DNA of 64,000 nt from Candidatus Gastranaerophilales bacterium (GTDB lineage: Bacteria; Cyanobacteriota; Vampirovibrionia; Gastranaerophilales; Gastranaerophilaceae): assembly GCA_944322945.1 (NCBI GenBank), contig CALUQN010000009.1, forward strand, positions 1 to 64,000, given 5' to 3'. Below, piece after piece: positions 1 through 64,000 of this stretch; positions within the stretch are counted from its first letter, which is position 1; every line of letters begins with the position of its first letter. The position numbers and the translations under genes were made by a program. The notes below the pieces were generated by a model. It did no database searches and was not told where the DNA came from. It worked only from the letters and a program-made list of their open reading frames with translations.

Positions 1-467
1 CAGCTTGATTCTTTGCTGACAGTCCAGTACTTAGGATCATCCGGGTTGGGTTCCTGCGATTCCCATATCGGATACTCTGGGTTGTCGCGTTCTTTTTCAA
101 CCATTTCCGCACAGTTGTTCAAGACTAAAAATTCGTCTCTGTTATTGGCTTGTTGGAAAGTAGTCGCGTCGTTGTGGTTTACCATTGTTTGTCCTGAGCG
201 GTTAACCAGCGCATATTGGTTCTTTAACGGCTGGTATTGCAAGATTGTGCTTGCTGTCAGGTCGTAATTTGTCTGTTTTCCGTTTGCATCATAGTACACG
301 TATTGCAGTTTGGTTGCATTCAAGGCTTCCATATACTCATCACTTGCAGCCTGAGTTTCGTTCGCAAGCCGCATTTTACTGTTTGCGACCATCTGTGAAC
401 GAAATTCGTTATTGGTTAACCGTGTGGTTATACTCAATAATCTGGCTTGTGAAGCTGCCATTCCCAT
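1..467 (-). CDS. Lineage-specific hypothetical protein, N-terminal part (cut by window edge)
   Basis: The reading frame is open from ATG at 467 to base 1 (155 codons plus a partial one), so the C-terminus lies outside the window. The start is supported by AAGGA 11 nt upstream; a second in-frame ATG lies at 461. The product begins MGMAASQARLL and continues with an amphipathic, coiled-coil-like segment (about residues 8-50, ending near DEYMEALNATK), then a Tyr/Asn/Gln-rich region. There is no signal peptide or membrane segment. From memory, proteins opening with MGMAASQAR occur in many copies in gut Melainabacteria, but their function is unknown to me. The helical start recalls the D0 regions of flagellar axial or export-substrate proteins; this is inference only. 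No homology search was possible. Confidence 0.75.
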   Translation of the reverse strand, partial: MGMAASQARLLSITTRLTNNEFRSQMVANSKMRLANETQAASDEYMEALNATKLQYVYYDANGKQTNYDLTASTILQYQPLKNQYALVNRSGQTMVNHNDATTFQQANNRDEFLVLNNCAEMVEKERDNPEYPIWESQEPNPDDPKYWTVSKESS

Positions 468-610
468 ATTGTGAAGAATCCTTTCAGATAGTTGTATACA
501 TATAGTTTGTCGGATTTTTGAGGTTAAAACTTTAATATAATCAGGCATTTGTTAACAAAATTTTACATTAATACGTCATCCTGAAAGCGTGGAAAATCCG
601 TTTAAAAAAA

Positions 611-643
611 GACGATAGGACGTTAAGACGGATAGGACGCTAA
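611..643. repeat. Short direct repeat, two tandem copies
   Basis: The motif gacgataggacgttaa (611-626) is followed at once by gacggataggacgctaa (628-643), a near-identical second copy with one inserted base and one substitution. It precedes the fold-back element. Confidence 0.6.
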
Positions 644-651
644 GTTCGTTT

Positions 652-806
652 CACCCTCTCCTGGTTCAGGAGAGCGGATTTGCGGACGGACGACACGAGC
701 GAAGCGAGTTAGTCCGGATAGCGAACGGAACGAGACTGCTAAGTCCGCAGGGCTTACAGGTGAGTCTCCGTTCGCGTGAAGCAAATCCAAGACAGGGGCA
801 GGGGTG
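652..806. repeat. Nested inverted-repeat (fold-back) element
   Basis: Successive inverted pairs nest inside one another: CACCC (652-656) with GGGTG (802-806); GGATTTGC (676-683) with GCAAATCC (781-788); GCGAACGGA (721-729) with TCCGTTCGC (767-775). An independent hairpin CTCTCCTG-gtt-CAGGAGAG sits at 656-674. The stretch is clearly richer in G and C than its surroundings. It could fold into a long branched RNA or DNA cruciform, and looks like a decayed or selfish repeat rather than a gene. A related CTGGTTCAG...CTGAACCAG pair occurs at 50480-50529. Confidence 0.6.
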
Positions 807-816
807 AGGTCTTACT

Positions 817-845
817 GTCAGGCAGTGCCTGACCTACATTAACTA
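817..845. repeat. Palindromic dispersed repeat, copy 1
   Basis: GTCAGGC-agt-GCCTGAC (817-833) is a perfect 7-bp stem with a 3-nt loop, followed by ctacattaacta. The same unit recurs at 869-897 and, degenerated, at 50304-50320. Confidence 0.65.
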
Positions 846-868
846 TCAAGAATATATACTGTAATGCT

Positions 869-897
869 GTCAGGCTGTGCCTGACCTACAGTAACTA
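869..897. repeat. Palindromic dispersed repeat, copy 2
   Basis: GTCAGGC-tgt-GCCTGAC (869-885) followed by ctacagtaacta. It matches copy 1 except for a compensating-free loop change and one base in the tail, 35 nt after the end of copy 1's stem. Confidence 0.65.
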
Positions 898-939
898 CCG
901 CAAGGGGAGGACAATTTTTAATTTTGCTTTGTAAAAACA

Positions 940-963
940 AAGCACCGACTTATGTCGGTGCTT
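940..963 (-). terminator. Rho-independent terminator of the transglycosylase gene
   Basis: A perfect 10-bp stem AAGCACCGAC / GTCGGTGCTT with loop ttat lies 29 nt past the stop codon. Read on the minus strand it is followed by TTGTTTTTAC, a T-rich tail. Confidence 0.85.
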
Positions 964-992
964 GCATCAATTTTTCATCTTCACACAATTTC

Positions 993-1643
993 TTATATAG
1001 AAATTGTTTCCGGAGCAAATTCCAGATCAACCTGGGTTTCGTCAACAGTATCCATATCAATATATTTGGTAACATATTCTTCCACAGCCGGAACTTTCGG
1101 TACCTGCGGAACAGGAGCTGCTGCCGGAACTTTTGCCGGTGCGGGCGCTGCCGCTACAGTTTGTTTTGCTTTGTGTGCGTTTACAATAGCAGGGTCGGAT
1201 TTCAGGTTGTGATAGTCTGTCATAATCTTGCTCACAAATCTTTTTGTTTCCTGAAACGGCGGTACGGAATTGTATTTTTTAACATTCCCCGGACCTGCGT
1301 TGTATGCCGCAAGTGCTAATTCAACAGAGCCAAACATTTTGTACATCTGTTTGTAATACATAATACCGCCTCTGATATTGTCGCTCAGTGAATACGGATT
1401 TACACCGAGACGTCTGGCGGTTGACGGCATCAATTGGTAGACGCCGATTGCTCCGTGTGAGCTTCTTGCTTCGTGTCTGAAGCCTGATTCTGTTCTTGCA
1501 ATGCTCAAGGCGATTGCCGGATCTACACCCATTTCGATTGAATGTTTTACTATTATGTCCTTTACCGTATTAACATCTGCGGCTTGTGCCTGTGCAAATA
1601 ACATTAACACTAACGTAATAGTGAATAATAATAATTTTTTCAA
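993..1643 (-). CDS. Secreted lytic transglycosylase (SLT/goose-lysozyme-like fold)
   Basis: It cleaves the MurNAc-GlcNAc bond of peptidoglycan in the periplasm or at the outer membrane. I place the start at TTG 1643, not at the upstream ATG (1688): AGAGGA lies 8 nt before this TTG, and the resulting 216-aa protein starts directly with a classical signal peptide (MKKLLLF..., cleavage likely after AQAQA near residue 21-22). The SLT domain spans about residues 25-145, with catalytic Glu52 in ARTESGF, the GVYQLMPSTA motif near 67-76 and AYNAGPGNV near 112-120. A Pro/Ala-rich linker follows and the acidic C-terminal tail has no recognised domain. It is monocistronic with its own terminator. Remodelling or space-making for envelope machines is possible; the exact physiological role is not visible. 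Confidence 0.9.
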   Translation of the reverse strand: MKKLLLFTITLVLMLFAQAQAADVNTVKDIIVKHSIEMGVDPAIALSIARTESGFRHEARSSHGAIGVYQLMPSTARRLGVNPYSLSDNIRGGIMYYKQMYKMFGSVELALAAYNAGPGNVKKYNSVPPFQETKRFVSKIMTDYHNLKSDPAIVNAHKAKQTVAAAPAPAKVPAAAPVPQVPKVPAVEEYVTKYIDMDTVDETQVDLEFAPETISI

Positions 1644-1847
1644 AATAAAAATCCTCTGGTTGTAAATTGGAAAATCCCTAAATAACATAACCTTTCTCTT
1701 CCTTTTTCCGGAAAAACAGAAATTTAGGAATGTAGTCTGTACAATTATAATATTACAAAAATATAAAATTTCAACCCTTAGAATTTTTTGTGTTACAATT
1801 AGTGAAGAATTGTTATCGTAAATTTAGATTATAACAGAGGGGAAACT

Positions 1848-2651
1848 ATGACAAATAAACAATTAGCGACCATCGGCGTATTTGGCGGCTCAGGATTTTA
1901 CAAATTCCTGAATGATATAGAAGAGGTAAAAGTAGAAACACCTTACGGAATGCCGAGTGACAATCTTTTAATCGGCAAAATTGGAGAACACAGGGTTGCA
2001 TTTATGCCTCGTCATGGCAGAAACCATACTATCCTGCCGCATCTTATTAATTACAGAGCCAATGTTTGGGCTATGAAATCAATCGGTGTTGAACGCGTAA
2101 TTTCTCCATGTGCTGCCGGAAGTTTGCAAAAACATGTAAAACCCGGGGATTTTGTAATTTGTGATCAGTTTGTTGATTGGACAGACGGCAGAAAATCAAC
2201 ATTTTTTGAAGGTCCTGTTGCAACCCATCCGTCGCCTGCGGATACTTATTGCCCTGAGCTCAGAGAGCTCGCAATAAAAACAGGTAAAGATTTGGGTATC
2301 AATATCCACGAAACAGGTACTGTTGTTGTTATTAACGGCCCGAGATTTTCGACAAAGGCTGAATCAAAATTCTTCACTAACCAGGGCTGGGAAGTTATTA
2401 ATATGACAGCATTCCCTGAAAATTATCTTGTAAAAGAAATGGATATGTGTCCACTTAATATCTCATTGATTACAGATTACGATGCAGGACTTGTCGGTGA
2501 TGTTCCGCCTGTTTCTCATCACGAAGTTATGCAGGTGTTTGATTCCAACCTTTCTCACCTGAAAGAATTGCTCTTCAAGATGATAGAAAATATTCCGATG
2601 GAAAGACACAATTGTGATTGTATGAATACTAAAAAGAAATCACAGCCGTAG
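1848..2651 (+). CDS. mtnP: S-methyl-5'-thioadenosine phosphorylase
   Basis: Phosphorolysis of methylthioadenosine, the by-product of polyamine or ethylene-type SAM use, to adenine and methylthioribose-1-phosphate in the cytosol. The protein has the family's usual length (267 aa) and motifs: GVFGGSGFY at residues 11-19 (phosphate loop), PRHGRNH near 54-60, GPRFSTKAES in the middle, NMTAFPE near 190 (purine and ribose contact) and TDYDA near 216-220, whose acidic pair selects 6-amino purines. The Cys-containing tail (NCDCMN) is dispensable-looking. The start is fixed by GAGGGG 5-6 nt upstream. It is first in an apparent operon with yggT, trkA and trkH (gaps of 9 and 11 nt, then an overlap). No other methionine-salvage gene lies nearby. 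Closely related purine phosphorylases are the only alternative call. Confidence 0.92.
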   Translation: MTNKQLATIGVFGGSGFYKFLNDIEEVKVETPYGMPSDNLLIGKIGEHRVAFMPRHGRNHTILPHLINYRANVWAMKSIGVERVISPCAAGSLQKHVKPGDFVICDQFVDWTDGRKSTFFEGPVATHPSPADTYCPELRELAIKTGKDLGINIHETGTVVVINGPRFSTKAESKFFTNQGWEVINMTAFPENYLVKEMDMCPLNISLITDYDAGLVGDVPPVSHHEVMQVFDSNLSHLKELLFKMIENIPMERHNCDCMNTKKKSQP

Positions 2652-2660
2652 GGAGAGATT

Positions 2661-2924
2661 ATGTCATTAACAGCAGGTATTATAAATATATTCAATCTAT
2701 TTTATTTTCTGATTATCCTCAGAATATTTTTGAGCTGGATTCCGTCTATAAATTGGGATGCTCAGCCGTGGAGGACAATCAGTGAAGTAACGGATGTTTA
2801 TTTGAACTTGTTCAGAAAAATAATTCCGCCGATTGCGAATATTGATTTTTCGCCGATTGTCGCATTGATAGTTCTTCAGATTATAGAAAATATTTTGCTG
2901 TATTTGGTGCAGCAGCTTAGGTAG
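2661..2924 (+). CDS. yggT: YggT-family small membrane protein
   Basis: An 87-aa protein with two hydrophobic segments (about residues 5-22 and 62-84) joined by a loop with the family hallmark FLSWIPSINWD and the phrase NLFRKIIPPI. YggT proteins are inner-membrane proteins of unclear role, linked in other bacteria to osmotic tolerance, cell division and (as Ycf19 relatives) thylakoid or septum organisation. Start ATG at 2661 has GGGAGAG upstream. Position between mtnP and the potassium transporter genes agrees loosely with an osmotic role, but that is inference. Confidence 0.85.
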   Translation: MSLTAGIINIFNLFYFLIILRIFLSWIPSINWDAQPWRTISEVTDVYLNLFRKIIPPIANIDFSPIVALIVLQIIENILLYLVQQLR

Positions 2925-2935
2925 GAGCTTGGGGT

Positions 2936-4279
2936 ATGAAAATCATCATATATGGAGCAACTGATATAGGATGTCTTTTAGCAACAGAATTTTTTGAAGA
3001 TCACGACATAACTATTATTGATAATGAAGAAAGCCTGTCAGATGAATTTAATCGGCTGGATATCAGTTTTGTAAAAGGGAATGCTTCAAATATAAATGTT
3101 CTCAATAATGCAGATATACACAATGCAGATGTATTTATTGCATGTACACAGCTTGATGAAGCCAATATCGTGGCATGTCTTACCGCAAAAAAAATGAGCG
3201 GGGTAAAAACAATCTGTTTTGTTTCAAAAGAAGAATATAAATGCACATTAAATTTTGAAAAAAATAACGATTTTTTCGGTGATTTTTTCATAGATTACAT
3301 AGTATGGCCGGAAGAACTTTTGACTCAGGATATTTTTAGAATAGTCACCGTAGCGCATGCACTTGATGTTGAATATTTTGCTGACGGACAGGCCAGACTT
3401 CTGGAATACAAATTAGATTCACAAAATTCTATTGCTAATAAAAAAGTAAAAGACTGCGGTTTTACGGACGGAACGCTAATCGTTGGCATAACACGCAATT
3501 GCGAACTTTTTATCCCTAACGGAGATACGGTTCTGCTTCCTGATGATAAACTGATATTTATGGGAACATCCCATTCTCTTGATATGCTTGCCGGAACATT
3601 CTTCTACGAAAAAGAAAATGTAAAATCAGTTGCAATAATCGGGGGTGGCAATGTAGGATTGATGCTTGCACAGGCACTTGAGTCTCTGAAAATTAAAGCA
3701 AAAGTAATTGAAAAAGACTATGAACGGTGTGAATGTATCTCACAATATTTAAAAAATACTCTTGTAATAAACGGAGATGGCACTAATTTATCATTGCTCT
3801 CTGAAGAAGAAATCGGAGACTGCGATGTAGCAATAAGTGTAACTAACAATGACGAACGGAATCTTCTATGTTCTCTACTTTGTAAACAGCTTGGTGTAAA
3901 ACGGGTAATTGCAAGAGTTTCTAAGGTATTAAATATACCACTGTTTGAAAAAGTAGGTATTGATATAGCAATTTCGCCGAAAAATTCTGCAATAAATGAA
4001 GTCAAAAACGATTTGGCGGAAACAAACGTTGATATTCTTGCAACTGTCGAACAGGGGCAGGGAGAAGTTTTGGAAATTGAAACTCCGGAAGAATTTAACA
4101 ATAAAAAAGTTATGGAGTTGAAATTCCCTGCAAACGCAATTATTGGAGTAATTCAGCGGAAACACAGCGTAATAATTCCAAAAGGTACAACAATTCTCAA
4201 TCAAGGTGATACCCTTATAATATTTACAAAAGCAGATGATGCAGACGCAATAAAAACTTTCTTTAAGGTGAAAAAATGA
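2936..4279 (+). CDS. trkA: Trk potassium uptake system, NAD-binding regulatory subunit TrkA
   Basis: Cytosolic gating subunit of the Trk K+ transporter. Its 447 aa form the standard tandem arrangement: RCK_N (1 to ~120), RCK_C (~140-220), RCK_N (~226-345), RCK_C (~365-445). The second Rossmann fold has the full nucleotide motif IIGGGNVG (near residue 230), with acidic VIEKD at the end of strand 2. The first is degenerate (YGATDIG), so nucleotide binding in that half may be weak. The stop codon overlaps the trkH start by 4 nt (ATGA), which indicates translational coupling and a 1:1 complex. Confidence 0.92.
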   Translation: MKIIIYGATDIGCLLATEFFEDHDITIIDNEESLSDEFNRLDISFVKGNASNINVLNNADIHNADVFIACTQLDEANIVACLTAKKMSGVKTICFVSKEEYKCTLNFEKNNDFFGDFFIDYIVWPEELLTQDIFRIVTVAHALDVEYFADGQARLLEYKLDSQNSIANKKVKDCGFTDGTLIVGITRNCELFIPNGDTVLLPDDKLIFMGTSHSLDMLAGTFFYEKENVKSVAIIGGGNVGLMLAQALESLKIKAKVIEKDYERCECISQYLKNTLVINGDGTNLSLLSEEEIGDCDVAISVTNNDERNLLCSLLCKQLGVKRVIARVSKVLNIPLFEKVGIDIAISPKNSAINEVKNDLAETNVDILATVEQGQGEVLEIETPEEFNNKKVMELKFPANAIIGVIQRKHSVIIPKGTTILNQGDTLIIFTKADDADAIKTFFKVKK

Positions 4280-5745
4280 GATTAAGCTATCTAGCAAATG
4301 CTATAGGACTTATAATGATATACATAGGAATAGTTATATTGACTCCTATAGCTATTGCTCTTTTAACAAAAGACTTTTATTCAATTGTACCATTTATAAC
4401 TGCAGGAATAATATCCACCGTTATAGGTGTATGCCTTAGAAAATTTTTTCCCAATGCTTCTTCTGTTGAAAATTTGAATGATATAAAAAAAACAGAGGCT
4501 CTATTTGTGGTTGCTGTATCATGGATTATTTTCGGAATAATTTCCGGAATTCCGTATTTATTTTATGGAATTAATCCTGTTGATGCTATGTTTGAAGCAA
4601 CATCTGGAATTACAACAACAGGAGCTACGATTTTTACAACATTTGACTATCCAAAAGCTTTATTCTTCTGGAGATCACTAACTCAATGGCTTGGAGGTTT
4701 GGGGATAATCGTTTTATTTATAGCAGTACTTCCACAGTTTGCAGTTGCAGGACGGCAAATGTTTTTTGCGGAAGCCCCCGGGCCGACGGAAGATAAGATT
4801 ACACCAAGAATAAGAAACACAGCATCAACGCTGTGGGGAATTTATTTGATATTTACAATAATCCAAACCGTGCTATTAATGCTTGCCGGCATGCCATTAT
4901 TTGATGCGGTCTGCAACTCTTTTTCAACACTGGCGGCCGGAGGATTTTCTCCAAAAGCAAACAGCACTTTCGATTATCACTCCAACCTGATAACATGGAT
5001 TATGACAATATTTATGTTTATAGCCGGCAGCAATTTTATACTATGGATAAGAGCGTTTAATCAGAAAAAGCCCTCTTTATTTATCAAAAACGAAGAATTC
5101 CGTTTATACCTGAATTTAACCGTAATTTTTTCATTATTTATAGCTGCAAGTCTAATATATTCCAGCGGCTACAGCCTTTTTGAAGCATTAACGCATGCCT
5201 TTTATCAGGTAGCATCCATCTCTACCTCAACCGGCAGTGCAAGTGTAGATTTTATAAAATGGGATTTCACGTCACAGATAATTCTGTTTATAGTGATGTT
5301 TATGGGCGCATGTGCGAGTTCTGCCGGCGGTGGTATAAAACTCACAAGATGGCTCATTGTGTTTAAAACAATGAAAAGCGAGATGGTTAGAATTCTACAC
5401 CCGAATGCGGTCTTTAACGTTAAAATAGATAACACAATCGTACCCAAAGATGTAATACGACAAATAATAGTATTCGTTTTTTATTACTTTGCAATATTTC
5501 TTGTTGGTGCAATTTTGATAAGTATAATAGAACAAAATGTGATTGTCGGTCTCAGCACCTCAATAACAACACTAGGCAATATTGGTCCGGGGTTTACCCA
5601 AGCTGTTGGACCAATGGGGAACTTTGACGGTCTGCATATTGTATCTAAAATTATTTGTATAATTTATATGCTGGTTGGCAGGCTGGAAATTATTCCGTTT
5701 CTTGTTATGTTTCAGCGCGATTTCTGGTATGTTAAAGAATCCTAG
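4276..5745 (+). CDS. trkH: Trk potassium uptake system, channel subunit TrkH
   Basis: Inner-membrane K+ translocating subunit, 489 aa, the usual TrkH length, with about ten membrane spans. The four pore loops of the pseudo-tetrameric selectivity filter can be read in order: TSGITTTGATIF (near 108-119), STLAAGGFSP, STSTGSASV and TTLGNIGPG, each with the filter glycine. Start ATG at 4276 overlaps the trkA stop; AAGG lies just upstream within trkA. No terminator is seen before the next operon, which begins 98 nt later behind an AT-rich stretch. Confidence 0.93.
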   Translation: MRLSYLANAIGLIMIYIGIVILTPIAIALLTKDFYSIVPFITAGIISTVIGVCLRKFFPNASSVENLNDIKKTEALFVVAVSWIIFGIISGIPYLFYGINPVDAMFEATSGITTTGATIFTTFDYPKALFFWRSLTQWLGGLGIIVLFIAVLPQFAVAGRQMFFAEAPGPTEDKITPRIRNTASTLWGIYLIFTIIQTVLLMLAGMPLFDAVCNSFSTLAAGGFSPKANSTFDYHSNLITWIMTIFMFIAGSNFILWIRAFNQKKPSLFIKNEEFRLYLNLTVIFSLFIAASLIYSSGYSLFEALTHAFYQVASISTSTGSASVDFIKWDFTSQIILFIVMFMGACASSAGGGIKLTRWLIVFKTMKSEMVRILHPNAVFNVKIDNTIVPKDVIRQIIVFVFYYFAIFLVGAILISIIEQNVIVGLSTSITTLGNIGPGFTQAVGPMGNFDGLHIVSKIICIIYMLVGRLEIIPFLVMFQRDFWYVKES

Positions 5746-5843
5746 CTCATAATTAATATTTATAAATGATTAAAATGAACAATTAATGTGATTAAATCGT
5801 TGTATATATGTAAAATAACAGAAAACCTAGAGGATACTCCACA

Positions 5844-7328
5844 TTGTCATTACGCAGGAAATTTATTGCATTAGCTATATGTATTGCTTTGAATTCAGGG
5901 CTTTGCAGCTTTGCTCTTGAAGCTTCCGTGCAAATGATAGAAAAAGGTTCAACTCTTACAATGAGAGACTGCCTTGAAATTGCACTTAATAACAGCCCCC
6001 TTATCAAACGTGCCAGATACAATTACGGCGTATCCGCTAAAAGTTACAGTATAGCAAAAGCAGCTTATTTCCCGACCATAGGTGTCGGCACAGGATATTA
6101 CGTTAATACAAACAGTTCCTCTGGCAACAGAGGAGGATATACGTATAACCGTAATATGAATAATAACTACTATTCAGCAGAAGCATCTCTAAACCAGCTT
6201 ATCTGGAACTTCGGCAAAACTAATGCAAATATAAGAATGAATAATTTTTATAGAATAGCTGCCATTTTTGACTTTGATAATATTGTACTTGACACCTTGT
6301 TTGAGGTTAAAACAAACTACTATAACGTACTTGCCGCCAAAGCACAGGTTGAAATAAACAAAGCAAATGTACAAATTAATGAGAGAAATTACCAGCGGAC
6401 AAAAGCATATTTTGATGAGGGAATACGCTCCAAAATAGACCTTGTAAACGCTGAAGTAAATCTGAGTGATTCAAAAGTAAGCCTTGTCAATTCAGAACAA
6501 AATTATCAAAATGCGCTTGTTCAATTAAATAATTCAATGTACGTTGCATATACCCCCGAATATGAAATTGAAAGTACTGAAAATTTCAAATTCAGCGAAA
6601 ATCTTGCAGAAGTAAATCTGGAAGATATTTCAAAAAAAGAAGACTATTCAGCCCCTCCTGAAGATGTTGAAGATGCCTTTCTTACAAGTCAGGTTGAAAA
6701 AATAGAAGTATTAACGGATTACAAATTAAATCCTTTCCCGTATACTTTTGAAGAATCATTGGAAATGGCATACGAAAATCGCCCTGATTTAAAAGCCTAT
6801 GATGCAACTTTAAGTGCAATGAAAGAATCCCTTAAATACACAAAAAGGGAATACTTACCGGAAATCAGCGGGAATGTCGGCTATGGATATAGAGATACCT
6901 ATAATACAAACTCTTTTAACGTAGGAGTTTCACTATCTACTAACGTAAATATTCTTGCTCAGAAACACGAAATAGACAGCGCAAAATTACAGGTAGAATT
7001 AGCACAGAATGAAATAGATTTAGCAAAACAAAATATATATTTTGAAGTTCAGGATGCATATATTAACATGATGCAATTAGAAAAACAAATTCCTCTTTTA
7101 GCCGTAAAAGTTAAACAAACTTTAGAAAATTTTGAACTCGCAGATGGCAGATACGCAGTTGGAATAGGTGATTATATAGAACTTCAGGATGCAAAAGTTA
7201 ATTATAACAATGCACAACAATCATACGTTGAAGCCGTATTCAATTATAACGTGGCAAGAGCAAATCTTGAAAAAGCCATAGCTCTGCCGCAGGAAGTCAC
7301 TACAACTATAGGGGACGATAAAAAATGA
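5844..7328 (+). CDS. TolC-family outer membrane efflux protein
   Basis: Outer-membrane exit duct of the tripartite pump encoded with the next three genes. The start is TTG at 5844, fixed by AGAGGA nine nt upstream and a signal peptide beginning directly after it (LRRKFIALAICIAL..., cleavage near residue 25). The 494-aa protein carries two OEP repeats: one at about residues 35-230 and one at about 300-480, each with long Ala/Gln/Asn-rich helices (for example NKANVQINERNYQRTKAYFDEG). Between them is an unusual acidic linker (about residues 235-300). The last codons overlap macA (ATGA). Its specific partner is inferred from the operon. Confidence 0.9.
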   Translation: MSLRRKFIALAICIALNSGLCSFALEASVQMIEKGSTLTMRDCLEIALNNSPLIKRARYNYGVSAKSYSIAKAAYFPTIGVGTGYYVNTNSSSGNRGGYTYNRNMNNNYYSAEASLNQLIWNFGKTNANIRMNNFYRIAAIFDFDNIVLDTLFEVKTNYYNVLAAKAQVEINKANVQINERNYQRTKAYFDEGIRSKIDLVNAEVNLSDSKVSLVNSEQNYQNALVQLNNSMYVAYTPEYEIESTENFKFSENLAEVNLEDISKKEDYSAPPEDVEDAFLTSQVEKIEVLTDYKLNPFPYTFEESLEMAYENRPDLKAYDATLSAMKESLKYTKREYLPEISGNVGYGYRDTYNTNSFNVGVSLSTNVNILAQKHEIDSAKLQVELAQNEIDLAKQNIYFEVQDAYINMMQLEKQIPLLAVKVKQTLENFELADGRYAVGIGDYIELQDAKVNYNNAQQSYVEAVFNYNVARANLEKAIALPQEVTTTIGDDKK

Positions 7329-8482
7329 AATTAGAAAAGAAAATTTTAATACCTCTAATAACCATCTTGATTATAATATTATTGCTTATAATCAGAACAG
7401 CTAACAAAAATAAAGTACGCTACGAAACTTCAAAACTGGAACGCTGTACAATAACCCAGATAGTAGAAGCATCCGGCACCATAAATCCGGTAAATACAGT
7501 CAGCGTAGGTTCAACTGTATCAGGACTTATTAAAGATATTTATGTTGACTTCAACTCTGTAGTGAAAAAAGGGCAGCTTCTTGCGCAAATCGACCCTGCA
7601 AACTTTGAAGCATCAGTTCAGCAGGCACAGGCCTCCATTAATAACGCAGAAGCAAACCTTGCACGACTTAATGCCGTTATGGAAATGGATAAAAAAACAT
7701 ACAACCGTTATAAACGCCTGTATGCAAAAAACTTTATTGCGAAAAGCGAACTTGATCAGGCAGAAAGCACCTATCTTGCTGACCTTGCGCAGATAGGTGC
7801 AGCGCAGGCTCAAATAGCACAGGCACAGGCAACATATAAAACGGCAATGACAAACCTTGGTTACACAAAAATTATAGCACCTGTTGACGGAACGATTATA
7901 TCACGTGAAATTGACTTAGGGCAGCCGGTTGCCGCAAGTTTTCAGGCACCGCAATTATTCACTATCGCACAGGATTTAACAAAGATGCAGATTGAAGTAA
8001 ATGTTTCAGAAGCTGATATAGGCAAAGTAAAAGAAGGTCAGGACGTAACTTATACTCTTGACGGCTATCCTGACAGTACATTCCATGGAAAAGTAACTCA
8101 GGTAAGAATTTCTCCAACCACAGTATCTAACGTTGTAACATATTCAGTCATTGTTGATGTTAATAACGAAGATTTAAAACTAATCCCCGGTATGACCGCA
8201 AATGTTTCTATTATAACAGATAAAAGCGAGGACATTCTCTGTGTTCCTAATATGGCTTTAAAATTTACACCTAATACAGACGGAACTAAATACAAAAATC
8301 AAGGTATCTGGGTTATGGAAAGAGGCAAGCCAAAAAGAATTGACGTGAAAACCGGTGTAAGCAACGATACTTCGACAGAATTGGAATCTCCAGCACTTGC
8401 AGAAGGCACTCCTATTATTACCGGTATAAAAGGTAAATCAAGAAACAGTTCAAATCAAAGACGCCGCCGCGGTATGTTCTAA
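7325..8482 (+). CDS. macA: MacA-type periplasmic adaptor (membrane fusion protein)
   Basis: Links the inner-membrane ABC transporter to the TolC-like duct. The 385 aa comprise an N-terminal anchor helix (about 6-23), a lipoyl half-motif (VSGLIKDIYVD), a long alpha-hairpin rich in Ala/Gln (about residues 95-175), the second lipoyl half (YTKIIAPVDGTIISREIDLGQPV), a beta-barrel and a membrane-proximal domain ending in the conserved VKTGVSN...E phrase. The tail is short and basic (QRRRRGMF). It overlaps the preceding gene by 4 nt. MacA or another HlyD-family adaptor such as those of peptide exporters cannot be told apart by sequence alone. Confidence 0.9.
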   Translation: MKLEKKILIPLITILIIILLLIIRTANKNKVRYETSKLERCTITQIVEASGTINPVNTVSVGSTVSGLIKDIYVDFNSVVKKGQLLAQIDPANFEASVQQAQASINNAEANLARLNAVMEMDKKTYNRYKRLYAKNFIAKSELDQAESTYLADLAQIGAAQAQIAQAQATYKTAMTNLGYTKIIAPVDGTIISREIDLGQPVAASFQAPQLFTIAQDLTKMQIEVNVSEADIGKVKEGQDVTYTLDGYPDSTFHGKVTQVRISPTTVSNVVTYSVIVDVNNEDLKLIPGMTANVSIITDKSEDILCVPNMALKFTPNTDGTKYKNQGIWVMERGKPKRIDVKTGVSNDTSTELESPALAEGTPIITGIKGKSRNSSNQRRRRGMF

Positions 8483-8498
8483 AATATAAAGGATAAAA

Positions 8499-9203
8499 AT
8501 GAGTTTAATTGAAGTAAAAAATGCAATAAAAACATATCAAACCGGTGAAGACAGCTTCAACGCTTTGAACAATGTCTCTTTAAGTATTGAAAAAGGCGAA
8601 TTTGTTGCGATAATGGGCGCATCCGGCTCAGGCAAATCAACTTTTATGAACATGCTGGGTACTCTCGACAAACCAAATTCAGGCAGTTATTTCCTTGACG
8701 GTATTGATATGCTGTCTTTGAACACAGATGCGCTCGCAGATGTCAGAAATTCCAAAATGGGCTTTGTCTTTCAGGGTTTTAACCTTATCTCAAGAACAAC
8801 CGCGCTTGAAAATGTGGAACTTCCGATGATTTACAAGGGTATTCCTGAAGAGGAAAGAATCAAAAGGGCCAAATGGGCGTTAGAAATAGTAGGTCTGGAA
8901 AAACGTGAAGACCACATGCCAAACCAGATGTCCGGCGGTCAGCAGCAGAGAGTCGCGATTGCCCGCGCAATTGTGAATGACCCGCCGCTTATTCTAGCAG
9001 ACGAGCCGACAGGTAATCTCGATACTAAAACAAGTATTGAAGTTATGGAGTTTTTTGTTAGTCTGAACAAAGATATGGGCAAAACAATTGTCCTTGTTAC
9101 ACATGAACCGGACATCGCTGCTTACTGTAAACGCGTTGTTCGCTTCAAAGACGGTAATATAATTTCCGATGAAATAAATGCTCATACTACAATCCCGTAT
9201 TAA
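8499..9203 (+). CDS. MacB-type ABC transporter, ATP-binding subunit
   Basis: A 234-aa ATPase that powers the efflux or mechanotransmission cycle. Visible motifs: Walker [10 protein letters not shown] near residue 40, Q-loop FVFQGFNLI, signature SGGQQQR near 145, Walker [13 protein letters not shown] and switch histidine in LVTHEPD. It is the LolD/MacB/FtsE-like short form, separated from the permease, whereas E. coli MacB is a fusion. RBS AAAGGAT lies 6 nt before the ATG. It sits 16 nt after macA and 13 nt before the permease gene. Confidence 0.93.
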
Positions 9204-9216
9204 AAAAAGGTGAAAA

Positions 9217-10446
9217 ATGCTTGACTTAAAATCAACAACAATAATGGCAATCCGTTCATTAAAAATAAACAGAATGCGTTCAATGCTGACAAGCCTCGGT
9301 ATAATTATAGGAGTCAGCGCCGTAATCATAATGCTTGCTGTCGGAACCGGCGCAAGTAAAAGAATTGCAAAAGATATGGAATCAATGGGGAGTAATCTCC
9401 TGATGATACGTTCAGCCTCAGCTACCTCCGGCGGTGTCAGGATGGGATTTGGTACAAAACCGACACTCACATTGAAAGATGCGGAAGCAATTGATAAAAA
9501 TGCCCGCGGTGTTCTTGCGGTTGCACCTTACTCATCAGGCACATACCAGCTGACTTACGGAAATCAAAACTGGTCTACAACTGTCGGCGGTACTACTGCA
9601 TCTTATCTTTATATAAGAAATTACGGAATAATGAGCGGCAGAAACTTTATTCCGGAAGATTTGAAAAATAATACAAAAGTTGCAATTATTGGAAATACTG
9701 TAGCAACAGAACTCTTTGGCGATATGGATCCTTTGAATAAAACAATGAGAATAGGCGGGGTGCCTTTTAAAATTATCGGTACGCTGAAAATCAAAGGTCA
9801 AAGCGGTATGGGTATGGATCAAGATGATTTGGTATTCATTCCGATTACAACCGCGCAGAAAAAACTTTTCGGGACAGATTTTCCGGGGTCTGTCAAAATG
9901 ATTAATGTAAAAGCACAGAATGATGAAATAATTACAACAACTTACGATGATATTGCGGAACTATTACGTGCGCGCCATCATATCGGCAAAAATCAGGAAG
10001 ACGATTTTGAAATAAGAAATTTGGCTGAAATGCAGGAAACAATAAAATCATCAGCAAGAACTATGTCTATACTGCTCGGGGCTATTGCGTCAGTTTCACT
10101 TCTTGTCGGTGGTATCGGGATTATGAATATTATGCTGGTTTCCGTCACAGAGCGTACAAAAGAAATAGGCATCCGTATGGCTATCGGCGCAAAGGCTTCC
10201 GACATCAGAATACAGTTTTTGATAGAATCTTTTCTTTTGTCTGTAATCGGCGGAATTATCGGGGTAACAATCGGAGTTTTGGGGGCAAAAAGTATTCAGT
10301 TGTTTTCTGATATGAGTATATCAATCACAAGTTTTTCTATCTTTTTATCTCTTGGGTTTTCAGGCGCTATCGGGGTTTTGTTCGGGTACTATCCTGCATA
10401 CAAAGCTTCTCTGCTCAACCCGATTGATGCGCTCCGTTATGAATAA
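9217..10446 (+). CDS. MacB-type ABC transporter, permease subunit (FtsX fold)
   Basis: Inner-membrane subunit, 409 aa, with the MacB topology: one N-terminal span (about residues 22-45, near MRSMLTSLGIIIGV), a large periplasmic MacB_PCD domain (about 50-280) and three C-terminal spans. The family signature SVTERTKEIGIRMAIGA is present at about residue 308 and the C-terminus ends NPIDALRYE, both typical. With the three preceding genes it forms a complete outer-membrane duct, adaptor, ATPase and permease set. Substrates of this type in other bacteria include macrolides, peptides and siderophores; nothing here fixes the substrate. Confidence 0.93.
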   Translation: MLDLKSTTIMAIRSLKINRMRSMLTSLGIIIGVSAVIIMLAVGTGASKRIAKDMESMGSNLLMIRSASATSGGVRMGFGTKPTLTLKDAEAIDKNARGVLAVAPYSSGTYQLTYGNQNWSTTVGGTTASYLYIRNYGIMSGRNFIPEDLKNNTKVAIIGNTVATELFGDMDPLNKTMRIGGVPFKIIGTLKIKGQSGMGMDQDDLVFIPITTAQKKLFGTDFPGSVKMINVKAQNDEIITTTYDDIAELLRARHHIGKNQEDDFEIRNLAEMQETIKSSARTMSILLGAIASVSLLVGGIGIMNIMLVSVTERTKEIGIRMAIGAKASDIRIQFLIESFLLSVIGGIIGVTIGVLGAKSIQLFSDMSISITSFSIFLSLGFSGAIGVLFGYYPAYKASLLNPIDALRYE

Positions 10447-10531
10447 AATATGTTTTTACATATTGCATATTAATGGAAAATATTGTATTATATCAGATTA
10501 TAAGTGCATCTAACGTTATTTAATTAAAGTT

Positions 10532-10744
10532 ATGATAAAGATTAATTTACAGAAACTTCTCTGGGAAAAAGAAATAACAGCAACATCAGTGCATGATGCG
10601 ACAGGTATCAGTCAATCAATGCTTTCCGATATTGTCCGCGGCAAGCGTACAAATGTCGGACTTGATATTATTAACAAACTCTGTGTTTATCTGGAGTGTG
10701 ATTTGTACGATTTACTGGAGTTTATCCCTGAGAAAAAACACTAA
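10532..10744 (+). CDS. Small XRE/Cro-family transcriptional regulator
   Basis: A 70-aa protein that is almost wholly one Cro/C1-type helix-turn-helix: KLLWEKEITATSVHDATGISQSM as helices 1-2, then SDIVRGKRTNVGLD as the recognition region, ending CDLYDLLEF. This is the single-domain YozG/SinR-like form found as solitary chromosomal regulators or antitoxins. No toxin partner is adjacent. It follows a 85-nt AT-rich gap holding TATTATATC-type promoter-like sequence. Its stop codon overlaps that of aroE head to head: both stops lie inside the four bases CTAA at 10741-10744. Confidence 0.85.
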   Translation: MIKINLQKLLWEKEITATSVHDATGISQSMLSDIVRGKRTNVGLDIINKLCVYLECDLYDLLEFIPEKKH

Positions 10745-11586
10745 ATTTCAAGCGCCTCAAGCGCTGCTATTTTCATTTGTGCAAAATCAGGTGTTTTGCC
10801 AAACCAGATTTCTTGAGCCGCTACAGCCTGATAAACAAGCATATCCAGCCCGTTGATTGTCCTCAATCCGAGTTTTTCTGCCTCTTTTAAAAGAAGAGTT
10901 TTTTTCGGGTTGTAAATTACGTCGTAAACAACAGCATTTTTAGCTAATGTCTGCATAGCTGGGAGTTCCAGCGGCATCATATCTGCAGAACGTCCGAGCA
11001 TTCCTATAGGCGTTGCATTAACTACCATATCAAACATGGATAAATCTCTCACCCGCTCTATCTGGTGAACCTCAAAATTCACGGCTGGAAAAAGCCGTCT
11101 CATATAATTCAATAAGTCAATAGAGTTGGGGATATTTCTTGTGTAAAAATCAATTCCTTTAACACCTAAATCAATCAACCCTACAGCGGCGGCACGGCTG
11201 GCACCTCCGGTTCCGAGGATTGCCGCGCGTTTACCGGCGAGTGTAATATCAGATGGAATGGCTTTTTTAAAACCTAATACATCAGTGTTGTAGCCTTTGA
11301 AAAGTTTTTGTTCATCAATGCGTACAGTGTTTACGGCTCCGACAATATCAGCGGATTTGTCAACTTCCTGCAAAAATAATGAAATCGGCAGCTTCAATGG
11401 TATTGTGACATTAAACCCGTTGTAGTGATTGTGTTTAAGATATTTAACTCTGTCAACTAAATCCTCAGGGTCGGTTTCCAATATGTCATAAGTCGCCTCA
11501 ATCCCTAAACTTTTGAATCCGGCGGCGTGGATGACTGCCGAAATTGAGTGACCTAAAGGATATCCTATTAATCCGAATTTACTCAT
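10741..11586 (-). CDS. aroE: Shikimate dehydrogenase (NADP+)
   Basis: Reduces 3-dehydroshikimate in aromatic amino acid synthesis. The start is ATG 11586 (MSKFGLIGYPLGHS), with GAGGAG about 10 nt upstream inside topA. The in-frame ATG further upstream would add 27 residues overlapping topA. The 281-aa protein has the substrate motif GYPLGHSIS (residues 6-14), catalytic Lys in FNVTIPLK, the nucleotide loop GTGGASRAA and NATPIGM. The usual HN after HSxSP is here HAAGF, an unusual but tolerated change. It overlaps topA by 8 nt and is the last gene of the lptC-to-aroE operon. Confidence 0.92.
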   Translation of the reverse strand: MSKFGLIGYPLGHSISAVIHAAGFKSLGIEATYDILETDPEDLVDRVKYLKHNHYNGFNVTIPLKLPISLFLQEVDKSADIVGAVNTVRIDEQKLFKGYNTDVLGFKKAIPSDITLAGKRAAILGTGGASRAAAVGLIDLGVKGIDFYTRNIPNSIDLLNYMRRLFPAVNFEVHQIERVRDLSMFDMVVNATPIGMLGRSADMMPLELPAMQTLAKNAVVYDVIYNPKKTLLLKEAEKLGLRTINGLDMLVYQAVAAQEIWFGKTPDFAQMKIAALEALEI

Positions 11587-13918
11587 CAGCGGAATTCTCC
11601 TCTGTGTTTTGAGTTTCAACAGTGCGCTTGTAACCGCAGTTTCTGTTGGAGCACTCAATGATTTCACCTTTTTTCAAAACTTTTTTGACAAGCAGCGCGC
11701 CGCAGTCCGGACAAACCTCTCCGGTCGGTTCGTTCCAGAGTGTAAAATCACAATCCGGGTATCTGTTGCAGCCGTAAAACACTGTGCCGCGCTTTGATTT
11801 TCTCTCTACGATATCAGCCTGACCGCATTTGGGACATTTTACGCCGGTGGAACGCCTGTAAGGTTTACGGTGTTTGCATTCTGCGTTTGTACATTCCATA
11901 TATTTTCCGTAAGGTCCCATTTTGAAAATCATGTCAGCGCCGCACTTTTCACATTTTTCTTCGCAGATTTCAGTCTGCGGATTTTGTTCGGTGTCTGCTT
12001 GCTGCTCGCTCAAAACATTCATTGACATAACAGTTTTGCAGTCGGGATAACCCGAGCAGCCTAAAAATTGTGTTCCAAAGCGGCTGTTTCTTACAATCAT
12101 CGGTTTGCCGCAGTTCGGACAGTTTATTTTTGTTTCTATGTTGATTTTTTTTGCTGTTTTCATCACAGCGTTAACTTCTTCCATAAAAGGACCGTAGAAA
12201 TCCTGCAGCACTTTGTTCCAGACAGCTTTTTTATCAGCAATTTTATCCAATTTTTCTTCCATTCCGGCCGTGAATTTGTAATCCATAATATCCGAGAATT
12301 GCGTTACAAGCTGTTTTGATACGGCGCGTCCGAGGATTGTCGGGTGTAGCGCTTTGTCTTTTTTTTCAACATATTTACGGGTCTGGATAACCGTGATTAT
12401 TGTCGCGTAAGTTGACGGACGTCCGATGCCGTATTCTTCCAGTGCTTTAACAAGAGACGCTTCGTTGTATCTTGGAGGCGGCTGGGTGAAGTGTTGTTTC
12501 GGGGTAATTTTTTTGCATTCAACTTTGTCGCCTTTTTCCAAATCAGGTATTTTTGAATCAGCTTCTTTGTCGTTTTCGTCTTCGCTGTCGTTGTAGAGTT
12601 TTAAAAATCCGTCAAACGTAACCTTGCTTGTACCTGCTTTCAGAGTATAATCTCCTACAGCAATTTCAATTGATTTGTTTGCAATTTCTGCGTTTGACAT
12701 CTGGGAGGACATAAATTTTTCCCAGATTAATTTGTACAATCTGTACTGATCGTTATCAAGATATTGTTTAATACTTTCCGGCGTGCGTTCAGGGTATGAA
12801 GGACGGATGGCTTCGTGGGCGTCCTGAACGTTTTGTTTGCCTTTGACATACACATTTGGAGTTTCAGGATAGTATTTTTCACCGTAATTTTTCAGGATAA
12901 AATCTTTTGCCATAGCTTGTGCGTCATCAGAAACTCGCACACTATCCGTTCTCATATATGTAATCAAACCGACGGCGCCAGATTCAAGTTCGATACCTTC
13001 ATAGAGTTTTTGGGCGACCTGCATTGTTTTTTGTACGCCAAACCCGAGTTTTGAACTTGCTGCCCGCTGGAGAGTTGATGTTATAAACGGGGCTGTAGGT
13101 TTGCGTTTTGTGGATTTATTTGTAACTTTTGAAATAACAAAATCCGCACCGGTCAGGTAATCAACTATTTTTTGTGCTTCTTCCTGATTTTTAACAGTTT
13201 TTTCAAGCGGTTTATCTTTATACTTTGAAACTTCCGCCTCAAAAATTTTGTTATCTTTTGCCAAATCCGCATGAATTGACCAGTATTCCTGCGGTACAAA
13301 AGCTTCTATTTCATCTTCTCTTTCGCAAATCATACGGAGCGCAACTGATTGAACTCGGCCTGCTGAAAGATTATAATTCCCCATTTGTTTCCATAAAACA
13401 GGGCTTAACTTGTAACCTACAAGTTTATCAAGAATTTGTCTGGTCTGCTGCGCCTGCACCATATCCATATTAATCATCCGCGGGTGTTCGACGGAATATT
13501 TTACAGCTTTGGGCGTGATTTCGTTAAATTCTATACGCTTGATTTTTTCATCAGGTACATCAAGAATTTGTCTGACATGCCATGCTATAGCTTCTCCTTC
13601 GCGGTCGGGGTCGGATGCGATATAGATATTATCAAATTTTTTTGCCAGTGTATTTAATTTTTTTACAACATCTTTTTTCCCGGGAATAATTTCAAATTTG
13701 GGTTCAAAGTTGTTATCAACATCAAAGCCGAGGTTATCAGTTTTGGGATCTTTTGTAGGTAAATTTCTGATATGACCGTAGCTGGCTTCTATCTGGTAGC
13801 TGTCCCCGAGAATTTTTTTGATAGTTTTAGATTTTGCGGGAGACTCAACTATCACCAGCGATTTTTCTTTTTTCGACGTTTTTTTTATTTCAGTATTATC
13901 TTCAGCAGCTTTTGCCAT
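11579..13918 (-). CDS. topA: DNA topoisomerase I (type IA)
   Basis: Relaxes negative supercoils behind polymerases. The 779-aa protein holds the Toprim domain (LVIVESPAKSKT near residue 22; DPDREGEAIAWH further on), the type IA core with catalytic Tyr in YMRTDSVR near residue 320, and RPSTYATII. The C-terminal fifth carries four Cys4 zinc ribbons beginning CPNCGKP, CEKCGAD, CPKCGQA and CPDCGAL. The start has GGAG only 2 nt before ATG, and AAGG about 12 nt before it. It lies between dprA and aroE in the leftward operon, an arrangement (dprA-topA) common in many bacteria. Confidence 0.95.
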   Translation of the reverse strand: MAKAAEDNTEIKKTSKKEKSLVIVESPAKSKTIKKILGDSYQIEASYGHIRNLPTKDPKTDNLGFDVDNNFEPKFEIIPGKKDVVKKLNTLAKKFDNIYIASDPDREGEAIAWHVRQILDVPDEKIKRIEFNEITPKAVKYSVEHPRMINMDMVQAQQTRQILDKLVGYKLSPVLWKQMGNYNLSAGRVQSVALRMICEREDEIEAFVPQEYWSIHADLAKDNKIFEAEVSKYKDKPLEKTVKNQEEAQKIVDYLTGADFVISKVTNKSTKRKPTAPFITSTLQRAASSKLGFGVQKTMQVAQKLYEGIELESGAVGLITYMRTDSVRVSDDAQAMAKDFILKNYGEKYYPETPNVYVKGKQNVQDAHEAIRPSYPERTPESIKQYLDNDQYRLYKLIWEKFMSSQMSNAEIANKSIEIAVGDYTLKAGTSKVTFDGFLKLYNDSEDENDKEADSKIPDLEKGDKVECKKITPKQHFTQPPPRYNEASLVKALEEYGIGRPSTYATIITVIQTRKYVEKKDKALHPTILGRAVSKQLVTQFSDIMDYKFTAGMEEKLDKIADKKAVWNKVLQDFYGPFMEEVNAVMKTAKKINIETKINCPNCGKPMIVRNSRFGTQFLGCSGYPDCKTVMSMNVLSEQQADTEQNPQTEICEEKCEKCGADMIFKMGPYGKYMECTNAECKHRKPYRRSTGVKCPKCGQADIVERKSKRGTVFYGCNRYPDCDFTLWNEPTGEVCPDCGALLVKKVLKKGEIIECSNRNCGYKRTVETQNTEENSADE

Positions 13919-13952
13919 AACTCCGTTTTACCTTATTTCTGTTCTCTCTGAT

Positions 13953-15041
13953 TTAAACTTTTTTGTATCTGTCTCCGCCGACTTGTTTTATTATGCCTTT
14001 AAGCTCCATCATTGTCAAGACGGTAAGCAAATTTTCAAGCGGAATTTTTGTTAATGCTATTAATTCATCGACACCTTTTTCTTCCAATTCCAGTGCGTTA
14101 TAGATTTTTTTTTCATCTTCATCAAGCTCTGAAAAATCCAATTGAGTCTGGACTGCTGCCTGAACTTCCCAGCCGAGAGCATTCAATATATCGTCAGCAC
14201 AGGTTGCAATTGTTGCCCCTTGTTTTATTAGTTTATAAATCCCTGCGGTGTTCGGGTTAGTGATAAGCCCGGGAATGCAGAGAAGTTCTCGCCCCTGTTC
14301 CAGTGCAAGATTTGCGGTTATTAATGCTCCGCTTTTCAGTGAGGCTTCCACAACCAGTGTGCCGTATGAAAGACCGGATACGATTCTGTTTCTCTGTGGA
14401 AACCTGAATTTTAACGGCTCAAATGTCGGGTAGTATTCGGTAAAAATTACCCCGCTTCCGTTTTCTATCCGTGAATACAGTTCTTTGTTGGAGGTCGGGT
14501 AGATAAAATCAAATCCGCTTGCAATTACCCCGATTGTTGTAAGATTATTTTTTATCGCCGCATTATGTGCTGTGGTATCAATCCCTGCGGCAAGTCCCGA
14601 TACTATACAAATGTCCGTTCCGCAAAGTTCCGACATGATTTTATTCAAAGCTTCTCCCGCATGAAAGGTTGCCCGCCTTGAACCAACTACTGCAAGTGTC
14701 CTTTCAAAATTGCACCGTGATAAATCTCCCTTGTAATAAAGAACCGCCGGCGGATTATATATATTTTTTAAAAGTGACGGATAATCATCATCTTCCAGTG
14801 TCAAAAATTTTATGCCTCTTTCTGCCACCGCATCAAAAACTTTATCAGCATCGGTTTTGTCGCGTAGTTCAAGAAATTTTTCCGCCTTTGCCATATTAAA
14901 GCCGTCAATATCTTTTAGGTCTTTTAGCGTCGCGTTAAAGGCAATTTCAATATCACCAAAGTAATTATACATTCTCTGGATAAAGGTGCTGTCCAGCTGT
15001 TCTATTGAAGAAAATGCTATCCAATATTTACTTTTGTTCAT
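13953..15041 (-). CDS. dprA: DNA processing protein A (natural transformation / RecA loader)
   Basis: In other bacteria DprA binds incoming single-stranded DNA and loads RecA. The 362-aa protein has an N-terminal HhH/SAM-like region, then the Rossmann core with VVGSRRAT, the family motif SGLAAGIDTTAHNAA and GSGVIFTEYYP, followed by PQRNRIVSGLS. A C-terminal winged helix (about residues 300-360) is recognisable by LIALTKIPLENLLTVLTMMELKG split over two helices. It starts 14 nt inside the TPR gene, indicating coupling. Competence is possible but needs other com genes, which are not in the window. Confidence 0.93.
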   Translation of the reverse strand: MNKSKYWIAFSSIEQLDSTFIQRMYNYFGDIEIAFNATLKDLKDIDGFNMAKAEKFLELRDKTDADKVFDAVAERGIKFLTLEDDDYPSLLKNIYNPPAVLYYKGDLSRCNFERTLAVVGSRRATFHAGEALNKIMSELCGTDICIVSGLAAGIDTTAHNAAIKNNLTTIGVIASGFDFIYPTSNKELYSRIENGSGVIFTEYYPTFEPLKFRFPQRNRIVSGLSYGTLVVEASLKSGALITANLALEQGRELLCIPGLITNPNTAGIYKLIKQGATIATCADDILNALGWEVQAAVQTQLDFSELDEDEKKIYNALELEEKGVDELIALTKIPLENLLTVLTMMELKGIIKQVGGDRYKKV

Positions 15042-15810
15042 TATTTTGTTTCTTTTTTATACGTTCAATAAGTTCTCTGACGTTGTCAGCTTCTTCTTTT
15101 GGAACATCCATTGCAATGTAATCTTCAAAATACTCAATAGCGTCCTCATAATCACCGCGTGCAAGAAAAAGTATTGCAACTTTTTTATACGCAGGGTGGA
15201 ATTTGTCATTTACGGCTATTGCTTTCAGGTAATTTGAAATAGCCTTGTCTATTTCGTTGTTTGCTTCATAAGCCTGCGCTAAATAATAATAAATCCATTC
15301 ATTATTTTCTTTGTATTGAAGTACATTTTCAAAATTTTCAATAGCTAAATCATAATCACCGAGTTCAAAATGGATTTTTGCTAAATCGTAGTAGGCATCA
15401 TAGTTTTCCGGCTGTGCGTCAAGAATTTTTTCCAGTTCGTCAATCGCGAGGTCAAGCCGCGCATCTTCCATGTAAAATCTTGCAAGATAATGATTTAAAA
15501 TTAACTCGTCCGGAAGTTCATATATCCCGTTCATTAAAAGATTAATCCCGCTTTCAAAGTTGCGCTGCTTAAAATATAAATCTGACAAATTGATATAAAC
15601 CTGCGGAATTTTGCGGTTTATATCAAGTGATTTCAGAAAATACTGCTCCGCCTTTTCTAAATTGTTCAAATTCATATAACAAAGCGCCATGTTGTTGTAA
15701 ATCTCAGCATTATCAGGTTCTGTTTCCAGAACTTTGCTAAATTCATCAATGGCTTTTGAATATTCTCTTTTTTTAAACAGTTCTATTGCTTTATCAATTT
15801 TAGTTTCCAT
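15028..15810 (-). CDS. Tetratricopeptide repeat protein
   Basis: A 260-aa soluble protein made of about six to seven TPR units from residue 4 to about 240, for example AEIYNNMALCYMNLNNLEKA and YDAYYDLAKIHFELGDYDLA. The final region is charged (ELIERIKKKQN). There is no signal peptide, so it probably acts as a cytosolic scaffold. The operon position between lptA and dprA, with overlaps or short gaps on both sides, suggests co-expression with envelope assembly genes, but no partner can be named. Confidence 0.9.
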   Translation of the reverse strand: METKIDKAIELFKKREYSKAIDEFSKVLETEPDNAEIYNNMALCYMNLNNLEKAEQYFLKSLDINRKIPQVYINLSDLYFKQRNFESGINLLMNGIYELPDELILNHYLARFYMEDARLDLAIDELEKILDAQPENYDAYYDLAKIHFELGDYDLAIENFENVLQYKENNEWIYYYLAQAYEANNEIDKAISNYLKAIAVNDKFHPAYKKVAILFLARGDYEDAIEYFEDYIAMDVPKEEADNVRELIERIKKKQNNEQK

Positions 15811-15826
15811 TATGACCTCTTATTAA

Positions 15827-16801
15827 TTACAGACCGAGTCCGACATTTTCATCCTGACCGGAGCCGATGTTTCTTATGACGGTTCTTGTGTTGCCTTCTG
15901 CGTGGAAGTCTTTCGGGTTGATAATCATTTTAATTTTATCTGCATAGATAGTTCTCAGACCCTGCGTAATTGCAGAACGCCCCGTAAAATATATTTCGTT
16001 AGGCTTGTTGGTTGTTTTGTCAGGATATACAGTAACTTTCGGTCCTTCTGCAAAGTAATCCTGATACCAGATTCTGACATCCCCGCTCGCAGTGAAGACG
16101 GATTTATCCTGGCTGTATTCCTGATAGGTGGATTTTAGGACTAAATTGTCGCCGTCATCCATTGCTACTTTTGAGGTTGTATTACCTCTGGCTTTTAACA
16201 TTTTTGTTGCGGAATCGTATTTGAAATTGTCAGCAAAAGAGTCGTTGTTTTTTTCTTTAACTCTGGCATTTCCGATTAATTCCAAATCCTGCAAATCTCC
16301 GTTTTTGTCCATTTTTATAATAGCTTTGTCAGAAAAAGTTTCGGTTTCTTTGTATAAAATTGTGACGGTTCCTTCTGCGGTCATAACACCTGTTTTGGTG
16401 TCATATTCCTGTGAATCCGCGTTGATGACAACGATAGGAGTTTTGCCGTCATATACAATTGACTGGGTATCGCCTTCAGCTCGTACAATTTTATTTATCA
16501 AAGATACTTTTAATATGTTTGCTTTAACTTCTCTTTTTTTGTTTTTCTTTATTTCAAATGCGTACGGTTTGTTGTAAAAAGTTGCAGTGTCAAGCTGCTG
16601 ATTTTTGGTAACCGTAACATCAGCAGAATCTCCGACAACTTTCAGCGCATCAAGAGAAACATTAACGTCGCCTTCCAGTTTAATTTTGCTTTCGTCTTCC
16701 GAAAAACTCTGGGTTTTGGATTCAATTACCAGATCTGCAGCGTTTACTGCGACTCCTGCGGTTAAAATTATTAATGCAAATGTCAAAAGTATCTTTTTCA
16801 T
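15827..16801 (-). CDS. lptA: LptA/OstA-type periplasmic LPS transport protein
   Basis: Periplasmic bridge carrying lipopolysaccharide from LptC to LptD. It has an N-terminal signal peptide (MKKILLTFALIILTAGVAVNA, cleavage after residue 21) and repeated OstA beta-jellyroll strands (LEGDVNVSLDALKVVGDSADV, AEGTVTILYKETETFSDKA, ASGDVRIWYQDYFAEGPKV and AEGNTRTVI). At 324 aa it is clearly longer than the E. coli protein (185 aa) and probably holds two OstA domains, as in cyanobacterial-type proteins. AAGGAG lies before the ATG, and the start overlaps the lptC stop by 4 nt. No lptB ATPase gene is nearby. Confidence 0.85.
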   Translation of the reverse strand: MKKILLTFALIILTAGVAVNAADLVIESKTQSFSEDESKIKLEGDVNVSLDALKVVGDSADVTVTKNQQLDTATFYNKPYAFEIKKNKKREVKANILKVSLINKIVRAEGDTQSIVYDGKTPIVVINADSQEYDTKTGVMTAEGTVTILYKETETFSDKAIIKMDKNGDLQDLELIGNARVKEKNNDSFADNFKYDSATKMLKARGNTTSKVAMDDGDNLVLKSTYQEYSQDKSVFTASGDVRIWYQDYFAEGPKVTVYPDKTTNKPNEIYFTGRSAITQGLRTIYADKIKMIINPKDFHAEGNTRTVIRNIGSGQDENVGLGL

Positions 16802-17400
16802 TCTTTCTCCTTAACATCGTATATTTTAGAAACAGTATTACCCGTAATTTTAAAAGAATCAAATTCAGGGCTGATTACAATTTCATCTGCGGTTGCATAA
16901 AGTTCCGCTCCTTTTTGTACTATGATATGTCCTCTGGCAACAATAGGCTTGTCACTGCCTGTCCACTTGAGACAGTCGGCTTTCAACGAAACGCCGTCTT
17001 TTAAGACTATATGTGTGTCATTATATAAAATAATTTCACTTTTTTTTGAATTGTAAGTGCCGCGGGATGATTCAAAACTCATTGAAACTTCATCATTTTC
17101 ATCATAAAAATTCCCGATAACACTGTTCAAAATTGCAACGCCGTTATTGCTGTCATATTTGCCGGTTTCTCCGTAAATTTCCCAGTATTTTTTTTCGTTT
17201 TTTGTTTCAGTCAGGATAACCCCTTTAATCAATGCTTCCTGTCTGTCTGATGAAGTTTGAAGCTGGCTTCTGTTAAAATTATGAGTAATTATACCCGCTG
17301 AAATAAAAGCCCACAGCATTATTCCGATAATTGCCAGAAATGCTGACAAATATGCTTTTTTCTTCCTGCTTAAATTTTGCCATTTTTCTATTACTCTCAT
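16798..17400 (-). CDS. lptC: LptC-type LPS export protein, inner-membrane anchored
   Basis: Accepts LPS from the LptBFG complex. The 200-aa protein has a short cytoplasmic N-terminus, one membrane span (about residues 16-38, LSAFLAIIGIMLWAFISAGI) and a periplasmic jellyroll with the LptC hallmark GVILTETKNEKKYWEIYGET and the later sequence GTYNSKKSEIILYNDTHIVLKDG, read here in two parts. I choose ATG 17400 over the upstream TTG at 17436 because the latter is part of a -35-like TTGTGT. There is no ribosome site; a promoter hexamer ends 7 nt before the ATG, so the mRNA is probably leaderless. First gene of the lptC-lptA-TPR-dprA-topA-aroE series. Confidence 0.83.
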   Translation of the reverse strand: MRVIEKWQNLSRKKKAYLSAFLAIIGIMLWAFISAGIITHNFNRSQLQTSSDRQEALIKGVILTETKNEKKYWEIYGETGKYDSNNGVAILNSVIGNFYDENDEVSMSFESSRGTYNSKKSEIILYNDTHIVLKDGVSLKADCLKWTGSDKPIVARGHIIVQKGAELYATADEIVISPEFDSFKITGNTVSKIYDVKEKE

Positions 17401-17407
17401 ATTCAAA

Positions 17408-17436
17408 ATGTTAGCATAAACTATTAAATTACACAA
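17408..17436 (-). promoter_or_regulatory. Predicted promoter of the lptC operon (leaderless type)
   Basis: On the minus strand TTGTGT (17436-17431), 17-nt spacer, TAACAT (17413-17408) with an extended -10 TGC just before it, then 7 nt to the ATG of lptC. No Shine-Dalgarno sequence fits between. Confidence 0.55.
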
Positions 17437-17528
17437 AAAAGAATTAAATATCTTAATATTTTACACACAAAAATTAAATTTGTTTTATAATTTATAAAGG
17501 GATAATATTTTTAAAAGAGGGAAAATTT

Positions 17529-18422
17529 ATGTCTTTAAGATTTGATGCAGGAGAAGTTATTACGGCAATGGTGACGCCGTTCAACAGTAAAAGAGAAATA
17601 GACTACGACAAAACTGAAGCGCTTGTAAAACATCTTGTATCAAACGGAAGTGACGCGGTTTTGGTTTGCGGTACTACCGGTGAATCTCCGACGTTGACTC
17701 ACGAAGAAGAAATTGAACTGGTCAGCACTGCAAAGCGTGCCGTTGCTAATAAGGCTAAAATCATTATGGGTGCCGGTTCAAATTCAACGGAAACAGCTGT
17801 TATGGTCGCCAAACTTGCAGAGAAAGAAGAAGTTGATGCGATACTTTCAGTTGTGCCATACTACAACAAACCTTCTCAAAAAGGCATGATTGAACATTTT
17901 TCTGCTATTGCGGAAAGTACCAAACTTCCTGTTATTCTTTATAATATTCCTTCAAGAACCGGCGTTAATATGCAGGTTGATACAGTAAAGTATCTCGCTG
18001 AAAAATATCCGAATATTGTCGGGTTAAAACAAAGTTTCGGTGATATGGACGTGATTACCGAATTGAAAATGAATTGCCCTGAAGATTTTGTTATCTACTC
18101 AGGTGATGACAGTCTGACGCTGCCTATGATTTCTCTCGGCGCACACGGTGTAATTTCTGTTGCGTCACATATTTTCGGAACAGAAATTAAATCAATGATT
18201 AGAAACTTTAAAACGGGAGATGTTCTTGCCGCTAAAAATATGCACCAGAAATTGTACCCGTGTTTTAAAAAATTCTTTATTGCTCCAAACCCTGTGCCTG
18301 TAAAGTTTGCTCTTTCCTATAAAGGTTTGATAGAAAACTATGTCAGACGCCCGCTTGTTGAGCTTTCAGAAACAGAACAGGCTGAAGTTATTTCAGCTAT
18401 TCAAAATTTTTACAATGATTAG
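17529..18422 (+). CDS. dapA: 4-hydroxy-tetrahydrodipicolinate synthase
   Basis: Condenses pyruvate with aspartate semialdehyde, the first committed step to lysine and meso-diaminopimelate for peptidoglycan. The 297-aa TIM barrel shows GTTGESPTL (substrate loop, near residue 48), catalytic Tyr138 in YNIPSRTG, the Schiff-base Lys167 in VGLKQS, and the GDDSLTLP loop. GAGGG lies before the ATG, and a TATAAT-like box at about 17488 with an upstream TTGTTT-like hexamer may drive it. It stands alone between the leftward lpt operon and secD. Confidence 0.95.
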   Translation: MSLRFDAGEVITAMVTPFNSKREIDYDKTEALVKHLVSNGSDAVLVCGTTGESPTLTHEEEIELVSTAKRAVANKAKIIMGAGSNSTETAVMVAKLAEKEEVDAILSVVPYYNKPSQKGMIEHFSAIAESTKLPVILYNIPSRTGVNMQVDTVKYLAEKYPNIVGLKQSFGDMDVITELKMNCPEDFVIYSGDDSLTLPMISLGAHGVISVASHIFGTEIKSMIRNFKTGDVLAAKNMHQKLYPCFKKFFIAPNPVPVKFALSYKGLIENYVRRPLVELSETEQAEVISAIQNFYND

Positions 18423-18494
18423 CCGTCAGGGGTATGATTTGTATTAAAATTTTATGTAAATTAATAATTAGTATTTTATAAGAGGATTAAAAAA

Positions 18495-19799
18495 GTGAAA
18501 AACAAAATTTTAATGTTTTGGGCAATCGTTGCAATAGTCATTGTTTCAATAGTACTGATTATTGTTAAGCCTACAAAATTAGGGTTAGACCTTGTCGGAG
18601 GTTCCAGACTTGTCTTGGAAGCTCAAACAACCAAGTCAATCCCGAGAATTACCCCGGAAGTCATGGGGAACCTGCAATTTGCGATTGAAAACAGAGTTAA
18701 CAAACTCGGTGTTGCAGAAACAGTTGTTCAGCAGGTCGGTGAAAAAAGACTGCTGATTGAAATTCCGAACGTAACAGATTTGAATGAAGCGAAATCTTTC
18801 CTTGGTGAAACTGCTGATTTGGAATTCAAAAGAGAAATTCAGGATGAAAACGGTATCCGTTGGGAGTCAACCGGCTTGAGCGGTAAAGATTTATCCAGAG
18901 CTTCACTGTCTACAGACCAGGTAGGGCAGTGGGTTGTTTCTTTGGAATTCAACGCGGAAGGCGCCAAGAAATTTGCTGATTTAACAAAAGAATTGGTCGG
19001 ACAAAAAATGGCTATATTCTTTGACGGCGAACTCCAATCAGACCCTGTTATCAGAGAAGTTATCTACGGCGGAAAGGCTCAAATTTCAGGCGGCGAAAGC
19101 GGTTTTGAACAAGCAGAAGCGCAAAGAATGGTTAATCTCTTGAATGCAGGTGCTTTGCCTGTTCCTGCTGTTATCGTTGAAGAAAATACAGTTGGACCTA
19201 CTCTCGGTGCAGACAGTATTGCAAAATCCCAAAAAGCCGGTATCATCGGACTTTCTGCGGTTATGATATTTATGATTGTATTCTATCACGTGCCGGGCTT
19301 GATTGCCGATATTGCTTTGATTATATACAGCTTGATATTGTTCGCACTTTTCAAAACCATTCCGGTTACATTAACTCTTGCAGGTATTGCAGGATTTATC
19401 CTTTCTATCGGTATGGCGGTTGACGCTAATATCCTTATCTTTGAAAGAACCAAAGAAGAATTAAGAGCCGGCAGAAATTTATTTACTGCTATTAATTCAG
19501 GTTTTGACAGAGCTTTCACAAGTATTTTTGACTCAAATATGACAACAATCATTACTTGTACAATCCTTTATCTTTTAGGAACAAGCGTAGTCAAAGGTTT
19601 TGCTCTGACTCTGGCTCTCGGTGTCATTGTATCAATGTTCAGTGCTATTACTGTAACCAAAAACTTTATGCACCTGGTATTCGGTACCGGTGAACTTAAA
19701 CATCCTGCTTTATTCGGATTGAGAAAAGACGAAATCGGTCAAAGCTATGAAGCTACTGAAACCAAACGTGAAAAAGCTCGTTTTGGTATTTTGGACTAA
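18495..19799 (+). CDS. secD: Protein translocase subunit SecD
   Basis: With SecF it uses the proton gradient to help pull preproteins through SecYEG. The start is GTG 18495, fixed by AGAGGA 8 nt upstream. The 434-aa protein has one N-terminal span (about 7-25), the motif LGLDLVGGSRLVLEA (residues 30-44), a periplasmic P1 region shorter than in E. coli (615 aa), and five C-terminal spans containing IGMAVDANILIFERTKEEL. It is followed by secF after 35 nt, with a separate RBS. Confidence 0.95.
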   Translation: MKNKILMFWAIVAIVIVSIVLIIVKPTKLGLDLVGGSRLVLEAQTTKSIPRITPEVMGNLQFAIENRVNKLGVAETVVQQVGEKRLLIEIPNVTDLNEAKSFLGETADLEFKREIQDENGIRWESTGLSGKDLSRASLSTDQVGQWVVSLEFNAEGAKKFADLTKELVGQKMAIFFDGELQSDPVIREVIYGGKAQISGGESGFEQAEAQRMVNLLNAGALPVPAVIVEENTVGPTLGADSIAKSQKAGIIGLSAVMIFMIVFYHVPGLIADIALIIYSLILFALFKTIPVTLTLAGIAGFILSIGMAVDANILIFERTKEELRAGRNLFTAINSGFDRAFTSIFDSNMTTIITCTILYLLGTSVVKGFALTLALGVIVSMFSAITVTKNFMHLVFGTGELKHPALFGLRKDEIGQSYEATETKREKARFGILD

Positions 19800-19834
19800 C
19801 AGATTTTGACAAAGATATATGAAAGGTAAAAATT

Positions 19835-20821
19835 ATGATAAATACAGGTAAAAAACATTTAGTGCATATTGTAAAATACAGATGGTGGTGGATGGCACTG
19901 ACCTGCCTTCTTCTTGTCCCGGGTATTATTGCAATGATTTATTCATCAGTTACTTACGCAAACCATGCACCGATGAAGGTCGGGATTGATTACACCGGCG
20001 GAACAATTTTGCAATACGGACTGGAACAAAAGTTAACAAGTGCAGACGTTGCTGAAACAAGAGCAAATCTTGAATCCGCCGGTATTGAAAATCCTTATAT
20101 TCAAATATTAAATGTAAACAACGACCAGCAAAAGAAAACAAAATCAAATATTAATTCAATCATATCTATCAGAACAAAATTCATAGACGAAAATTCAAAT
20201 ACTACATCAGTTATCACCCAGCAGCTGCAAAGAGATTATACAAATCCGGAACTTATTTCGGTAAGCTCTGTCGGACCTACTATGGGGAAAGAGTTATTTA
20301 AAAACTCTTTGATTGCTGTTACGCTTGCTTTTTTAGGAATTGTTGCATACCTTTCATTCAGATTTAGATTTGACTATGCGCTTGCTGCAATTCTCGGCGT
20401 TTTACACGATGTATTGTTTGTGTGCGGTATATTTTCAATCCTCGGGCTTTTGTACAACGTGCAAATTGACGGATTGTTCATCACTGCAATTTTGACAGTA
20501 ATAGGGTTCTCTGTTCACGATACAATCGTTGTATTCGATAGAATAAGAGAAAATTTGAAATATTACTCTAAGAAAATGACTTTCGGAGAAATTGTAGACG
20601 CTTCTGTTAACCAAACTTTAACAAGAAGTATCAATACATCTTTAACCACGTTGATAACCTTGTTAGCTTTGTATTTCTGGGGCGGTGTTACAACAAAAGA
20701 TTTTGTACTTTGTATGATACTCGGTATTGCAATCGGAACATATTCAAGTATATTCTTCTGCAGTATGCTTGTTGATTTCTGGAATGATAAACAAAACAAA
20801 CAAGCAAAGACAGCAGCATAA
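19835..20821 (+). CDS. secF: Protein translocase subunit SecF
   Basis: Partner of SecD. The 328-aa protein has the N-terminal span, the MKVGIDYTGGTILQY motif (near residue 46-60), the periplasmic head and five C-terminal spans with GFSVHDTIVVFDRIREN and NQTLTRSINTSLTTL, all canonical. AAGG lies 10 nt before ATG. A strong bidirectional terminator follows 28 nt after the stop. Confidence 0.95.
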   Translation: MINTGKKHLVHIVKYRWWWMALTCLLLVPGIIAMIYSSVTYANHAPMKVGIDYTGGTILQYGLEQKLTSADVAETRANLESAGIENPYIQILNVNNDQQKKTKSNINSIISIRTKFIDENSNTTSVITQQLQRDYTNPELISVSSVGPTMGKELFKNSLIAVTLAFLGIVAYLSFRFRFDYALAAILGVLHDVLFVCGIFSILGLLYNVQIDGLFITAILTVIGFSVHDTIVVFDRIRENLKYYSKKMTFGEIVDASVNQTLTRSINTSLTTLITLLALYFWGGVTTKDFVLCMILGIAIGTYSSIFFCSMLVDFWNDKQNKQAKTAA

Positions 20822-20849
20822 TCACTGTGAAAGTACAAAATAAAATATA

Positions 20850-20889
20850 AAGAACAACCGGCAGATTTTTTAATTTGCCGGTTGTTCTT
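20850..20889. terminator. Bidirectional terminator between secF and the serpin-like gene
   Basis: A long stem pairs aagaacaaccggca (20850-20863) with tgccggttgttctt (20876-20889), enclosing a T/A-rich loop whose flanks extend the pairing. It separates convergent genes and can serve both strands. Confidence 0.8.
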
Positions 20890-20908
20890 GTTAGTCTTTT
20901 ATGAATTT

Positions 20909-21952
20909 TTATTTGTTTAAACTTGCCGCATCTTTTACCCGGAGTGCAAAATACGGTTTGTCTTTTTCTATCAGGAATAATACAAAAGTATCATCACAGA
21001 AAAAATCCCTCGGTTCTTCAACCACAGGAAGCGGCATTGACATTTTCATAATTAAGGCTGCTTCACTTTTTAATTCTACACCTTTGTTATTCATATTGAA
21101 CTCAATAGATTGTAGTGCTGCGTCAATGGTAAAATCTGTATTTTTAATTGTTTTTCCTGCAAGTTCTGTGTACTCGTGGTCTGTTTTGAATTTTAAATTA
21201 GGAACTTTAAATTTATCTTTTTTATTAAATCTTGTGTCACCTTTATACTCTTTTTGTTTTGTTAAGACTTCATTGTACAGTGTTTCAAAAGATTTGTTGT
21301 CATCAGTTCTGTAAAGAATAATTTTGTCATTATCCTTAGTGAAAAGTTTTACGGCAAAATCATTGTCAGAATTGTAGAATAAAACTTGGACATTATCTCT
21401 CAATTGCGCTTTGCTCTTCCTGTCTATACCAAAATATTGAACTTTTGTTCTGTTACTTCCGAATTTTTCTTTTTTTAATTCATCAAAAGCATTGATAAAT
21501 TCAAAGTCTTTTTTGAGCATTGCATAAACGAGATATTTTTCACCATCCCAGTTCAAACCTTTCAAGAGTTCGCTGGTTTCATTGAATTTTTGTTGCAATG
21601 CAGTTTCAATAACAGATTTTAAGTATGGTGTCATAACCCCGTGAGCGGTGTAGTATGAATTTTCAGAAATCAAATCTTTACTGAAGTTTTGTTTGTTTAA
21701 TTCATCTGCAAGTGGAGGATTGCCGTTAACAAAGTTAACCGGACCTCTTGTAATTTCATCCATCAAAACATTCCATACAAGTTCAAAAGTTCCGACCCAG
21801 ACTTTATTTTTAGCCTGTGATTCAGAAGCAAATGTCGGCACTGTAACAAGTTCAGCTGGTTGTGCCGGAGTTGTTTTTTTTAAAAAAGGAAATGCGAATG
21901 CTGATGTACTAACCATTAGCATTGCTAAAATTGTTAAAAACGTCTTTTTCAT
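20909..21952 (-). CDS. Secreted serpin-like protein (divergent, probably non-inhibitory)
   Basis: The 347-aa protein has a clear signal peptide (MKKTFLTILAMLMVSTSAFA, cleavage after residue 20). I do not recognise a named family, but the C-terminal half follows the serpin order: a strand VPNLKFKTDHEYTEL, a segment DAALQSIEFNMNNKGVEL where serpins have HKAxIxVNEEGTEA, a ~20-residue exposed stretch with IMKMSMPLPVV where the reactive loop would be, and FFCDDTFVLFLIEKDKPYF where serpins have FxADHPFLFFI. The hinge that should be small residues (P12-P9) reads LKSEA, and the shutter His is absent, so inhibitory loop insertion is unlikely. The gene follows 21954-22328 with only 1 nt between stop and start; GAGGAG lies upstream. 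The fold call needs a profile or structure check. Confidence 0.55.
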   Translation of the reverse strand: MKKTFLTILAMLMVSTSAFAFPFLKKTTPAQPAELVTVPTFASESQAKNKVWVGTFELVWNVLMDEITRGPVNFVNGNPPLADELNKQNFSKDLISENSYYTAHGVMTPYLKSVIETALQQKFNETSELLKGLNWDGEKYLVYAMLKKDFEFINAFDELKKEKFGSNRTKVQYFGIDRKSKAQLRDNVQVLFYNSDNDFAVKLFTKDNDKIILYRTDDNKSFETLYNEVLTKQKEYKGDTRFNKKDKFKVPNLKFKTDHEYTELAGKTIKNTDFTIDAALQSIEFNMNNKGVELKSEAALIMKMSMPLPVVEEPRDFFCDDTFVLFLIEKDKPYFALRVKDAASLNK

Positions 21953-21953
21953 A

Positions 21954-22328
21954 TCAGTTTTTCTCCTCTATATTCAAAAATCTTAAAAAGCCTTTCCAGA
22001 ATCCTTTTTGCGTGTGAGCATGTGGAATAGGAGCAGATTTATAGTATCTGTCATAGCTTTTAATAATATTATCCGGTAAAGAATCACCTTTTTCAAGGGT
22101 AAATGAAATAAATTCAATATAATCATCCTGTTCATCTTTATATAAGGCATCGCGCTTTCGCAAATCTTCATCTGCTTCGTAATGGACTAATGCGTGATAT
22201 GCCGCATGAATACTTCTGTCCTCACTGTCCGGAGGAAACTGCAAGAGAGCCTCGCGGACGCACATGTCGCCAATGCGGACTTTTCTTACAAGTTCCGCTA
22301 CTTTTACTCTGTCTTCAAATTGAGTCAT
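21954..22328 (-). CDS. Hypothetical cytosolic protein
   Basis: A 124-aa acidic, helical protein without signal peptide or membrane span; I recognise no family. Notable are RKVRIGDMCVREALLQFPPD near the N-terminus, the His/Ala-rich HAAYHALVHYEAD in the middle and a Trp/Phe/Gly C-terminal end (GFWKGFLRFLNIEEKN). It has no ribosome site of its own and begins 2 nt after the end of the BlaI-type gene, so it is probably translationally coupled to it. It is followed by the secreted serpin-like gene. The three genes form one leftward transcription unit whose joint purpose is unclear. Confidence 0.75.
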   Translation of the reverse strand: MTQFEDRVKVAELVRKVRIGDMCVREALLQFPPDSEDRSIHAAYHALVHYEADEDLRKRDALYKDEQDDYIEFISFTLEKGDSLPDNIIKSYDRYYKSAPIPHAHTQKGFWKGFLRFLNIEEKN

Positions 22329-22330
22329 TA

Positions 22331-22675
22331 CTACTTAACTAAAAATTCGCTGCATTCGTTTTCTATAAACTTCATCATATCAACGTAATTTCCGTTGAAA
22401 AATTGTTCAGCAGTTTCTTTGATTGCATCCATAGCCATTTCGCTGCGGCTCATGGTTGCTTTGTAGAAGAATTTTTTCCCAACCTTATAGCGGACAAGAA
22501 TACTTTTTACAGTTAATCTGTCCATAACCGTTTTAATAGTTGTATAAGCTCGCTCTATGCCGTTTTTTGATAAATCGTCCACTATATCCTGAATAGAAAT
22601 ATCCATGTCTTCTTTTATTTCTGTTAAATTCCAAAACGAATTTAAGATATCAATTTCGAGCTTTCCGCACGCCAT
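22331..22675 (-). CDS. BlaI/MecI-family winged-helix repressor, solo
   Basis: A 114-aa regulator. I choose ATG 22675 (MACGKLE) because GAGGA lies 8 nt before it; the TTG at 22690 is upstream of that signal's proper spacing. The winged helix spans about residues 3-75 with the family marks ILNSFWN, AYTTIKTVMDRL (recognition helix) and the wing VRYKVGKKFFYKAT; the C-terminal dimerisation helix ends FIENECSEFLVK. In classical systems a BlaR1-type sensor protease next door inactivates the repressor; none is present. It may regulate this operon or a distant target. Confidence 0.88.
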   Translation of the reverse strand: MACGKLEIDILNSFWNLTEIKEDMDISIQDIVDDLSKNGIERAYTTIKTVMDRLTVKSILVRYKVGKKFFYKATMSRSEMAMDAIKETAEQFFNGNYVDMMKFIENECSEFLVK

Positions 22676-22858
22676 ACGTTTATTCCTCAACTTTCCGTGT
22701 TTTTCTGTGCTTATCTGACAATATTTATCGAATTTGTGTTTGCAGGGGATAACATACCGTGATTACCAAAATCTTTTAAAGACCACTTATGTAATTCCTT
22801 ACTAACATTGTAACATAAAAAAATTATTTGGCAAGAAAAGTATAGCAAAAGTTTACAT

Positions 22859-24007
22859 TTAGTCAATATAAATTAAGTCAGGTTCTTTCTTAAAGTTACT
22901 TTTTTTCTGTCTTAGCTTTGCATTTTTCTTTTTAGTTTTTTTTGAGACTTTTTTGTAGGCGTTATCAATAGAAATTTTAGAAAGCGCCTTTCCGTAGCGT
23001 CTGTCGTAGAAGGTCAGCCAGAATTTTCTGTTTATATTATCAACGGCAAAAGATATTTGACCAGCGACTTTGTCTCCCGGTTTAATCTGTCGGAACATTA
23101 TTTTCGTGTCCCCGAAAACGGACGGTCTGAAAATTTTGTTGTAATCGTTTACAAGAGCCATGTCTAAACCTGAAAAGGTTTTGTCAGACATATTCGAAAT
23201 CAAAATAGTCAGGGTAATTGTATTCACTTCTCCAAAGGGGTCTTCCTCGTGTTTGATGTCGCTTATGTGGATATCAAGCCCTGGGTAAAAAAGTTCGTGC
23301 TGCATCAATGCAGTGTCTTTATATACCGGCAATGGTACGGTCGTGTTTATTTTTACTTTAATTTCGTCACCTGGTGCAATCAGTACGTCGTGCCCTTTTC
23401 TGAGCAGTGCCATCCCTAGCCCTATAGCGCCGCCGACAGCAGCGCCGCCAAGGACAGTATAACCTTGAGATGCTATGGCAGCCTCAAGCCCAAGCCAGTT
23501 GAGTGCCATAAACCCGCCGGCAACTCCGCCTAAGGCAGTGTAACCTACGTCTTGCGCCATAATTTTTGTTGTTTCAACGATAGGATGAAGTTTTGTGGAC
23601 ATTTTACCTTCAATTGGGATTTCGCGTCCATCCGGTGTCATCAGATAATCAAAATCAAGTTCTATCCAGCCGGAGCGTCCGAGTTTTTTAGGGTCTTCAA
23701 TTTTGACAATTTTACCGTGGGCTATGGTGCCTTTCGGGAGAATTACGCCGTCATCTCCGTAAACTTCCGAGGTGACTTCCGCAAAAAATTCGTCACCTTC
23801 CACTGAAAGATTTGAATCAAGCACCTGCGATACCGTCATTTCTATAACATCTTTTTTCTCAAGCTTTTCAACCTCACCTGTAAACAGTTCTTTTTGCTGC
23901 TCTGACCAGGTGTTTGTTTCTTCAACACCGCCGTGCAGGGTTTCTGCCAATACTGTTTGGTTGAATAAAAATATGCTTAACAAAAATAACGCGATAATCT
24001 TTTTCAT
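22859..24007 (-). CDS. Secreted protein with glycine-zipper segment, VirB10/TrbI-like C-terminal context
   Basis: A 382-aa protein with signal peptide from ATG 24007 (MKKIIALFLLSIFLFNQTVLA, cleavage near residue 21). I recognise no exact family. Its middle part, VILPKGTIAHGKIVKIEDPK followed by GRSGWIELDFDYL and a glycine-rich segment (GGVAGGFMALNW..., GGAAVGGAIGLGMALL) and then IAPGDEIKVKINTTVPLP, follows the order seen in secreted bacterial proteins related to the VirB10/TrbI barrel. The C-terminus is lysine-rich (KKTKKKNAKLRQKK), ending LIYID. No ribosome site precedes the start. TATAAT ends 6 nt upstream, so the mRNA is probably leaderless. An envelope-spanning or membrane-inserting role is possible but unproven. 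Confidence 0.7.
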   Translation of the reverse strand: MKKIIALFLLSIFLFNQTVLAETLHGGVEETNTWSEQQKELFTGEVEKLEKKDVIEMTVSQVLDSNLSVEGDEFFAEVTSEVYGDDGVILPKGTIAHGKIVKIEDPKKLGRSGWIELDFDYLMTPDGREIPIEGKMSTKLHPIVETTKIMAQDVGYTALGGVAGGFMALNWLGLEAAIASQGYTVLGGAAVGGAIGLGMALLRKGHDVLIAPGDEIKVKINTTVPLPVYKDTALMQHELFYPGLDIHISDIKHEEDPFGEVNTITLTILISNMSDKTFSGLDMALVNDYNKIFRPSVFGDTKIMFRQIKPGDKVAGQISFAVDNINRKFWLTFYDRRYGKALSKISIDNAYKKVSKKTKKKNAKLRQKKSNFKKEPDLIYID

Positions 24008-24013
24008 ACTGGT

Positions 24014-24019
24014 ATTATA
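24014..24019 (-). promoter_or_regulatory. Predicted -10 box, leaderless start of the 24007 gene
   Basis: TATAAT on the minus strand, then ACCAGT and the ATG at 24007. A weak TTTTTA lies 17 nt upstream as a possible -35. The divergent gene starting at 24067 shares this short region. Confidence 0.5.
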
Positions 24020-24066
24020 CAACATTCATGGTAAAATAAAAATGTTCAACAAATAAGGAGAAAGTG

Positions 24067-24366
24067 ATGTTCAAACGCTGGTATGATTTAGATACAACCG
24101 TCAGTTCGGCAATTTCACAGTGGGAAAAGGCTGATGAAGAGGTGCAGACAATTTGCGCTGAATATGTTATTGATAAGCTGAAAGATATGGATTTTGATGT
24201 CCCTATGTCGCTGGAAGACCAGTACAATTATATTCTCCGCCGCTGGTACGACAAAAATATTAAAGTTTCGCACGCTATGGAATATTTGAGGATGTCACCG
24301 CCTGAAATCAGAAAAGAGCTTGCTCTTGATATTATTGAATTTATTAAAACGCGTAAAAATTCTTAA
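24067..24366 (+). CDS. Hypothetical small cytosolic protein
   Basis: A 99-aa protein, start ATG 24067 with AAGGAG six nt upstream (the adjacent GTG at 24064 is less well spaced). It consists of two related halves: FKRWYDLDTTVSSAISQWEKA and, about 53 residues later, LRRWYDKNIKVSHAMEYLRM. Both carry RWYD followed by a small helix with V-S-x-A, so an internal duplication is likely. No signal peptide, membrane span or known domain. It opens a rightward series running into the radical-SAM and RNase E/G genes. Confidence 0.75.
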   Translation: MFKRWYDLDTTVSSAISQWEKADEEVQTICAEYVIDKLKDMDFDVPMSLEDQYNYILRRWYDKNIKVSHAMEYLRMSPPEIRKELALDIIEFIKTRKNS

Positions 24367-24428
24367 CATGGTAGACATGACCCGTTATCCTATAGTTTAA
24401 TGGTATAAAAGGGAGAAAGTATCTTAAA

Positions 24429-24773
24429 ATGTCCGATGATATCAAGCGTAAAGTAATAAATATATTTTCCAAACATAATTCATCCGGTAGTTCGGAACAC
24501 AACGAAAAAATAAAATTCTACGCCGGTTTCAATTATGTGCGGATAGATAAAGACACCAACGGCAACAGATTTGTTCCGGAGCATCTGCTCAAATACGCAG
24601 AATCTTGCCGGTATATTGTCAGGGTTATGCGCTCTCATGACGGAGAAACAGTTTTATACAACTATGATGTTCCGAACAAGGATTTATTCAAGTTTATGAA
24701 ATCATTTGATGAAAATACGCTTGACGGTACTATTATCGAGATAGATAAGTATTTCCCTGATGATTTAGCGTAA
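24429..24773 (+). CDS. Hypothetical small protein upstream of the radical-SAM gene
   Basis: A 114-aa soluble protein without recognised family. It has a Ser-rich N-terminal part (KHNSSGSSEHNEK) and a compact mixed fold with FYAGFNYVRIDKDTNGNRF and an acidic end (IDKYFPDDLA). GGGAGAAAG lies 10-15 nt before the ATG. The stop is 10 nt before the next gene, implying co-transcription with it. Confidence 0.7.
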   Translation: MSDDIKRKVINIFSKHNSSGSSEHNEKIKFYAGFNYVRIDKDTNGNRFVPEHLLKYAESCRYIVRVMRSHDGETVLYNYDVPNKDLFKFMKSFDENTLDGTIIEIDKYFPDDLA

Positions 24774-24783
24774 GAAGTTTAAA

Positions 24784-27309
24784 ATGAATAATTGTTTTTT
24801 TGAAAGATACCACGAAGCCTTATTTAATTGTAACAAGCCTTACCAGTATGTCGGCGGCGAATTTTTATCAAGAAATAAAAGTTTTGACGATGCAAAAGTG
24901 CGATTTGCGTTTGTTTTTCCTGACAAATACGAAATCGGGATAAGTAATCTCGGTGTAAGAGTTTTGTATGAGCAGGTTAATGCGCAGCCCTCTTATATGG
25001 CGGACAGATGTTATGCGCCTGAACCTGACTTCAAGCCTGAGCCTCTGTACGCATTGGAAAGCAAGCGTCCGCTGAAAGAGTTTGATGCTCTCGGATTTTC
25101 ACTTCAATACGAACTTGCTTACCCGACAGTCTTGAAGCTTCTTGATATGGCGGGTATACCGTATCGAAATGACGAACGTCTAGAGTGTGACCCTATCGTG
25201 ATAGCCGGCGGACCGTGTGCGTATAACCCGCTGCCGCTTGCAGATTTTATTGACGTTTTTATGATTGGCGACGGTGAAAGTTCTATCGTAGAGGTTTGTG
25301 AAATTCTTGAAAAAACAAAGGGGCTTCCGCGTAAGGAGAGGATTAGAGCTCTTGTTGATGGTGAAAATTCAGGACGCTGGTCTGCAGCTGTCGGCGGAAA
25401 TGTCAGAAAAAGAATTGACCAGCTGGATTATGAAACTGCTCTAAAATCCTATCCGATACCGTTTTCTTCATCCGTGCATGACAGAGCTATTGTTGAAATA
25501 AGACGCGGATGCGGAAGAATGTGCCGTTTTTGCCAGCCTGGACACGTTAATCTCCCGATTAGAGAACGCAGCGCGGAAGATATTATAAAAATAGCTAAAG
25601 AACTCGTAAATAATACCGGCTACGAGGAATATTCACTGCTTTCATTGTCTTCAAATGATTATTCCAATATAAAAGAAGTCATCAAAGAGCTTGCTGTTGA
25701 CTTTAACAAGAAAAAAGTATCTGTATCACTGCCGAGTCAGCGGATTGACGGTTTTAACCTTGAACTTGCGGAACTTGTCCAGAGTGTCAGAAAATCTACT
25801 ATGACATTGGCGCCGGAAGCCGGCAGTCAGCGTCTGCGCAACGTTATCAAAAAAAATATTTCAGAACAGCAAATTCTTGATGCTGTTTTGACTCTCTATG
25901 AAAACGGCTGGTCACGTGTTAAATTCTATTTTATCTGCGGTCTGCCTACAGAAACACTTGAAGATATGGATGAAATGGCTGAACTTTTGAATAAAATTAA
26001 GTACCAATCAAAACTTATTAAAAAAGAAAAAGGTCTGCCCCATTCACTTGATATAACCTGTACGCTCTCTATTTTTGTGCCGAAACCGTTCACTCCATTT
26101 CAGTGGTGCCCGCAGATGAATTTGGACGAAGTTACAGCGCATATCCATTATCTGAAAGAAAAAACTGATAAGATTAAAGGAGTCAAGATAAACTACCACG
26201 AAAAATTCGTTTCTCAAATAGAAGCGGTTTTGACCCGCGGTGACAGGTCATTGTGTAAATATATAGAATCGCTTTACAAAAAAGGCTGCTATCTGGATGC
26301 GTGGGGTGAATATTTTGATAAAAAAATATGGCAGGAAACGGCAGAAGAGTGCGGGTTTTCTCTTGCTGAACTTGCAGAAAAAGATTACCCGCGCGATGAA
26401 GTTTTACCATGGGATTTTATTGATATCGGAGTAGACAAAGAATGGCTGGTGAATGAATACAATGCTGCATTCAATGCACCAAAAGAAAATATTGTTGTGC
26501 CGACTTGCGAAAAAATCTGTGTAAACTGCGGAGTTTGTAAGAATTTTAAAACTCATAAAGTCCTCGCAAAACCGTATAGAGCAAGCGAAGCCGCTCAAAA
26601 TTTGAAAATAGAACATATTGATCCGAAAGTATGCCGCGGTTATGACAGTGAACTTTTCCGGTATAGAATTAAACTCACTAAAACCGGTATTTTAAAATAT
26701 TTTTCCCACCTAGACTGGCAGAATACTTTCCTGAAAGCGTTAGCCAGAACTGATTTGAATATAGCTTTTTCGCTTGGTTTTAACCCAACAATGAAAGTTT
26801 CTATGGGTGTTGCACTGCCGCTATTTGTGGAAAGTACTACGGAACTTATTGATGTCGAGCTTTATGATAATATTTTAACGGAGGAACTTAAACTAAAGTT
26901 GGAGAAAGTTCTCCCGCAGGGGGCTGAAATTATAAGTATTGTAAAAATTGATAAATCGGCTAAATCAATTGATACGACTGTGCAATGGGCTGAATATAAA
27001 ATTTCGCCATATAATAAACACCTTTACGATTTTAATAATTTGAAGTATGATACAGATAAGGTTTTATCTTCCGAAGAAATTTTTATCGAGAAGAAAAACA
27101 AAAAAGGTTTACTAAACAAAATTAATATAAAACCGTCAATAAAATCTTACAGGTTTGAAGATGAGTTTTTATATGTAATATTAAAAACCGGTCAGGGTTC
27201 CGATATTCCAGCACTGCGTGCGGATGTGCTGATGAAGCTTATATCAGAAAATACTCTGTTTTCAATCACGCGTACACGGTTCTTTGACGAAAATTCAGAA
27301 GAGTTATAA
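24784..27309 (+). CDS. Large radical-SAM protein fused to a DUF2344-type domain (TIGR03960-like)
   Basis: An 841-aa two-part protein. The N-terminal 200 residues form a B12-binding-like fold; the radical-SAM barrel follows with the cluster motif CGRMCRFCQPG (C-x3-C-x2-C) near residue 240 and GSQRLRNVIKKN later. A Cys-rich joint (CEKICVNCGVC) near residue 580 may hold a second cluster. The last ~220 residues match the DUF2344/TIGR03936 type (FSHLDWQNTFLKALARTDL, FNPTMKVSMGVALPL). In many bacteria this fusion lies directly upstream of the RNase E/G gene, as here (18 nt gap). Its reaction is not established to my knowledge; RNA modification has been suggested from such neighbourhoods. Confidence 0.88.
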   Translation: MNNCFFERYHEALFNCNKPYQYVGGEFLSRNKSFDDAKVRFAFVFPDKYEIGISNLGVRVLYEQVNAQPSYMADRCYAPEPDFKPEPLYALESKRPLKEFDALGFSLQYELAYPTVLKLLDMAGIPYRNDERLECDPIVIAGGPCAYNPLPLADFIDVFMIGDGESSIVEVCEILEKTKGLPRKERIRALVDGENSGRWSAAVGGNVRKRIDQLDYETALKSYPIPFSSSVHDRAIVEIRRGCGRMCRFCQPGHVNLPIRERSAEDIIKIAKELVNNTGYEEYSLLSLSSNDYSNIKEVIKELAVDFNKKKVSVSLPSQRIDGFNLELAELVQSVRKSTMTLAPEAGSQRLRNVIKKNISEQQILDAVLTLYENGWSRVKFYFICGLPTETLEDMDEMAELLNKIKYQSKLIKKEKGLPHSLDITCTLSIFVPKPFTPFQWCPQMNLDEVTAHIHYLKEKTDKIKGVKINYHEKFVSQIEAVLTRGDRSLCKYIESLYKKGCYLDAWGEYFDKKIWQETAEECGFSLAELAEKDYPRDEVLPWDFIDIGVDKEWLVNEYNAAFNAPKENIVVPTCEKICVNCGVCKNFKTHKVLAKPYRASEAAQNLKIEHIDPKVCRGYDSELFRYRIKLTKTGILKYFSHLDWQNTFLKALARTDLNIAFSLGFNPTMKVSMGVALPLFVESTTELIDVELYDNILTEELKLKLEKVLPQGAEIISIVKIDKSAKSIDTTVQWAEYKISPYNKHLYDFNNLKYDTDKVLSSEEIFIEKKNKKGLLNKINIKPSIKSYRFEDEFLYVILKTGQGSDIPALRADVLMKLISENTLFSITRTRFFDENSEEL

Positions 27310-27327
27310 AAGTTTAAAGGATTTTTT

Positions 27328-29187
27328 ATGAACGACAAAAACACTATTACAAAAAAAATTGTTATCGCGGAACGTGATAACATTGCTGCAGTCCTTGAAA
27401 ACCAAAAGGTTACGGACTTTTTTATTCATAGAGGTGAAGTTCTCTTAGGTGATGTTTACCTTGCAACAGTTGATAACATCCTCCCGAGTATTGATGCTGC
27501 GTTTGTAAACGTCGGCACTGACAAGATGGGATTTCTTCACGCTCAGGATGTTATGGGAAAAGGTACTTTGAAAGAAAAACTTTCTCCAAAACAAAAACTT
27601 ATAGTTCAGGTAGTAAAAGAACCGACCGGACACAAAGGTCCGAGAGTTACAACTGAAATCAGCCTGCCGGGACGTTTTCTTGTCTTGATGCCAAACGAAC
27701 CGGGGGTAAGCGTTAGTAAAAAAATTGAAAATTCAAAAGAACGCGCAAGGCTAAAGGCTATTATGAACTTAATAAAACCCGTAGGGCTCGGTGTTATCAT
27801 AAGAACAGAGGCAGAAGGAGTTTCAGAAGCTGATATTCAGGAGGATTTGGAAATCCTGCTTGAAAAATGGAATAATATTATTACAGCGGCAGAAACAATG
27901 ACTCCTCCGAACCTCATCTACAGAGATCAGGATTTGTTGTACAGAGTTATCCGTGAAGCCTGCACAGAAGATGTCAAAGAAATAATAGTTGATACTCCGT
28001 TTGCAATGAACAGAGTCCAAAATATTCTGCAAAACTGGCACATGAATAAAAATGTAAACGTAACCCTCTATAAAGGCACAGAGCCGCTTTTGGTTGCAAT
28101 GGATATCCATAAAGAAATCAAAGCAGCGTTGAATATAAAGGTAAATATGCCGTCCGGCGGGTACTTATTTATTCAGCAGACAGAAGCGCTCACAGTAATT
28201 GACGTAAACAGCGGTAAGTTTATCAGTTCAGCAACCCAGGATGAAACAATACTCAAAACCAATATTGAAGCGGTTCACGAAATCGCACGCCAGCTTCGTT
28301 TGAGAAATATAGGCGGTATGGTTATCATAGACTTTATTGATATGCTTTCGCGCGCAGACAAGCTTGCTATTATGGAAGAGCTTGAAATAGCACTTGAACC
28401 GGATAAAGCAAAACCGCAGGTCGGACAACTCTCTGATTTAGGGCTTGTTGAACTTACAAGACACCGTCAGGGGCAGAGTTTGTCTGAAATCTTCACAAAA
28501 CGCTGCCCGCACTGTCAGGGAAGCGGCTACTTTATGAATGAATTTAACTTTGCCACTCCGACAGCTGAAGGTGAATACCGTGCTAAAGCCGCAAAATTAA
28601 AATTGCCGGTAAACAGCTTCAAGAAAAATAATAACAAAAACAGTAATAATAAAAATCAACAGCCGCCTCAAACTGTTGAAGAAATTCAAAATGAAATTCA
28701 GCCGGTTGAAATAAATGTTGAAAATCCGTCAGTTGTAGCGCAAAATGAATCAGAAAAACGCGAAAATAATAAAAATAACCGTCGTAATCGGAATAAACGC
28801 AGTAAATTCGACCGCAATAGAGAACAGCAGCAGGATAATCAACCGCAAATGCAGGAAGAAGTTCCGGTGGCTCAAACTTTTATTAAACCAAACGAAGAAC
28901 TAAAAGTTGAGGTTCCTGTGGCTCTGGAGGCACAGCCTTCAACTCCTGCCGCTGAAATTCAACCGGAAGAAAAACAAAAATCAGGCAAAAAAGGCAGACG
29001 CGGCTCTAAAAAACAAAAAGATACTCCGGCTGCAGAAGTTCAAACTGCTGAAAATCAACAGCAGCCCGCTGTTGAAACTCCGGCTGCCGAGGCTCCGCAA
29101 GAAGAAAAGAAAGTAAGACGCCCTAACAGAGGCTCTTCAAAACGAAGTCGTAATAAAAAAGTGAGTGCTGAAAATGTTGAAGAATAA
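27328..29187 (+). CDS. Ribonuclease E/G family endoribonuclease
   Basis: Initiates mRNA decay and matures rRNA. The 619-aa protein has an S1 RNA-binding domain (about residues 35-115, GDVYLATVDNILPSIDAAFV), an RNase H-like and 5'-sensor part, the DNase I-like catalytic centre with LTVIDVNSGK and MVIIDFIDM (metal-binding Asp residues) and the zinc link CPHCQGSG near residue 395. After residue ~430 the tail is low-complexity: Asn/Lys/Arg-rich blocks (KKNNNKNSNNKN, NKNNRRNRNKRSK) alternating with Glu/Pro/Ala/Gln-rich blocks. Such a tail is a typical scaffold or RNA-anchoring region. RBS AAAGGA precedes the ATG. Confidence 0.93.
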   Translation: MNDKNTITKKIVIAERDNIAAVLENQKVTDFFIHRGEVLLGDVYLATVDNILPSIDAAFVNVGTDKMGFLHAQDVMGKGTLKEKLSPKQKLIVQVVKEPTGHKGPRVTTEISLPGRFLVLMPNEPGVSVSKKIENSKERARLKAIMNLIKPVGLGVIIRTEAEGVSEADIQEDLEILLEKWNNIITAAETMTPPNLIYRDQDLLYRVIREACTEDVKEIIVDTPFAMNRVQNILQNWHMNKNVNVTLYKGTEPLLVAMDIHKEIKAALNIKVNMPSGGYLFIQQTEALTVIDVNSGKFISSATQDETILKTNIEAVHEIARQLRLRNIGGMVIIDFIDMLSRADKLAIMEELEIALEPDKAKPQVGQLSDLGLVELTRHRQGQSLSEIFTKRCPHCQGSGYFMNEFNFATPTAEGEYRAKAAKLKLPVNSFKKNNNKNSNNKNQQPPQTVEEIQNEIQPVEINVENPSVVAQNESEKRENNKNNRRNRNKRSKFDRNREQQQDNQPQMQEEVPVAQTFIKPNEELKVEVPVALEAQPSTPAAEIQPEEKQKSGKKGRRGSKKQKDTPAAEVQTAENQQQPAVETPAAEAPQEEKKVRRPNRGSSKRSRNKKVSAENVEE

Positions 29188-29506
29188 AAAAATTATACTT
29201 TTTTATATAGCTTTAATAATTTTATGTATAGCAGGCGTAAATTCAGGCATGTGTGCTGAGGAAATTGCTCAGCACATTCCTGAAACCGCGCAGTCATCAG
29301 AATTACATTCAACAATTTTTAAATTTCTGAAAGTCATGGGCGGGGTTGCACTCTCTTCTGTTATTATTTTTGCAGGGCTGTGGATTTACAACAGATTTAT
29401 CGTTAAAGATGTTGTAGTAGAAAAGCCCGAAGAGCGTAATACTCTTGCGACACCCAAAAATATTGACAGTGCAATTGCTTTTTTTATTAAAAGAAACAAA
29501 ATGTAA
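29174..29506 (+). CDS. Small membrane protein downstream of RNase E/G
   Basis: A 110-aa protein starting at ATG 29174, inside the last codons of the RNase gene (14-nt overlap), with no strong ribosome site, so coupling is likely. It has an N-terminal hydrophobic segment that may be a signal peptide (KIILFYIALIILCIAGVNSG, then MCAEE), a short acidic periplasmic region and a second span (about residues 57-76, MGGVALSSVIIFAGLWIYN), followed by a basic/acidic tail. No family recognised. The next gene encodes a pilin-like protein. Confidence 0.7.
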   Translation: MLKNKKIILFYIALIILCIAGVNSGMCAEEIAQHIPETAQSSELHSTIFKFLKVMGGVALSSVIIFAGLWIYNRFIVKDVVVEKPEERNTLATPKNIDSAIAFFIKRNKM

Positions 29507-29531
29507 CAGTTATACAGGGGGAAACTTTGGT

Positions 29532-29765
29532 ATGATTAAAAAAGGGTTTGGCGCAATAGATATGCTTGTCGCACTGGTAATAATAGCCTGTGTGTTTGCA
29601 TTCGCCATGCCGGCACTTAAAGGCGCAGGCGGCGGAAATCTCAAAGATTCTTCAATAGACTATCAAAGCGTTGAAGAGCAGGTTGACAGCAAAATTAATG
29701 AAATAGAAAAAATGCGTCAGCAAACCTTAAATTACAATCAGATGAACCGCTCACAGGAATTTTAA
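29532..29765 (+). CDS. Type IV pilin-like (pseudopilin-type) small protein
   Basis: A 77-aa protein from ATG 29532, preceded by GGGGG at 10 nt. The N-terminus KKGFGAIDMLVALVIIACVF resembles the class III prepilin signal: basic leader, Gly-Phe cleavage site and a hydrophobic helix, but the usual Glu5 (as in GFTLIEL) is Asp. The rest (GGGNLKDSSIDYQSVEEQ...) is a short soluble helix, much smaller than a full pilin, so a minor pseudopilin or pilus-independent membrane peptide is likely. Its stop overlaps the convergent LysM gene by 4 nt. Confidence 0.65.
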   Translation: MIKKGFGAIDMLVALVIIACVFAFAMPALKGAGGGNLKDSSIDYQSVEEQVDSKINEIEKMRQQTLNYNQMNRSQEF

Positions 29766-30439
29766 TTATTTTTCTGAGACGATTGGATTACATTTTCGCA
29801 GGTCGAAAGTAGTTCCTGCATTTGTTCTTTGGAGAGTTGTCCGCACTGCTTATGAGTATAACGGTTTATTAAAGTTCCGTCTTTTTGCAGTTCATAGTCA
29901 TATCCCCACGGGTTAAAATGTTTTTCGGTGTCATTAAATGTTAGTGTGCTAATCGTGCCGTCTTTACCCATATTTACAGATGTTACCGGATGCCTGTGTG
30001 AAACAAATCCGCTAGGATATCTGTGTTTATTATATATGTGGTACAAGGAGCCGGGCTTCCAATAAAAAAACGGATCTTGTACTATTAAATTTTTATCATT
30101 TTGAAGAGTGTGCAAAACAGAAAGTGCCGTTCTTTCCGCCGGGTTTAATCCTCTTTTCCCGTCTTTTACGCTGTCATCTATCCCATCAGGAAGATAAATT
30201 TTTTGAGCCGCCTTTAGATTATTCATTTTTTCGACGGTGGTTAATCCGTTCATTTTAGCTATCAAAAGCATAAGTGTACTTATCTCTTGATTGGAGGCGT
30301 TTTTATGAAGTGATTGTTTGGCAATAGACCACAAACTTTCGCCCTTTTTCAGGATGTGTTCTTTTTTGTGTTCAACATCAGGTAATTTTGCCATAACTGC
30401 GTTTATGTACAGCTGTTCCTGACTGATTTGTACAGACAT
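29762..30439 (-). CDS. LysM-domain protein
   Basis: A 225-aa protein with one LysM-type domain at about residues 28-80 (KKGESLWSIAKQSL...AKMNGL...KIYLPDG), the module used to bind peptidoglycan or chitin-like sugars. No signal peptide is evident, so export would have to follow another route or the domain acts inside. The following 140 residues include RYPSGFVSHRHPVTSVNM and FNPWGYDYELQKDGTLINRYTHK, an aromatic/His-rich module I do not recognise. GAAAGGGG precedes the ATG by 5 nt. Confidence 0.8.
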   Translation of the reverse strand: MSVQISQEQLYINAVMAKLPDVEHKKEHILKKGESLWSIAKQSLHKNASNQEISTLMLLIAKMNGLTTVEKMNNLKAAQKIYLPDGIDDSVKDGKRGLNPAERTALSVLHTLQNDKNLIVQDPFFYWKPGSLYHIYNKHRYPSGFVSHRHPVTSVNMGKDGTISTLTFNDTEKHFNPWGYDYELQKDGTLINRYTHKQCGQLSKEQMQELLSTCENVIQSSQKNN

Positions 30440-30506
30440 ATTTCCCCTTTCTAATTTTCCCCTATGTTATTAATAACAATTTTGAAATGGAAAAATTGCC
30501 TGTTTA

Positions 30507-31466
30507 TTATTTACTCGTTGCAGCAAGTTCACGATTCTTAATATTTTGATTTTCGTGAAGAATTTCAATCATATCAAGCATCATTTTATTGTAAGGTGTC
30601 GGGATATTATGTTTTTTACCCAGTTTAACAACAGTACCTGCAAAAATATCGGATTCTGTTTTTCTTCCGGCTTCTATATCCTGAAGCATAGAAGTTTTGC
30701 CTTCCGGAATCATTTTTTCAATCAGTTGTTCAGTACCGGAGATTAGGTTTTCGGAATTGTGTACACCTTCAGCTTTGGCAATGGACACGACTTCTTGCAT
30801 TATATTTCGTGCGAAAGTCTTAAATACAATATTTTTTTGCATTTCTCCGAATGTCATCCTTAAAATTGCTGAAAGTTGATTGCAGGTTACATTCAGCATA
30901 AATTTTTGCCACTGTTCGTAATACATATCAGAAGGGATTTTATAGGTTATTCCAATTTTATCAAAGTACTTTTTTAATCGAAGAGTTTTCTCAGACAAAA
31001 TGTTGGCAGAATTTTTCTCTCCGAAAGTTATACAATTAACGTCATCATGGGAAATACAGCGTCCTTCTCTGACTGCGCTGTGTCCTATAAAAAATGAGAG
31101 CAGCACCTTATCCCATCCATATTTTTGAGCGATAATTTCTTCGCTGGTTACACCATTGAGTAGCGAAAGAATTATTGTATCAGGTTTAACAAAGTTTTTC
31201 ATATTTTCAAGCGCTTCGCTCAATCCGCCGGACTTTGTCGCAATAATTATTAAATCGGCTTTAAAATCATTATCTTCAGGCAGTAAATAATTAAAACGTA
31301 GTTCTCTGCCGTTAAAAATGACAGGATTTTTTTCGTAACGTTCTTTTCTTGTTTTATCAACAAGGACGCGCAGATTGTTCGGGGTTATGTCGTAAATTTT
31401 GTCGGCATAAATAGTGCCTATTGCGCCTAATCCGCAGATGATAACATTTTTAATGTCACTTTCCAT
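30507..31466 (-). CDS. Ketopantoate reductase-family protein (ApbA/PanE)
   Basis: The family reduces ketopantoate to pantoate for coenzyme A, but many members have other 2-oxo acids as substrates. The 319-aa protein has the NADPH motif VIICGLGAIGTIYA at residues 8-21, the central LSLLNGVTSEE and the catalytic Lys/Glu region (EQWQKFMLNVTCNQLSAILRMTFGEM). The conserved Glu and Lys positions are present but substrate assignment is uncertain, as no panB or panC lies nearby. No ribosome site: TATTAT with an extended TGA ends 6 nt before the ATG, so a leaderless mRNA is probable. Confidence 0.85.
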   Translation of the reverse strand: MESDIKNVIICGLGAIGTIYADKIYDITPNNLRVLVDKTRKERYEKNPVIFNGRELRFNYLLPEDNDFKADLIIIATKSGGLSEALENMKNFVKPDTIILSLLNGVTSEEIIAQKYGWDKVLLSFFIGHSAVREGRCISHDDVNCITFGEKNSANILSEKTLRLKKYFDKIGITYKIPSDMYYEQWQKFMLNVTCNQLSAILRMTFGEMQKNIVFKTFARNIMQEVVSIAKAEGVHNSENLISGTEQLIEKMIPEGKTSMLQDIEAGRKTESDIFAGTVVKLGKKHNIPTPYNKMMLDMIEILHENQNIKNRELAATSK

Positions 31467-31472
31467 AAAAAA

Positions 31473-31481
31473 ATAATATCA
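31473..31481 (-). promoter_or_regulatory. Predicted extended -10 box, leaderless start of the panE-like gene
   Basis: TGA-TATTAT on the minus strand, then six T and the ATG at 31466. A TATACA hexamer lies about 17 nt upstream of the -10. Confidence 0.5.
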
Positions 31482-31523
31482 TATTTTAGTTGTTATGTAT
31501 ACACTATTTATGCCGGCTGATAT

Positions 31524-31543
31524 TAAATTTTTATAAAAATTTA
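31524..31543. repeat. AT palindrome between convergently transcribed or adjacent genes
   Basis: A perfect 20-bp palindrome (taaattttta/taaaaattta), flanked by GCCG on the left and CGGC on the right. It lies downstream of the helicase gene's stop (31597) on the minus strand and may act as a weak terminator. Confidence 0.4.
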
Positions 31544-31596
31544 GCGGCGTTGTCGAGTGATTGGTGCGGGATACTATTGATTAGCACGCGAAATTA

Positions 31597-34500
31597 TCAG
31601 TTGTTGTATCCGCAAAAATCTTTATATTGGCACCATTTACACGACTTTTCGCACATAGCGGCATCAAACTTGTAGGAGCGGATGTCTGCAATTGCCTGTT
31701 TGAATTTTTGTACAACTGCCAGGCAATCATCGTCGCTAAGCGGCAATTTGAAATTGTTTGTGAATTCCTCAGGATAAATAAACTCTGTTTCCTTTACTTT
31801 GACACTGTTTTCTTTTTCAAAGTAATATTTATACAGGGCTATCTGGTTGTAATAATCTTCGTGTTCTCCGTTAGGACATATAACTTTGCCGTTTTTTGCA
31901 CTGCCGGTTTTGTAATCGTATATTGTGTATGTGCCGTCATCATTTTTGTCGATGCGGTCTATAATTCCGTAAAACTTTACCCCGTCCAGTTCAACTTCTA
32001 CTGCTTTTTCTGTTGAAAAAAGATTTTTAACAGGTGTATTGCACATCTGTACATAATAATCAGAAAGTTTGATTTCACCTCGTTGTTCGTGGATGGTTCG
32101 CTGCTGCAAGCCGGACATAGGAAGTGTATTTAATTCCTTTTTAAAGGCATTTATAAAGACATCTTTTTCCGGATAGGCACCATTTTTAATGGCATAGCTT
32201 ACTGCAAATTCACATGCTTTGTGTACAGCCCGACCGTAGCTCATACTGTCAGGGCTGCCGTCTTTGGAACTTAAATTAAGAATGTTATCGTACAAAAACA
32301 TACGAGGACAGTTCAGGTATTTATTGATTGCACTCGGTGAAAATGACTTGTCTTCAAGGTACCTGTCAACCATTGAGCAAAAATCTTTTTCATAATCATA
32401 ATCACGCTTTAATAAAGATCTTGTCTGTTCAGTCCAATAGGATTCCACGTCAAATATGAAAGGTTCCGGTTCGTGTTCGCAATTATTTTCAACAGCGGAT
32501 AGAAAATTGGTCGGAGTTTGTGCAATTTTGCCGTCAGATTTCGGGTAAGACAATCTAAGTGTGTGTTTTGCTCTTGTCATTCCGACATACATCAGTTTTA
32601 CGGCATCAGAGAGTTTCATTAGTTTTAATTCGTCTTCGGATTTGTATTCAGAGGCATCGAGCGGTATAATCGGTGCCATTGAACGACGGCTGCTTTCCCA
32701 ATTTTTACTCAATAGTGTTGGCATATAGACATATTCAAATTCCCTGCCTTTTGCCGAGTGGTATGTTGACAGCTGCACTGCATTCATTGTTACCGGAGCT
32801 TTATCAGTTTTTATCGCAATATCCTCTGTCAAACATGTGCTGAGATATTCTACAAAATCTTCCAGTGTGATTTTTTTATAGATGTTTGAAAAATCAACGG
32901 CCTCGTCAATAATTTTTTTTAGTCCTGCAATATTTTCGGTTCGGTTTATTTCGGAATTTATGAAATAATCAACAATCCCTGTTTTTGCACCTGCTTCAAG
33001 AATGACATTTTTTAATGTCTCGTTGTTTTTGTATGATTGCAGATGTTCAAAGTTTTTAATAAATTTTTGAACTTTATCCGGCTCAATAAACAACTCCGCC
33101 GGCACTGCTTTCAACATATCGGGTAAGGAGCGGAAATGTGATTTTTGCTCATACAGCCGTTCAAAATCTTTCGGGTGAAAATTGAACGGTGCGGATAGTG
33201 CAAGTTTGAAAAATTTATCTGTGTGCAATTCCGGATTTACGAGTAATTGCAGGTAATAATACAATACGATTGAGGATTTAATCTCAAAAATACTTTTGCC
33301 GTCTTTAAGTTCTGCGGGAATATTCCGTTCTTTCAGCATTTCAGCAAAGGTTGAAAGTTCGGCATTGCCTCTTGTTAAAATTGCAATTTCCGAAAGTTTT
33401 TTTTCGCCGTATTCGTCAACCGGACAGTCCGCTGAATTCACAAGTTTGTCAATTTCGTCAACTATTTCCTGATATTCTTGCAGTATGTCTGCATATCGGT
33501 AAAGCCGGACTTTTTTATCTTTTTTAGTAATTTCGCGGTTTTTGGCAGTTAAAGTTTTTGTTATATTATATTTTGCAAATTCAGGGTTGTTTTCAAGTCT
33601 TCTTGTATCAAGTTCTGCAATTTTTTTTGCTGCATCCAAAATACTCTGGGTTGATCTCATATTTTCCCTCAGGCAGATAACTTTTGTTTCAGGAAACTCT
33701 TCAAGAAATTTTTCAATAGTATCAAGCCGTGCTCCTTGAAATGTAAATATTATCTGATCGTCATCCCCTACGACAAAAACATTTTCGGATTCGAGTGCTT
33801 TTGTCAATTGAAAAACTATCTCATTTTGATTTTTGTTTGTGTCCTGATATTCATCAACAAGAATATAGTCGTATTTGTTGGCTGCTTGAGACAAAAATGC
33901 GCTGTCTTCAGTAAATTTATCCAGCACGAGATTTATCATATCATTGAAATCAAAATAGTGCTGTTCTTCCATTTTAGACTGATAGAGTTCATAAAATTTC
34001 CATAATTCTATGGCTTTTGCTATTTTTTTCTCAGTTTTTTCTATACCGCCTGTTAATTTTTGAGGAATTTTTTTACCCTGCGCGTTTCTTTCCGCTAATT
34101 CTGTTTTTAGGGCTGCAAGCTGTGGTTTCCAATCTGGATTTTTTTCCAGATTTTCAAAATACTGTTCTTTTGAAAGTCTGTTTGATTTGATTGCATTGAT
34201 ACCGTTTTGGATTTCTTTTAAAAAATAATACGGGTCATTAAGTTTTGTTCGGTATACGGATGAATTAATTTCGTCAATACAGTCTTTTAACAAAGAAACC
34301 GAAACCGCGGCAGGTATAACACGAATATTTTCTGAAAGAGCAAATTCAGCCGTATTTGAGGTAATAATCTCGTTGCAAAAACCGTGATATGTGTAAGCAT
34401 TTACTCCGACATCAGACTTGTTTAATTCTTTTTCCAGTCTTATACGAACTTCATTGGCTGCGGCATCAGAAAAAGTCAGGCACAATATTTTTTCGGGATT

Positions 34501-34644
34501 TACGCCGCGTTCAATCATTGATTTGATACGCTGAATCATTGTGAAAGTTTTTCCTGTTCCGGGACCTGCCAGTACAAGATATTTGCCGTCTATATTATCA
34601 ATACATTCCTGCTGCTTTAAGTTTGGTTTGATTTCTGTTTGCAT
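31597..34644 (-). CDS. UvrD/AddA-like superfamily 1 helicase fused to a PD-(D/E)XK nuclease with Fe-S motif
   Basis: A 1015-aa DNA helicase-nuclease. Helicase motifs: I LVLAGPGTGKT near residue 30, II VDEYQDTN, III VVGDDDQIIFTFQGA, V HSAKGREFEYVYMP and VI YVGMTRAKHTL. The last ~260 residues form a RecB/Cas4-like nuclease: NKYLNCPRMFLYDN at its start, YGIIDRIDK...YTIYDYKTG as the catalytic core, and CEKSCKWCQYKDFC at the end. The first Cys (NCPR) and these C-terminal ones match the four-Cys iron-sulphur staple known in AddB/Cas4. A likely role is resection of double-strand breaks. It is monocistronic, with RBS AAAGGA. Confidence 0.9.
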   Translation of the reverse strand: MQTEIKPNLKQQECIDNIDGKYLVLAGPGTGKTFTMIQRIKSMIERGVNPEKILCLTFSDAAANEVRIRLEKELNKSDVGVNAYTYHGFCNEIITSNTAEFALSENIRVIPAAVSVSLLKDCIDEINSSVYRTKLNDPYYFLKEIQNGINAIKSNRLSKEQYFENLEKNPDWKPQLAALKTELAERNAQGKKIPQKLTGGIEKTEKKIAKAIELWKFYELYQSKMEEQHYFDFNDMINLVLDKFTEDSAFLSQAANKYDYILVDEYQDTNKNQNEIVFQLTKALESENVFVVGDDDQIIFTFQGARLDTIEKFLEEFPETKVICLRENMRSTQSILDAAKKIAELDTRRLENNPEFAKYNITKTLTAKNREITKKDKKVRLYRYADILQEYQEIVDEIDKLVNSADCPVDEYGEKKLSEIAILTRGNAELSTFAEMLKERNIPAELKDGKSIFEIKSSIVLYYYLQLLVNPELHTDKFFKLALSAPFNFHPKDFERLYEQKSHFRSLPDMLKAVPAELFIEPDKVQKFIKNFEHLQSYKNNETLKNVILEAGAKTGIVDYFINSEINRTENIAGLKKIIDEAVDFSNIYKKITLEDFVEYLSTCLTEDIAIKTDKAPVTMNAVQLSTYHSAKGREFEYVYMPTLLSKNWESSRRSMAPIIPLDASEYKSEDELKLMKLSDAVKLMYVGMTRAKHTLRLSYPKSDGKIAQTPTNFLSAVENNCEHEPEPFIFDVESYWTEQTRSLLKRDYDYEKDFCSMVDRYLEDKSFSPSAINKYLNCPRMFLYDNILNLSSKDGSPDSMSYGRAVHKACEFAVSYAIKNGAYPEKDVFINAFKKELNTLPMSGLQQRTIHEQRGEIKLSDYYVQMCNTPVKNLFSTEKAVEVELDGVKFYGIIDRIDKNDDGTYTIYDYKTGSAKNGKVICPNGEHEDYYNQIALYKYYFEKENSVKVKETEFIYPEEFTNNFKLPLSDDDCLAVVQKFKQAIADIRSYKFDAAMCEKSCKWCQYKDFCGYNN

Positions 34645-34726
34645 TTGTTATTCCTTTTGTGGTTATTAATCCAGTATAGCAGAACATGAAATATATGAAA
34701 AGCTGCGGCAAATTTCGTAATTTTTG

Positions 34727-35371
34727 TTATACGGTTCTTTGTTCCAGAAAGAATAAATCAACGTTTTTCGGCTCACGGAGGCGCGTTGTAAAAATTTTTT
34801 CATTTAACTCTCTTAAAATATTCTCTATTTTGCCTCTTGTTGTCCGCATAGCCGTTATGTAATTTTCACCGCCTCTTTGGACAAAACCGAGCCGTGTAAA
34901 TTTTGCAACATTGCAGGAAGGGCCGTTGGTCACAGCATCAAGGTCAAGAAGATTGCGGTTGCCTTTTAGAAAATCTTCAAACATTGTTTTCATTAAAACT
35001 GTTCCGGCATAAGGTACTTTTTTACTTTGTTCAACAGGCCAGGTGCATATTATATCAAGATGTGACGGTGAAAATGCAATCAGACCGCAAGGCTTGCCCT
35101 CTGTTGTAAGCATATAGCCTGTTTTGTTTGGCGATATAGCCTGATCCGTTGCAATTTTAAAAAGTTCTTCCCACACTTCAAGTTTTGACTGTGGTAGTTT
35201 GGGCATCAACTCTCCCAATTTGACATTGTCACGCAGATGTGCCATAAATTCTCGGTCTGAGGGCGTTAGTTTGTATAGCCCGAAATTTGTTACGTGTTTT
35301 CGGGTTATAGCTTCTGCGTTTGCAGTGTGGATTGCCCCAAAGGATGTTGTATTACAGGATTGTATTTTCAT
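34727..35371 (-). CDS. GNAT-like acetyltransferase coupled to the 965-aa protein
   Basis: A 214-aa protein. The middle resembles the GNAT fold: GYMLTTEGKPCGLIAFSPS (strands 2-4), PYAGTVLMKTMFEDFLK (acetyl-CoA helix, without a clean Q/RxxGxG/A loop) and CNVAKFTRLGFVQRGG, the typical 'NxxakfYerlGF' end. The start overlaps the 965-aa gene stop by 4 nt (ATGA), so both are translated together. The N-terminus carries TTSFGAIHT; from memory a leading S-F-G-A/N-type motif recurs on otherwise unrelated proteins of this lineage. The acceptor substrate is unknown; modification of the coupled protein is a testable idea. Confidence 0.65.
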   Translation of the reverse strand: MKIQSCNTTSFGAIHTANAEAITRKHVTNFGLYKLTPSDREFMAHLRDNVKLGELMPKLPQSKLEVWEELFKIATDQAISPNKTGYMLTTEGKPCGLIAFSPSHLDIICTWPVEQSKKVPYAGTVLMKTMFEDFLKGNRNLLDLDAVTNGPSCNVAKFTRLGFVQRGGENYITAMRTTRGKIENILRELNEKIFTTRLREPKNVDLFFLEQRTV

Positions 35372-38265
35372 TTCAGTTCATTAGCGTCTATGTTTATACC
35401 GTGAAGTTTTAGTCGTTCAATTACTGCTACATCTTTTTCCGGCATATTTTCATCAGGATTCAGGATATAAACCAATTCTTCAAGACTTGCTTCTTCGGAA
35501 TTTTTTACATCTGTATTTATCCAGTCGATTATTTCATTGAGATATTCAAGATATTTTTTCTGAATATTCATCATATCGAGTCGTTTATGTGCAGTCAGAT
35601 CTACCGGTTCTTTTGTTGAATTTAGTTTAAAGTGTCGGGTTTCTGACGGGAATTTTTTTACGAGGTTGAACAATTCTATGTTGTCGCAGAGTTCTTCAAA
35701 CGAGAATTTGTAGACAGCAGGATTTTGGGTAGACTCGTAGAGAATATCCGCAAGAACTTCTTCCATTGCAATCGTTCTCATTTTATTTTTTATATCGAAA
35801 TCTGTTTTTGATAAAATCATTAGTTTACCGTTTGCTTTCGGGTCTTTGCGTTTTTGACAGTAAACGTTCACATAGGTGTCATAGTCAATCCGGTCATTAT
35901 TTCTCAAAAGTTTTCCGAGTTCTGTGAGGTAGTCTGTCATATAAATTTGCGGAACAAAGTCAAAACGTCTGGAGATTGCGTGTTTTACGCGTTTTATGTC
36001 GTCTTCGCGTTCAAACGGTGCTGCACTGGTATCCAGATAGCAGCGGACATTTTCATACAATTCATCAGGCATGTTAAACATAAATTTTTGATACATTGCG
36101 GCTTTTATCTCTTTTGAGAATGCGCTTTTGTCAGAAAAAATTATATTTGCGGATTTGCCGTAAGTTTGGATATATTTTTCAAGTTTCGCGCGGGTCTCAT
36201 CGCCGCCTCTGTAGTCAAAATATCCGTTTATGATGTTATCTGTTTCTTTTTCCGTAAGCGGCTCCGTGTAGCTGTTGTAAAGCAGACTAATTCTTTTTGT
36301 ATCTATACGTCTTTTTATTAAAGGCATTTCAAACATCTGATTTAACTTATGCGAGCCGATATTTATTAAGCGTTCTCCTCTGTCTATTTGCTGGAGTGCA
36401 ACTTTTACATCAGAGTGCGAAAACTTATATACATCTGGATTGTGTGTACAATCATATAAAGTATCCGCGACAGCTGCTTCTATTGCACGATTGCACTTTT
36501 CAGACCCTTCCGGTTCTGAGGTTCTTATGTGCTCCAATAAATCCGCATCACCAGGTTCCATTGGCATTCCTTTTAGGTGTCTTGTCCACGCTTCAATTTC
36601 TGCCTGTGTGTAACCGTTCATAATTATATTGAAGTAATCACTTACGTATTTTTGCGGAAGATTTTTCAGCTGTGCGCCTATTGTGTGGTGGTAAACGCTT
36701 TTAAATTCTTTGAAATACTCAGGAATTTCGTCTTTTGATTTAGGGGCAGTTTTATCTGCGTTGAGAGACTGCTTAAATTTTTCCATTTCTTTTACGCGCT
36801 GATTTTTGTCACGCATAATTTGTTTTTTCAACTCTTCAAAGGTTCCGCTTTGGATAGCACTTTGAATTTTTTGCTGTGATTTGAGAATATTACCGCCGAG
36901 TCTAAGAGCGTGGTCAGGATGTTTTGCCCAGAATTCCGTCATTACTCTTGATTGAAATTCGCTAAACTCCTGCGTTGAATACAGTAAATCAGCAGGTTTA
37001 TAGATTTGATTTTCTTTTAAATGCAGGGTTAAATCTTTGATTAAATCAGAGCTGTGGTTCCACGCATCAATCATTGTGTAGCGTAAAGGCTCCGAGCCTG
37101 ATTTCATTTTTGAAATATAATCCGTGCGCTCTGCAGGTGTCATCTCTGACCAGCGTGAAGACAGACGCTGCATTCGTTTTATGTGCAGTGAATCTTTTTC
37201 TGCTTCTGTGAGGTTTTCCATATACAGTTTAAGATTATTAGATGCCCATTTTATAAACAGCTCATCTTGTTTTAGTTTTGTTGAACCTATTTTATTGTGC
37301 TTACGCGGTTTTTCAACTTTTGTGTCTTCATCCGGAGCGTTCTGCGGCTTTTGGGTTGAAGTTTCTTTTTCCAGTTCGCGGCGGTGTTTTTTGAACGCTT
37401 TCAGCATTTCAAGTTCTGTAGTCTGGTCGGCTATCATTTCAAGAATTTGGTTTCTTGTCATAGAGTTCCACCAGTTTTCAAATTGTTCCACTGATTTTTT
37501 GTTGCGGGCTGTTCTCTCCTCCATTGACAGAGAATCCCAAAATGCACGCTGGCTTTCCGAAATTTTATCGCCCACGGCATCAGAGTAGCCTTCCCTTGTA
37601 TATCGCAGGGACTGTCTGTATTCAAATTGCGGTGTTTTTATTCCAAGGGATGCAAGTGTTGTTCCGTAAATATATGGAGAATCAGGATTTTTAAACTTGA
37701 AATCCGCTTTGAAATCTTCGTCAAGGTCTTTGTCTAAATCCTGATTGATTTCTTCAATGGTTTTGTCTTCAAGAAATATTTTCTTCACAAGATAGACCGT
37801 AAGATTTGATTTATCTTTCAATACTCCCTGGTTGCCGAGTGCGAGGAGTTCTTCATTTTCTTTGACGGAATTTAAAATCCCGCGTTTTGCCTTTGATTGG
37901 TTCGGGTTAATCAAATCTTCAAACAAAGGTTCATCAGGGTATGCGCTTTTTATATCGTCAATGCTCTGGGATATTTCAAGAAGTTCATAGGCTTTTTTTT
38001 GTGCCTCAAGCGGAGTTAGTAGTGATTTATCATTTAGATTTTCTACATAATCCCTGACCGTCACAGGCATTCTGTCTTTATTTGTTTCATAAAATCTGTC
38101 AAGCCCTTTATCCACACGTGCGGTAAATGCCAAAAGATAATCATTAAAATTCGGCACCAGTGTGTTTGCAGTGGCAAACGACTGCTGCGAATACGTTGGT
38201 TCTGTTGCTTTTTTACGCTCATTATTATGCTGATTTGCTATTTGTAAACCGGGGTAAATTTTCAC
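35368..38265 (-). CDS. Large lineage-specific repeat protein, function unknown
   Basis: A 965-aa charged, mostly helical protein without signal peptide or membrane span. Start GTG 38265 is chosen because AAAGGA lies 9 nt upstream; a TTG at 38283 precedes that signal. From residue ~50 there is AFTARVDKGLDRFYETNKDR, which I recall from other Melainabacteria-type proteins of unknown role. The C-terminal half is duplicated: ADTLYDCTHNPDVYKFSHSD recurs about 240 residues later as ADILYESTQNPAVYKFSFEE. Short WxxxTPAER/WxSLSxEER motifs recur in the middle. A large cytosolic or exported structural protein, or an effector, is possible. A TATAAT box lies upstream of the start region (around 38300). Confidence 0.75.
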   Translation of the reverse strand: MKIYPGLQIANQHNNERKKATEPTYSQQSFATANTLVPNFNDYLLAFTARVDKGLDRFYETNKDRMPVTVRDYVENLNDKSLLTPLEAQKKAYELLEISQSIDDIKSAYPDEPLFEDLINPNQSKAKRGILNSVKENEELLALGNQGVLKDKSNLTVYLVKKIFLEDKTIEEINQDLDKDLDEDFKADFKFKNPDSPYIYGTTLASLGIKTPQFEYRQSLRYTREGYSDAVGDKISESQRAFWDSLSMEERTARNKKSVEQFENWWNSMTRNQILEMIADQTTELEMLKAFKKHRRELEKETSTQKPQNAPDEDTKVEKPRKHNKIGSTKLKQDELFIKWASNNLKLYMENLTEAEKDSLHIKRMQRLSSRWSEMTPAERTDYISKMKSGSEPLRYTMIDAWNHSSDLIKDLTLHLKENQIYKPADLLYSTQEFSEFQSRVMTEFWAKHPDHALRLGGNILKSQQKIQSAIQSGTFEELKKQIMRDKNQRVKEMEKFKQSLNADKTAPKSKDEIPEYFKEFKSVYHHTIGAQLKNLPQKYVSDYFNIIMNGYTQAEIEAWTRHLKGMPMEPGDADLLEHIRTSEPEGSEKCNRAIEAAVADTLYDCTHNPDVYKFSHSDVKVALQQIDRGERLINIGSHKLNQMFEMPLIKRRIDTKRISLLYNSYTEPLTEKETDNIINGYFDYRGGDETRAKLEKYIQTYGKSANIIFSDKSAFSKEIKAAMYQKFMFNMPDELYENVRCYLDTSAAPFEREDDIKRVKHAISRRFDFVPQIYMTDYLTELGKLLRNNDRIDYDTYVNVYCQKRKDPKANGKLMILSKTDFDIKNKMRTIAMEEVLADILYESTQNPAVYKFSFEELCDNIELFNLVKKFPSETRHFKLNSTKEPVDLTAHKRLDMMNIQKKYLEYLNEIIDWINTDVKNSEEASLEELVYILNPDENMPEKDVAVIERLKLHGINIDANELK

Positions 38266-38365
38266 TACACAAATTCCTTTCAAAAAATTACACTTGATAT
38301 TATAAAAACAAATTAACCTTGAAATTTGCTAGCAAAATAAATATTTTTTACATTTTTCTTAACTG

Positions 38366-38800
38366 TTATTCAAATTCTTTTTCAATTTTGCTTTTGAAAT
38401 CAGGATGCGAGGCTGAATATTCCGCAATAAATTCAGCAAATTTTGTAAGACGTCTGAAAAGTTCATCTGAGACAATATGTTCCATTCGGCAAGCATTTGA
38501 GGCTGCTTCTTTTTCTGAAAGACAGAGTATTTGAGTGAAAAATTCTGTGATAGTTTCGTGTTTTTTCAGGATATCTTTTGCAATTTTTTCGCCGGCAGAG
38601 GTTATTGTTATTTTTGAATACGGTGAGTAATTTATCAATTTTTTTTCGGCAAGCTGATTAAGAGCCCCGGTTACAGATGCTTTTTTGACATTTAAAGCTT
38701 CTGATATGGCAGTTACATTTGCAAAACCGTGGTGCATAACTTCCAGATAAATTTCTTCGAGATAATCTTCCAGACTCTGTGATAACGAAAACTTTTCCAT
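38366..38800 (-). CDS. DtxR/MntR-family metal-dependent regulator
   Basis: A 144-aa regulator. N-terminal winged helix (residues 5-75): SLEDYLEEIYLEVMHHG, then the helix-turn-helix with VTAISEALNVKKASVTGALNQL and the wing YSPYSKITITSAGEKIA. The dimerisation/metal-binding helices follow with LKKHETITEFFTQIL and NACRMEHIVSDELFRRL, which hold the His/Glu/Cys-region ligands typical of MntR/IdeR. The short length without SH3 domain favours the Mn2+-sensing MntR type. No transporter lies next to it. The mRNA appears leaderless. Confidence 0.88.
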   Translation of the reverse strand: MEKFSLSQSLEDYLEEIYLEVMHHGFANVTAISEALNVKKASVTGALNQLAEKKLINYSPYSKITITSAGEKIAKDILKKHETITEFFTQILCLSEKEAASNACRMEHIVSDELFRRLTKFAEFIAEYSASHPDFKSKIEKEFE

Positions 38801-38807
38801 ATTGTTG

Positions 38808-38837
38808 ATTATAGCATATTGAATAAGACGCTTGCAA
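38808..38837 (-). promoter_or_regulatory. Predicted promoter of the dtxR-like gene (leaderless type)
   Basis: On the minus strand TTGCAA (38837-38832), 18-nt spacer ending in TGC, TATAAT (38813-38808), then 7 nt to the ATG at 38800. Near-consensus, with no ribosome binding site between box and start. Confidence 0.65.
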
Positions 38838-38848
38838 CTTTTAGTTAA

Positions 38849-38868
38849 GGAATTTGCTATATAAATCC
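38849..38868 (+). repeat. Solo terminal-repeat remnant of the dispersed element (copy E)
   Basis: GGAATTTGCTATATAAATCC matches the right end plus flank of the complete copy at 42098-42118 (one base shorter). No left end or core is present, so it is an end-only remnant. It lies between the dtxR-like gene and the GGDEF gene. Confidence 0.5.
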
Positions 38869-38869
38869 A

Positions 38870-40774
38870 TTAGTTAAGGTCATTTTCTATAAGTGTCACA
38901 AATTCGTTAACCAGTGTAGAGTTCCATTTTTTGCCTGCGTCTTTTTTAATTTCCGCAAGCGCCTCTTGCGGGCTTAGTTTTGAGCGGTAGGCGCGCTGCT
39001 CAAGCAATGCAAAATAAGAATCAACTATCAAAATTATTTGTGAAGACAGCGGAATTTCATCTTTTGAAATTTTGTTAGGATAACCTGTACCGTCCCAATT
39101 TTCGTGGTGGTGCTCAATTATCGGCAGAATATCCTGAATATAGGAGATTGGTTTCAGGATTTCTCTTGCGGCAATCACAGGATGCTCTTTTATATGTTGT
39201 TTTTCTTCTTCTGTCAAAGGTCCTGCTTTTTGAAGAATTTCCGGAGGAAGCACAAGGTTGCCTATGTCATAGAGCAGAGTTGCTACACGGAGTTTGTCGA
39301 TTTCTTCTTTTGAGAGGTCAAAGCGTTTGGCAAGGCTGACTGCCACCTGAACTTTTGATTTTATTGCGCCTTTTGTATGGAGCGGATTGTAAATTTTTGT
39401 CATCATATCAGCAATAGAATATAAAATTTCACGCTGCGGCTCTGTCTGACTGTCTGAAGTTTTCAGTTTTTGACAAATCTCATCGGATAATTTTTTATCC
39501 ACCGGAATGTTGTGTTTGGATAATACGTCAATAAACGCGTGGACTGCAACTTCCTGCCAGGAAGTCTCGGACGCAGGTTTTGCAAGTGTAACACGGTTTC
39601 TGCCGTCGCGTTTTGACTGATACATAGCCTGGTCTGTAAGTTCTATTATTTCGTCAATATTGTCAGAATGTTCAAGGAATGTTGCAACCCCGATACTTGC
39701 CGTAATATGACCTATTGTATCGAGTTCGGTATCTTCAATTGCTTTACGAATTCTTTCCGCCGCTACCATTGCACCTTTAGAATCAACACCAGGCAGAATT
39801 ACACTGAACTCTTCCCCGCCGAGGCGAGCTGCTGTATCAATTGTACGGGCGTTGTGTTTCAGGACATCTGCGACTGTTCTTATCGCAATATCACCGTAGG
39901 CATGTCCGTAGGTGTCGTTAATTTTTTTTAGAAAATCCAAATCTATTCCGATAATGCTGAACGGCTGATTTTGGCGCTGTGCACGTTTGACCTCTTTTTC
40001 CACGTATTCTTCAAAATATCTTCTGTTGTATAATCCTGTCAGTCCGTCGGTTACAGCCTGCTCTTTTACTGCTTCAAAAAGGTCGGCGATTGTGATAGAC
40101 ATTTCAATTTGCTGTGCAAAAATAGAGAGAAAATCAGTCTCCGAATCAGCCAGAGTATCCCTTGACGAAAGTACAACCAGCCAGCCGAAAGGTTTTTGCC
40201 TTGTGTATATCGGAATTATTATTATTGATTTGCTGGACATTTTGCTCAGTGTCATATCCAGACTTTCGTCAGTAATCCCCGGGATTACATATTTCATTGC
40301 CCCGCGAAGATCATTGGACTGAACTATTTTTTTATTTACGAGTGAATCCGCAAACTTACCTTCTGCATCGTATTCAATACGCTGCATGTGAAGCGGTGGT
40401 GTCAATTTTTCGTTCAAAAAATCAATAATTCTGTTCTGTGACTGGGTCACAATCGTCATATAATCACCCTGCTCGTCATGACCTTTTCTGATAATGACGC
40501 TGTGCAGGTAACCCAGTTCGCCTTTGATACTGTTAACGATTTTATCAAGTACACTCAAAAGCGGCTTTGAAGAATTCATCATCTCCCAGATATGCTGGAG
40601 AGTCAGCATTCTTTTATTTGCCATATTGAGTTCAAGAGTGCGCTGCTCAATCTCTTTTTCTAGCTGGAGATTACGCTCATAAATTTCCAAATACTCCTGT
40701 TTCCCGCCGTAGATTGTGCGTTCTACCTCGGAAATTTTAGACTGTATTTCGCGTATTTTGTCAAAAAGACCCAT
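38870..40774 (-). CDS. GAF-GGDEF-HD-GYP cyclic-di-GMP signalling protein (HD site degenerate)
   Basis: A 634-aa soluble protein from ATG 40774 (MGLFDKIREIQ); GGAG lies 14 nt upstream, and an ATG 24 residues earlier lacks a signal. Residues 5-50 are coiled coil, about 55-205 a GAF-type sensor, about 215-375 a GGDEF domain with intact active site GGEEF and intact inhibitory site RTID five residues before it, and about 395-634 an HD-GYP domain. In the latter the metal His-Asp reads YD (VATLLYDIGNLVLP), although HP and HHENWDGTGYP are kept. The DxxDAL position reads VDSYFALL. So it likely makes c-di-GMP while its phosphodiesterase half is weak or only senses. Confidence 0.9.
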   Translation of the reverse strand: MGLFDKIREIQSKISEVERTIYGGKQEYLEIYERNLQLEKEIEQRTLELNMANKRMLTLQHIWEMMNSSKPLLSVLDKIVNSIKGELGYLHSVIIRKGHDEQGDYMTIVTQSQNRIIDFLNEKLTPPLHMQRIEYDAEGKFADSLVNKKIVQSNDLRGAMKYVIPGITDESLDMTLSKMSSKSIIIIPIYTRQKPFGWLVVLSSRDTLADSETDFLSIFAQQIEMSITIADLFEAVKEQAVTDGLTGLYNRRYFEEYVEKEVKRAQRQNQPFSIIGIDLDFLKKINDTYGHAYGDIAIRTVADVLKHNARTIDTAARLGGEEFSVILPGVDSKGAMVAAERIRKAIEDTELDTIGHITASIGVATFLEHSDNIDEIIELTDQAMYQSKRDGRNRVTLAKPASETSWQEVAVHAFIDVLSKHNIPVDKKLSDEICQKLKTSDSQTEPQREILYSIADMMTKIYNPLHTKGAIKSKVQVAVSLAKRFDLSKEEIDKLRVATLLYDIGNLVLPPEILQKAGPLTEEEKQHIKEHPVIAAREILKPISYIQDILPIIEHHHENWDGTGYPNKISKDEIPLSSQIILIVDSYFALLEQRAYRSKLSPQEALAEIKKDAGKKWNSTLVNEFVTLIENDLN

Positions 40775-40866
40775 GAAAACTTTTATGTCTCCGGCTTGCT
40801 GTAATACACATTGTATTATACCATATATGTCAAGACTTTTCAGCAATTATTAAAAGGGGGTGTATA

Positions 40867-40926
40867 GTAAATTTCACAGGTACTATAAAATCCCGTCATT
40901 CTGAGGGCTTTAGCCCGAAGAATCTT
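40867..40926 (+). repeat. Dispersed terminal-inverted-repeat element, partial copy (C)
   Basis: 60 bp aligning without gaps with the left half of the full copy at 41979: gtaaatttcacag at the end, then TCATTCTGAGGGCTTTAG and CCCGAAGAATCTT. The right half is missing. It lies between the GGDEF gene and the ROK kinase stop (40954). Confidence 0.75.
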
Positions 40927-40953
40927 TGTTATTCTGTTTATATTAAAATTCCT

Positions 40954-41916
40954 TTAAAAGTTTTTCCTATCCTCAAGAAAAGCTGCGCCGATTACGCCTG
41001 AAAAGTCTCCAAGTGTCGCTTTTTTGAACTCTATTTTTTCAGCCGGCACAGGGAGCGATTTTGCCTGTGCTTTTTTAATTGTTTTTTGATAGAAAAAGTC
41101 CACCGCTTCAATAAGTCCGCCGCCAAGTACTATCAGTTTGGGGTTTACAAAATTGATAACACTGGCGAGTCCGCCGGAAAGGTATTCAGAAGCTTCCGTA
41201 ACGCATTGGATTACAAGCTCATCTTCCCGCTCAATTGCTTTTTGAATCATTCCGGAAGTTATAGACTTTCCGCCTTCCAGGTAATCTAGAATGCAGGATT
41301 TTCTGCCCTTTCTGAGAGCTCCCTCAATTCTGCGTTCAATTGCAGAGCGCGACGCGTAAGCTTCCAGACACCCGTGAGCACCGCAAGCGCAAGGTCTGCC
41401 GTTTAAATCAACTATTACGTGTCCGATTTCTCCTGCTGTACCGGTCGCGCCGTATATTATGCCGCCGTTTTTCACAATAGATGAGCCGACACCTGTTCCG
41501 ACAAATATGCAGACAAAATCGTCATACCCTTTGGCGGCTCCGAACTTCATCTCGCCGATTGCTGCAATTTCAACGTCGTTCCCCAGATATACGGGTATTC
41601 CGAAATGGCTTTCTATATGCTCTTTTATATTCAAATCATAACAATCAAGGTTTGGCGCGCCTATCAAAATCCCGTTGACCCTGTCAACCTGACCTGCTGC
41701 ACCTACACCGATTGAGCTGATTTCCTCTTTTGAAACGCCGCTCTCTTCCAGTAATTCTTCAATGCCTTCCAGCATTTTTTTAATTATATTTTTAGGACCT
41801 TTGTCTTTTTTTGTCTTTTTCTTAACCGATGCGGCAACTTCCCCTGTTTCGCGATTTACAAGCGCTATCAGAATTTTGGTTCCGCCTAAGTCTATTCCGA
41901 TTGAGTACTTTTTCAT
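40954..41916 (-). CDS. ROK-family sugar kinase (glucokinase-like)
   Basis: Phosphorylates glucose or a related hexose. The 320-aa protein starts at ATG 41916 (MKKYSIGIDLGGTK) and shows the phosphate motif DLGGTKIL, LGNDVEIAAIGE (catalytic Asp), GTGVGSSIV, EIGHVIVD and the ROK zinc motif CACGAHGCLEAYAS; VLGGGLIEA near the end. Repressor-type ROK proteins have an extra N-terminal HTH, absent here, which favours a kinase. The mRNA appears leaderless. The gene is flanked by two direct copies of the dispersed element (40867 and 41979). Confidence 0.9.
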   Translation of the reverse strand: MKKYSIGIDLGGTKILIALVNRETGEVAASVKKKTKKDKGPKNIIKKMLEGIEELLEESGVSKEEISSIGVGAAGQVDRVNGILIGAPNLDCYDLNIKEHIESHFGIPVYLGNDVEIAAIGEMKFGAAKGYDDFVCIFVGTGVGSSIVKNGGIIYGATGTAGEIGHVIVDLNGRPCACGAHGCLEAYASRSAIERRIEGALRKGRKSCILDYLEGGKSITSGMIQKAIEREDELVIQCVTEASEYLSGGLASVINFVNPKLIVLGGGLIEAVDFFYQKTIKKAQAKSLPVPAEKIEFKKATLGDFSGVIGAAFLEDRKNF

Positions 41917-41924
41917 ATACAAAA

Positions 41925-41953
41925 ATTATAGCTTAAAAGTTTCTTTTAGTAAA
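41925..41953 (-). promoter_or_regulatory. Predicted promoter of the ROK kinase gene (leaderless type)
   Basis: On the minus strand TTTACT (41953-41948), 17-nt spacer, TATAAT (41930-41925), then 8 nt to the ATG at 41916. No ribosome site. Confidence 0.6.
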
Positions 41954-41978
41954 CTATTCAAACTTTTATATATATACT

Positions 41979-42106
41979 GTAAATTCCACAGATGCTGCAA
42001 ATTTCTATCATTCTGAGGGCTTTAGCCCGAAGAATCTTATTTATTTTAGATACTTCGCTAACGCTCAGTATGACACAGTTTTGATATTTTTGGGGGCGGA
42101 ATTTGC
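41979..42106 (+). repeat. Dispersed terminal-inverted-repeat (MITE-like) element, complete copy (A)
   Basis: 128 bp bounded by GTAAATTCCAC (41979-41989) and GCGGAATTTGC (42096-42106), which are imperfect inverted repeats. Inside are two further inverted pieces: TCTATCATTCTGAGGGC...TTTAGCCCGAAGAATC and TTTAGATACTTCGCTAACGC followed by TCAGTATGAC. No coding frame. The same design, reversed, is seen at 61624-61749. Confidence 0.8.
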
Positions 42107-42196
42107 TATTATAAATCCCGGTGCATTTGCTTGCATTAATATCAAATATTTGATATCCTGTTACCAGAGGAATTTGATTATAGGGGGTATGTTTTT

Positions 42197-43756
42197 ATGA
42201 AAAGATTTTTAAGATTGTTTTTTATAATTGTTTTGTTTGTTTATTCGGCAGGGCTTGCGCTTGCGGAAGAAAGGAATGTCTGGGTAAATAATCTGCGCTC
42301 AACTTTTCTCAATAATTCCGCAATAATATACGGGATAAACCTGCGCACATTTAATGCTCAGGATGCAAACAACAACGGGCTGATTGATTTTGACGAAAAT
42401 GAAGAAAGCGGCACTTTTTTAAATGCTATTGACAGGTTGGATGAGCTTAAAACACGCGGTATAAATACAATTCACCTGCTGCCGATAACCCCTGTCGGCA
42501 CAACAAAAGCCCTCGGTACTGCCGGCTCATTATACGCGGCATCAGATTTTAAAAGTTTAAATCCCCAGCTTGCAAGCGACAAAACTGCTCTTTCAATTGA
42601 ATCCCAGGCAAAAAAATTCATAACGGAAGCGCACAAGCGCGGTATTAGTGTAATTGTTGATCTGCCGTCCATGGGGTCATACAACCTTTATATGACCCGT
42701 CCGGAGCTTTTTGTAAAGGACAAAAACGGTCAGCCGGTTGTACCTGTGGACTGGACTGATACAAGACTTTTGGATGCCGGAACAGAATCTGAAATAAACC
42801 ACAATGTGTTTATGGAATACAAAGGTTTTGTTGATATGGTAATCGGTCTCGGTGCAGACGGAATCAGGGCTGATGTGGCTTCCTGCAAACCTGCAAAATT
42901 CTGGAAAGAACTCATTGCATATTCAAGAAAGAAGGATAATCAGTTTCTTTGGCTTGCTGAAGCATCTGATTCGTGGACTGAACCTGTGCATGAGCTTGCG
43001 GTATTCACACCTTATGACAAACTTTTGGCAGCAGGGTTTGACGGTTTTTACGGTAGTTTCTTCAATCTGAAAGATTGGAAAAACGGTAAAGAATTAACTA
43101 ATCAGCTTTTGTTTATCAGAGAACTATACAACAAATATCCAGACAGAAAAACTGTTATCGGTAGTTTTGCAACCCACGATGAACTCAGTCCGCTTTTAAT
43201 TAACGGTGAACCTTTCAGCGAAATGATTATTTGGCTTAACGCAACTCTGCCGATTAATTCTTATTCAATCGACGGGTTCCCGACAGGCGATAACTACATC
43301 TATTTCTGGGCTAACAAAAAAGCGGCTAAAACTTTTACGGATGATGAATATTATTTTGCGCACCGCGGCAAAATGGATATATTTAACTTTTCAAGACGTC
43401 CGGGCGGCAAAAGCATGAATTTGTCAGAACAATTTGACGCCGCAAACAAGTTTAAATTATATATGGCGCCGGTTTTAACAAACGGGAATATTCATATTTT
43501 CAAAACATCATCTCCGTCTGTCTTTGCTTATGCAATATCATACTCCGGTCAAACAGTGCTTGTCGTCGGAAACTTAAACAGCAGAGTTCAACAGGAAGTG
43601 CAATTTAAACTCCCGAAATTTGACGCAGAAGAAAAAATGCTTCTGCCTTTGAAGCTTATAAATGTTCCGCGCGTTGAAAAAAATAAATTTAAAACAACAC
43701 TTTACCCTGCTGAAATTCAGGTCTTTATGATTGACAATTATGAAATTAAAAAATAA
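42197..43756 (+). CDS. Secreted GH13 (alpha-amylase family) glycoside hydrolase, partly degenerate
   Basis: A 519-aa protein with signal peptide (MKRFLRLFFIIVLFVYSAGLALA, cleavage near residue 23). The GH13 barrel can be followed: region II GIRADVAS (catalytic Asp), region III LAEASDSW (catalytic Glu), region IV FATHDE (His-Asp). Region I, normally DVVxNH, reads DLPSMGSYN, so the Asp is kept but the Asn-His pair is not. Near residue 55 DANNNGLIDFDE looks like an EF-hand-type calcium loop. The C-terminal ~100 residues form a beta-sandwich. It could be an amylase of altered specificity or an oligosaccharide transferase; the substrate is not fixed. RBS AGGGGG precedes ATG by about 9 nt. Confidence 0.83.
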   Translation: MKRFLRLFFIIVLFVYSAGLALAEERNVWVNNLRSTFLNNSAIIYGINLRTFNAQDANNNGLIDFDENEESGTFLNAIDRLDELKTRGINTIHLLPITPVGTTKALGTAGSLYAASDFKSLNPQLASDKTALSIESQAKKFITEAHKRGISVIVDLPSMGSYNLYMTRPELFVKDKNGQPVVPVDWTDTRLLDAGTESEINHNVFMEYKGFVDMVIGLGADGIRADVASCKPAKFWKELIAYSRKKDNQFLWLAEASDSWTEPVHELAVFTPYDKLLAAGFDGFYGSFFNLKDWKNGKELTNQLLFIRELYNKYPDRKTVIGSFATHDELSPLLINGEPFSEMIIWLNATLPINSYSIDGFPTGDNYIYFWANKKAAKTFTDDEYYFAHRGKMDIFNFSRRPGGKSMNLSEQFDAANKFKLYMAPVLTNGNIHIFKTSSPSVFAYAISYSGQTVLVVGNLNSRVQQEVQFKLPKFDAEEKMLLPLKLINVPRVEKNKFKTTLYPAEIQVFMIDNYEIKK

Positions 43757-43774
43757 TAAAATAGATTGAAAATA

Positions 43775-43809
43775 AATCAGGCGGCAGTTATTTTATTAGC
43801 CGCCTGATT
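43775..43809. terminator. Bidirectional terminator between the GH13 and membrane-protein genes
   Basis: AATCAGGCGGC (43775-43785) pairs perfectly with GCCGCCTGATT (43799-43809); the loop is 13 nt and T/A-rich. It follows the GH13 gene and, on the other strand, immediately follows the gene at 43811. Confidence 0.85.
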
Positions 43810-43810
43810 A

Positions 43811-44563
43811 TTAGTACAATTCTTCAACTTCGTCTTGCAATTTTTCTTCATAGATATCAGCAAGGCATACATACCACAAAAGCTGCAAAATAAAACTGAA
43901 ATATCCGCCGACACATATTGCAAGCCCCAGCCCGAAAGTTTTGCTGACCAGTCCAAGCAGTAAAAATATTCCAACAAGCGGAATTGTTAACACTATACTT
44001 AATACAAGAAATTTTAACATTAATATTAATGTATCAAGATATCCCTCTTTCATAAATTTGAAAGGCAGTGCTATATTCATAAGTCCTGCAGCCTGAAAGT
44101 TTTTTGCATAAGCAATAAATACGTAAGAGGTAAATAACACAAAAAACGCATATAAAAGCACAATAAGAATTGTAAAAATTTTTGTGACAGAAAGTATCAC
44201 AGCAAGTGCCATAAAGACCGCTCCGATAACAATTGTATATCCAGCCCATACAAGCATAATTATTGCCATACCCAGCACCCTGTTAAACGGCTGCGTTGTA
44301 ACCTCCGGCAATACGGTAATTCCTGCCTGCAAACGGTAGTGCACCGTTTCTATAGTATAACCGAACAGGTACAAACAGCCTGCAAGTGCTATCACAAGCG
44401 CGACAAGCACCAATAAAAAATTATGCTGCGCAATCAGTGATTTTATAAAATCCTGATCTGTCAAAAGCGCTGTAATTCCGCTTACGCATGCTATACAGAG
44501 ATGTTTGTTCAAAATATCTTCACCTGCATACAATTCTTTTAAATTTTCAAGTACTTTAACCAA
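43811..44563 (-). CDS. Polytopic membrane protein, DUF4013-like
   Basis: A 250-aa integral membrane protein; the start is TTG 44563, fixed by GAGGG 8 nt upstream. Five to six hydrophobic segments are seen (about 20-35, 49-70, 95-125, 128-150, 180-205 and 210-235). Between them lie short amphipathic helices such as NFQAAGLMNIALPFKFMKEG. This layout resembles DUF4013-type proteins. No catalytic motif is visible. A similar but not clearly homologous protein is encoded at 47484. Confidence 0.7.
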   Translation of the reverse strand: MVKVLENLKELYAGEDILNKHLCIACVSGITALLTDQDFIKSLIAQHNFLLVLVALVIALAGCLYLFGYTIETVHYRLQAGITVLPEVTTQPFNRVLGMAIIMLVWAGYTIVIGAVFMALAVILSVTKIFTILIVLLYAFFVLFTSYVFIAYAKNFQAAGLMNIALPFKFMKEGYLDTLILMLKFLVLSIVLTIPLVGIFLLLGLVSKTFGLGLAICVGGYFSFILQLLWYVCLADIYEEKLQDEVEELY

Positions 44564-44624
44564 AATTTAACCCTCTTTTTCTTATTCCAACGACTTTGTG
44601 TATGGTAGCATTTTTTTGAAATTC

Positions 44625-44653
44625 TTGCAACTGTATTAATTTTATTGTATTTT
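44625..44653 (+). promoter_or_regulatory. Predicted promoter of prfB (leaderless type)
   Basis: TTGCAA (44625-44630), 17-nt spacer, TATTTT (44648-44653), then GTTAAT and the ATG at 44660. No ribosome site lies between. Confidence 0.6.
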
Positions 44654-44659
44654 GTTAAT

Positions 44660-45743
44660 ATGGAAACAGATGTAAAAACTTTAATAAATAATTTAAAGCC
44701 GCGCATAGAGCAGCTGAAGGAGTGTCTTTGACCTGACCGGTCTCACATCGGAATTAGAAAAACTTGAAGCTGACATGCAGCAGCCTGATGTATGGGCTGA
44801 CAAAGAAAAAGTATCCAAAATAGGTCAGCGAATAAGAGAGATAAAAGAAACAACCTCAGCTTTTATGGATTGGGAGAGTGCTATTGATGACGGCGCGGTT
44901 GCAGTGGAAATCGGTGACAGCGAATTAGTTGCTGAAGCTTTTAACAAACTGAAAGATACAGAAAAACAGGTTGAAAAATTTGAATTGAGAAAAATGCTCA
45001 GTGGTGAATATGATTCTGCGGACGCTATTTTGACAATCAATGCAGGAGCCGGCGGCACTGATGCGCAGGATTGGGCAAGTATGCTTTTGAGGATGTATAT
45101 GCGCTGGGCTGAAAAAAAAGGATGGAAAGTTGAACTCCTTGATAAACTTGACGGTGAAGAAGCCGGAATTAAATCCGCGACATTCAAGATTACCGGCAAA
45201 TACGCCTTTGGCTATGCAAAAGCCGAACGCGGCGTCCACAGGCTTGTCAGGATTTCACCTTTCAATGCAAACGGAAAACGGCAGACAAGTTTTGCCTCTC
45301 TTGAAGTGTCACCGATAATAGAAGATTTTGAAAAAACTATAACAATTCCGCCGGAAGATTTGGAGATTGATACAATGCGCTCCGGCGGTGCAGGCGGTCA
45401 AAACGTTAACAAAGTCGAGACAGCTGTCAGAATTTTACACAAACCAACGGGCATTGTCGTCAAGTGCCAGCAGGAACGCTCCCAATTGCAAAACAAAGAA
45501 AATGCTATGCAAATTCTTGCGTCAAAACTTCTTGCAATACGTCAGGCAGAACATGAAAAAAAACTTGCGGCGCTAAAAGGCGAAAATGTTGATATAAACT
45601 TTGGCTCACAAATCCGTTCATACGTGTTCCATCCTTACAAAATGGTTAAAGACCACAGAACCGGCTGCGAAGTCTCAAATGTTGAGGCAGTTATGGACGG
45701 CGATATTGATATTTTTGTTGAAACTTATTTGAAACAAAGTTAA
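44660..45743 (+). CDS. prfB: Peptide chain release factor 2, with programmed +1 frameshift
   Basis: Terminates translation at UAA and UGA. The gene is read as codons 1-23 from ATG 44660 up to CTT (44726-44728), followed by in-frame TGA (44729-44731). A +1 slip onto GAC at 44730 continues to the stop at 45743, giving 360 aa. The slip site CTT-TGA-C with the internal Shine-Dalgarno-like AAGGAG just upstream is the classical autoregulatory signal: low RF2 favours the shift. The protein has SPF at the stop-codon-reading loop ([12 protein letters not shown]2-specific) and GGQ in [12 protein letters not shown]. This is not a pseudogene. The first part is preceded by a -10 box rather than a ribosome site. 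Confidence 0.95.
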
Positions 45744-45821
45744 ATAGATTCACACTTATCAGGCAATTTTTACCTGCAAAAATACTTTATTAAAAAGTAA
45801 GGTTATTTGTCAGGTAGCACT

Positions 45822-46799
45822 ATGTCTGTAGAAAACTTAAAATCTCAAAATCAAAATACAGGCTTTTCTGCAAATCCCGTCACCGTTGTACAGGAGGTTG
45901 TAAAGCAGAAACACGCGGTCAAACGTGCTGTTAATGATGTGCTGGATGATACTTTTGAAAAAGTAACGGAAGCCGCAGCCGCACCTGTTGAAAAGACCTT
46001 ACTGAATAGTGTTGCACCGGTAAGAAGGATGATGAGTCTCCCTGATATGGTTAGTCAGGGAGATGTGGCAGCTGCCGTCGGATTGGGAGCTTTGACGGTT
46101 GTGAGTCTGCCGGAAGATTGCAGAGACCTGCGGGATGCTTACAGGCATTCAAAATCCGTTCTGACCCGCTCAAGATATTCAAACGCTTATAACTACAGAA
46201 AATACCAGCACGATTTTTCTTTTTTCAGAGGCACACTGCTGCACGAGCTGATGAAACGGGCAAAATCGCCAAGGATGAAAAAATTTGTATCACGGGTATA
46301 TTCTCTTGACAAAACCTTATATAATACGTGGTTCGGCAAACTAACAAAAAAAATTCTCGGGATTAAGGACGGCAAGAAGGTGCTTTCAAAAGTTAAAAAT
46401 CTTGACGGAACTCAGCAATATGTACAACAAATTGTTGTAAAGAAAGATTTGTGGGGCTTTAAGGATTTGACTGCACGCGCACTTAAACGAACAAGCGTCC
46501 TAGGACTTGCTTTTATGGGACTATTGGAAGTTCCGCGTATAATTAAGCAGTTCCTAAGCGGTGAAAACACTGAAGAAAAGCTAAAATCCGCTGCCGAACA
46601 GATAGGGCGCGGAATCCTGAATGTTCTGGGCGTAAGTGTCGGTATGGGCTACGGCGGCGCCTGGGGTGCAAAAAAATTCGGTGCTGTTGGTTCCCTAATC
46701 GGGATGGGCGCAGGTCTTTTTGCAGGCTGCGGTGTCAGCAATCTTATAAAACGGCTTGTACTACCAAAAGATAAATCAGTGGAAACTGCTGCTGTGTAA
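45822..46799 (+). CDS. Hypothetical protein with C-terminal glycine-zipper segment
   Basis: A 325-aa protein from ATG 45822; TCAGG lies 7 nt upstream (a TTG 5 codons earlier is an alternative). The N-terminal ~60 residues are Asn/Gln/Val-rich (SQNQNTGFSANPVT), then basic helices (RKYQHDFSFFRG, RMKKFVSRVYS). The last ~70 residues are glycine-zipper-like: GRGILNVLGVSVGMGYGG and GAVGSLIGMGAGLFAGCGVS, which usually insert in membranes as oligomers. No signal peptide. No family recognised. It overlaps the convergent PHP gene by 24 nt. Confidence 0.7.
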   Translation: MSVENLKSQNQNTGFSANPVTVVQEVVKQKHAVKRAVNDVLDDTFEKVTEAAAAPVEKTLLNSVAPVRRMMSLPDMVSQGDVAAAVGLGALTVVSLPEDCRDLRDAYRHSKSVLTRSRYSNAYNYRKYQHDFSFFRGTLLHELMKRAKSPRMKKFVSRVYSLDKTLYNTWFGKLTKKILGIKDGKKVLSKVKNLDGTQQYVQQIVVKKDLWGFKDLTARALKRTSVLGLAFMGLLEVPRIIKQFLSGENTEEKLKSAAEQIGRGILNVLGVSVGMGYGGAWGAKKFGAVGSLIGMGAGLFAGCGVSNLIKRLVLPKDKSVETAAV

Positions 46800-47414
46800 G
46801 TCTGTTCCTCCGGTTTTTATAAGTCCGTATTTATCCGCAATTTTGCTGACAATATGTCTTGAGTGAAACTTAATTATACCTCTGTGCCGTTCATAAGGAT
46901 AATAAACCTCTACCCCGTCAAGCCCGTAGGTTTTAAGCTTTTTGATAAATCCGTCAAGGTTCAATGCCCAGCAGCAGCAAGGATGCGCCAGTACAGCTAT
47001 TCCTCCGGCATGATGAATGGCTTTTATCAAGCTTTTGGGATGACGTTTTGAAAAAATTCTTACCCAGTCTGCTTCTGTTTCTCGCTTTGTTTTTGCGCAG
47101 TATGAAAGCAATTCTTCGTTATTAACATCTATTCCGTATCCCAAAAGATGTAAAAACACATACCCGCACCAGCAGTCAAACTCAACACCGGGGATAACAA
47201 TATCATTATCCAAAATGTCAGTTTTTCTGTAACAGTCAAGAGTGTTATGATCGCAAAACGCAATATGTTGATAGCCTTTTTTTTGAGCCTGACGGGCAAG
47301 CTCATTTATGTCGCCTTTGCCGTCAGAATAGGTCGTGTGGATGTGCAAATTTGCAACATTATTTTCATAATCCGACTGTGTAAGTGTTTTTATAATTTCT
47401 AAATAATTCTTCAT
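46776..47414 (-). CDS. PHP-domain phosphoesterase
   Basis: A 212-aa metal-dependent phosphoesterase, TrpH/YciV-like in form. Metal ligands are readable in order: NLHIHTTYSDG (residues 22-32), CDHNT near 54, GVEFDCW near 76, AVLAHPCCC near 142 and the final GTDLHSS. The family cleaves nucleotides or 3'-phospho ends; the specific substrate is unknown. GGAAAA lies just before the ATG. Cysteines beside the metal site (CDCWCGY, HPCCCW-like runs) are more frequent than usual. The 3' end overlaps the neighbour's coding end. Confidence 0.85.
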   Translation of the reverse strand: MKNYLEIIKTLTQSDYENNVANLHIHTTYSDGKGDINELARQAQKKGYQHIAFCDHNTLDCYRKTDILDNDIVIPGVEFDCWCGYVFLHLLGYGIDVNNEELLSYCAKTKRETEADWVRIFSKRHPKSLIKAIHHAGGIAVLAHPCCCWALNLDGFIKKLKTYGLDGVEVYYPYERHRGIIKFHSRHIVSKIADKYGLIKTGGTDLHSSSFH

Positions 47415-47483
47415 TTTTCCGGTGTTTATGTTTGTAATAAAATGTGATTATTGATATTATAATTATAACCCGAGGGAGACAAT

Positions 47484-48410
47484 ATGGCTAGAGTTAAATT
47501 ACCGGAAAATGTGTGGGGAATTTTTGGAGAAACGTTAAAAATCTACATGAGTGAGTTTTTTAAATTCACCGGCTATATGGCTTTCCCTGTACTTGGGCAG
47601 TTAGTCGGCATAATATGGGTATTTGCATCAACTTTTGTATTGACAGACAATTTTGAATATCTTGTTGCCAAATTCCCTGCCATAAATGATTTCGGGTCTT
47701 TTATGCTTGCTGCATTGTTAATCGCACTACCTGGATTATTGTTGTTTCTGGGTGCATTCTGGCAGTACCTGATTGCATACGGTTCACTGAACTCAATGAC
47801 AGAAGGCGTTTTGACAACAGGCAGAGTTTATGATTTTGCATCTCACAAAGAGGTCATAACCCGCAGAACTTCGCAGTATATAATTTTATGGCTTGTTTAC
47901 AGTATTTTTCTGGCGCTGGCGTCATTTCCGCTTTTGTGGGTTTTAGGCGGAATATTTTTTATTTATTTTATCCTTATATTTCAAGCTTTCACATTTGCAG
48001 AGGGTAGTGAACTGCCGGTCGGTGGATATTTTAGAAAAAGTTTTGACCTAATCCGCGGAAATTTTGCACAAACAATTGCAATATCGCTTTTGCTGGTTGT
48101 TGTATGTTTTTATCTCCTGCCGATGGGACTGAACGTTATTTTAGGCGCATTAAATCTCAATGAATTTTTCACAGGCGCTATCCTTCCTTTTGTGCAAAAT
48201 CTGCCGCTTGAATCTGTTAACCAAACACTGACTTCTTTCGGCGCAGAAGCAATTACGCCGGATTTACTCGCAAAAAGTATTTTAGAACAGATAGTATTTT
48301 TCATCGCGTTTGGATTTACACTGCCTTTGAGAAGTGTTTGCTGGACGCTTTGGTACAAGTCGCTTGATAACAGGAAAGAAAAGAAACCTTCTAAAAAATC
48401 AGGAAGATAA
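47484..48410 (+). CDS. Polytopic membrane protein, function unknown
   Basis: A 308-aa membrane protein with about six spans (about 28-55, 70-100, 130-150, 150-172, 193-217 and 265-285). The cytoplasmic part ends in a basic tail (DNRKEKKPSKKSGR). The layout with an N-terminal amphipathic stretch (VWGIFGETLKIYMSEFFKF) resembles glycerophosphoryl-diester/DUF-type membrane anchors found in many phyla, but no active site is visible. GAGGGAG precedes ATG by 7 nt. The next gene starts 4 nt after its stop, so it shares an operon with the zinc-ribbon and rph genes. Confidence 0.7.
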   Translation: MARVKLPENVWGIFGETLKIYMSEFFKFTGYMAFPVLGQLVGIIWVFASTFVLTDNFEYLVAKFPAINDFGSFMLAALLIALPGLLLFLGAFWQYLIAYGSLNSMTEGVLTTGRVYDFASHKEVITRRTSQYIILWLVYSIFLALASFPLLWVLGGIFFIYFILIFQAFTFAEGSELPVGGYFRKSFDLIRGNFAQTIAISLLLVVVCFYLLPMGLNVILGALNLNEFFTGAILPFVQNLPLESVNQTLTSFGAEAITPDLLAKSILEQIVFFIAFGFTLPLRSVCWTLWYKSLDNRKEKKPSKKSGR

Positions 48411-48413
48411 AGT

Positions 48414-48665
48414 ATGTTTATTTGTAAAAACTGCAAAACCGCTGACAGATTTGAACTTATGTTTGCACCTGATTACATGGGTGAAAAAAGATTCAAAATG
48501 GAGTATAATGAAAAAGACGAAATAGAAATAACCGTTGACGGCTACAAATTTATACCGGATTTACAGTTTATGAATGCGCATGCGGTATGCGGTTATTGCG
48601 GACAGATTTATATGTGGGACTACGATATGAAAGGCGGGCAAAATGAGAAAATACAGAAAAAATAA
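48414..48665 (+). CDS. Small zinc-ribbon-like protein
   Basis: An 83-aa protein with CKNC at residues 4-7 and CGYC at about 60-63, a pattern that fits one Cys4 zinc site. Between them is FAPDYMGEKRFKMEY... The C-terminus (WDYDMKGGQNEKIQKK) overlaps the start of rph by 23 nt. No known family. Co-expression with RNase PH suggests an RNA-related function, as inference only. Confidence 0.7.
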   Translation: MFICKNCKTADRFELMFAPDYMGEKRFKMEYNEKDEIEITVDGYKFIPDLQFMNAHAVCGYCGQIYMWDYDMKGGQNEKIQKK

Positions 48666-49344
48666 TGAAACCCGTGAAATTAAATTTACACCGGACTATA
48701 CAAAATATGCAGCGGGGTCAGTACTTGTTGAATTCGGAGATACAAAAGTTTTAACAACAGCATCCGTAGAAAATGCAAAACCTAAATGGATGGATAAAGA
48801 TGCAAAATCCGGCTGGATAACAGCTGAATATTCACTGTTGCCGACATCTACAACCGTCCGCTGCCAGCGTGAAAGAACAAAGCTTTCTGGCAGAACACAG
48901 GAAATTCAGCGTCTTATAGGAAGAAGCCTAAGAGCCTGCGTTGATTTAGAAAAAATGCCTGATTTAACAATCACAATTGACGCAGACGTAATACAGGCTG
49001 ACGGAGGCACAAGAACAGCAAGTATCTGCGGCGGATACCTTGCGCTAAAGATAGCTCTGGAAAAATTAGTTTCTGACGGAGTTCTTCCTGTCAATCCTAT
49101 TGTTGAGCCGATTGCAGCCATTTCTGCCGGTATTATTGACGGCGAAGTCCGCTTGGATTTGGATTATGACGAAGATTCGCACGCGCAGGTTGATTCTAAT
49201 ATTGTTCTGACAAAAAGCGGCAAGATTATTGAATTCCAAACAACCGCAGAAGGCGCACCGTATGAGTTTAACAAGATGATTGAGATTTTTGAGACAGCAA
49301 AAAAAGGTATCAATAAAATTATTGATATTTACGATGAAATTTAG
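48643..49344 (+). CDS. rph: Ribonuclease PH
   Basis: Phosphorolytic 3' exonuclease that trims tRNA precursors. The 233-aa protein shows the family sequence from residue 20 (GSVLVEFGDTKVLTTASVE), RTQEIQRLIGRSLRA in the centre and DADVIQADGGTRTASICG near 108-124, which hold the phosphate-binding Arg and catalytic Asp residues, then LDLDYDEDSHAQVD. Start ATG 48643 lies inside the preceding gene. The family usually has a second, C-terminal nucleotidase domain in some Gram-positives; it is absent here. Confidence 0.93.
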   Translation: MRKYRKNNETREIKFTPDYTKYAAGSVLVEFGDTKVLTTASVENAKPKWMDKDAKSGWITAEYSLLPTSTTVRCQRERTKLSGRTQEIQRLIGRSLRACVDLEKMPDLTITIDADVIQADGGTRTASICGGYLALKIALEKLVSDGVLPVNPIVEPIAAISAGIIDGEVRLDLDYDEDSHAQVDSNIVLTKSGKIIEFQTTAEGAPYEFNKMIEIFETAKKGINKIIDIYDEI

Positions 49345-49379
49345 TATAATTGAATTGTTACTATAAAAGGAGGTTATTG

Positions 49380-49748
49380 ATGAAAAAAATCTTATTGGCA
49401 ACTATAGTGGTATCTTTGTTATCATCTTCAGCCCTTTATGCAGCTGAAACTTACACTGAAAAATTTATCCAAAAACATACCCAAAAAATTGTTGATAAAG
49501 AAAAAGAATTGCAAGCTCAACAACAAGCCAGAGAAGAAGCAAGAGCTAAACAAAGAGAAGAATACAAAGCAAAGCAGGAAGCACGTCAAAAAGAATTAGA
49601 GAAAAAACAGGCTGAATTTAAAGCAAAACAAGAAGCACGCCAAAAAGAATTAGAAAAACAGCAAAAAGAACGTGAAGCTGCTCGTGCAGCTACAAAACAA
49701 AAAATTGAAAAGAAAAAACAACTCTGGAATCAATTAATTAATGAATAA
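49380..49748 (+). CDS. Secreted charged coiled-coil protein (tandem 18-aa repeats)
   Basis: A 122-aa protein with signal peptide (MKKILLATIVVSLLSSSALYA, cleavage near residue 21) from ATG 49380 with AAAGGAGG upstream (the upstream ATG at 49350 lacks one). The mature part is a Lys/Glu/Gln/Ala coiled coil in which EYKAKQEARQKELEKKQA is followed by EFKAKQEARQKELEKQQK. Similar short secreted charged helices act as periplasmic chaperones (Skp/OmpH-like) in other diderms; this is possible but unproven. It overlaps the next gene by 8 nt. Confidence 0.75.
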   Translation: MKKILLATIVVSLLSSSALYAAETYTEKFIQKHTQKIVDKEKELQAQQQAREEARAKQREEYKAKQEARQKELEKKQAEFKAKQEARQKELEKQQKEREAARAATKQKIEKKKQLWNQLINE

Positions 49749-50277
49749 GATTTTAACAATTCTTATATGTATAGCAATAACAGGTTCTGTCGTATATGCG
49801 GCGGAACCTGTTCCTGCACAAAGCATTCCTGATGATCCGGAAGCCGCAGGTCAAATGCTTCTGCAGCAGTCTTACCAGAAAACAGATATGACTGAAGAAG
49901 AAGCTAAACTCAAAAAGAAAGAGTTTGAGGCAAAAGAAAAAGCCGAATTAAAAGAACTGCGCGCGATAGAAAAAATTCAAAAGAAGAAGGATAAATTACA
50001 GGCAAAAGCTGACAAAAAACGGCAAAAAGCAAAAGAATACGAAAAGAAAATCCAATACCGCCTGAAAAAGATGGAAGAAAAGAAAAAAGAATTGGAAACC
50101 CTTGTAGATCCGGATGCAGCACCTGCTGAAAACGCATCACCGCAAGAAAATTCTGTTGATAAAGATACTGCGCCACAACCCGTTGAAACACAGGAGAATT
50201 CATCCGATTCAACTCAAGATAACTCACCGAATAACAATGAAAATCCCCAGGCTGAAAATCACGAAGCGCAAATGTAG
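49741..50277 (+). CDS. Secreted Lys/Glu-rich protein with disordered acidic tail
   Basis: A 178-aa protein with signal peptide (MNKILTILICIAITGSVVYA, cleavage after residue 20). A coiled-coil Lys/Glu stretch covers about residues 50-120 (KKKEFEAKEKAELKELRAIE; KKRQKAKEYEKKIQYRLKKM). The last ~55 residues are Pro/Glu/Asn/Gln/Ser-rich and probably disordered. It overlaps the previous coiled-coil gene, so both form a two-gene unit. No family recognised. A role in outer-membrane biogenesis or envelope spacing is a guess. Confidence 0.75.
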   Translation: MNKILTILICIAITGSVVYAAEPVPAQSIPDDPEAAGQMLLQQSYQKTDMTEEEAKLKKKEFEAKEKAELKELRAIEKIQKKKDKLQAKADKKRQKAKEYEKKIQYRLKKMEEKKKELETLVDPDAAPAENASPQENSVDKDTAPQPVETQENSSDSTQDNSPNNNENPQAENHEAQM

Positions 50278-50617
50278 GATTGGTTAGGAAGTATTATTTT
50301 ATTGTCAGGCAGTACCTGCCTGCAGCAACTGAAGGCACTATCAGCAAATAGAATACAGAAAAATTATTTACGGTCTGTCATTCTGAGCTCTCTGCCGAAC
50401 AAAACCTGACTAAATGTCTGGTTTTGTGAGAGGTCGAAGAATCTCAATAAAAAGCGATTCTTCACCCCTGAATGGTTATCTGGTTCAGAAGGACAGTCAG
50501 ACCTTACCTATACCCTTCGCCTGAACCAGTCGTAGGGTAAAAGTCATTAAGCTCTTACGTCCGCTATAAAAGCTGCCTATTAAAAGACATTAAAAAACAA
50601 ACTTGTTAAGCGTTGAA
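50278..50617. other. Gene-free, repeat-rich interval
   Basis: No gene supported in this 340-nt stretch. It contains a degenerate palindromic repeat (50304-50320, gtcaggcagtacctgcc), a CATTCTGAG/GAAGAATCTC fold-back at 50377-50444 with an inner hairpin (CTCTC and AAAACC pairing with GGTTTT and GAGAG), and a 9-bp inverted repeat CTGGTTCAG (50480-50488) / CTGAACCAG (50521-50529). Confidence 0.65.
50377..50529. repeat. Dispersed fold-back repeat cluster
   Basis: The left unit is a variant of the CATTCTGAG...GAAGAATCT core seen in copies A-C, here with a different loop forming its own stem. The right unit is the CTGGTTCAG/CTGAACCAG pair, which also shares TGGTTCAG with the hairpin at 656-674. Confidence 0.6.
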
Positions 50618-51205
50618 TTACGGAATGAAGTACTTTTTAATATCATCCAAGCCGGAATACTCACCGAAATTGCGGTTTTCATCCTGCAGTAAAGCTTTTA
50701 ACTCATCCTTTGTATATGATGTTAGGGTGATATCATCCTCTATTAGTTTACCATTATTAAATCTCTGGAGGTCATACATCGTACCGTCAGTACTTATTAA
50801 AATTTTTTCTCCATTTACAGTGATTGTTCCAACCCCATTTTTAGCGGGATGTTGTTCAAACTGATAATCTTCAAGCCCTTTGAAATACGGATTTTTAATT
50901 TCCTGAGGTCGCTGCGCGGTATCAGCCTCTGGTGATACTACTGTTACTTGTTCTGCATCAGAGTCTGGAACCGTATCCGCTTTTATTTCGTTTTGAGCAT
51001 TCTTTATGACTGTATCTAACATGCCTGAAATAGTACTAAGTTCCGTGCTTGAAAGCTTTTGGTCACCGTTTGCATCACCTAGTGTAAATATGCAATTTAA
51101 GTGATTATAAATATATTTTTTTTGTGCTGCTGACATGTTGAGTTCATTTAATTTTTGACCAATGTTATTTACAAATGTCGTAAAATTAATATCCTGAGAG
51201 CCCAT
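50618..51205 (-). CDS. Hypothetical protein with EF-hand-like loop
   Basis: A 195-aa protein without signal peptide. Near residues 43-58 DANGDQKLSSTELSTI is a fair EF-hand loop (Asp, Asn, Asp, Leu and Glu at positions 1, 3, 5, 8 and 12). The remainder contains an acidic Pro-rich linker (DTVPDSDAEQVTVVSPEADT) and a compact C-terminal half (KGLEDYQFEQHPAKNGVGTIT, GEKILISTDGTMYDLQRF). Calcium binding is plausible but unproven; family not recognised. AAAGGA lies about 9 nt before the start. Confidence 0.7.
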   Translation of the reverse strand: MGSQDINFTTFVNNIGQKLNELNMSAAQKKYIYNHLNCIFTLGDANGDQKLSSTELSTISGMLDTVIKNAQNEIKADTVPDSDAEQVTVVSPEADTAQRPQEIKNPYFKGLEDYQFEQHPAKNGVGTITVNGEKILISTDGTMYDLQRFNNGKLIEDDITLTSYTKDELKALLQDENRNFGEYSGLDDIKKYFIP

Positions 51206-51363
51206 ATTAAATATCCTTTCTATACTCTTAAAAATTCTGTACTCTTAAAATTCATATATTATTGCCTTTTCATATTATTTTTACCGTGTGTTACAAAGCT
51301 TATTAGTAGACGTCAGCTGCTCTAAGCCTTATTTTTACATTTTGTTACATTGCTAAAAATTAT

Positions 51364-51453
51364 ATAGCAAATTCCGCCAAAATTTTGCCAAACTGCCTCA
51401 TGCAGAGCGTTAGAAAAGTATCTATTTCCGGCGCAAGCCCACAGAATGATGAA
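51364..51453 (-). repeat. Dispersed terminal-inverted-repeat element, partial copy (D), reversed
   Basis: TAGCAAATTCCGCC at the left edge is the inverted terminal repeat; inside, CTGCCTCATGCAGAGCG matches the TCATACTGAGCG region and AAGCCCACAGAATGATG the distal part of copies A and B. About 90 of the usual ~127 bp remain. It stops against the stop codon of the following gene (51456-51458). Confidence 0.65.
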
Positions 51454-51455
51454 CT

Positions 51456-52016
51456 TTAGCCTAAAAATCCTTTGACAACGGCTCGCGGGGTAGCATTGCT
51501 CGTGTCCAACTGCTTGAATAAGGGTTTTGAAGCATCACCTCTGAACCCTTGCACAACAATCCTTTCTTTGGCTTTCAAGTCATCTTTTGCCTGTAGTTGT
51601 ATGGAAGTATTTTGCTGTACAGTCTGTGTGTTCGTATCATTTGGGCGAAATCCGCTTACTTTAATGCGATTTTTCTGATTATCATGAACAATATGTCTTG
51701 TTATTCTGGTAGTACTAAAATTGGGGAAAAATTTTACCCCGCCTCTGTTAATTTTGCTGGGCATAGGCTTGACAATTGTACCTTGAAATTCATTATAATG
51801 AGGGTTAAATCCTTTAATTACAGGCCTTTGATTAGCTTGATTCAGTCGCGCCAGTCGCATAAAATGTGATGACGGCTCGATATTTCTTCCGCTAAAACCT
51901 TCTACAATAAAACGCCTTTGTCCGTTTCCTTTTGATGCAATTGTCCTGCCAAAGGTTTTTATAGGTAAACGTCTTGTACTTTTTTTTATCACCCCAAAGA
52001 GTATTTTCCCCAGCAT
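51456..52016 (-). CDS. Small basic protein with five R-x-V-V-x-G-F motifs, function unknown
   Basis: A 186-aa basic protein from ATG 52016 (MLGKILFGVIKK), with AAAGGGG five nt upstream; an upstream TTG/ATG option lacks a ribosome site. It has no signal peptide. Five spaced copies of a short motif end with GF followed by Ser/Asn/Arg/Leu: RRFIVEGFSG (34-43), RPVIKGFNP (64-72), RIKVSGFRP (117-125), RIVVQGFRG (152-160) and RAVVKGFLG (178-186). Spacing is about 30, 53, 35 and 26 residues, and linkers are polar and likely disordered. I recognise no family. Repeated short motifs suggest a multivalent binder of one partner. Confidence 0.7.
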   Translation of the reverse strand: MLGKILFGVIKKSTRRLPIKTFGRTIASKGNGQRRFIVEGFSGRNIEPSSHFMRLARLNQANQRPVIKGFNPHYNEFQGTIVKPMPSKINRGGVKFFPNFSTTRITRHIVHDNQKNRIKVSGFRPNDTNTQTVQQNTSIQLQAKDDLKAKERIVVQGFRGDASKPLFKQLDTSNATPRAVVKGFLG

Positions 52017-52120
52017 TATATCCCCTTTTACTTTCTTCTTTGTATCCTTATATATAATTAAAAACATTTTTAAATAAAAAATTGCTAAACTGCCAGTAAA
52101 AGTATCATTTACATACCTAT

Positions 52121-52149
52121 TTGAACACAACTATTTTCTGTGCTAAAGT
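52121..52149 (+). promoter_or_regulatory. Predicted promoter of ilvB (leaderless type)
   Basis: TTGAAC (52121-52126), 17-nt spacer, TAAAGT (52144-52149), then TCATTT and the ATG at 52156. There is no ribosome site. Confidence 0.55.
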
Positions 52150-52155
52150 TCATTT

Positions 52156-53793
52156 ATGCAAACCAGTGAAAAAAATAATACTGAACTAAAAATTTTATCA
52201 GCACCGGAAATTATAATCAACCACCTGAAAAAGCAGGATGTTGATGTGATTTTTGGCTATCCGGGAAGTGTTGTGCTCGGCATTTATGATGAACTATACA
52301 GACAAAATGAAATAAAACATATTTTGGTCAGACACGAGCAGGCAGCAGTGCACGCAGCAGAAGGTTATGCCAGAGCTGCCGGCAAATGCGGTGTAGTCCT
52401 TGTGACATCCGGCCCCGGGGTCACAAATACTATAACTGGACTTTTAGACGCTTATATGGACGGAGTTCCGCTAGTGGTTATCGCTGGTCAGGTGCACTCA
52501 GAACTTCTCGGGCGGGATGCGTTTCAGGAAGCTGATATTTGCGCAATGACTAAAACCTGTACAAAAGCTAATTTCCAGATAAAATCAACGGATGAACTGG
52601 AGTTTGTGCTTGTCAAAGCCTTTCAAATCGCAATGAGCGGTAAAAAAGGTCCTGTGCTCATTGATATTACAAAAGATACGCTGGACAGCGGTGCTGTTTA
52701 TCAGAATGCTGACCCGATAAAATTAACTACATCACCATTGAGCGGAGATTGCAGCGGAGTTTTGTCTGAAATAACCTCCGCAAAACGTCCGGTAATTGTC
52801 GCAGGAGGCGGAGTTATCCAATCAGGCGCAGCAGAAGAAGTGTTTGAGTTTTCAAAACTTTTTGATATACCTGTTGTTACAACTATGATGGGGCTCGGAA
52901 GTTTTCCTAAAAACGATGAACATTATTTGGGGATGCTCGGAATTTACGGAGACTACTCTGCAAACAGGATTTTGAGAGAAAGTGATTTGATTTTTTCTAT
53001 TGGCGCAAGATTTAATGACAGGATTACCTGCTACTTTGATGAGAATCCTATCCGGGCAAAATTTATCCAGCTGGATATTAATGGTGAAGAATTTTCACGT
53101 AATATCAAAGCATATAAAACATTGCTCGGTGATGCCAAAGAATTTTTACGACTTATGCTGAAAATTGCGGTACCGCAAAAACACAGTGATTGGATGTCAA
53201 CAGCAAAAAGTTTGAAATCGTGCAATCAGCCGCATCGAAAAATTTCAGATAAATTACATACCTTTGAAATTATTCAGGCGCTGGACGATTATACCCGCGG
53301 TAAAAGTATGATTTTTACAACAGAAGTCGGTCAGCATCAAATTTTTGCAGCACAAGAACTTACACTTAACAATTCAAGAAAACTAATTGCCTCCTGCGGA
53401 GCCGGCACTATGGGATTTGGACTGCCGGCAGCAATCGGTGCTGCTATTGCGCAGCCTGACGCGACTGTCGTATGTATTGCCGGCGACGGTTCTTTACAAA
53501 TGAATATTCAGGAACTTGCAACCTGTGCGGATTTAGGGCTTCCGGTTAAAATATTCATTATGAATAACGGTTATCTCGGTATGGTGCGGCAGCTTCAGGA
53601 AAAGAGGTTTGACGGCAGGTATTCTGAAACCGCAATATCAAACCCTGATTTTCTGAAACTCGCGGAAAGTTACGGGCTAAAAGCGCTGCGTATAACTCAA
53701 AAAAATGAACTAAAAAAAGCATTTGATTTTGCATTCAATACTAAAGGAACAGTGCTGGTTGATTTTCAGATTGAGCCTATGGAAACAGTTTAA
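52156..53793 (+). CDS. ilvB: Acetolactate synthase large subunit
   Basis: A thiamine-diphosphate/FAD enzyme that joins two pyruvates (or pyruvate and 2-oxobutyrate) in branched-chain amino acid synthesis. The 545-aa protein has the catalytic Glu in RHEQAAVHAAEGYARA near residue 60, the middle Rossmann domain and the TDP-binding end VVCIAGDGSLQMNIQEL and IFIMNNGYLGMVRQ. The MVRQLQE segment and FAD region favour the anabolic AHAS over catabolic AlsS. No small regulatory subunit ilvN follows, and it stands alone. A -10 box ends 6 nt before ATG. Confidence 0.9.
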   Translation: MQTSEKNNTELKILSAPEIIINHLKKQDVDVIFGYPGSVVLGIYDELYRQNEIKHILVRHEQAAVHAAEGYARAAGKCGVVLVTSGPGVTNTITGLLDAYMDGVPLVVIAGQVHSELLGRDAFQEADICAMTKTCTKANFQIKSTDELEFVLVKAFQIAMSGKKGPVLIDITKDTLDSGAVYQNADPIKLTTSPLSGDCSGVLSEITSAKRPVIVAGGGVIQSGAAEEVFEFSKLFDIPVVTTMMGLGSFPKNDEHYLGMLGIYGDYSANRILRESDLIFSIGARFNDRITCYFDENPIRAKFIQLDINGEEFSRNIKAYKTLLGDAKEFLRLMLKIAVPQKHSDWMSTAKSLKSCNQPHRKISDKLHTFEIIQALDDYTRGKSMIFTTEVGQHQIFAAQELTLNNSRKLIASCGAGTMGFGLPAAIGAAIAQPDATVVCIAGDGSLQMNIQELATCADLGLPVKIFIMNNGYLGMVRQLQEKRFDGRYSETAISNPDFLKLAESYGLKALRITQKNELKKAFDFAFNTKGTVLVDFQIEPMETV

Positions 53794-53810
53794 GGAAGTT
53801 TTAACAGAGG

Positions 53811-54401
53811 CTAATCCATCTGGTCGTAAACACGCTTGATTTCCTGAATATCCTGCCACATAAGCCATTTGGGGCTGCCTTTTTCTCGCGAATCGTTTCT
53901 CAAAAGATATGATGGATGAAAAATCGGCATCATCTTTGAAAAATACGGTCCCTCAAACCATTTCCCGCGAAGTTTTGTAATTCCGAGAGTTGTATCCATC
54001 AAAGATGCAACTGCAACCCTGCCGCACAAAAGAATTATGCGAGGTTTTAGAATTTCAATTTGGGCATCCAGATATTCTTTGCAAGCGGCTTTTTCTTCCG
54101 GCAGCGGGTCTCGGTTATCCGGCGGGCGGCATTTCAGGGTGTTGCAGATGTAGACATCCTTTTGCCTGGAAAGTCCGACTGATGCAAAAATCTTATCCAA
54201 AAGCTGACCGGCTTTCCCAACAAAAGGCTCTCCCTGCATATCTTCATAATATCCCGGAGCTTCGCCGATGAGCATCAATTTAGAGTTTGGAACTCCGCCG
54301 GAAAATACGATATTGTGACGAGTTTTGCAAAGTCCGCATTTCTGACAGGATAAGCATTTTTGTTTTAAAATTTCCAGTTGTGCAGGTATGGTCAGCGTCA
54401 T
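53811..54401 (-). CDS. Uracil-DNA glycosylase family 4 (iron-sulphur type)
   Basis: Excises uracil from DNA in base-excision repair. The 196-aa protein has an N-terminal cysteine pair (CQKCGLC, residues 19-25), CNTLKC near 85-90 and the family-4 motifs: GEAPGYYED (water-activating loop, residues 47-55), PFVGKAGQLLD and FHPSYLLR near the C-terminus. The cysteines fit the [4Fe-4S] site of this family. AAGGG lies 7 nt before ATG. It lies convergent to ilvB (17 nt between the stops). Confidence 0.92.
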   Translation of the reverse strand: MTLTIPAQLEILKQKCLSCQKCGLCKTRHNIVFSGGVPNSKLMLIGEAPGYYEDMQGEPFVGKAGQLLDKIFASVGLSRQKDVYICNTLKCRPPDNRDPLPEEKAACKEYLDAQIEILKPRIILLCGRVAVASLMDTTLGITKLRGKWFEGPYFSKMMPIFHPSYLLRNDSREKGSPKWLMWQDIQEIKRVYDQMD

Positions 54402-54446
54402 TCTATTCCCTTAAACAGTTCAGCCTTTATATTTAATCCTAAAATT

Positions 54447-55109
54447 TTAATACCCATATTGTTCGTGGGCATTCAAATACTCTCGCACTGTATTCAATGA
54501 TGCCTGGACTATTCGTGTTACCCTGGATGATGACAGACCAACCTGTTTAGCGATATCTTTTACCTGCATATTTCTGTAAAATCGATATTCAACTACCGTT
54601 CTTTCCTTTGGCGGCAGTTTGGAAATGGCTTCTCTAATCATTCGTCCCATTTCGCTGATTTCTGCTTTTTCGTCAGGCAGTGCATGTGTGTCCTTTACAA
54701 AATCAAACGGAGAATCATTGTCGCTTGCTGCCGCTGCCAGCCCGTCTATGGATAATATCGTTTCGTAAATTGCTTCACGAACTTTTGCTTTTTGCATATC
54801 CATTCCTTCGACTGCTTCTTCGTCATCGTATTCAGTCTCGGATTTATGTTTTAGTGAATACCATTTATATCGGATACGTAATTCGTTTCTGATTGCCCAT
54901 CTGACTGCGGTTGCGATATATGCAGCATTATAACGTTCAAGCTGTTCAGGGGTTTTGTTTTTAATGAGAACCTGTACTGCGATTATGCCGATAGAAAGAA
55001 GTTCTTCGTATTCGACCATGTGTGAAGGAATACGCCGATGCTCAACTTTTGCGACCCTTTGTACTATATCTATGTATTCTTTTAGCTTGTTTTTGTCCTG
55101 CATAATCAT
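54447..55109 (-). CDS. FliA-like flagellar sigma factor (sigma-28 type)
   Basis: A 220-aa sigma-70 family protein of the group 3 type. Regions 2 (YEELLSIGIIAVQVL... RYNAAYIATAVRWAIRNELR), 3 (partly) and 4 (SKLPPKERTVVEYRFYRNMQVKDIAKQVGLSSSRVTRIV) are present. FliA also has three regions of this size, and the gene overlaps flhB by one base (TAATG), which favours a flagellar role. Two ATGs (55109, 55103) are possible; the first is used in the overlap. No anti-sigma factor flgM is visible. SigB/SigF-type stress sigma factors are an alternative. Confidence 0.8.
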   Translation of the reverse strand: MIMQDKNKLKEYIDIVQRVAKVEHRRIPSHMVEYEELLSIGIIAVQVLIKNKTPEQLERYNAAYIATAVRWAIRNELRIRYKWYSLKHKSETEYDDEEAVEGMDMQKAKVREAIYETILSIDGLAAAASDNDSPFDFVKDTHALPDEKAEISEMGRMIREAISKLPPKERTVVEYRFYRNMQVKDIAKQVGLSSSRVTRIVQASLNTVREYLNAHEQYGY

Positions 55110-56209
55110 TATTGTTTAGTGTGTTTAGGCTCTCTTACTATTCTACCCTGATTAGTCTTATTTTTCAAGTTGTAAACAAAAAGTAAAATTTCAGCTATAG
55201 CTTTGTACAGTTCCGGCGGAATTTGCTGGTTGATATCTACCATTTTAAACAATGCTCTTGCTACCGGTGCGTTTTCTATAACCGGAACATTATGTTCCTT
55301 TGCTATTCCTATAATTTTTTTTGCAATAAGCTCTGTTCCTTTTGCTATAAGCATAGGAGACGCCATTTCTTCTGCAACATACTTCAATGCGCAGGCAATG
55401 TGAGTCGGATTGGTCACGACAAAGTCAGCGTCCGGTACACTGTCCATCATACCTTGCTGAAGCATTTGCATACGTCGTTGTCGCAGTGCAGCCTTTACGT
55501 TTGGATCACCTTCCGTGTTTTTGTATTCATCCTTTATCTCTTTAAATGACATTTTTTGGTCTTTTAAAAATTTCCATTTTGTTACACCGTAATCTGCCGC
55601 CGCTATTATTAAAAACGCTATACATGCCTGAAATACGAACTCCGTTACAAGCTTTCCAAACTCTATCATGACCGCAAAATTGTTATCTATCGCAGCCAGC
55701 ATCAGTATGCTTTCGATATGTTTTTTATAAACATTCCAGCCTATGATGCCAAGAATCAGAACTTTCATTATGTTTTTAAACAACTCAAAAAGTGTTTTAA
55801 TAGACATAATATTCTTGAAATACTTTGTCGGGTTTAGTTTATCCAGTTTAGGGACAAGCGGTGCTGTCGCAACAAGAGGCCCAACCTGTATAAAATCCGC
55901 CATTACTGCTACAAACCACGCCAATGCAAGAATCGGGCCGATGATAAAAACCGCTGTCTTTATTGTAATTGTCAAAATATAGGTCAAACCGATTGTATCA
56001 AGATGCTGGTTTGGAATTTGTTCATACAAGAGCACAAATATCTGTGAAATTTGCTGCCAGATAAAAGGCGCCAGTCCGAATATTGCAGAAAATAAAATAA
56101 GCAGCGAAAGTGCTGTTGAAAAGTCTTTAGACTTAACAACCTGACCTTCTTTTCTGGCTTGTTCCAGTTTGCGCGGGGTCGCATCAAACTGCTTATCTTC
56201 ATCACCCAT
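55109..56209 (-). CDS. flhB: Flagellar type III export protein FlhB
   Basis: Inner-membrane switch of the flagellar export gate. The 366-aa protein has four membrane spans (about 33-55, 85-110, 140-165 and 185-208), an N-terminal DKQFDATPRKLEQARKEG and the C-terminal cytosolic domain with the self-cleavage site NPTH (VVTNPTHIACALKY, near residue 268) followed by PVIENAPVARALF. This fits FlhB better than the injectisome homologue EscU/YscU because the region before NPTH is basic and long. AAGGA lies 14 nt before ATG. Only the sigma factor gene accompanies it; other flagellar genes must be elsewhere. Confidence 0.9.
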   Translation of the reverse strand: MGDEDKQFDATPRKLEQARKEGQVVKSKDFSTALSLLILFSAIFGLAPFIWQQISQIFVLLYEQIPNQHLDTIGLTYILTITIKTAVFIIGPILALAWFVAVMADFIQVGPLVATAPLVPKLDKLNPTKYFKNIMSIKTLFELFKNIMKVLILGIIGWNVYKKHIESILMLAAIDNNFAVMIEFGKLVTEFVFQACIAFLIIAAADYGVTKWKFLKDQKMSFKEIKDEYKNTEGDPNVKAALRQRRMQMLQQGMMDSVPDADFVVTNPTHIACALKYVAEEMASPMLIAKGTELIAKKIIGIAKEHNVPVIENAPVARALFKMVDINQQIPPELYKAIAEILLFVYNLKNKTNQGRIVREPKHTKQ

Positions 56210-56253
56210 TGGCTTGCTTTAATTCCTTTCTGAAAATATTATATCATACCGGA

Positions 56254-56907
56254 TTATTCAGTAACTATCTTGACGCCCGAACTTGTTCCGATTCTGTCAG
56301 CTCCGGATTCAAGCATTTTTATGGCATCAGTTCTGCTTCTGACTCCGCCGGAGGCTTTGACTTTCAACCCGTACGGGGAAACTGTTTTATACATAAGTTC
56401 CACATCTTCAGGTTTTGCGCCAACCCCGTTTTTGACAAATCCTGTGGAGGTCTTTACGTAGTCTGCCTTTGCTTCTACGCATAATTCACAGGCTTTTTTT
56501 ATCTCATCTTGAGTCAGCAAATCAGTTTCCAAAATTACTTTTAGCGGCTTTTCTCCGCACGCTTCTTTTACTTTTTTAATGTCATTTACTACAAAATCAA
56601 AATTTTTGTTTTTTAATTCCGTTACATTAAGAACCATATCAAGTTCGTCAGCGCCGTCTTTTACTGCCTGTGATGCCTCAAATGCTTTTACATCGCTTCT
56701 ATTTGCACCCAGCGGAAAACCAATGACGGTTACAACCTTCACTCCGGTATCTTTCAGATAATCTTTTGCCATTGATACATAGCACGGATTTATACAAACT
56801 CCTGCAAATTCATATTCTTTAGCTTCTTCAAAAAGTTTTATAAAATCATCTTGTACTGCATCCTGCTTTAATAGTGTATGTTCAATGTATCTGTTAAGAT
56901 TTGCCAT
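56254..56907 (-). CDS. deoC: 2-deoxyribose-5-phosphate aldolase
   Basis: Cleaves deoxyribose-5-phosphate to acetaldehyde and glyceraldehyde-3-phosphate, for deoxynucleoside catabolism. The start is ATG 56907 (MANLNRYIEHTLLK), with GAGG eight nt upstream. The 217-aa barrel shows VTVIGFPLGA, DELDMVLNV, YVKTSTGF (Schiff-base Lys in VKTST) and KASGGVRS. It is monocistronic or follows metF with a 16-nt gap. Related HMG-CoA-independent aldolases are the only alternatives. Confidence 0.94.
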   Translation of the reverse strand: MANLNRYIEHTLLKQDAVQDDFIKLFEEAKEYEFAGVCINPCYVSMAKDYLKDTGVKVVTVIGFPLGANRSDVKAFEASQAVKDGADELDMVLNVTELKNKNFDFVVNDIKKVKEACGEKPLKVILETDLLTQDEIKKACELCVEAKADYVKTSTGFVKNGVGAKPEDVELMYKTVSPYGLKVKASGGVRSRTDAIKMLESGADRIGTSSGVKIVTE

Positions 56908-56923
56908 AACTCTCACCTCTTTC

Positions 56924-57787
56924 TTATAAGTTATTGTTCAGAATTTTTGTTGCGGCATCAGATTTGTTCAGAGTATAAAAATGAATGCCGTCGACATTAT
57001 TTTTTATTAAATCACAGTATTGATTTGATGCAAACTCTATACCGATTTTTTTTATATCGTCGCTGCAGTCTGCAAATCTTTCAAGTCCTGACATAAGTTT
57101 CTGTGGTATTTTAACTTTAATAACGGATAGAATCCGTTCAGCTTGTTTTAGAGAAACTATAGGCATAATGCCCGCTGCAACGGGTATTTTTATGCCTGCA
57201 GACCGAACTCTTTCAACAAAGTTATAAAATTTTTCATTTTCGAAAAATAATTGCGTAAAAATTACATCAGCACCGGCATCAACTTTCTTTTTTAAATTTT
57301 CAATATCTGTTTTCAAATCAGGGCTTTCAATATGTCCTTCAGGATAACCTGCAACCGCAATTGAAAAATCTGACTTTGACCTGACATAGCTGACCAGTTC
57401 ATTTGCGTGTTTGAAGTCTTGAAAACAAGAAGTTGTATCAGCCGGAACATCACCACGCAGCGCCAGAATATTTTTAATTCCCGCATTTGTTAATGTCTCC
57501 AGTCTTGTATCAACATCGTGCCTGCTGGAACAAATACAGGTAAAATGAGGCATGACATTTAGCTCAAACTTTGAATTGATTATTTTTGTCAGTTCTTCGC
57601 TTTTGTGGCGGGTGGAGCCTCCTGCACCATAGGTGACAGAAACCAGTCCGGGATTATATTTTTTTAAAAGAGAAATTTCATTTAAGAGCGCCGCTGTTTT
57701 TTGACCGTCATCATCATCTTTAGGCGGGAAAAATTCAAATGATATGACGGGAGAATTCTCTTTGTTATAGATTTCTCTTAATTTCAT
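56924..57787 (-). CDS. metF: Methylenetetrahydrofolate reductase
   Basis: Makes 5-methyl-THF, the methyl donor for methionine synthesis, using a flavin. The 287-aa protein has PVISFEFFPPKDDD at residues 12-26, VTYGAGGSTRHKS near 52-65, CICSSRHD and ALRGDVPADT in the middle and VDAGADVIFTQLFFE near 182. These are the FAD- and folate-binding signatures. No ribosome site is present; TATAAT ends 6 nt before the ATG, with an extended TGG. Pairing with the SAM-salvage gene mtnP at 1848 is only functional, not positional. Confidence 0.93.
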   Translation of the reverse strand: MKLREIYNKENSPVISFEFFPPKDDDDGQKTAALLNEISLLKKYNPGLVSVTYGAGGSTRHKSEELTKIINSKFELNVMPHFTCICSSRHDVDTRLETLTNAGIKNILALRGDVPADTTSCFQDFKHANELVSYVRSKSDFSIAVAGYPEGHIESPDLKTDIENLKKKVDAGADVIFTQLFFENEKFYNFVERVRSAGIKIPVAAGIMPIVSLKQAERILSVIKVKIPQKLMSGLERFADCSDDIKKIGIEFASNQYCDLIKNNVDGIHFYTLNKSDAATKILNNNL

Positions 57788-57793
57788 ATTTGA

Positions 57794-57802
57794 ATTATAC
57801 CA
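57794..57802 (-). promoter_or_regulatory. Predicted extended -10 box, leaderless start of metF
   Basis: TGG-TATAAT on the minus strand (57802-57794), then TCAAAT and the ATG at 57787. The -35 position has no clear hexamer; the extended -10 may compensate. No riboswitch-like structure lies upstream. Confidence 0.55.
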
Positions 57803-57827
57803 TGCAAAAGAATTTTCACCTCATTTT

Positions 57828-57852
57828 AAAAGCGGTCTTTTGAACCGCTTTT
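57828..57852 (-). terminator. Terminator of the phosphohexomutase gene
   Basis: AAAAGCGGT and ACCGCTTTT form a 9-bp stem with loop cttttga. It lies just past the stop (57860) of the minus-strand gene, and a U-run is supplied by the stem end. Confidence 0.75.
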
Positions 57853-57859
57853 TCTTTTC

Positions 57860-60133
57860 TTAAAAATCATATTCCGGAATTTCAAATTTTTCGTTGTTGG
57901 CGTCCTTGTCGACAAACTCCAGATAATATTTCATAGCCTTATCTTTTGCAGAATCGTAGAACTTATCGGTTATGTATTTTTTGTGAAGTTCGGTTCTGTC
58001 ACCAGAGTAATTACCCAGCGCATTTGCGTACATTTCAATAATTCCTTTATCCAATCCTCCGCCGTAGGCTTTAGTTTTTGCATCAGTTCCGGACGGTCTA
58101 ATCTCAATATATTTGTCATCAAATTCAAGATAAGTGCCGTCGCCTACAAATTTGATTGATTTAAGATTGTCAAAAATAAGGCTCTTGAATGAATCGTTCA
58201 GGACTTCCCGCACATCTTCTATATCCATAACATTTTCTTTGACGGCAATTGCCATTGAAAGATAGAACAAATCATTCTTTGTGCGTTTCTTTTCACCTTC
58301 TGTTTTGGCTTCTTTGAGTTTGTTGATGTCAGGTTCTGATTCGTTGTAATAAGCTATGTCAACACGGGTGTCAAACCTTCCGATAATATTACTTTCGTTA
58401 AAAATTTCAACCAGATATTCAGAGAGAAGCTGTTTTCTCTTATACAATTTAGAAACAAGAGCAGACGCAACAATAATCGCTTCGGTTGCACTTTTTTCTC
58501 TCATTGCAACTGCACATCTGCCATGCTGTGATTTGATTAATTCTTCCGTGCCCATAATCATACCGCCGGATTCTTCTCCTCCGAATAAAAGCCGCGGATT
58601 AACGCCGAGATTTATCGGATTTGAAAATACATCATCCACTACAACTTCTTTATCAGGATTATTTTTCAGCTTTAATTCGACTTTTTTCATAATGTTCGCA
58701 ATTTCTTTAAAGCCGACAGGAACATTAACGACTTTCACATCGTGATTTTTTGCCCATTCATCCCAGGATAGTGCAGACGCTGTTGTTTTAATCATAAAGC
58801 GGGGATGTTTATCCCAGAGTTTTTGCGCTTTTAACTGTTTTGCCCAAAAATCCATCAACATTAAAAACGCCTGGTTTGCTGTGAACACAGTCAATATAGT
58901 TTTATCATCAAGTTTTACGTAATCAATTCCTGCTTCTTCAAGTTTTGGTATACGCAGACTGCTTTCAGTCTGCGTGATAGTCAGCCTGTCGTGATCCGGA
59001 TCAGTAATGAGAACAACAGTACCTAACGGAAAATCTTTTAATTTTTCACTGTAGTTTAAAGTTTCAATAACAGGGAAAAATTTGTCACCGTTCGGGCGTT
59101 TTGCAACAACAGTTGCATCAACAGAATAATCATAAAACGCCTTTTCGCCTTTTGGTGTATGGTCGTATTTTCCGATTGAGTGGAAGAAGGCGTCTTCTTC
59201 CGTGTTGAACCAGACAAACTTGTCGTCAACGCCGAGTTTTTTCAGTACTCTGCTCAGAGTTCTGTATGCAGAGCCACCGACGTTTTCTATTACGATATTT
59301 GCCTCAAGCGACTTAATCAAATCAAGATTAAATTTTTGTGATACGCCTGATTTCAGATATTCAACGTACAAATCAACACCGTCATCAATTGATGACATAA
59401 CTTTTTCATCAATTAACGGATTATTTTTTGCTGAAATTTTTATTGCATACGCGCCATTTTTTTCTGTTTCTTCAAAAATTTCACGGATTTTATCAACGAA
59501 CTCCATTGATTCTTCTGGAAGATACTGGCTGCCCTGACAGTTCAAATCTTTAGTCGCATTCTTGACTGAAATGCCGTGGCTGGATGTGATGTATTCACCG
59601 CCCAAAAGGTCAAGTTTGAATGCTAAAAATGAAGCCAGCCATATCGGTATAGTTTTTCTCCCCTCGGGTACGAGTGTTTTAATCCCGTTTGCAGCCTGAA
59701 TTCTTGCAATAGCATCCAGAAACAAATCTGAATTATATCGTACTTCTCTGCCTGCAATTTTAACAATTTCCTTATCCGGATATTTTTCTTTTGCTACAAG
59801 CGCTTTGGCTAATGTTGCAAGAACTATCCCCACAAGATTGATAGGAAATCTCGTATCCTGCGGGTACAAAATATTTTGTGGGCCTCTTATTCCGGCGGTT
59901 GAAACTTTTGCCTCTTTTTCATAGTTTGCAAACCATTCTTCAAGGTTCAAGCCTTCAGGATTGTTTTTTTCATCATAAGGTTTAAGGTGCTCTTTTTTTA
60001 AGGTAAATGTAAATTCTCCGTCATTTGTAAAATCCATCAAATTAAGATTTTTAATATAATCAGGGGTTTTGTCATATACGCTTTTAAATAATTCATTTTC
60101 TAATTCGTTTTCAGATTTTCTTAATTCTGTCAT
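57860..60133 (-). CDS. Long-form alpha-D-phosphohexomutase (phosphoglucomutase/phosphomannomutase type)
   Basis: Moves phosphate between C1 and C6 of hexoses, linking glycogen to glycolysis or sugar-nucleotide supply. The start is ATG 60133 (MTELRKSEN); GGAG lies 6 nt upstream, while the ATG four codons before it has none. The 757 aa exceed the usual 450-600. Order of loops: STAGIRG near residue 78, the phosphoserine region TSSHGISVKNA (usual TASHNP), metal loop DPDHDRLT (usual DGDGDR), sugar loop GGEESGGM and phosphate loop RPSGTDAKTK. Two of four loops are thus unusual, although the Ser-His and three Asp are kept. Substrate cannot be fixed by sequence. Confidence 0.85.
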   Translation of the reverse strand: MTELRKSENELENELFKSVYDKTPDYIKNLNLMDFTNDGEFTFTLKKEHLKPYDEKNNPEGLNLEEWFANYEKEAKVSTAGIRGPQNILYPQDTRFPINLVGIVLATLAKALVAKEKYPDKEIVKIAGREVRYNSDLFLDAIARIQAANGIKTLVPEGRKTIPIWLASFLAFKLDLLGGEYITSSHGISVKNATKDLNCQGSQYLPEESMEFVDKIREIFEETEKNGAYAIKISAKNNPLIDEKVMSSIDDGVDLYVEYLKSGVSQKFNLDLIKSLEANIVIENVGGSAYRTLSRVLKKLGVDDKFVWFNTEEDAFFHSIGKYDHTPKGEKAFYDYSVDATVVAKRPNGDKFFPVIETLNYSEKLKDFPLGTVVLITDPDHDRLTITQTESSLRIPKLEEAGIDYVKLDDKTILTVFTANQAFLMLMDFWAKQLKAQKLWDKHPRFMIKTTASALSWDEWAKNHDVKVVNVPVGFKEIANIMKKVELKLKNNPDKEVVVDDVFSNPINLGVNPRLLFGGEESGGMIMGTEELIKSQHGRCAVAMREKSATEAIIVASALVSKLYKRKQLLSEYLVEIFNESNIIGRFDTRVDIAYYNESEPDINKLKEAKTEGEKKRTKNDLFYLSMAIAVKENVMDIEDVREVLNDSFKSLIFDNLKSIKFVGDGTYLEFDDKYIEIRPSGTDAKTKAYGGGLDKGIIEMYANALGNYSGDRTELHKKYITDKFYDSAKDKAMKYYLEFVDKDANNEKFEIPEYDF

Positions 60134-60243
60134 AAAACTCTCCATGTCTATAGTGATTAATTTTTATTATATTATAAAAAACTTGTAATGTATCATATTT
60201 AAATATATAATTGTATTAGTAAAAACTATACAGAGGAAAAGTA

Positions 60244-60897
60244 ATGTTCTGGGACAAAGAAAAAAATTATGCCAAAAGAGACGCGTCAGAATTTAACCTT
60301 GCAAGATCCATTTTTCAAATTCTTGTGTGCAAAGTTTTTTACATGATACGACTCAAACTTGTCTATAGAATTGAAGTTCACGGTCTGGAAAATGTTCCAA
60401 AGGACAATCATTACATTGTATGTCCGAATCATCTTTCCACCCTTGATCCGCCAATGCTGGCCGGTGTAATGCCAAGAAGAATATCTTTTATGGCAAAGAA
60501 AGAATTGTATGACAACTTTTTCCTGCGCTGGTGGTTTGACTGGCTCGGGGCTTTTGCTGTGAACCGTGAAAAACTCGGACCTTCCACTATCAAAACAGCA
60601 CGTTCGATTATTGAATCAAAATGGGTTTTAGGACTGTTTCCGCAGGGTACCAGAGGCGAGGTCGGCGAGATAAAAGGTATTTCAAAAGGTTTTGCGACTC
60701 TTGCACGTTCGACAAAATGCGGAATTCTTCCTGTCGGTATTTTAGGCACTCAGGAAGTTAAAAGGCTGCCGTTTACCGGTAAAATCATAGTTAATATCGG
60801 CGAAATTATTCCGTATAGTGATAATGTTGATGAAATGGTCGCAAAATGGATTGAAGCTATCCAAAAATTAACAGGGTTCAAATATATTAAAGATTAA
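60244..60897 (+). CDS. plsC: PlsC-type 1-acylglycerol-3-phosphate acyltransferase (copy 1)
   Basis: Adds the second acyl chain in phospholipid synthesis at the inner membrane. The 217-aa protein shows the catalytic HX4D motif in PNHLSTLDPP near residue 59-68, the Arg/Lys motif FMAKKELYDN, GAFAVNRE and FPQGTRGEVG. GAGGAAAAG precedes the ATG by 4-7 nt. The second acyltransferase follows after only a few nt, so both are probably expressed together. Confidence 0.9.
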   Translation: MFWDKEKNYAKRDASEFNLARSIFQILVCKVFYMIRLKLVYRIEVHGLENVPKDNHYIVCPNHLSTLDPPMLAGVMPRRISFMAKKELYDNFFLRWWFDWLGAFAVNREKLGPSTIKTARSIIESKWVLGLFPQGTRGEVGEIKGISKGFATLARSTKCGILPVGILGTQEVKRLPFTGKIIVNIGEIIPYSDNVDEMVAKWIEAIQKLTGFKYIKD

Positions 60898-60912
60898 TGA
60901 ATGGAGTTAAGA

Positions 60913-61620
60913 ATGACTAAAAAAGTTCGTAATTACAACAGAAGATATCCGAATGAATACAACATATTCAGAACTTTATTCTATATGGCGTTCCTGCATG
61001 TTGTGGTTATTCCGTTCATGAAAATTTTCTACGACTATACTATAACTGGCAAAGAAAATCTTCCGACAAAGCACAAAAGCGGCAAATATATTTATACAGC
61101 AAACCATGTTTCAATTTTTGATCCGCCGATGGTGACAATGGCTGCCTATAGACCTATTGCTTATATGGCGAAAAAAGAATTATTTGAAGACGGTGAAAAA
61201 TTAAGCTGGCTTGTCAAACGTCTCGGGGCTTTTGCTGTAGACAGAACAAAGCCTGAAATAGCTACATTTAAAACTGTCAGAGATATCTTAGCAACAAGCT
61301 GGTCTTTAGGGGTATTTCCGCAAGGCGGTACAAGACCTTACGGCAAGCTGGAAAATATAAAAAAAGGTTTTGTTGTCATTGCTAAAAATGCAAAAGCTGA
61401 TATCGTGCCTGTAGCAATTGCTGACTTTAGCGGGTATCCTAAATTAAAACCGTTTACCAGACAGAAAGTAAATCTGCATATTGGTAAACCAATTTCATAT
61501 AAATTACCTGAAGATGTAATAATCTACGAGTGGTGCAGACAAATATCAGAACTTGCGGGCTACGAAAATTGCGCGCCGCTGCCGGAAAGCTACAAAATCA
61601 ATGAAAATCAACCGGTATAA
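60913..61620 (+). CDS. PlsC-type acyltransferase (copy 2, paralogue)
   Basis: A 235-aa acyltransferase. I choose ATG 60913 because GGAG lies six nt upstream; the ATG at 60901 has no such signal. The same four motifs are seen: ANHVSIFDPP (catalytic His/Asp), YMAKKELFED, GAFAVDRT and FPQGGTRPYG. Resemblance to the upstream gene is limited to these motifs and order, so the duplication is old. It may have a different acyl donor or acceptor (for example ornithine or lysophospholipids). Its downstream intergenic region holds an inverted copy of the dispersed element. Confidence 0.85.
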   Translation: MTKKVRNYNRRYPNEYNIFRTLFYMAFLHVVVIPFMKIFYDYTITGKENLPTKHKSGKYIYTANHVSIFDPPMVTMAAYRPIAYMAKKELFEDGEKLSWLVKRLGAFAVDRTKPEIATFKTVRDILATSWSLGVFPQGGTRPYGKLENIKKGFVVIAKNAKADIVPVAIADFSGYPKLKPFTRQKVNLHIGKPISYKLPEDVIIYEWCRQISELAGYENCAPLPESYKINENQPV

Positions 61621-61623
61621 ATA

Positions 61624-61749
61624 ACAAATCCCGCTAAAATTTTTTAAAACAACGTCATACTGAGCGTTAGCGAAGCATCTAAATAATAAAGATTCTTACG
61701 CCAAAAGCCTTCAGAATGACAGGCTTTTTATAGTATTTGTGGAATTTGC
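61624..61749 (-). repeat. Dispersed terminal-inverted-repeat (MITE-like) element, complete copy (B), reversed
   Basis: 126 bp with ends CAAATCCCGC (61625-61634) and GTGGAATTTGC (61739-61749). Read in reverse complement it follows copy A at 41979 in order: left end, TCATTCTGAAGG, AAGAATCTTTATTATTTAGATG, CTTCGCTAACGCTCAGTATGAC and right end. Confidence 0.8.
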
Positions 61750-61843
61750 GATATAAGATCATTTATTCAGGTAGTTACATATTTGATTTTATGTGTTACT
61801 ATGCTATAGTGTCAGTATGTAAAATAAAGGGGAATTTTTTAAT

Positions 61844-62398
61844 ATGAAGAGAGTTAATCTGTTTTTTCTAATATTAACGGCAGGTGCATTTATGGTTGTA
61901 CCTCAAACTATTTCCGCGCAGCCTGCATTGAATCTTGAAAATCCGGCCGCAGTCCAATCTTACGAAAAAGCTTATGTTTTGGCTAATCCGCTTGATATGG
62001 TTGCAGCGCCTAACAGATACTTGAATAAATATGTCAAAATAAGAGCAAAATTTGATAAGTTCTCTACCCTAGGTCTCGACTATGAGCCGGCGTTGCGTAG
62101 TTCAGAAGATTATATCTCTTTTTTAATCCAGCGTTCAGATGTAAAAGATCATAATATTCCGCTGTCTGAGATGAAAATTTTTATGAAACGCACCGAGGCT
62201 GAAAAACATATAGATTTAGATTCCGGCGACGAAATAGAATTTTGCGGAAAAGTGTTCTCTAACGCGCTGGGTGATGTTTGGATGGATGTTGAAAAATTCA
62301 CGGTACTTACTGTAAAAGCACCCAAAGAAAAGTCAGATAAGTCTGCGGCGGCTGATAATAAAGCTAATTCTGATAAAGCAGTCAGTCCTGCTAAATAA
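61844..62398 (+). CDS. Secreted hypothetical protein
   Basis: A 184-aa protein with signal peptide (MKRVNLFFLILTAGAFMVVPQTISA, cleavage near residue 25). The mature part begins QPALNLENPAAVQ and has a compact OB-like or beta-rich middle: KYVKIRAKFDKFSTLGLDYEP, EDYISFLIQRSDVKDHN and GDEIEFCGKVFSNALGDVWMD. It ends in a Lys/Ser/Ala-rich tail. The middle recalls secreted OB-fold (tRNA_anti-like) proteins, which is only a suggestion. GGGGA lies 9 nt before the ATG. It is 33 nt upstream of the GH57 gene. Confidence 0.7.
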   Translation: MKRVNLFFLILTAGAFMVVPQTISAQPALNLENPAAVQSYEKAYVLANPLDMVAAPNRYLNKYVKIRAKFDKFSTLGLDYEPALRSSEDYISFLIQRSDVKDHNIPLSEMKIFMKRTEAEKHIDLDSGDEIEFCGKVFSNALGDVWMDVEKFTVLTVKAPKEKSDKSAAADNKANSDKAVSPAK

Positions 62399-62431
62399 AA
62401 ATTTATTTTTTTAATTAGGAGTAGAAGAGTT

Positions 62432-64000
62432 ATGGATAATAATACTGCGGCTGCGGCAAACAGCAGCCAAAAAATTAAAAAAGATGTGTTTTTAACTATT
62501 CACGGTCACTTTTACCAGCCGCCAAGAGAAAATCCCTGGCTGGAAGCCATTGAACTGCAGGATAGTGCACTTCCATTCCACGATTGGAATGAACGTATTA
62601 CCAAAGAATGTTATAATCCAAACTCTGTTTCTAAAATTGTCGACAGCCGCAACCGTATTCTTGATATGGTTAACAACTACGAATATATGAGCTTTAATTT
62701 TGGTCCGACACTGCTTTCCTGGATGGAAGTCCACGCGCCTCTCGCGTATGAAAGAATTATTAAAGCTGATATCGAAAGCGCAGAAGCTCATAATGGTCAT
62801 GGTAACGCAATAGCGCAAGTTTATAACCACATGATTATGCCGCTTGCAAACGAAAACGATAAGCAAACTCAGGTAAAGTGGGGCATCAGAGATTTTGAAT
62901 ACCGATTTGGACGTAAACCGGAGGGTATCTGGCTTGCTGAAACCGCAGTAGATGATGCAACTCTTCGTGTTCTTGTCGAAAATGGTATTAAATTCACTAT
63001 TCTTTCGCCGTATCAGGCTGCAAAAATCAGAAAAACAGGTGATAAAAATTGGGCGGATGTCAGCTGGGGTAATATCGATCCGGCCCGCTCTTACCGTTAT
63101 AATATTAAGTCTGCTCCCGGTAAGCATATTGATTTGTTCTTCTATGACGGCGCAATCTCAAAATCCGTTGCTTTTGATGAATTACTGAAAGACGGCAACA
63201 GATTTGCTAAACGTCTGAAAGAAGGCGTTTCGGAACTTCGTGATTACCCGCAGCTTGTGAATATTGCAACTGATGGCGAAAGCTACGGACACCATACTAA
63301 ATTTGGTGATATGGCACTTGCTTATGTTCTAAAAGTCAAGGCCAAAGAAGAAGGCTTTATTATTACAAATTACGGCGAATATCTTGAAAAATATGAAAGT
63401 GATTATGAAGTTGATATAAAAGAACCTTCAAGCTGGAGCTGTTTCCATGGCGTCGGCCGCTGGAAAGAAGACTGCGGCTGCTCTACCGGCGGACACCCCG
63501 GGTGGAACCAGAAATGGAGAAAGCCGCTTAGAGATGCTATGGATTACCTGCGCGATGAGTTAATCAAGCTGTATGAAACTAAAGGTGCTGATTATTTTGT
63601 GTGTGACCCGTGGGAAGTGCGTGATAACTATATAAACGTTATTCTTGACCGCGGAGAAATGAATATAAGAAGATTTCAGGAAAAATATTTTAAACCTGAA
63701 CTCAATGACGCAAAACGCGTCCGTGCTATGGAATTATTGGAAATGCAGCGTCAGGCTATGCTTATGTATACAAGCTGCGGCTGGTTCTTTGCTGAAATAT
63801 CAGGGCTTGAACCTGTTCAAATTATGAAGTATGCTGCACGTGCTATGCAGCTTGCGGCACATTTTTCCGTGGAAAATTACGAGGCTAAGTATCTGGAAAT
63901 TCTTTCTGACGCCAAAAGCAACCTCACAGAACATGGTACCGGTAAAGATATCTATGAAAAATTCGTAAAACCGTCTGTTGTCACAACTAAACAAATAGCG
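62432..64000 (+). CDS. GH57 (alpha-amylase/4-alpha-glucanotransferase family) glycoside hydrolase, truncated by window end
   Basis: Open from ATG 62432 to the last base, 523 codons without a stop; the C-terminus is missing. AGGAG lies 10-11 nt upstream. The N-terminus has an Ala/Asn/Ser-rich leader followed by the GH57 opening LTIHGHFYQPPREN (residues 19-32). The nucleophile-type motif GIWLAETAVDD lies near residue 166. Later CSTGGHPGWNQKWRK, near residue 350, belongs to a Cys-rich part, and DUF3536-type C-terminal sequences usually follow in such proteins. The protein is cytosolic and presumably acts in glycogen branching or turnover. It would work with the GH13, ROK and phosphohexomutase genes of this window. 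Confidence 0.88.
   Translation, partial: MDNNTAAAANSSQKIKKDVFLTIHGHFYQPPRENPWLEAIELQDSALPFHDWNERITKECYNPNSVSKIVDSRNRILDMVNNYEYMSFNFGPTLLSWMEVHAPLAYERIIKADIESAEAHNGHGNAIAQVYNHMIMPLANENDKQTQVKWGIRDFEYRFGRKPEGIWLAETAVDDATLRVLVENGIKFTILSPYQAAKIRKTGDKNWADVSWGNIDPARSYRYNIKSAPGKHIDLFFYDGAISKSVAFDELLKDGNRFAKRLKEGVSELRDYPQLVNIATDGESYGHHTKFGDMALAYVLKVKAKEEGFIITNYGEYLEKYESDYEVDIKEPSSWSCFHGVGRWKEDCGCSTGGHPGWNQKWRKPLRDAMDYLRDELIKLYETKGADYFVCDPWEVRDNYINVILDRGEMNIRRFQEKYFKPELNDAKRVRAMELLEMQRQAMLMYTSCGWFFAEISGLEPVQIMKYAARAMQLAAHFSVENYEAKYLEILSDAKSNLTEHGTGKDIYEKFVKPSVVTTKQIA

Follow-up and report, generated by a model that had tools for sequence, protein, structure and literature searches.

The serpin fold is used without classical inhibition by ovalbumin, HSP47, angiotensinogen and the hormone-binding globulins, and in several of these non-inhibitory eukaryotic serpins the hinge departs from the inhibitory consensus. 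The published hinge motif of inhibitory serpins, spanning P17-P9, is ExGTEAAAA, with Thr or Ser at P14 and small residues at P12-P9 (PMC8233489). As for the second type of system relevant here, ECF sigma factors fused to membrane parts have been described, and proteolysis is believed to activate them (PMC8999054). In the window analysed here, a 64,000-nucleotide stretch from a 2.1 Mb genome of the Gastranaerophilaceae (non-photosynthetic Cyanobacteriota), we find a gene whose 347-aa product is a divergent, reduced and very distant serpin relative.

The gene, its product and its distribution

The coding sequence and its signal peptide are placed as follows:

20909-21952, minus strand: serpin-like coding sequence, 347 aa, stop codon included in the span (ATG at 21952, stop ending at 20909)
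21893-21952, minus strand: Sec signal peptide, residues 1-20, MKKTFLTILAMLMVSTSAFA, read from the sequence by eye

Every motif quoted for the protein is present in the translation of this open reading frame. The original prediction called the protein secreted, and our by-eye reading agrees: residues 1-20 have the look of a Sec-type signal peptide, and an N-terminal hydrophobic segment is found in most relatives too. The 347-aa protein thus appears to be exported.

The gene is close to universal and mostly single-copy in Gastranaerophilaceae, being present in 111 of 146 genomes. In a sample of the phylum, 119 of 292 genomes carry it; all 119 belong to Gastranaerophilaceae, and none lies outside that family within the phylum. 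The gene is tandemly duplicated in one Gastranaerophilaceae genome (G084, L100:187-2287), and another relative (L104:382-2028) has an acidic N-terminal extension of ~200 residues ahead of the serpin-like domain. A phage, plasmid or viral origin of the gene was searched for, with zero matches.

Homology to serpins

The 347-aa protein alone matches no family in Pfam or NCBIfam and falls below the Pfam Serpin cut-off. A phmmer search of the whole PDB with this single sequence gives one match at E<=10, which is a serpin (4p0f, E=0.26, residues 266-335). When each of the 63 family members in our alignment A1 is compared with Pfam by hmmscan, Serpin is found in 25 at E<=0.01 (best 6.3e-8), and any other Pfam family is matched by at most one member. 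A single relative, G026, exceeds the curated Serpin cut-off (28.6 versus 27 bits). Searching the phylum with PF00079 yields weak matches in 30 Gastranaerophilaceae genomes (E 7e-7 to 9e-4); where a genome was searched in both ways, these matches fall on the serpin-like gene, with a single exception.

Against the PDB, the A1 profile retrieves fragments of alpha-1-antitrypsin only (E 0.27), and a profile that also includes the Clostridial members described below (A4) matches 34 sequences, all 34 of them serpins (best E 0.033). Taken singly these E-values are weak; it is their agreement that argues for serpin homology. Shuffled and reversed sequences served as decoys for HMM searches in both directions: the serpin HMM matched 37 of 75 family members versus 12 of 1575 decoys, and the family HMM matched 18 of 62 serpins versus 5 of 1302 decoys. 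The matches between family and serpins occupy two separate collinear regions, residues ~157-260 and 264-330. An hhalign comparison of the family with a profile of 30 cyanobacterial serpins is collinear but weak (z about 1.75 versus column shuffles); it was dropped as proof, given that ~10 of 199 column shuffles reached or exceeded its score.

Near the C-terminus we looked for the serpin signature, which we take to be PROSITE PS00284. It is matched strictly by 7 of the 63 members and with one mismatch by 45, and strict matches occur in 12 of 12600 shuffled sequences; the 347-aa protein has one mismatch, Asp at position 5. The serpin-like order of C-terminal landmarks, on which the original prediction was built, exceeds chance, as seen in the PDB, Pfam and decoy-HMM searches and in the signature counts. 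The family almost certainly belongs to the serpin superfamily by homology.

Predicted fold

An AlphaFold2 model of the protein, built with 63 sequences, has a pLDDT of 88.9 and a pTM of 0.81. In a Foldseek comparison with the PDB, the best 50 matches are all serpins (E from 7e-10, probability 1.00), at TM values of about 0.4-0.55. Profile searches, the HMM tests in both directions and the Foldseek matches of the model indicate serpins and nothing else, which favours the serpin-like fold proposed earlier. For a control, we modelled L196, a canonical serpin encoded on a viral-collection contig, with 7 sequences (pLDDT 88.2); its TM against PDB serpins is about 0.8-0.94, well above that of the 347-aa model. 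Over the C-terminal part, the secondary-structure strings of the two models all but coincide, with a 13-residue strand, a 3-residue turn, a 13-residue strand, a loop of ~19 residues, and strands of 6 and 7 residues. Counterparts of helices hA, hD, hE and hI and of one of the strands s1A/s2A are missing in the 347-aa model, which depicts the protein as a reduced serpin core. The elements listed here are our own assignments from DSSP strings and alignment:

21497-21628, minus strand: helix-F / strand s3A equivalent, residues 109-152 (hhalign; DSSP H109-123, E140-152)
21092-21130, minus strand: strand s5A equivalent, residues 275-287 (DSSP; position and length as in the control s5A)
21044-21082, minus strand: hinge, P15 Gly291 to P3, GVELKSEAALIMK, replacing GTEAAAA... 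(predicted strand 291-303)
21005-21043, minus strand: reactive-centre-loop equivalent, residues 304-316, variable, of low confidence (pLDDT <50 at 302-314)
20972-21004, minus strand: s4B signature FFCDDTFVLFL, one mismatch to the serpin signature (signature comparison)
20936-20956, minus strand: s5B equivalent PYFALRV, residues 333-339 (alignment, DSSP, profile search)

In the hhalign alignment, residues 109-152 correspond to the serpin stretch ...INxWV..T.GKI....LVNAIYFKG.W. A locked latent serpin with its hinge permanently in sheet A was also considered, prompted by the predicted strand 291-303 and by cleaved and latent forms among the Foldseek matches. That idea was withdrawn: the hinge of the canonical control is likewise modelled as inserted, and cleaved or latent forms were its first matches as well, so the modelled insertion is uninformative.

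Hinge and reactive loop

With the conserved Gly291 taken as P15, the hinge of the family reads N-x-G-V-K-L-K-S-E-A and replaces the inhibitory ExGTEAAAA family-wide. The consensus is Asn at P17, Gly at P15, Val/Ala/Gly at P14, Lys/Glu at P13, Leu at P12, Lys at P11, Ser/Asn at P10, Glu at P9 and Ala at P8. P15 Gly is retained in 62 of 63 members. P14, which is Thr or Ser in 60 of 61 canonical serpins, is Val in 43 members, Ala in 10, Gly in 9 and Ile in 1, and is Thr or Ser in 0 of 63. No member (0/63) has small residues throughout P12-P9; Glu297 (P9) is invariant in A1, and Lys295 is invariant or nearly so. The departure from the inhibitory type that the original prediction noted at P12-P8 of this protein (LKSEA) is thus conserved across its relatives. 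Given that the inhibitory hinge is lost, suicide trapping of proteases is unlikely, and classical serpin trapping is probably absent in the family.

The distance from the hinge Gly to the signature Phe is 30-33 in 58 of 63 members, versus 30-31 in most canonical serpins. The loop after the hinge varies across the family, and KMSMP recurs within the lineage of the 347-aa protein; such a recurring loop does not look like fast-changing bait. Along the hinge, every other residue (V, L, S, A, L, M) is hydrophobic or small, and P13, P11 and P9 carry charge, a pattern by which insertion into sheet A is still possible; the altered hinge would be compatible with slow or non-canonical inhibition. The earlier suggestion of a non-inhibitory protein is supported at the level of sequence.

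The BlaI operon and other genomic settings

In the lineage of the 347-aa protein, the gene is the last of a compact operon with the order BlaI-type repressor, 124-aa protein, serpin-like gene (19 loci, most with intergenic gaps of about 0-16 nt). At the present locus, the upstream features are:

21954-22328, minus strand: conserved 124-aa partner, assigned to no known family; cotranscription with the serpin-like gene is likely (1-nt gap)
22331-22690, minus strand: BlaI/MecI-type repressor (PF03965, E 8.6e-17; the sole PF03965 match in the genome)
22799-22834, minus strand: conserved promoter-like region before blaI, TTGCCA-N16-TACAAT
22799-22813, minus strand: inverted repeat TTAC-N7-GTAA, conserved and lying across the blaI -10, differing from the classical TACA/TGTA operator

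The 124-aa partner gives nothing significant against Pfam, PHROGs or the PDB. The promoter core TTACAATGTTAGTA recurs in nearly all loci of the lineage that have upstream sequence. Classical BlaI dyads (TACA-N5-8-TGTA) number 0 at the operon, and their count in the window is not above chance. Control of BlaI by a BlaR1-type protein was considered and rejected, as no M56/BlaR1 peptidase was found in the genome. Upstream of the operon, a secreted 388-aa protein (22859-24025) is conserved; it has only a sub-threshold DUF4352 match and nothing significant in the PDB.

A second lineage is represented by 29 loci; there, the serpin-like gene lies upstream of a gene for a TPR-SLT lytic transglycosylase. 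Cotranscription of the two is uncertain because the latter starts about 125-181 nt downstream. The BlaI linkage and the transglycosylase linkage are each lineage-specific.

Clostridial relatives and sigma-factor fusions

The family profile was also searched against 291 genomes of Clostridia (the class of L086). Matches were found in 10 of them, one being to a canonical serpin (L160), which is matched weakly (E 6.5e-4) and stands outside the family itself. Most Clostridial members are free proteins anchored in the membrane, and some carry DUF3221 or Big_14 as an extra domain. Five relatives in three genomes (L147=L083, L151, L152, L153 and L161; G347, G596 and G515) are single-ORF fusions, in which an ECF sigma factor (Sigma70_r2 and r4, over cut-off) is followed by a hydrophobic segment/transmembrane helix and the serpin-like domain. 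No stop codon separates the parts, so the serpin-like domain is translated together with the sigma factor. The five form one clade (support 100/99), and no zinc-finger anti-sigma domain was found between sigma and membrane in them. The literature we searched holds no mention of a serpin-like exodomain on an ECF sigma factor. The fusion is a feature of the Clostridial relatives; the 347-aa protein and the other Gastranaerophilaceae members are free proteins. In a further genome (G492), two short frames with a stop (L159 and L163) represent a serpin-like gene remnant, apparently a pseudogene.

The original prediction held that a secreted, non-inhibitory serpin fold would be unusual in a Gram-negative gut bacterium. 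Serpins in general are not rare in gut bacteria or in Cyanobacteriota: PF00079 matches above the cut-off occur in 119 of the 291 Clostridia genomes sampled and, in the phylum sample, in 46 of 244. What is unusual is the hinge-altered family and its sigma-factor fusions.

Proposed function and alternatives

Our main reading, to which we assign a probability of roughly 0.55, is that of an exported, reduced serpin-superfamily protein which has lost the inhibitory hinge, is most likely non-trapping, and serves as a sensing or regulatory module of the cell envelope. Its computed basis consists of the serpin homology, core fold, loop length, hinge loss, signal peptide, BlaI operon in one lineage and Clostridial fusions. 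The sensing or regulatory role, taken by itself, is tentative and draws on the sigma fusions and the BlaI operon. In such a role, the serpin-like domain would act in the envelope, where a conserved surface or loop might bind a ligand or protease. In the Clostridial fusions, binding would change or release the membrane-tethered ECF sigma factor; in Gastranaerophilaceae, the protein would belong to an envelope response under the orphan BlaI-type repressor. Only a small part of the family, one clade in three genomes, consists of fusions, which limits this sensor reading.

The protein, as a non-inhibitory serpin fold, could instead act in the envelope as a structural element, carrier or chaperone, as in HSP47 and the hormone-binding serpins, with no part in signalling and with the sigma fusions as a side branch. 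The near-universal, mostly single-copy presence of the gene in Gastranaerophilaceae, the lytic transglycosylase neighbour in the second lineage and the conservation of residues outside the loop would all suit this idea; however, membrane-bound sigma factors usually have sensors as exodomains, and the BlaI operon suggests that expression is regulated. We regard it as a minor contender. Somewhat doubtful as well is a working periplasmic or extracellular protease inhibitor with an unusual hinge, in which the KMSMPLP loop is bait and the strand inserts into sheet A. Such an inhibitor could account for the conserved loop length, the alternation of buried and exposed hinge residues, the P15 Gly of 62/63 members and the hinge modelled as a strand by AlphaFold2, but it must contend with the lack of P14 Thr/Ser and of small P12-P9 in 63 of 63 members and with the near-invariant Glu297 and Lys295; the modelled strand carries no weight, the canonical control giving the same.

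The most elaborate form of the sensor reading is that the serpin fold has been recruited as a bacterial envelope sensor, with loop cleavage or ligand binding causing a conformational change that releases the ECF sigma factor, and with the free Gastranaerophilaceae proteins likewise feeding a BlaI-controlled envelope response; in this complete form we consider it improbable. Finally, a convergent or accidental resemblance, in which another fold carries a few similar motifs, would fit the lack of a significant single-sequence match, the TM of only 0.4-0.55 and the weak hhalign result against a narrow serpin profile, but is very improbable given that independent methods name serpins and no other fold, with matches that fall in the two collinear regions given above.

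Significance

The superfamily is known; its reduced, hinge-altered branch and the sigma fusions are undescribed in the libraries and literature searched. No Pfam or NCBIfam model names the family, even though its gene is near-universal in a family of common gut bacteria. The serpin superfamily thereby gains a reduced form that lacks the inhibitory hinge, which offers a small model of what the serpin fold keeps once inhibition is no longer selected. As far as the literature found shows, the sigma fusions would place a serpin-like domain in a setting not described before, and a role for the serpin conformational change in bacteria becomes directly testable. If the sensor reading is true, the serpin fold has been reused in bacteria for cell-envelope signalling.

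Comparison with known systems

Compared with the serpin superfamily (PF00079; miropin and cyanobacterial serpins), the family has the same loop length, the same core sheets in the model and a near-match to the serpin signature. The modelled order of elements is that of canonical serpins: s3A, B-C sheets, s6A, s5A, hinge, loop, s4B and s5B. Unlike canonical serpins, the 347-aa protein is shorter and without the inhibitory hinge, and the family lies below the Pfam cut-off except for one relative. In our own alignment, the equivalents of the serpin shutter residues Asn186 and His334 are Tyr143 and Glu/Gln281. No sequence closeness to ovalbumin, HSP47, angiotensinogen or the hormone-binding globulins was found, and the family differs from such non-inhibitory eukaryotic serpins in kingdom, size and genomic setting (general knowledge and PMC8233489). 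With the tethered single-polypeptide ECF sigma factors (ECF243 IutY; SCO4117/ECF52; PMC8999054), the Clostridial relatives share the combination, within a single ORF, of ECF regions 2 and 4 with a transmembrane helix and an exodomain; unlike in those factors, the exodomain is serpin-like rather than carbohydrate-binding or siderophore-related.
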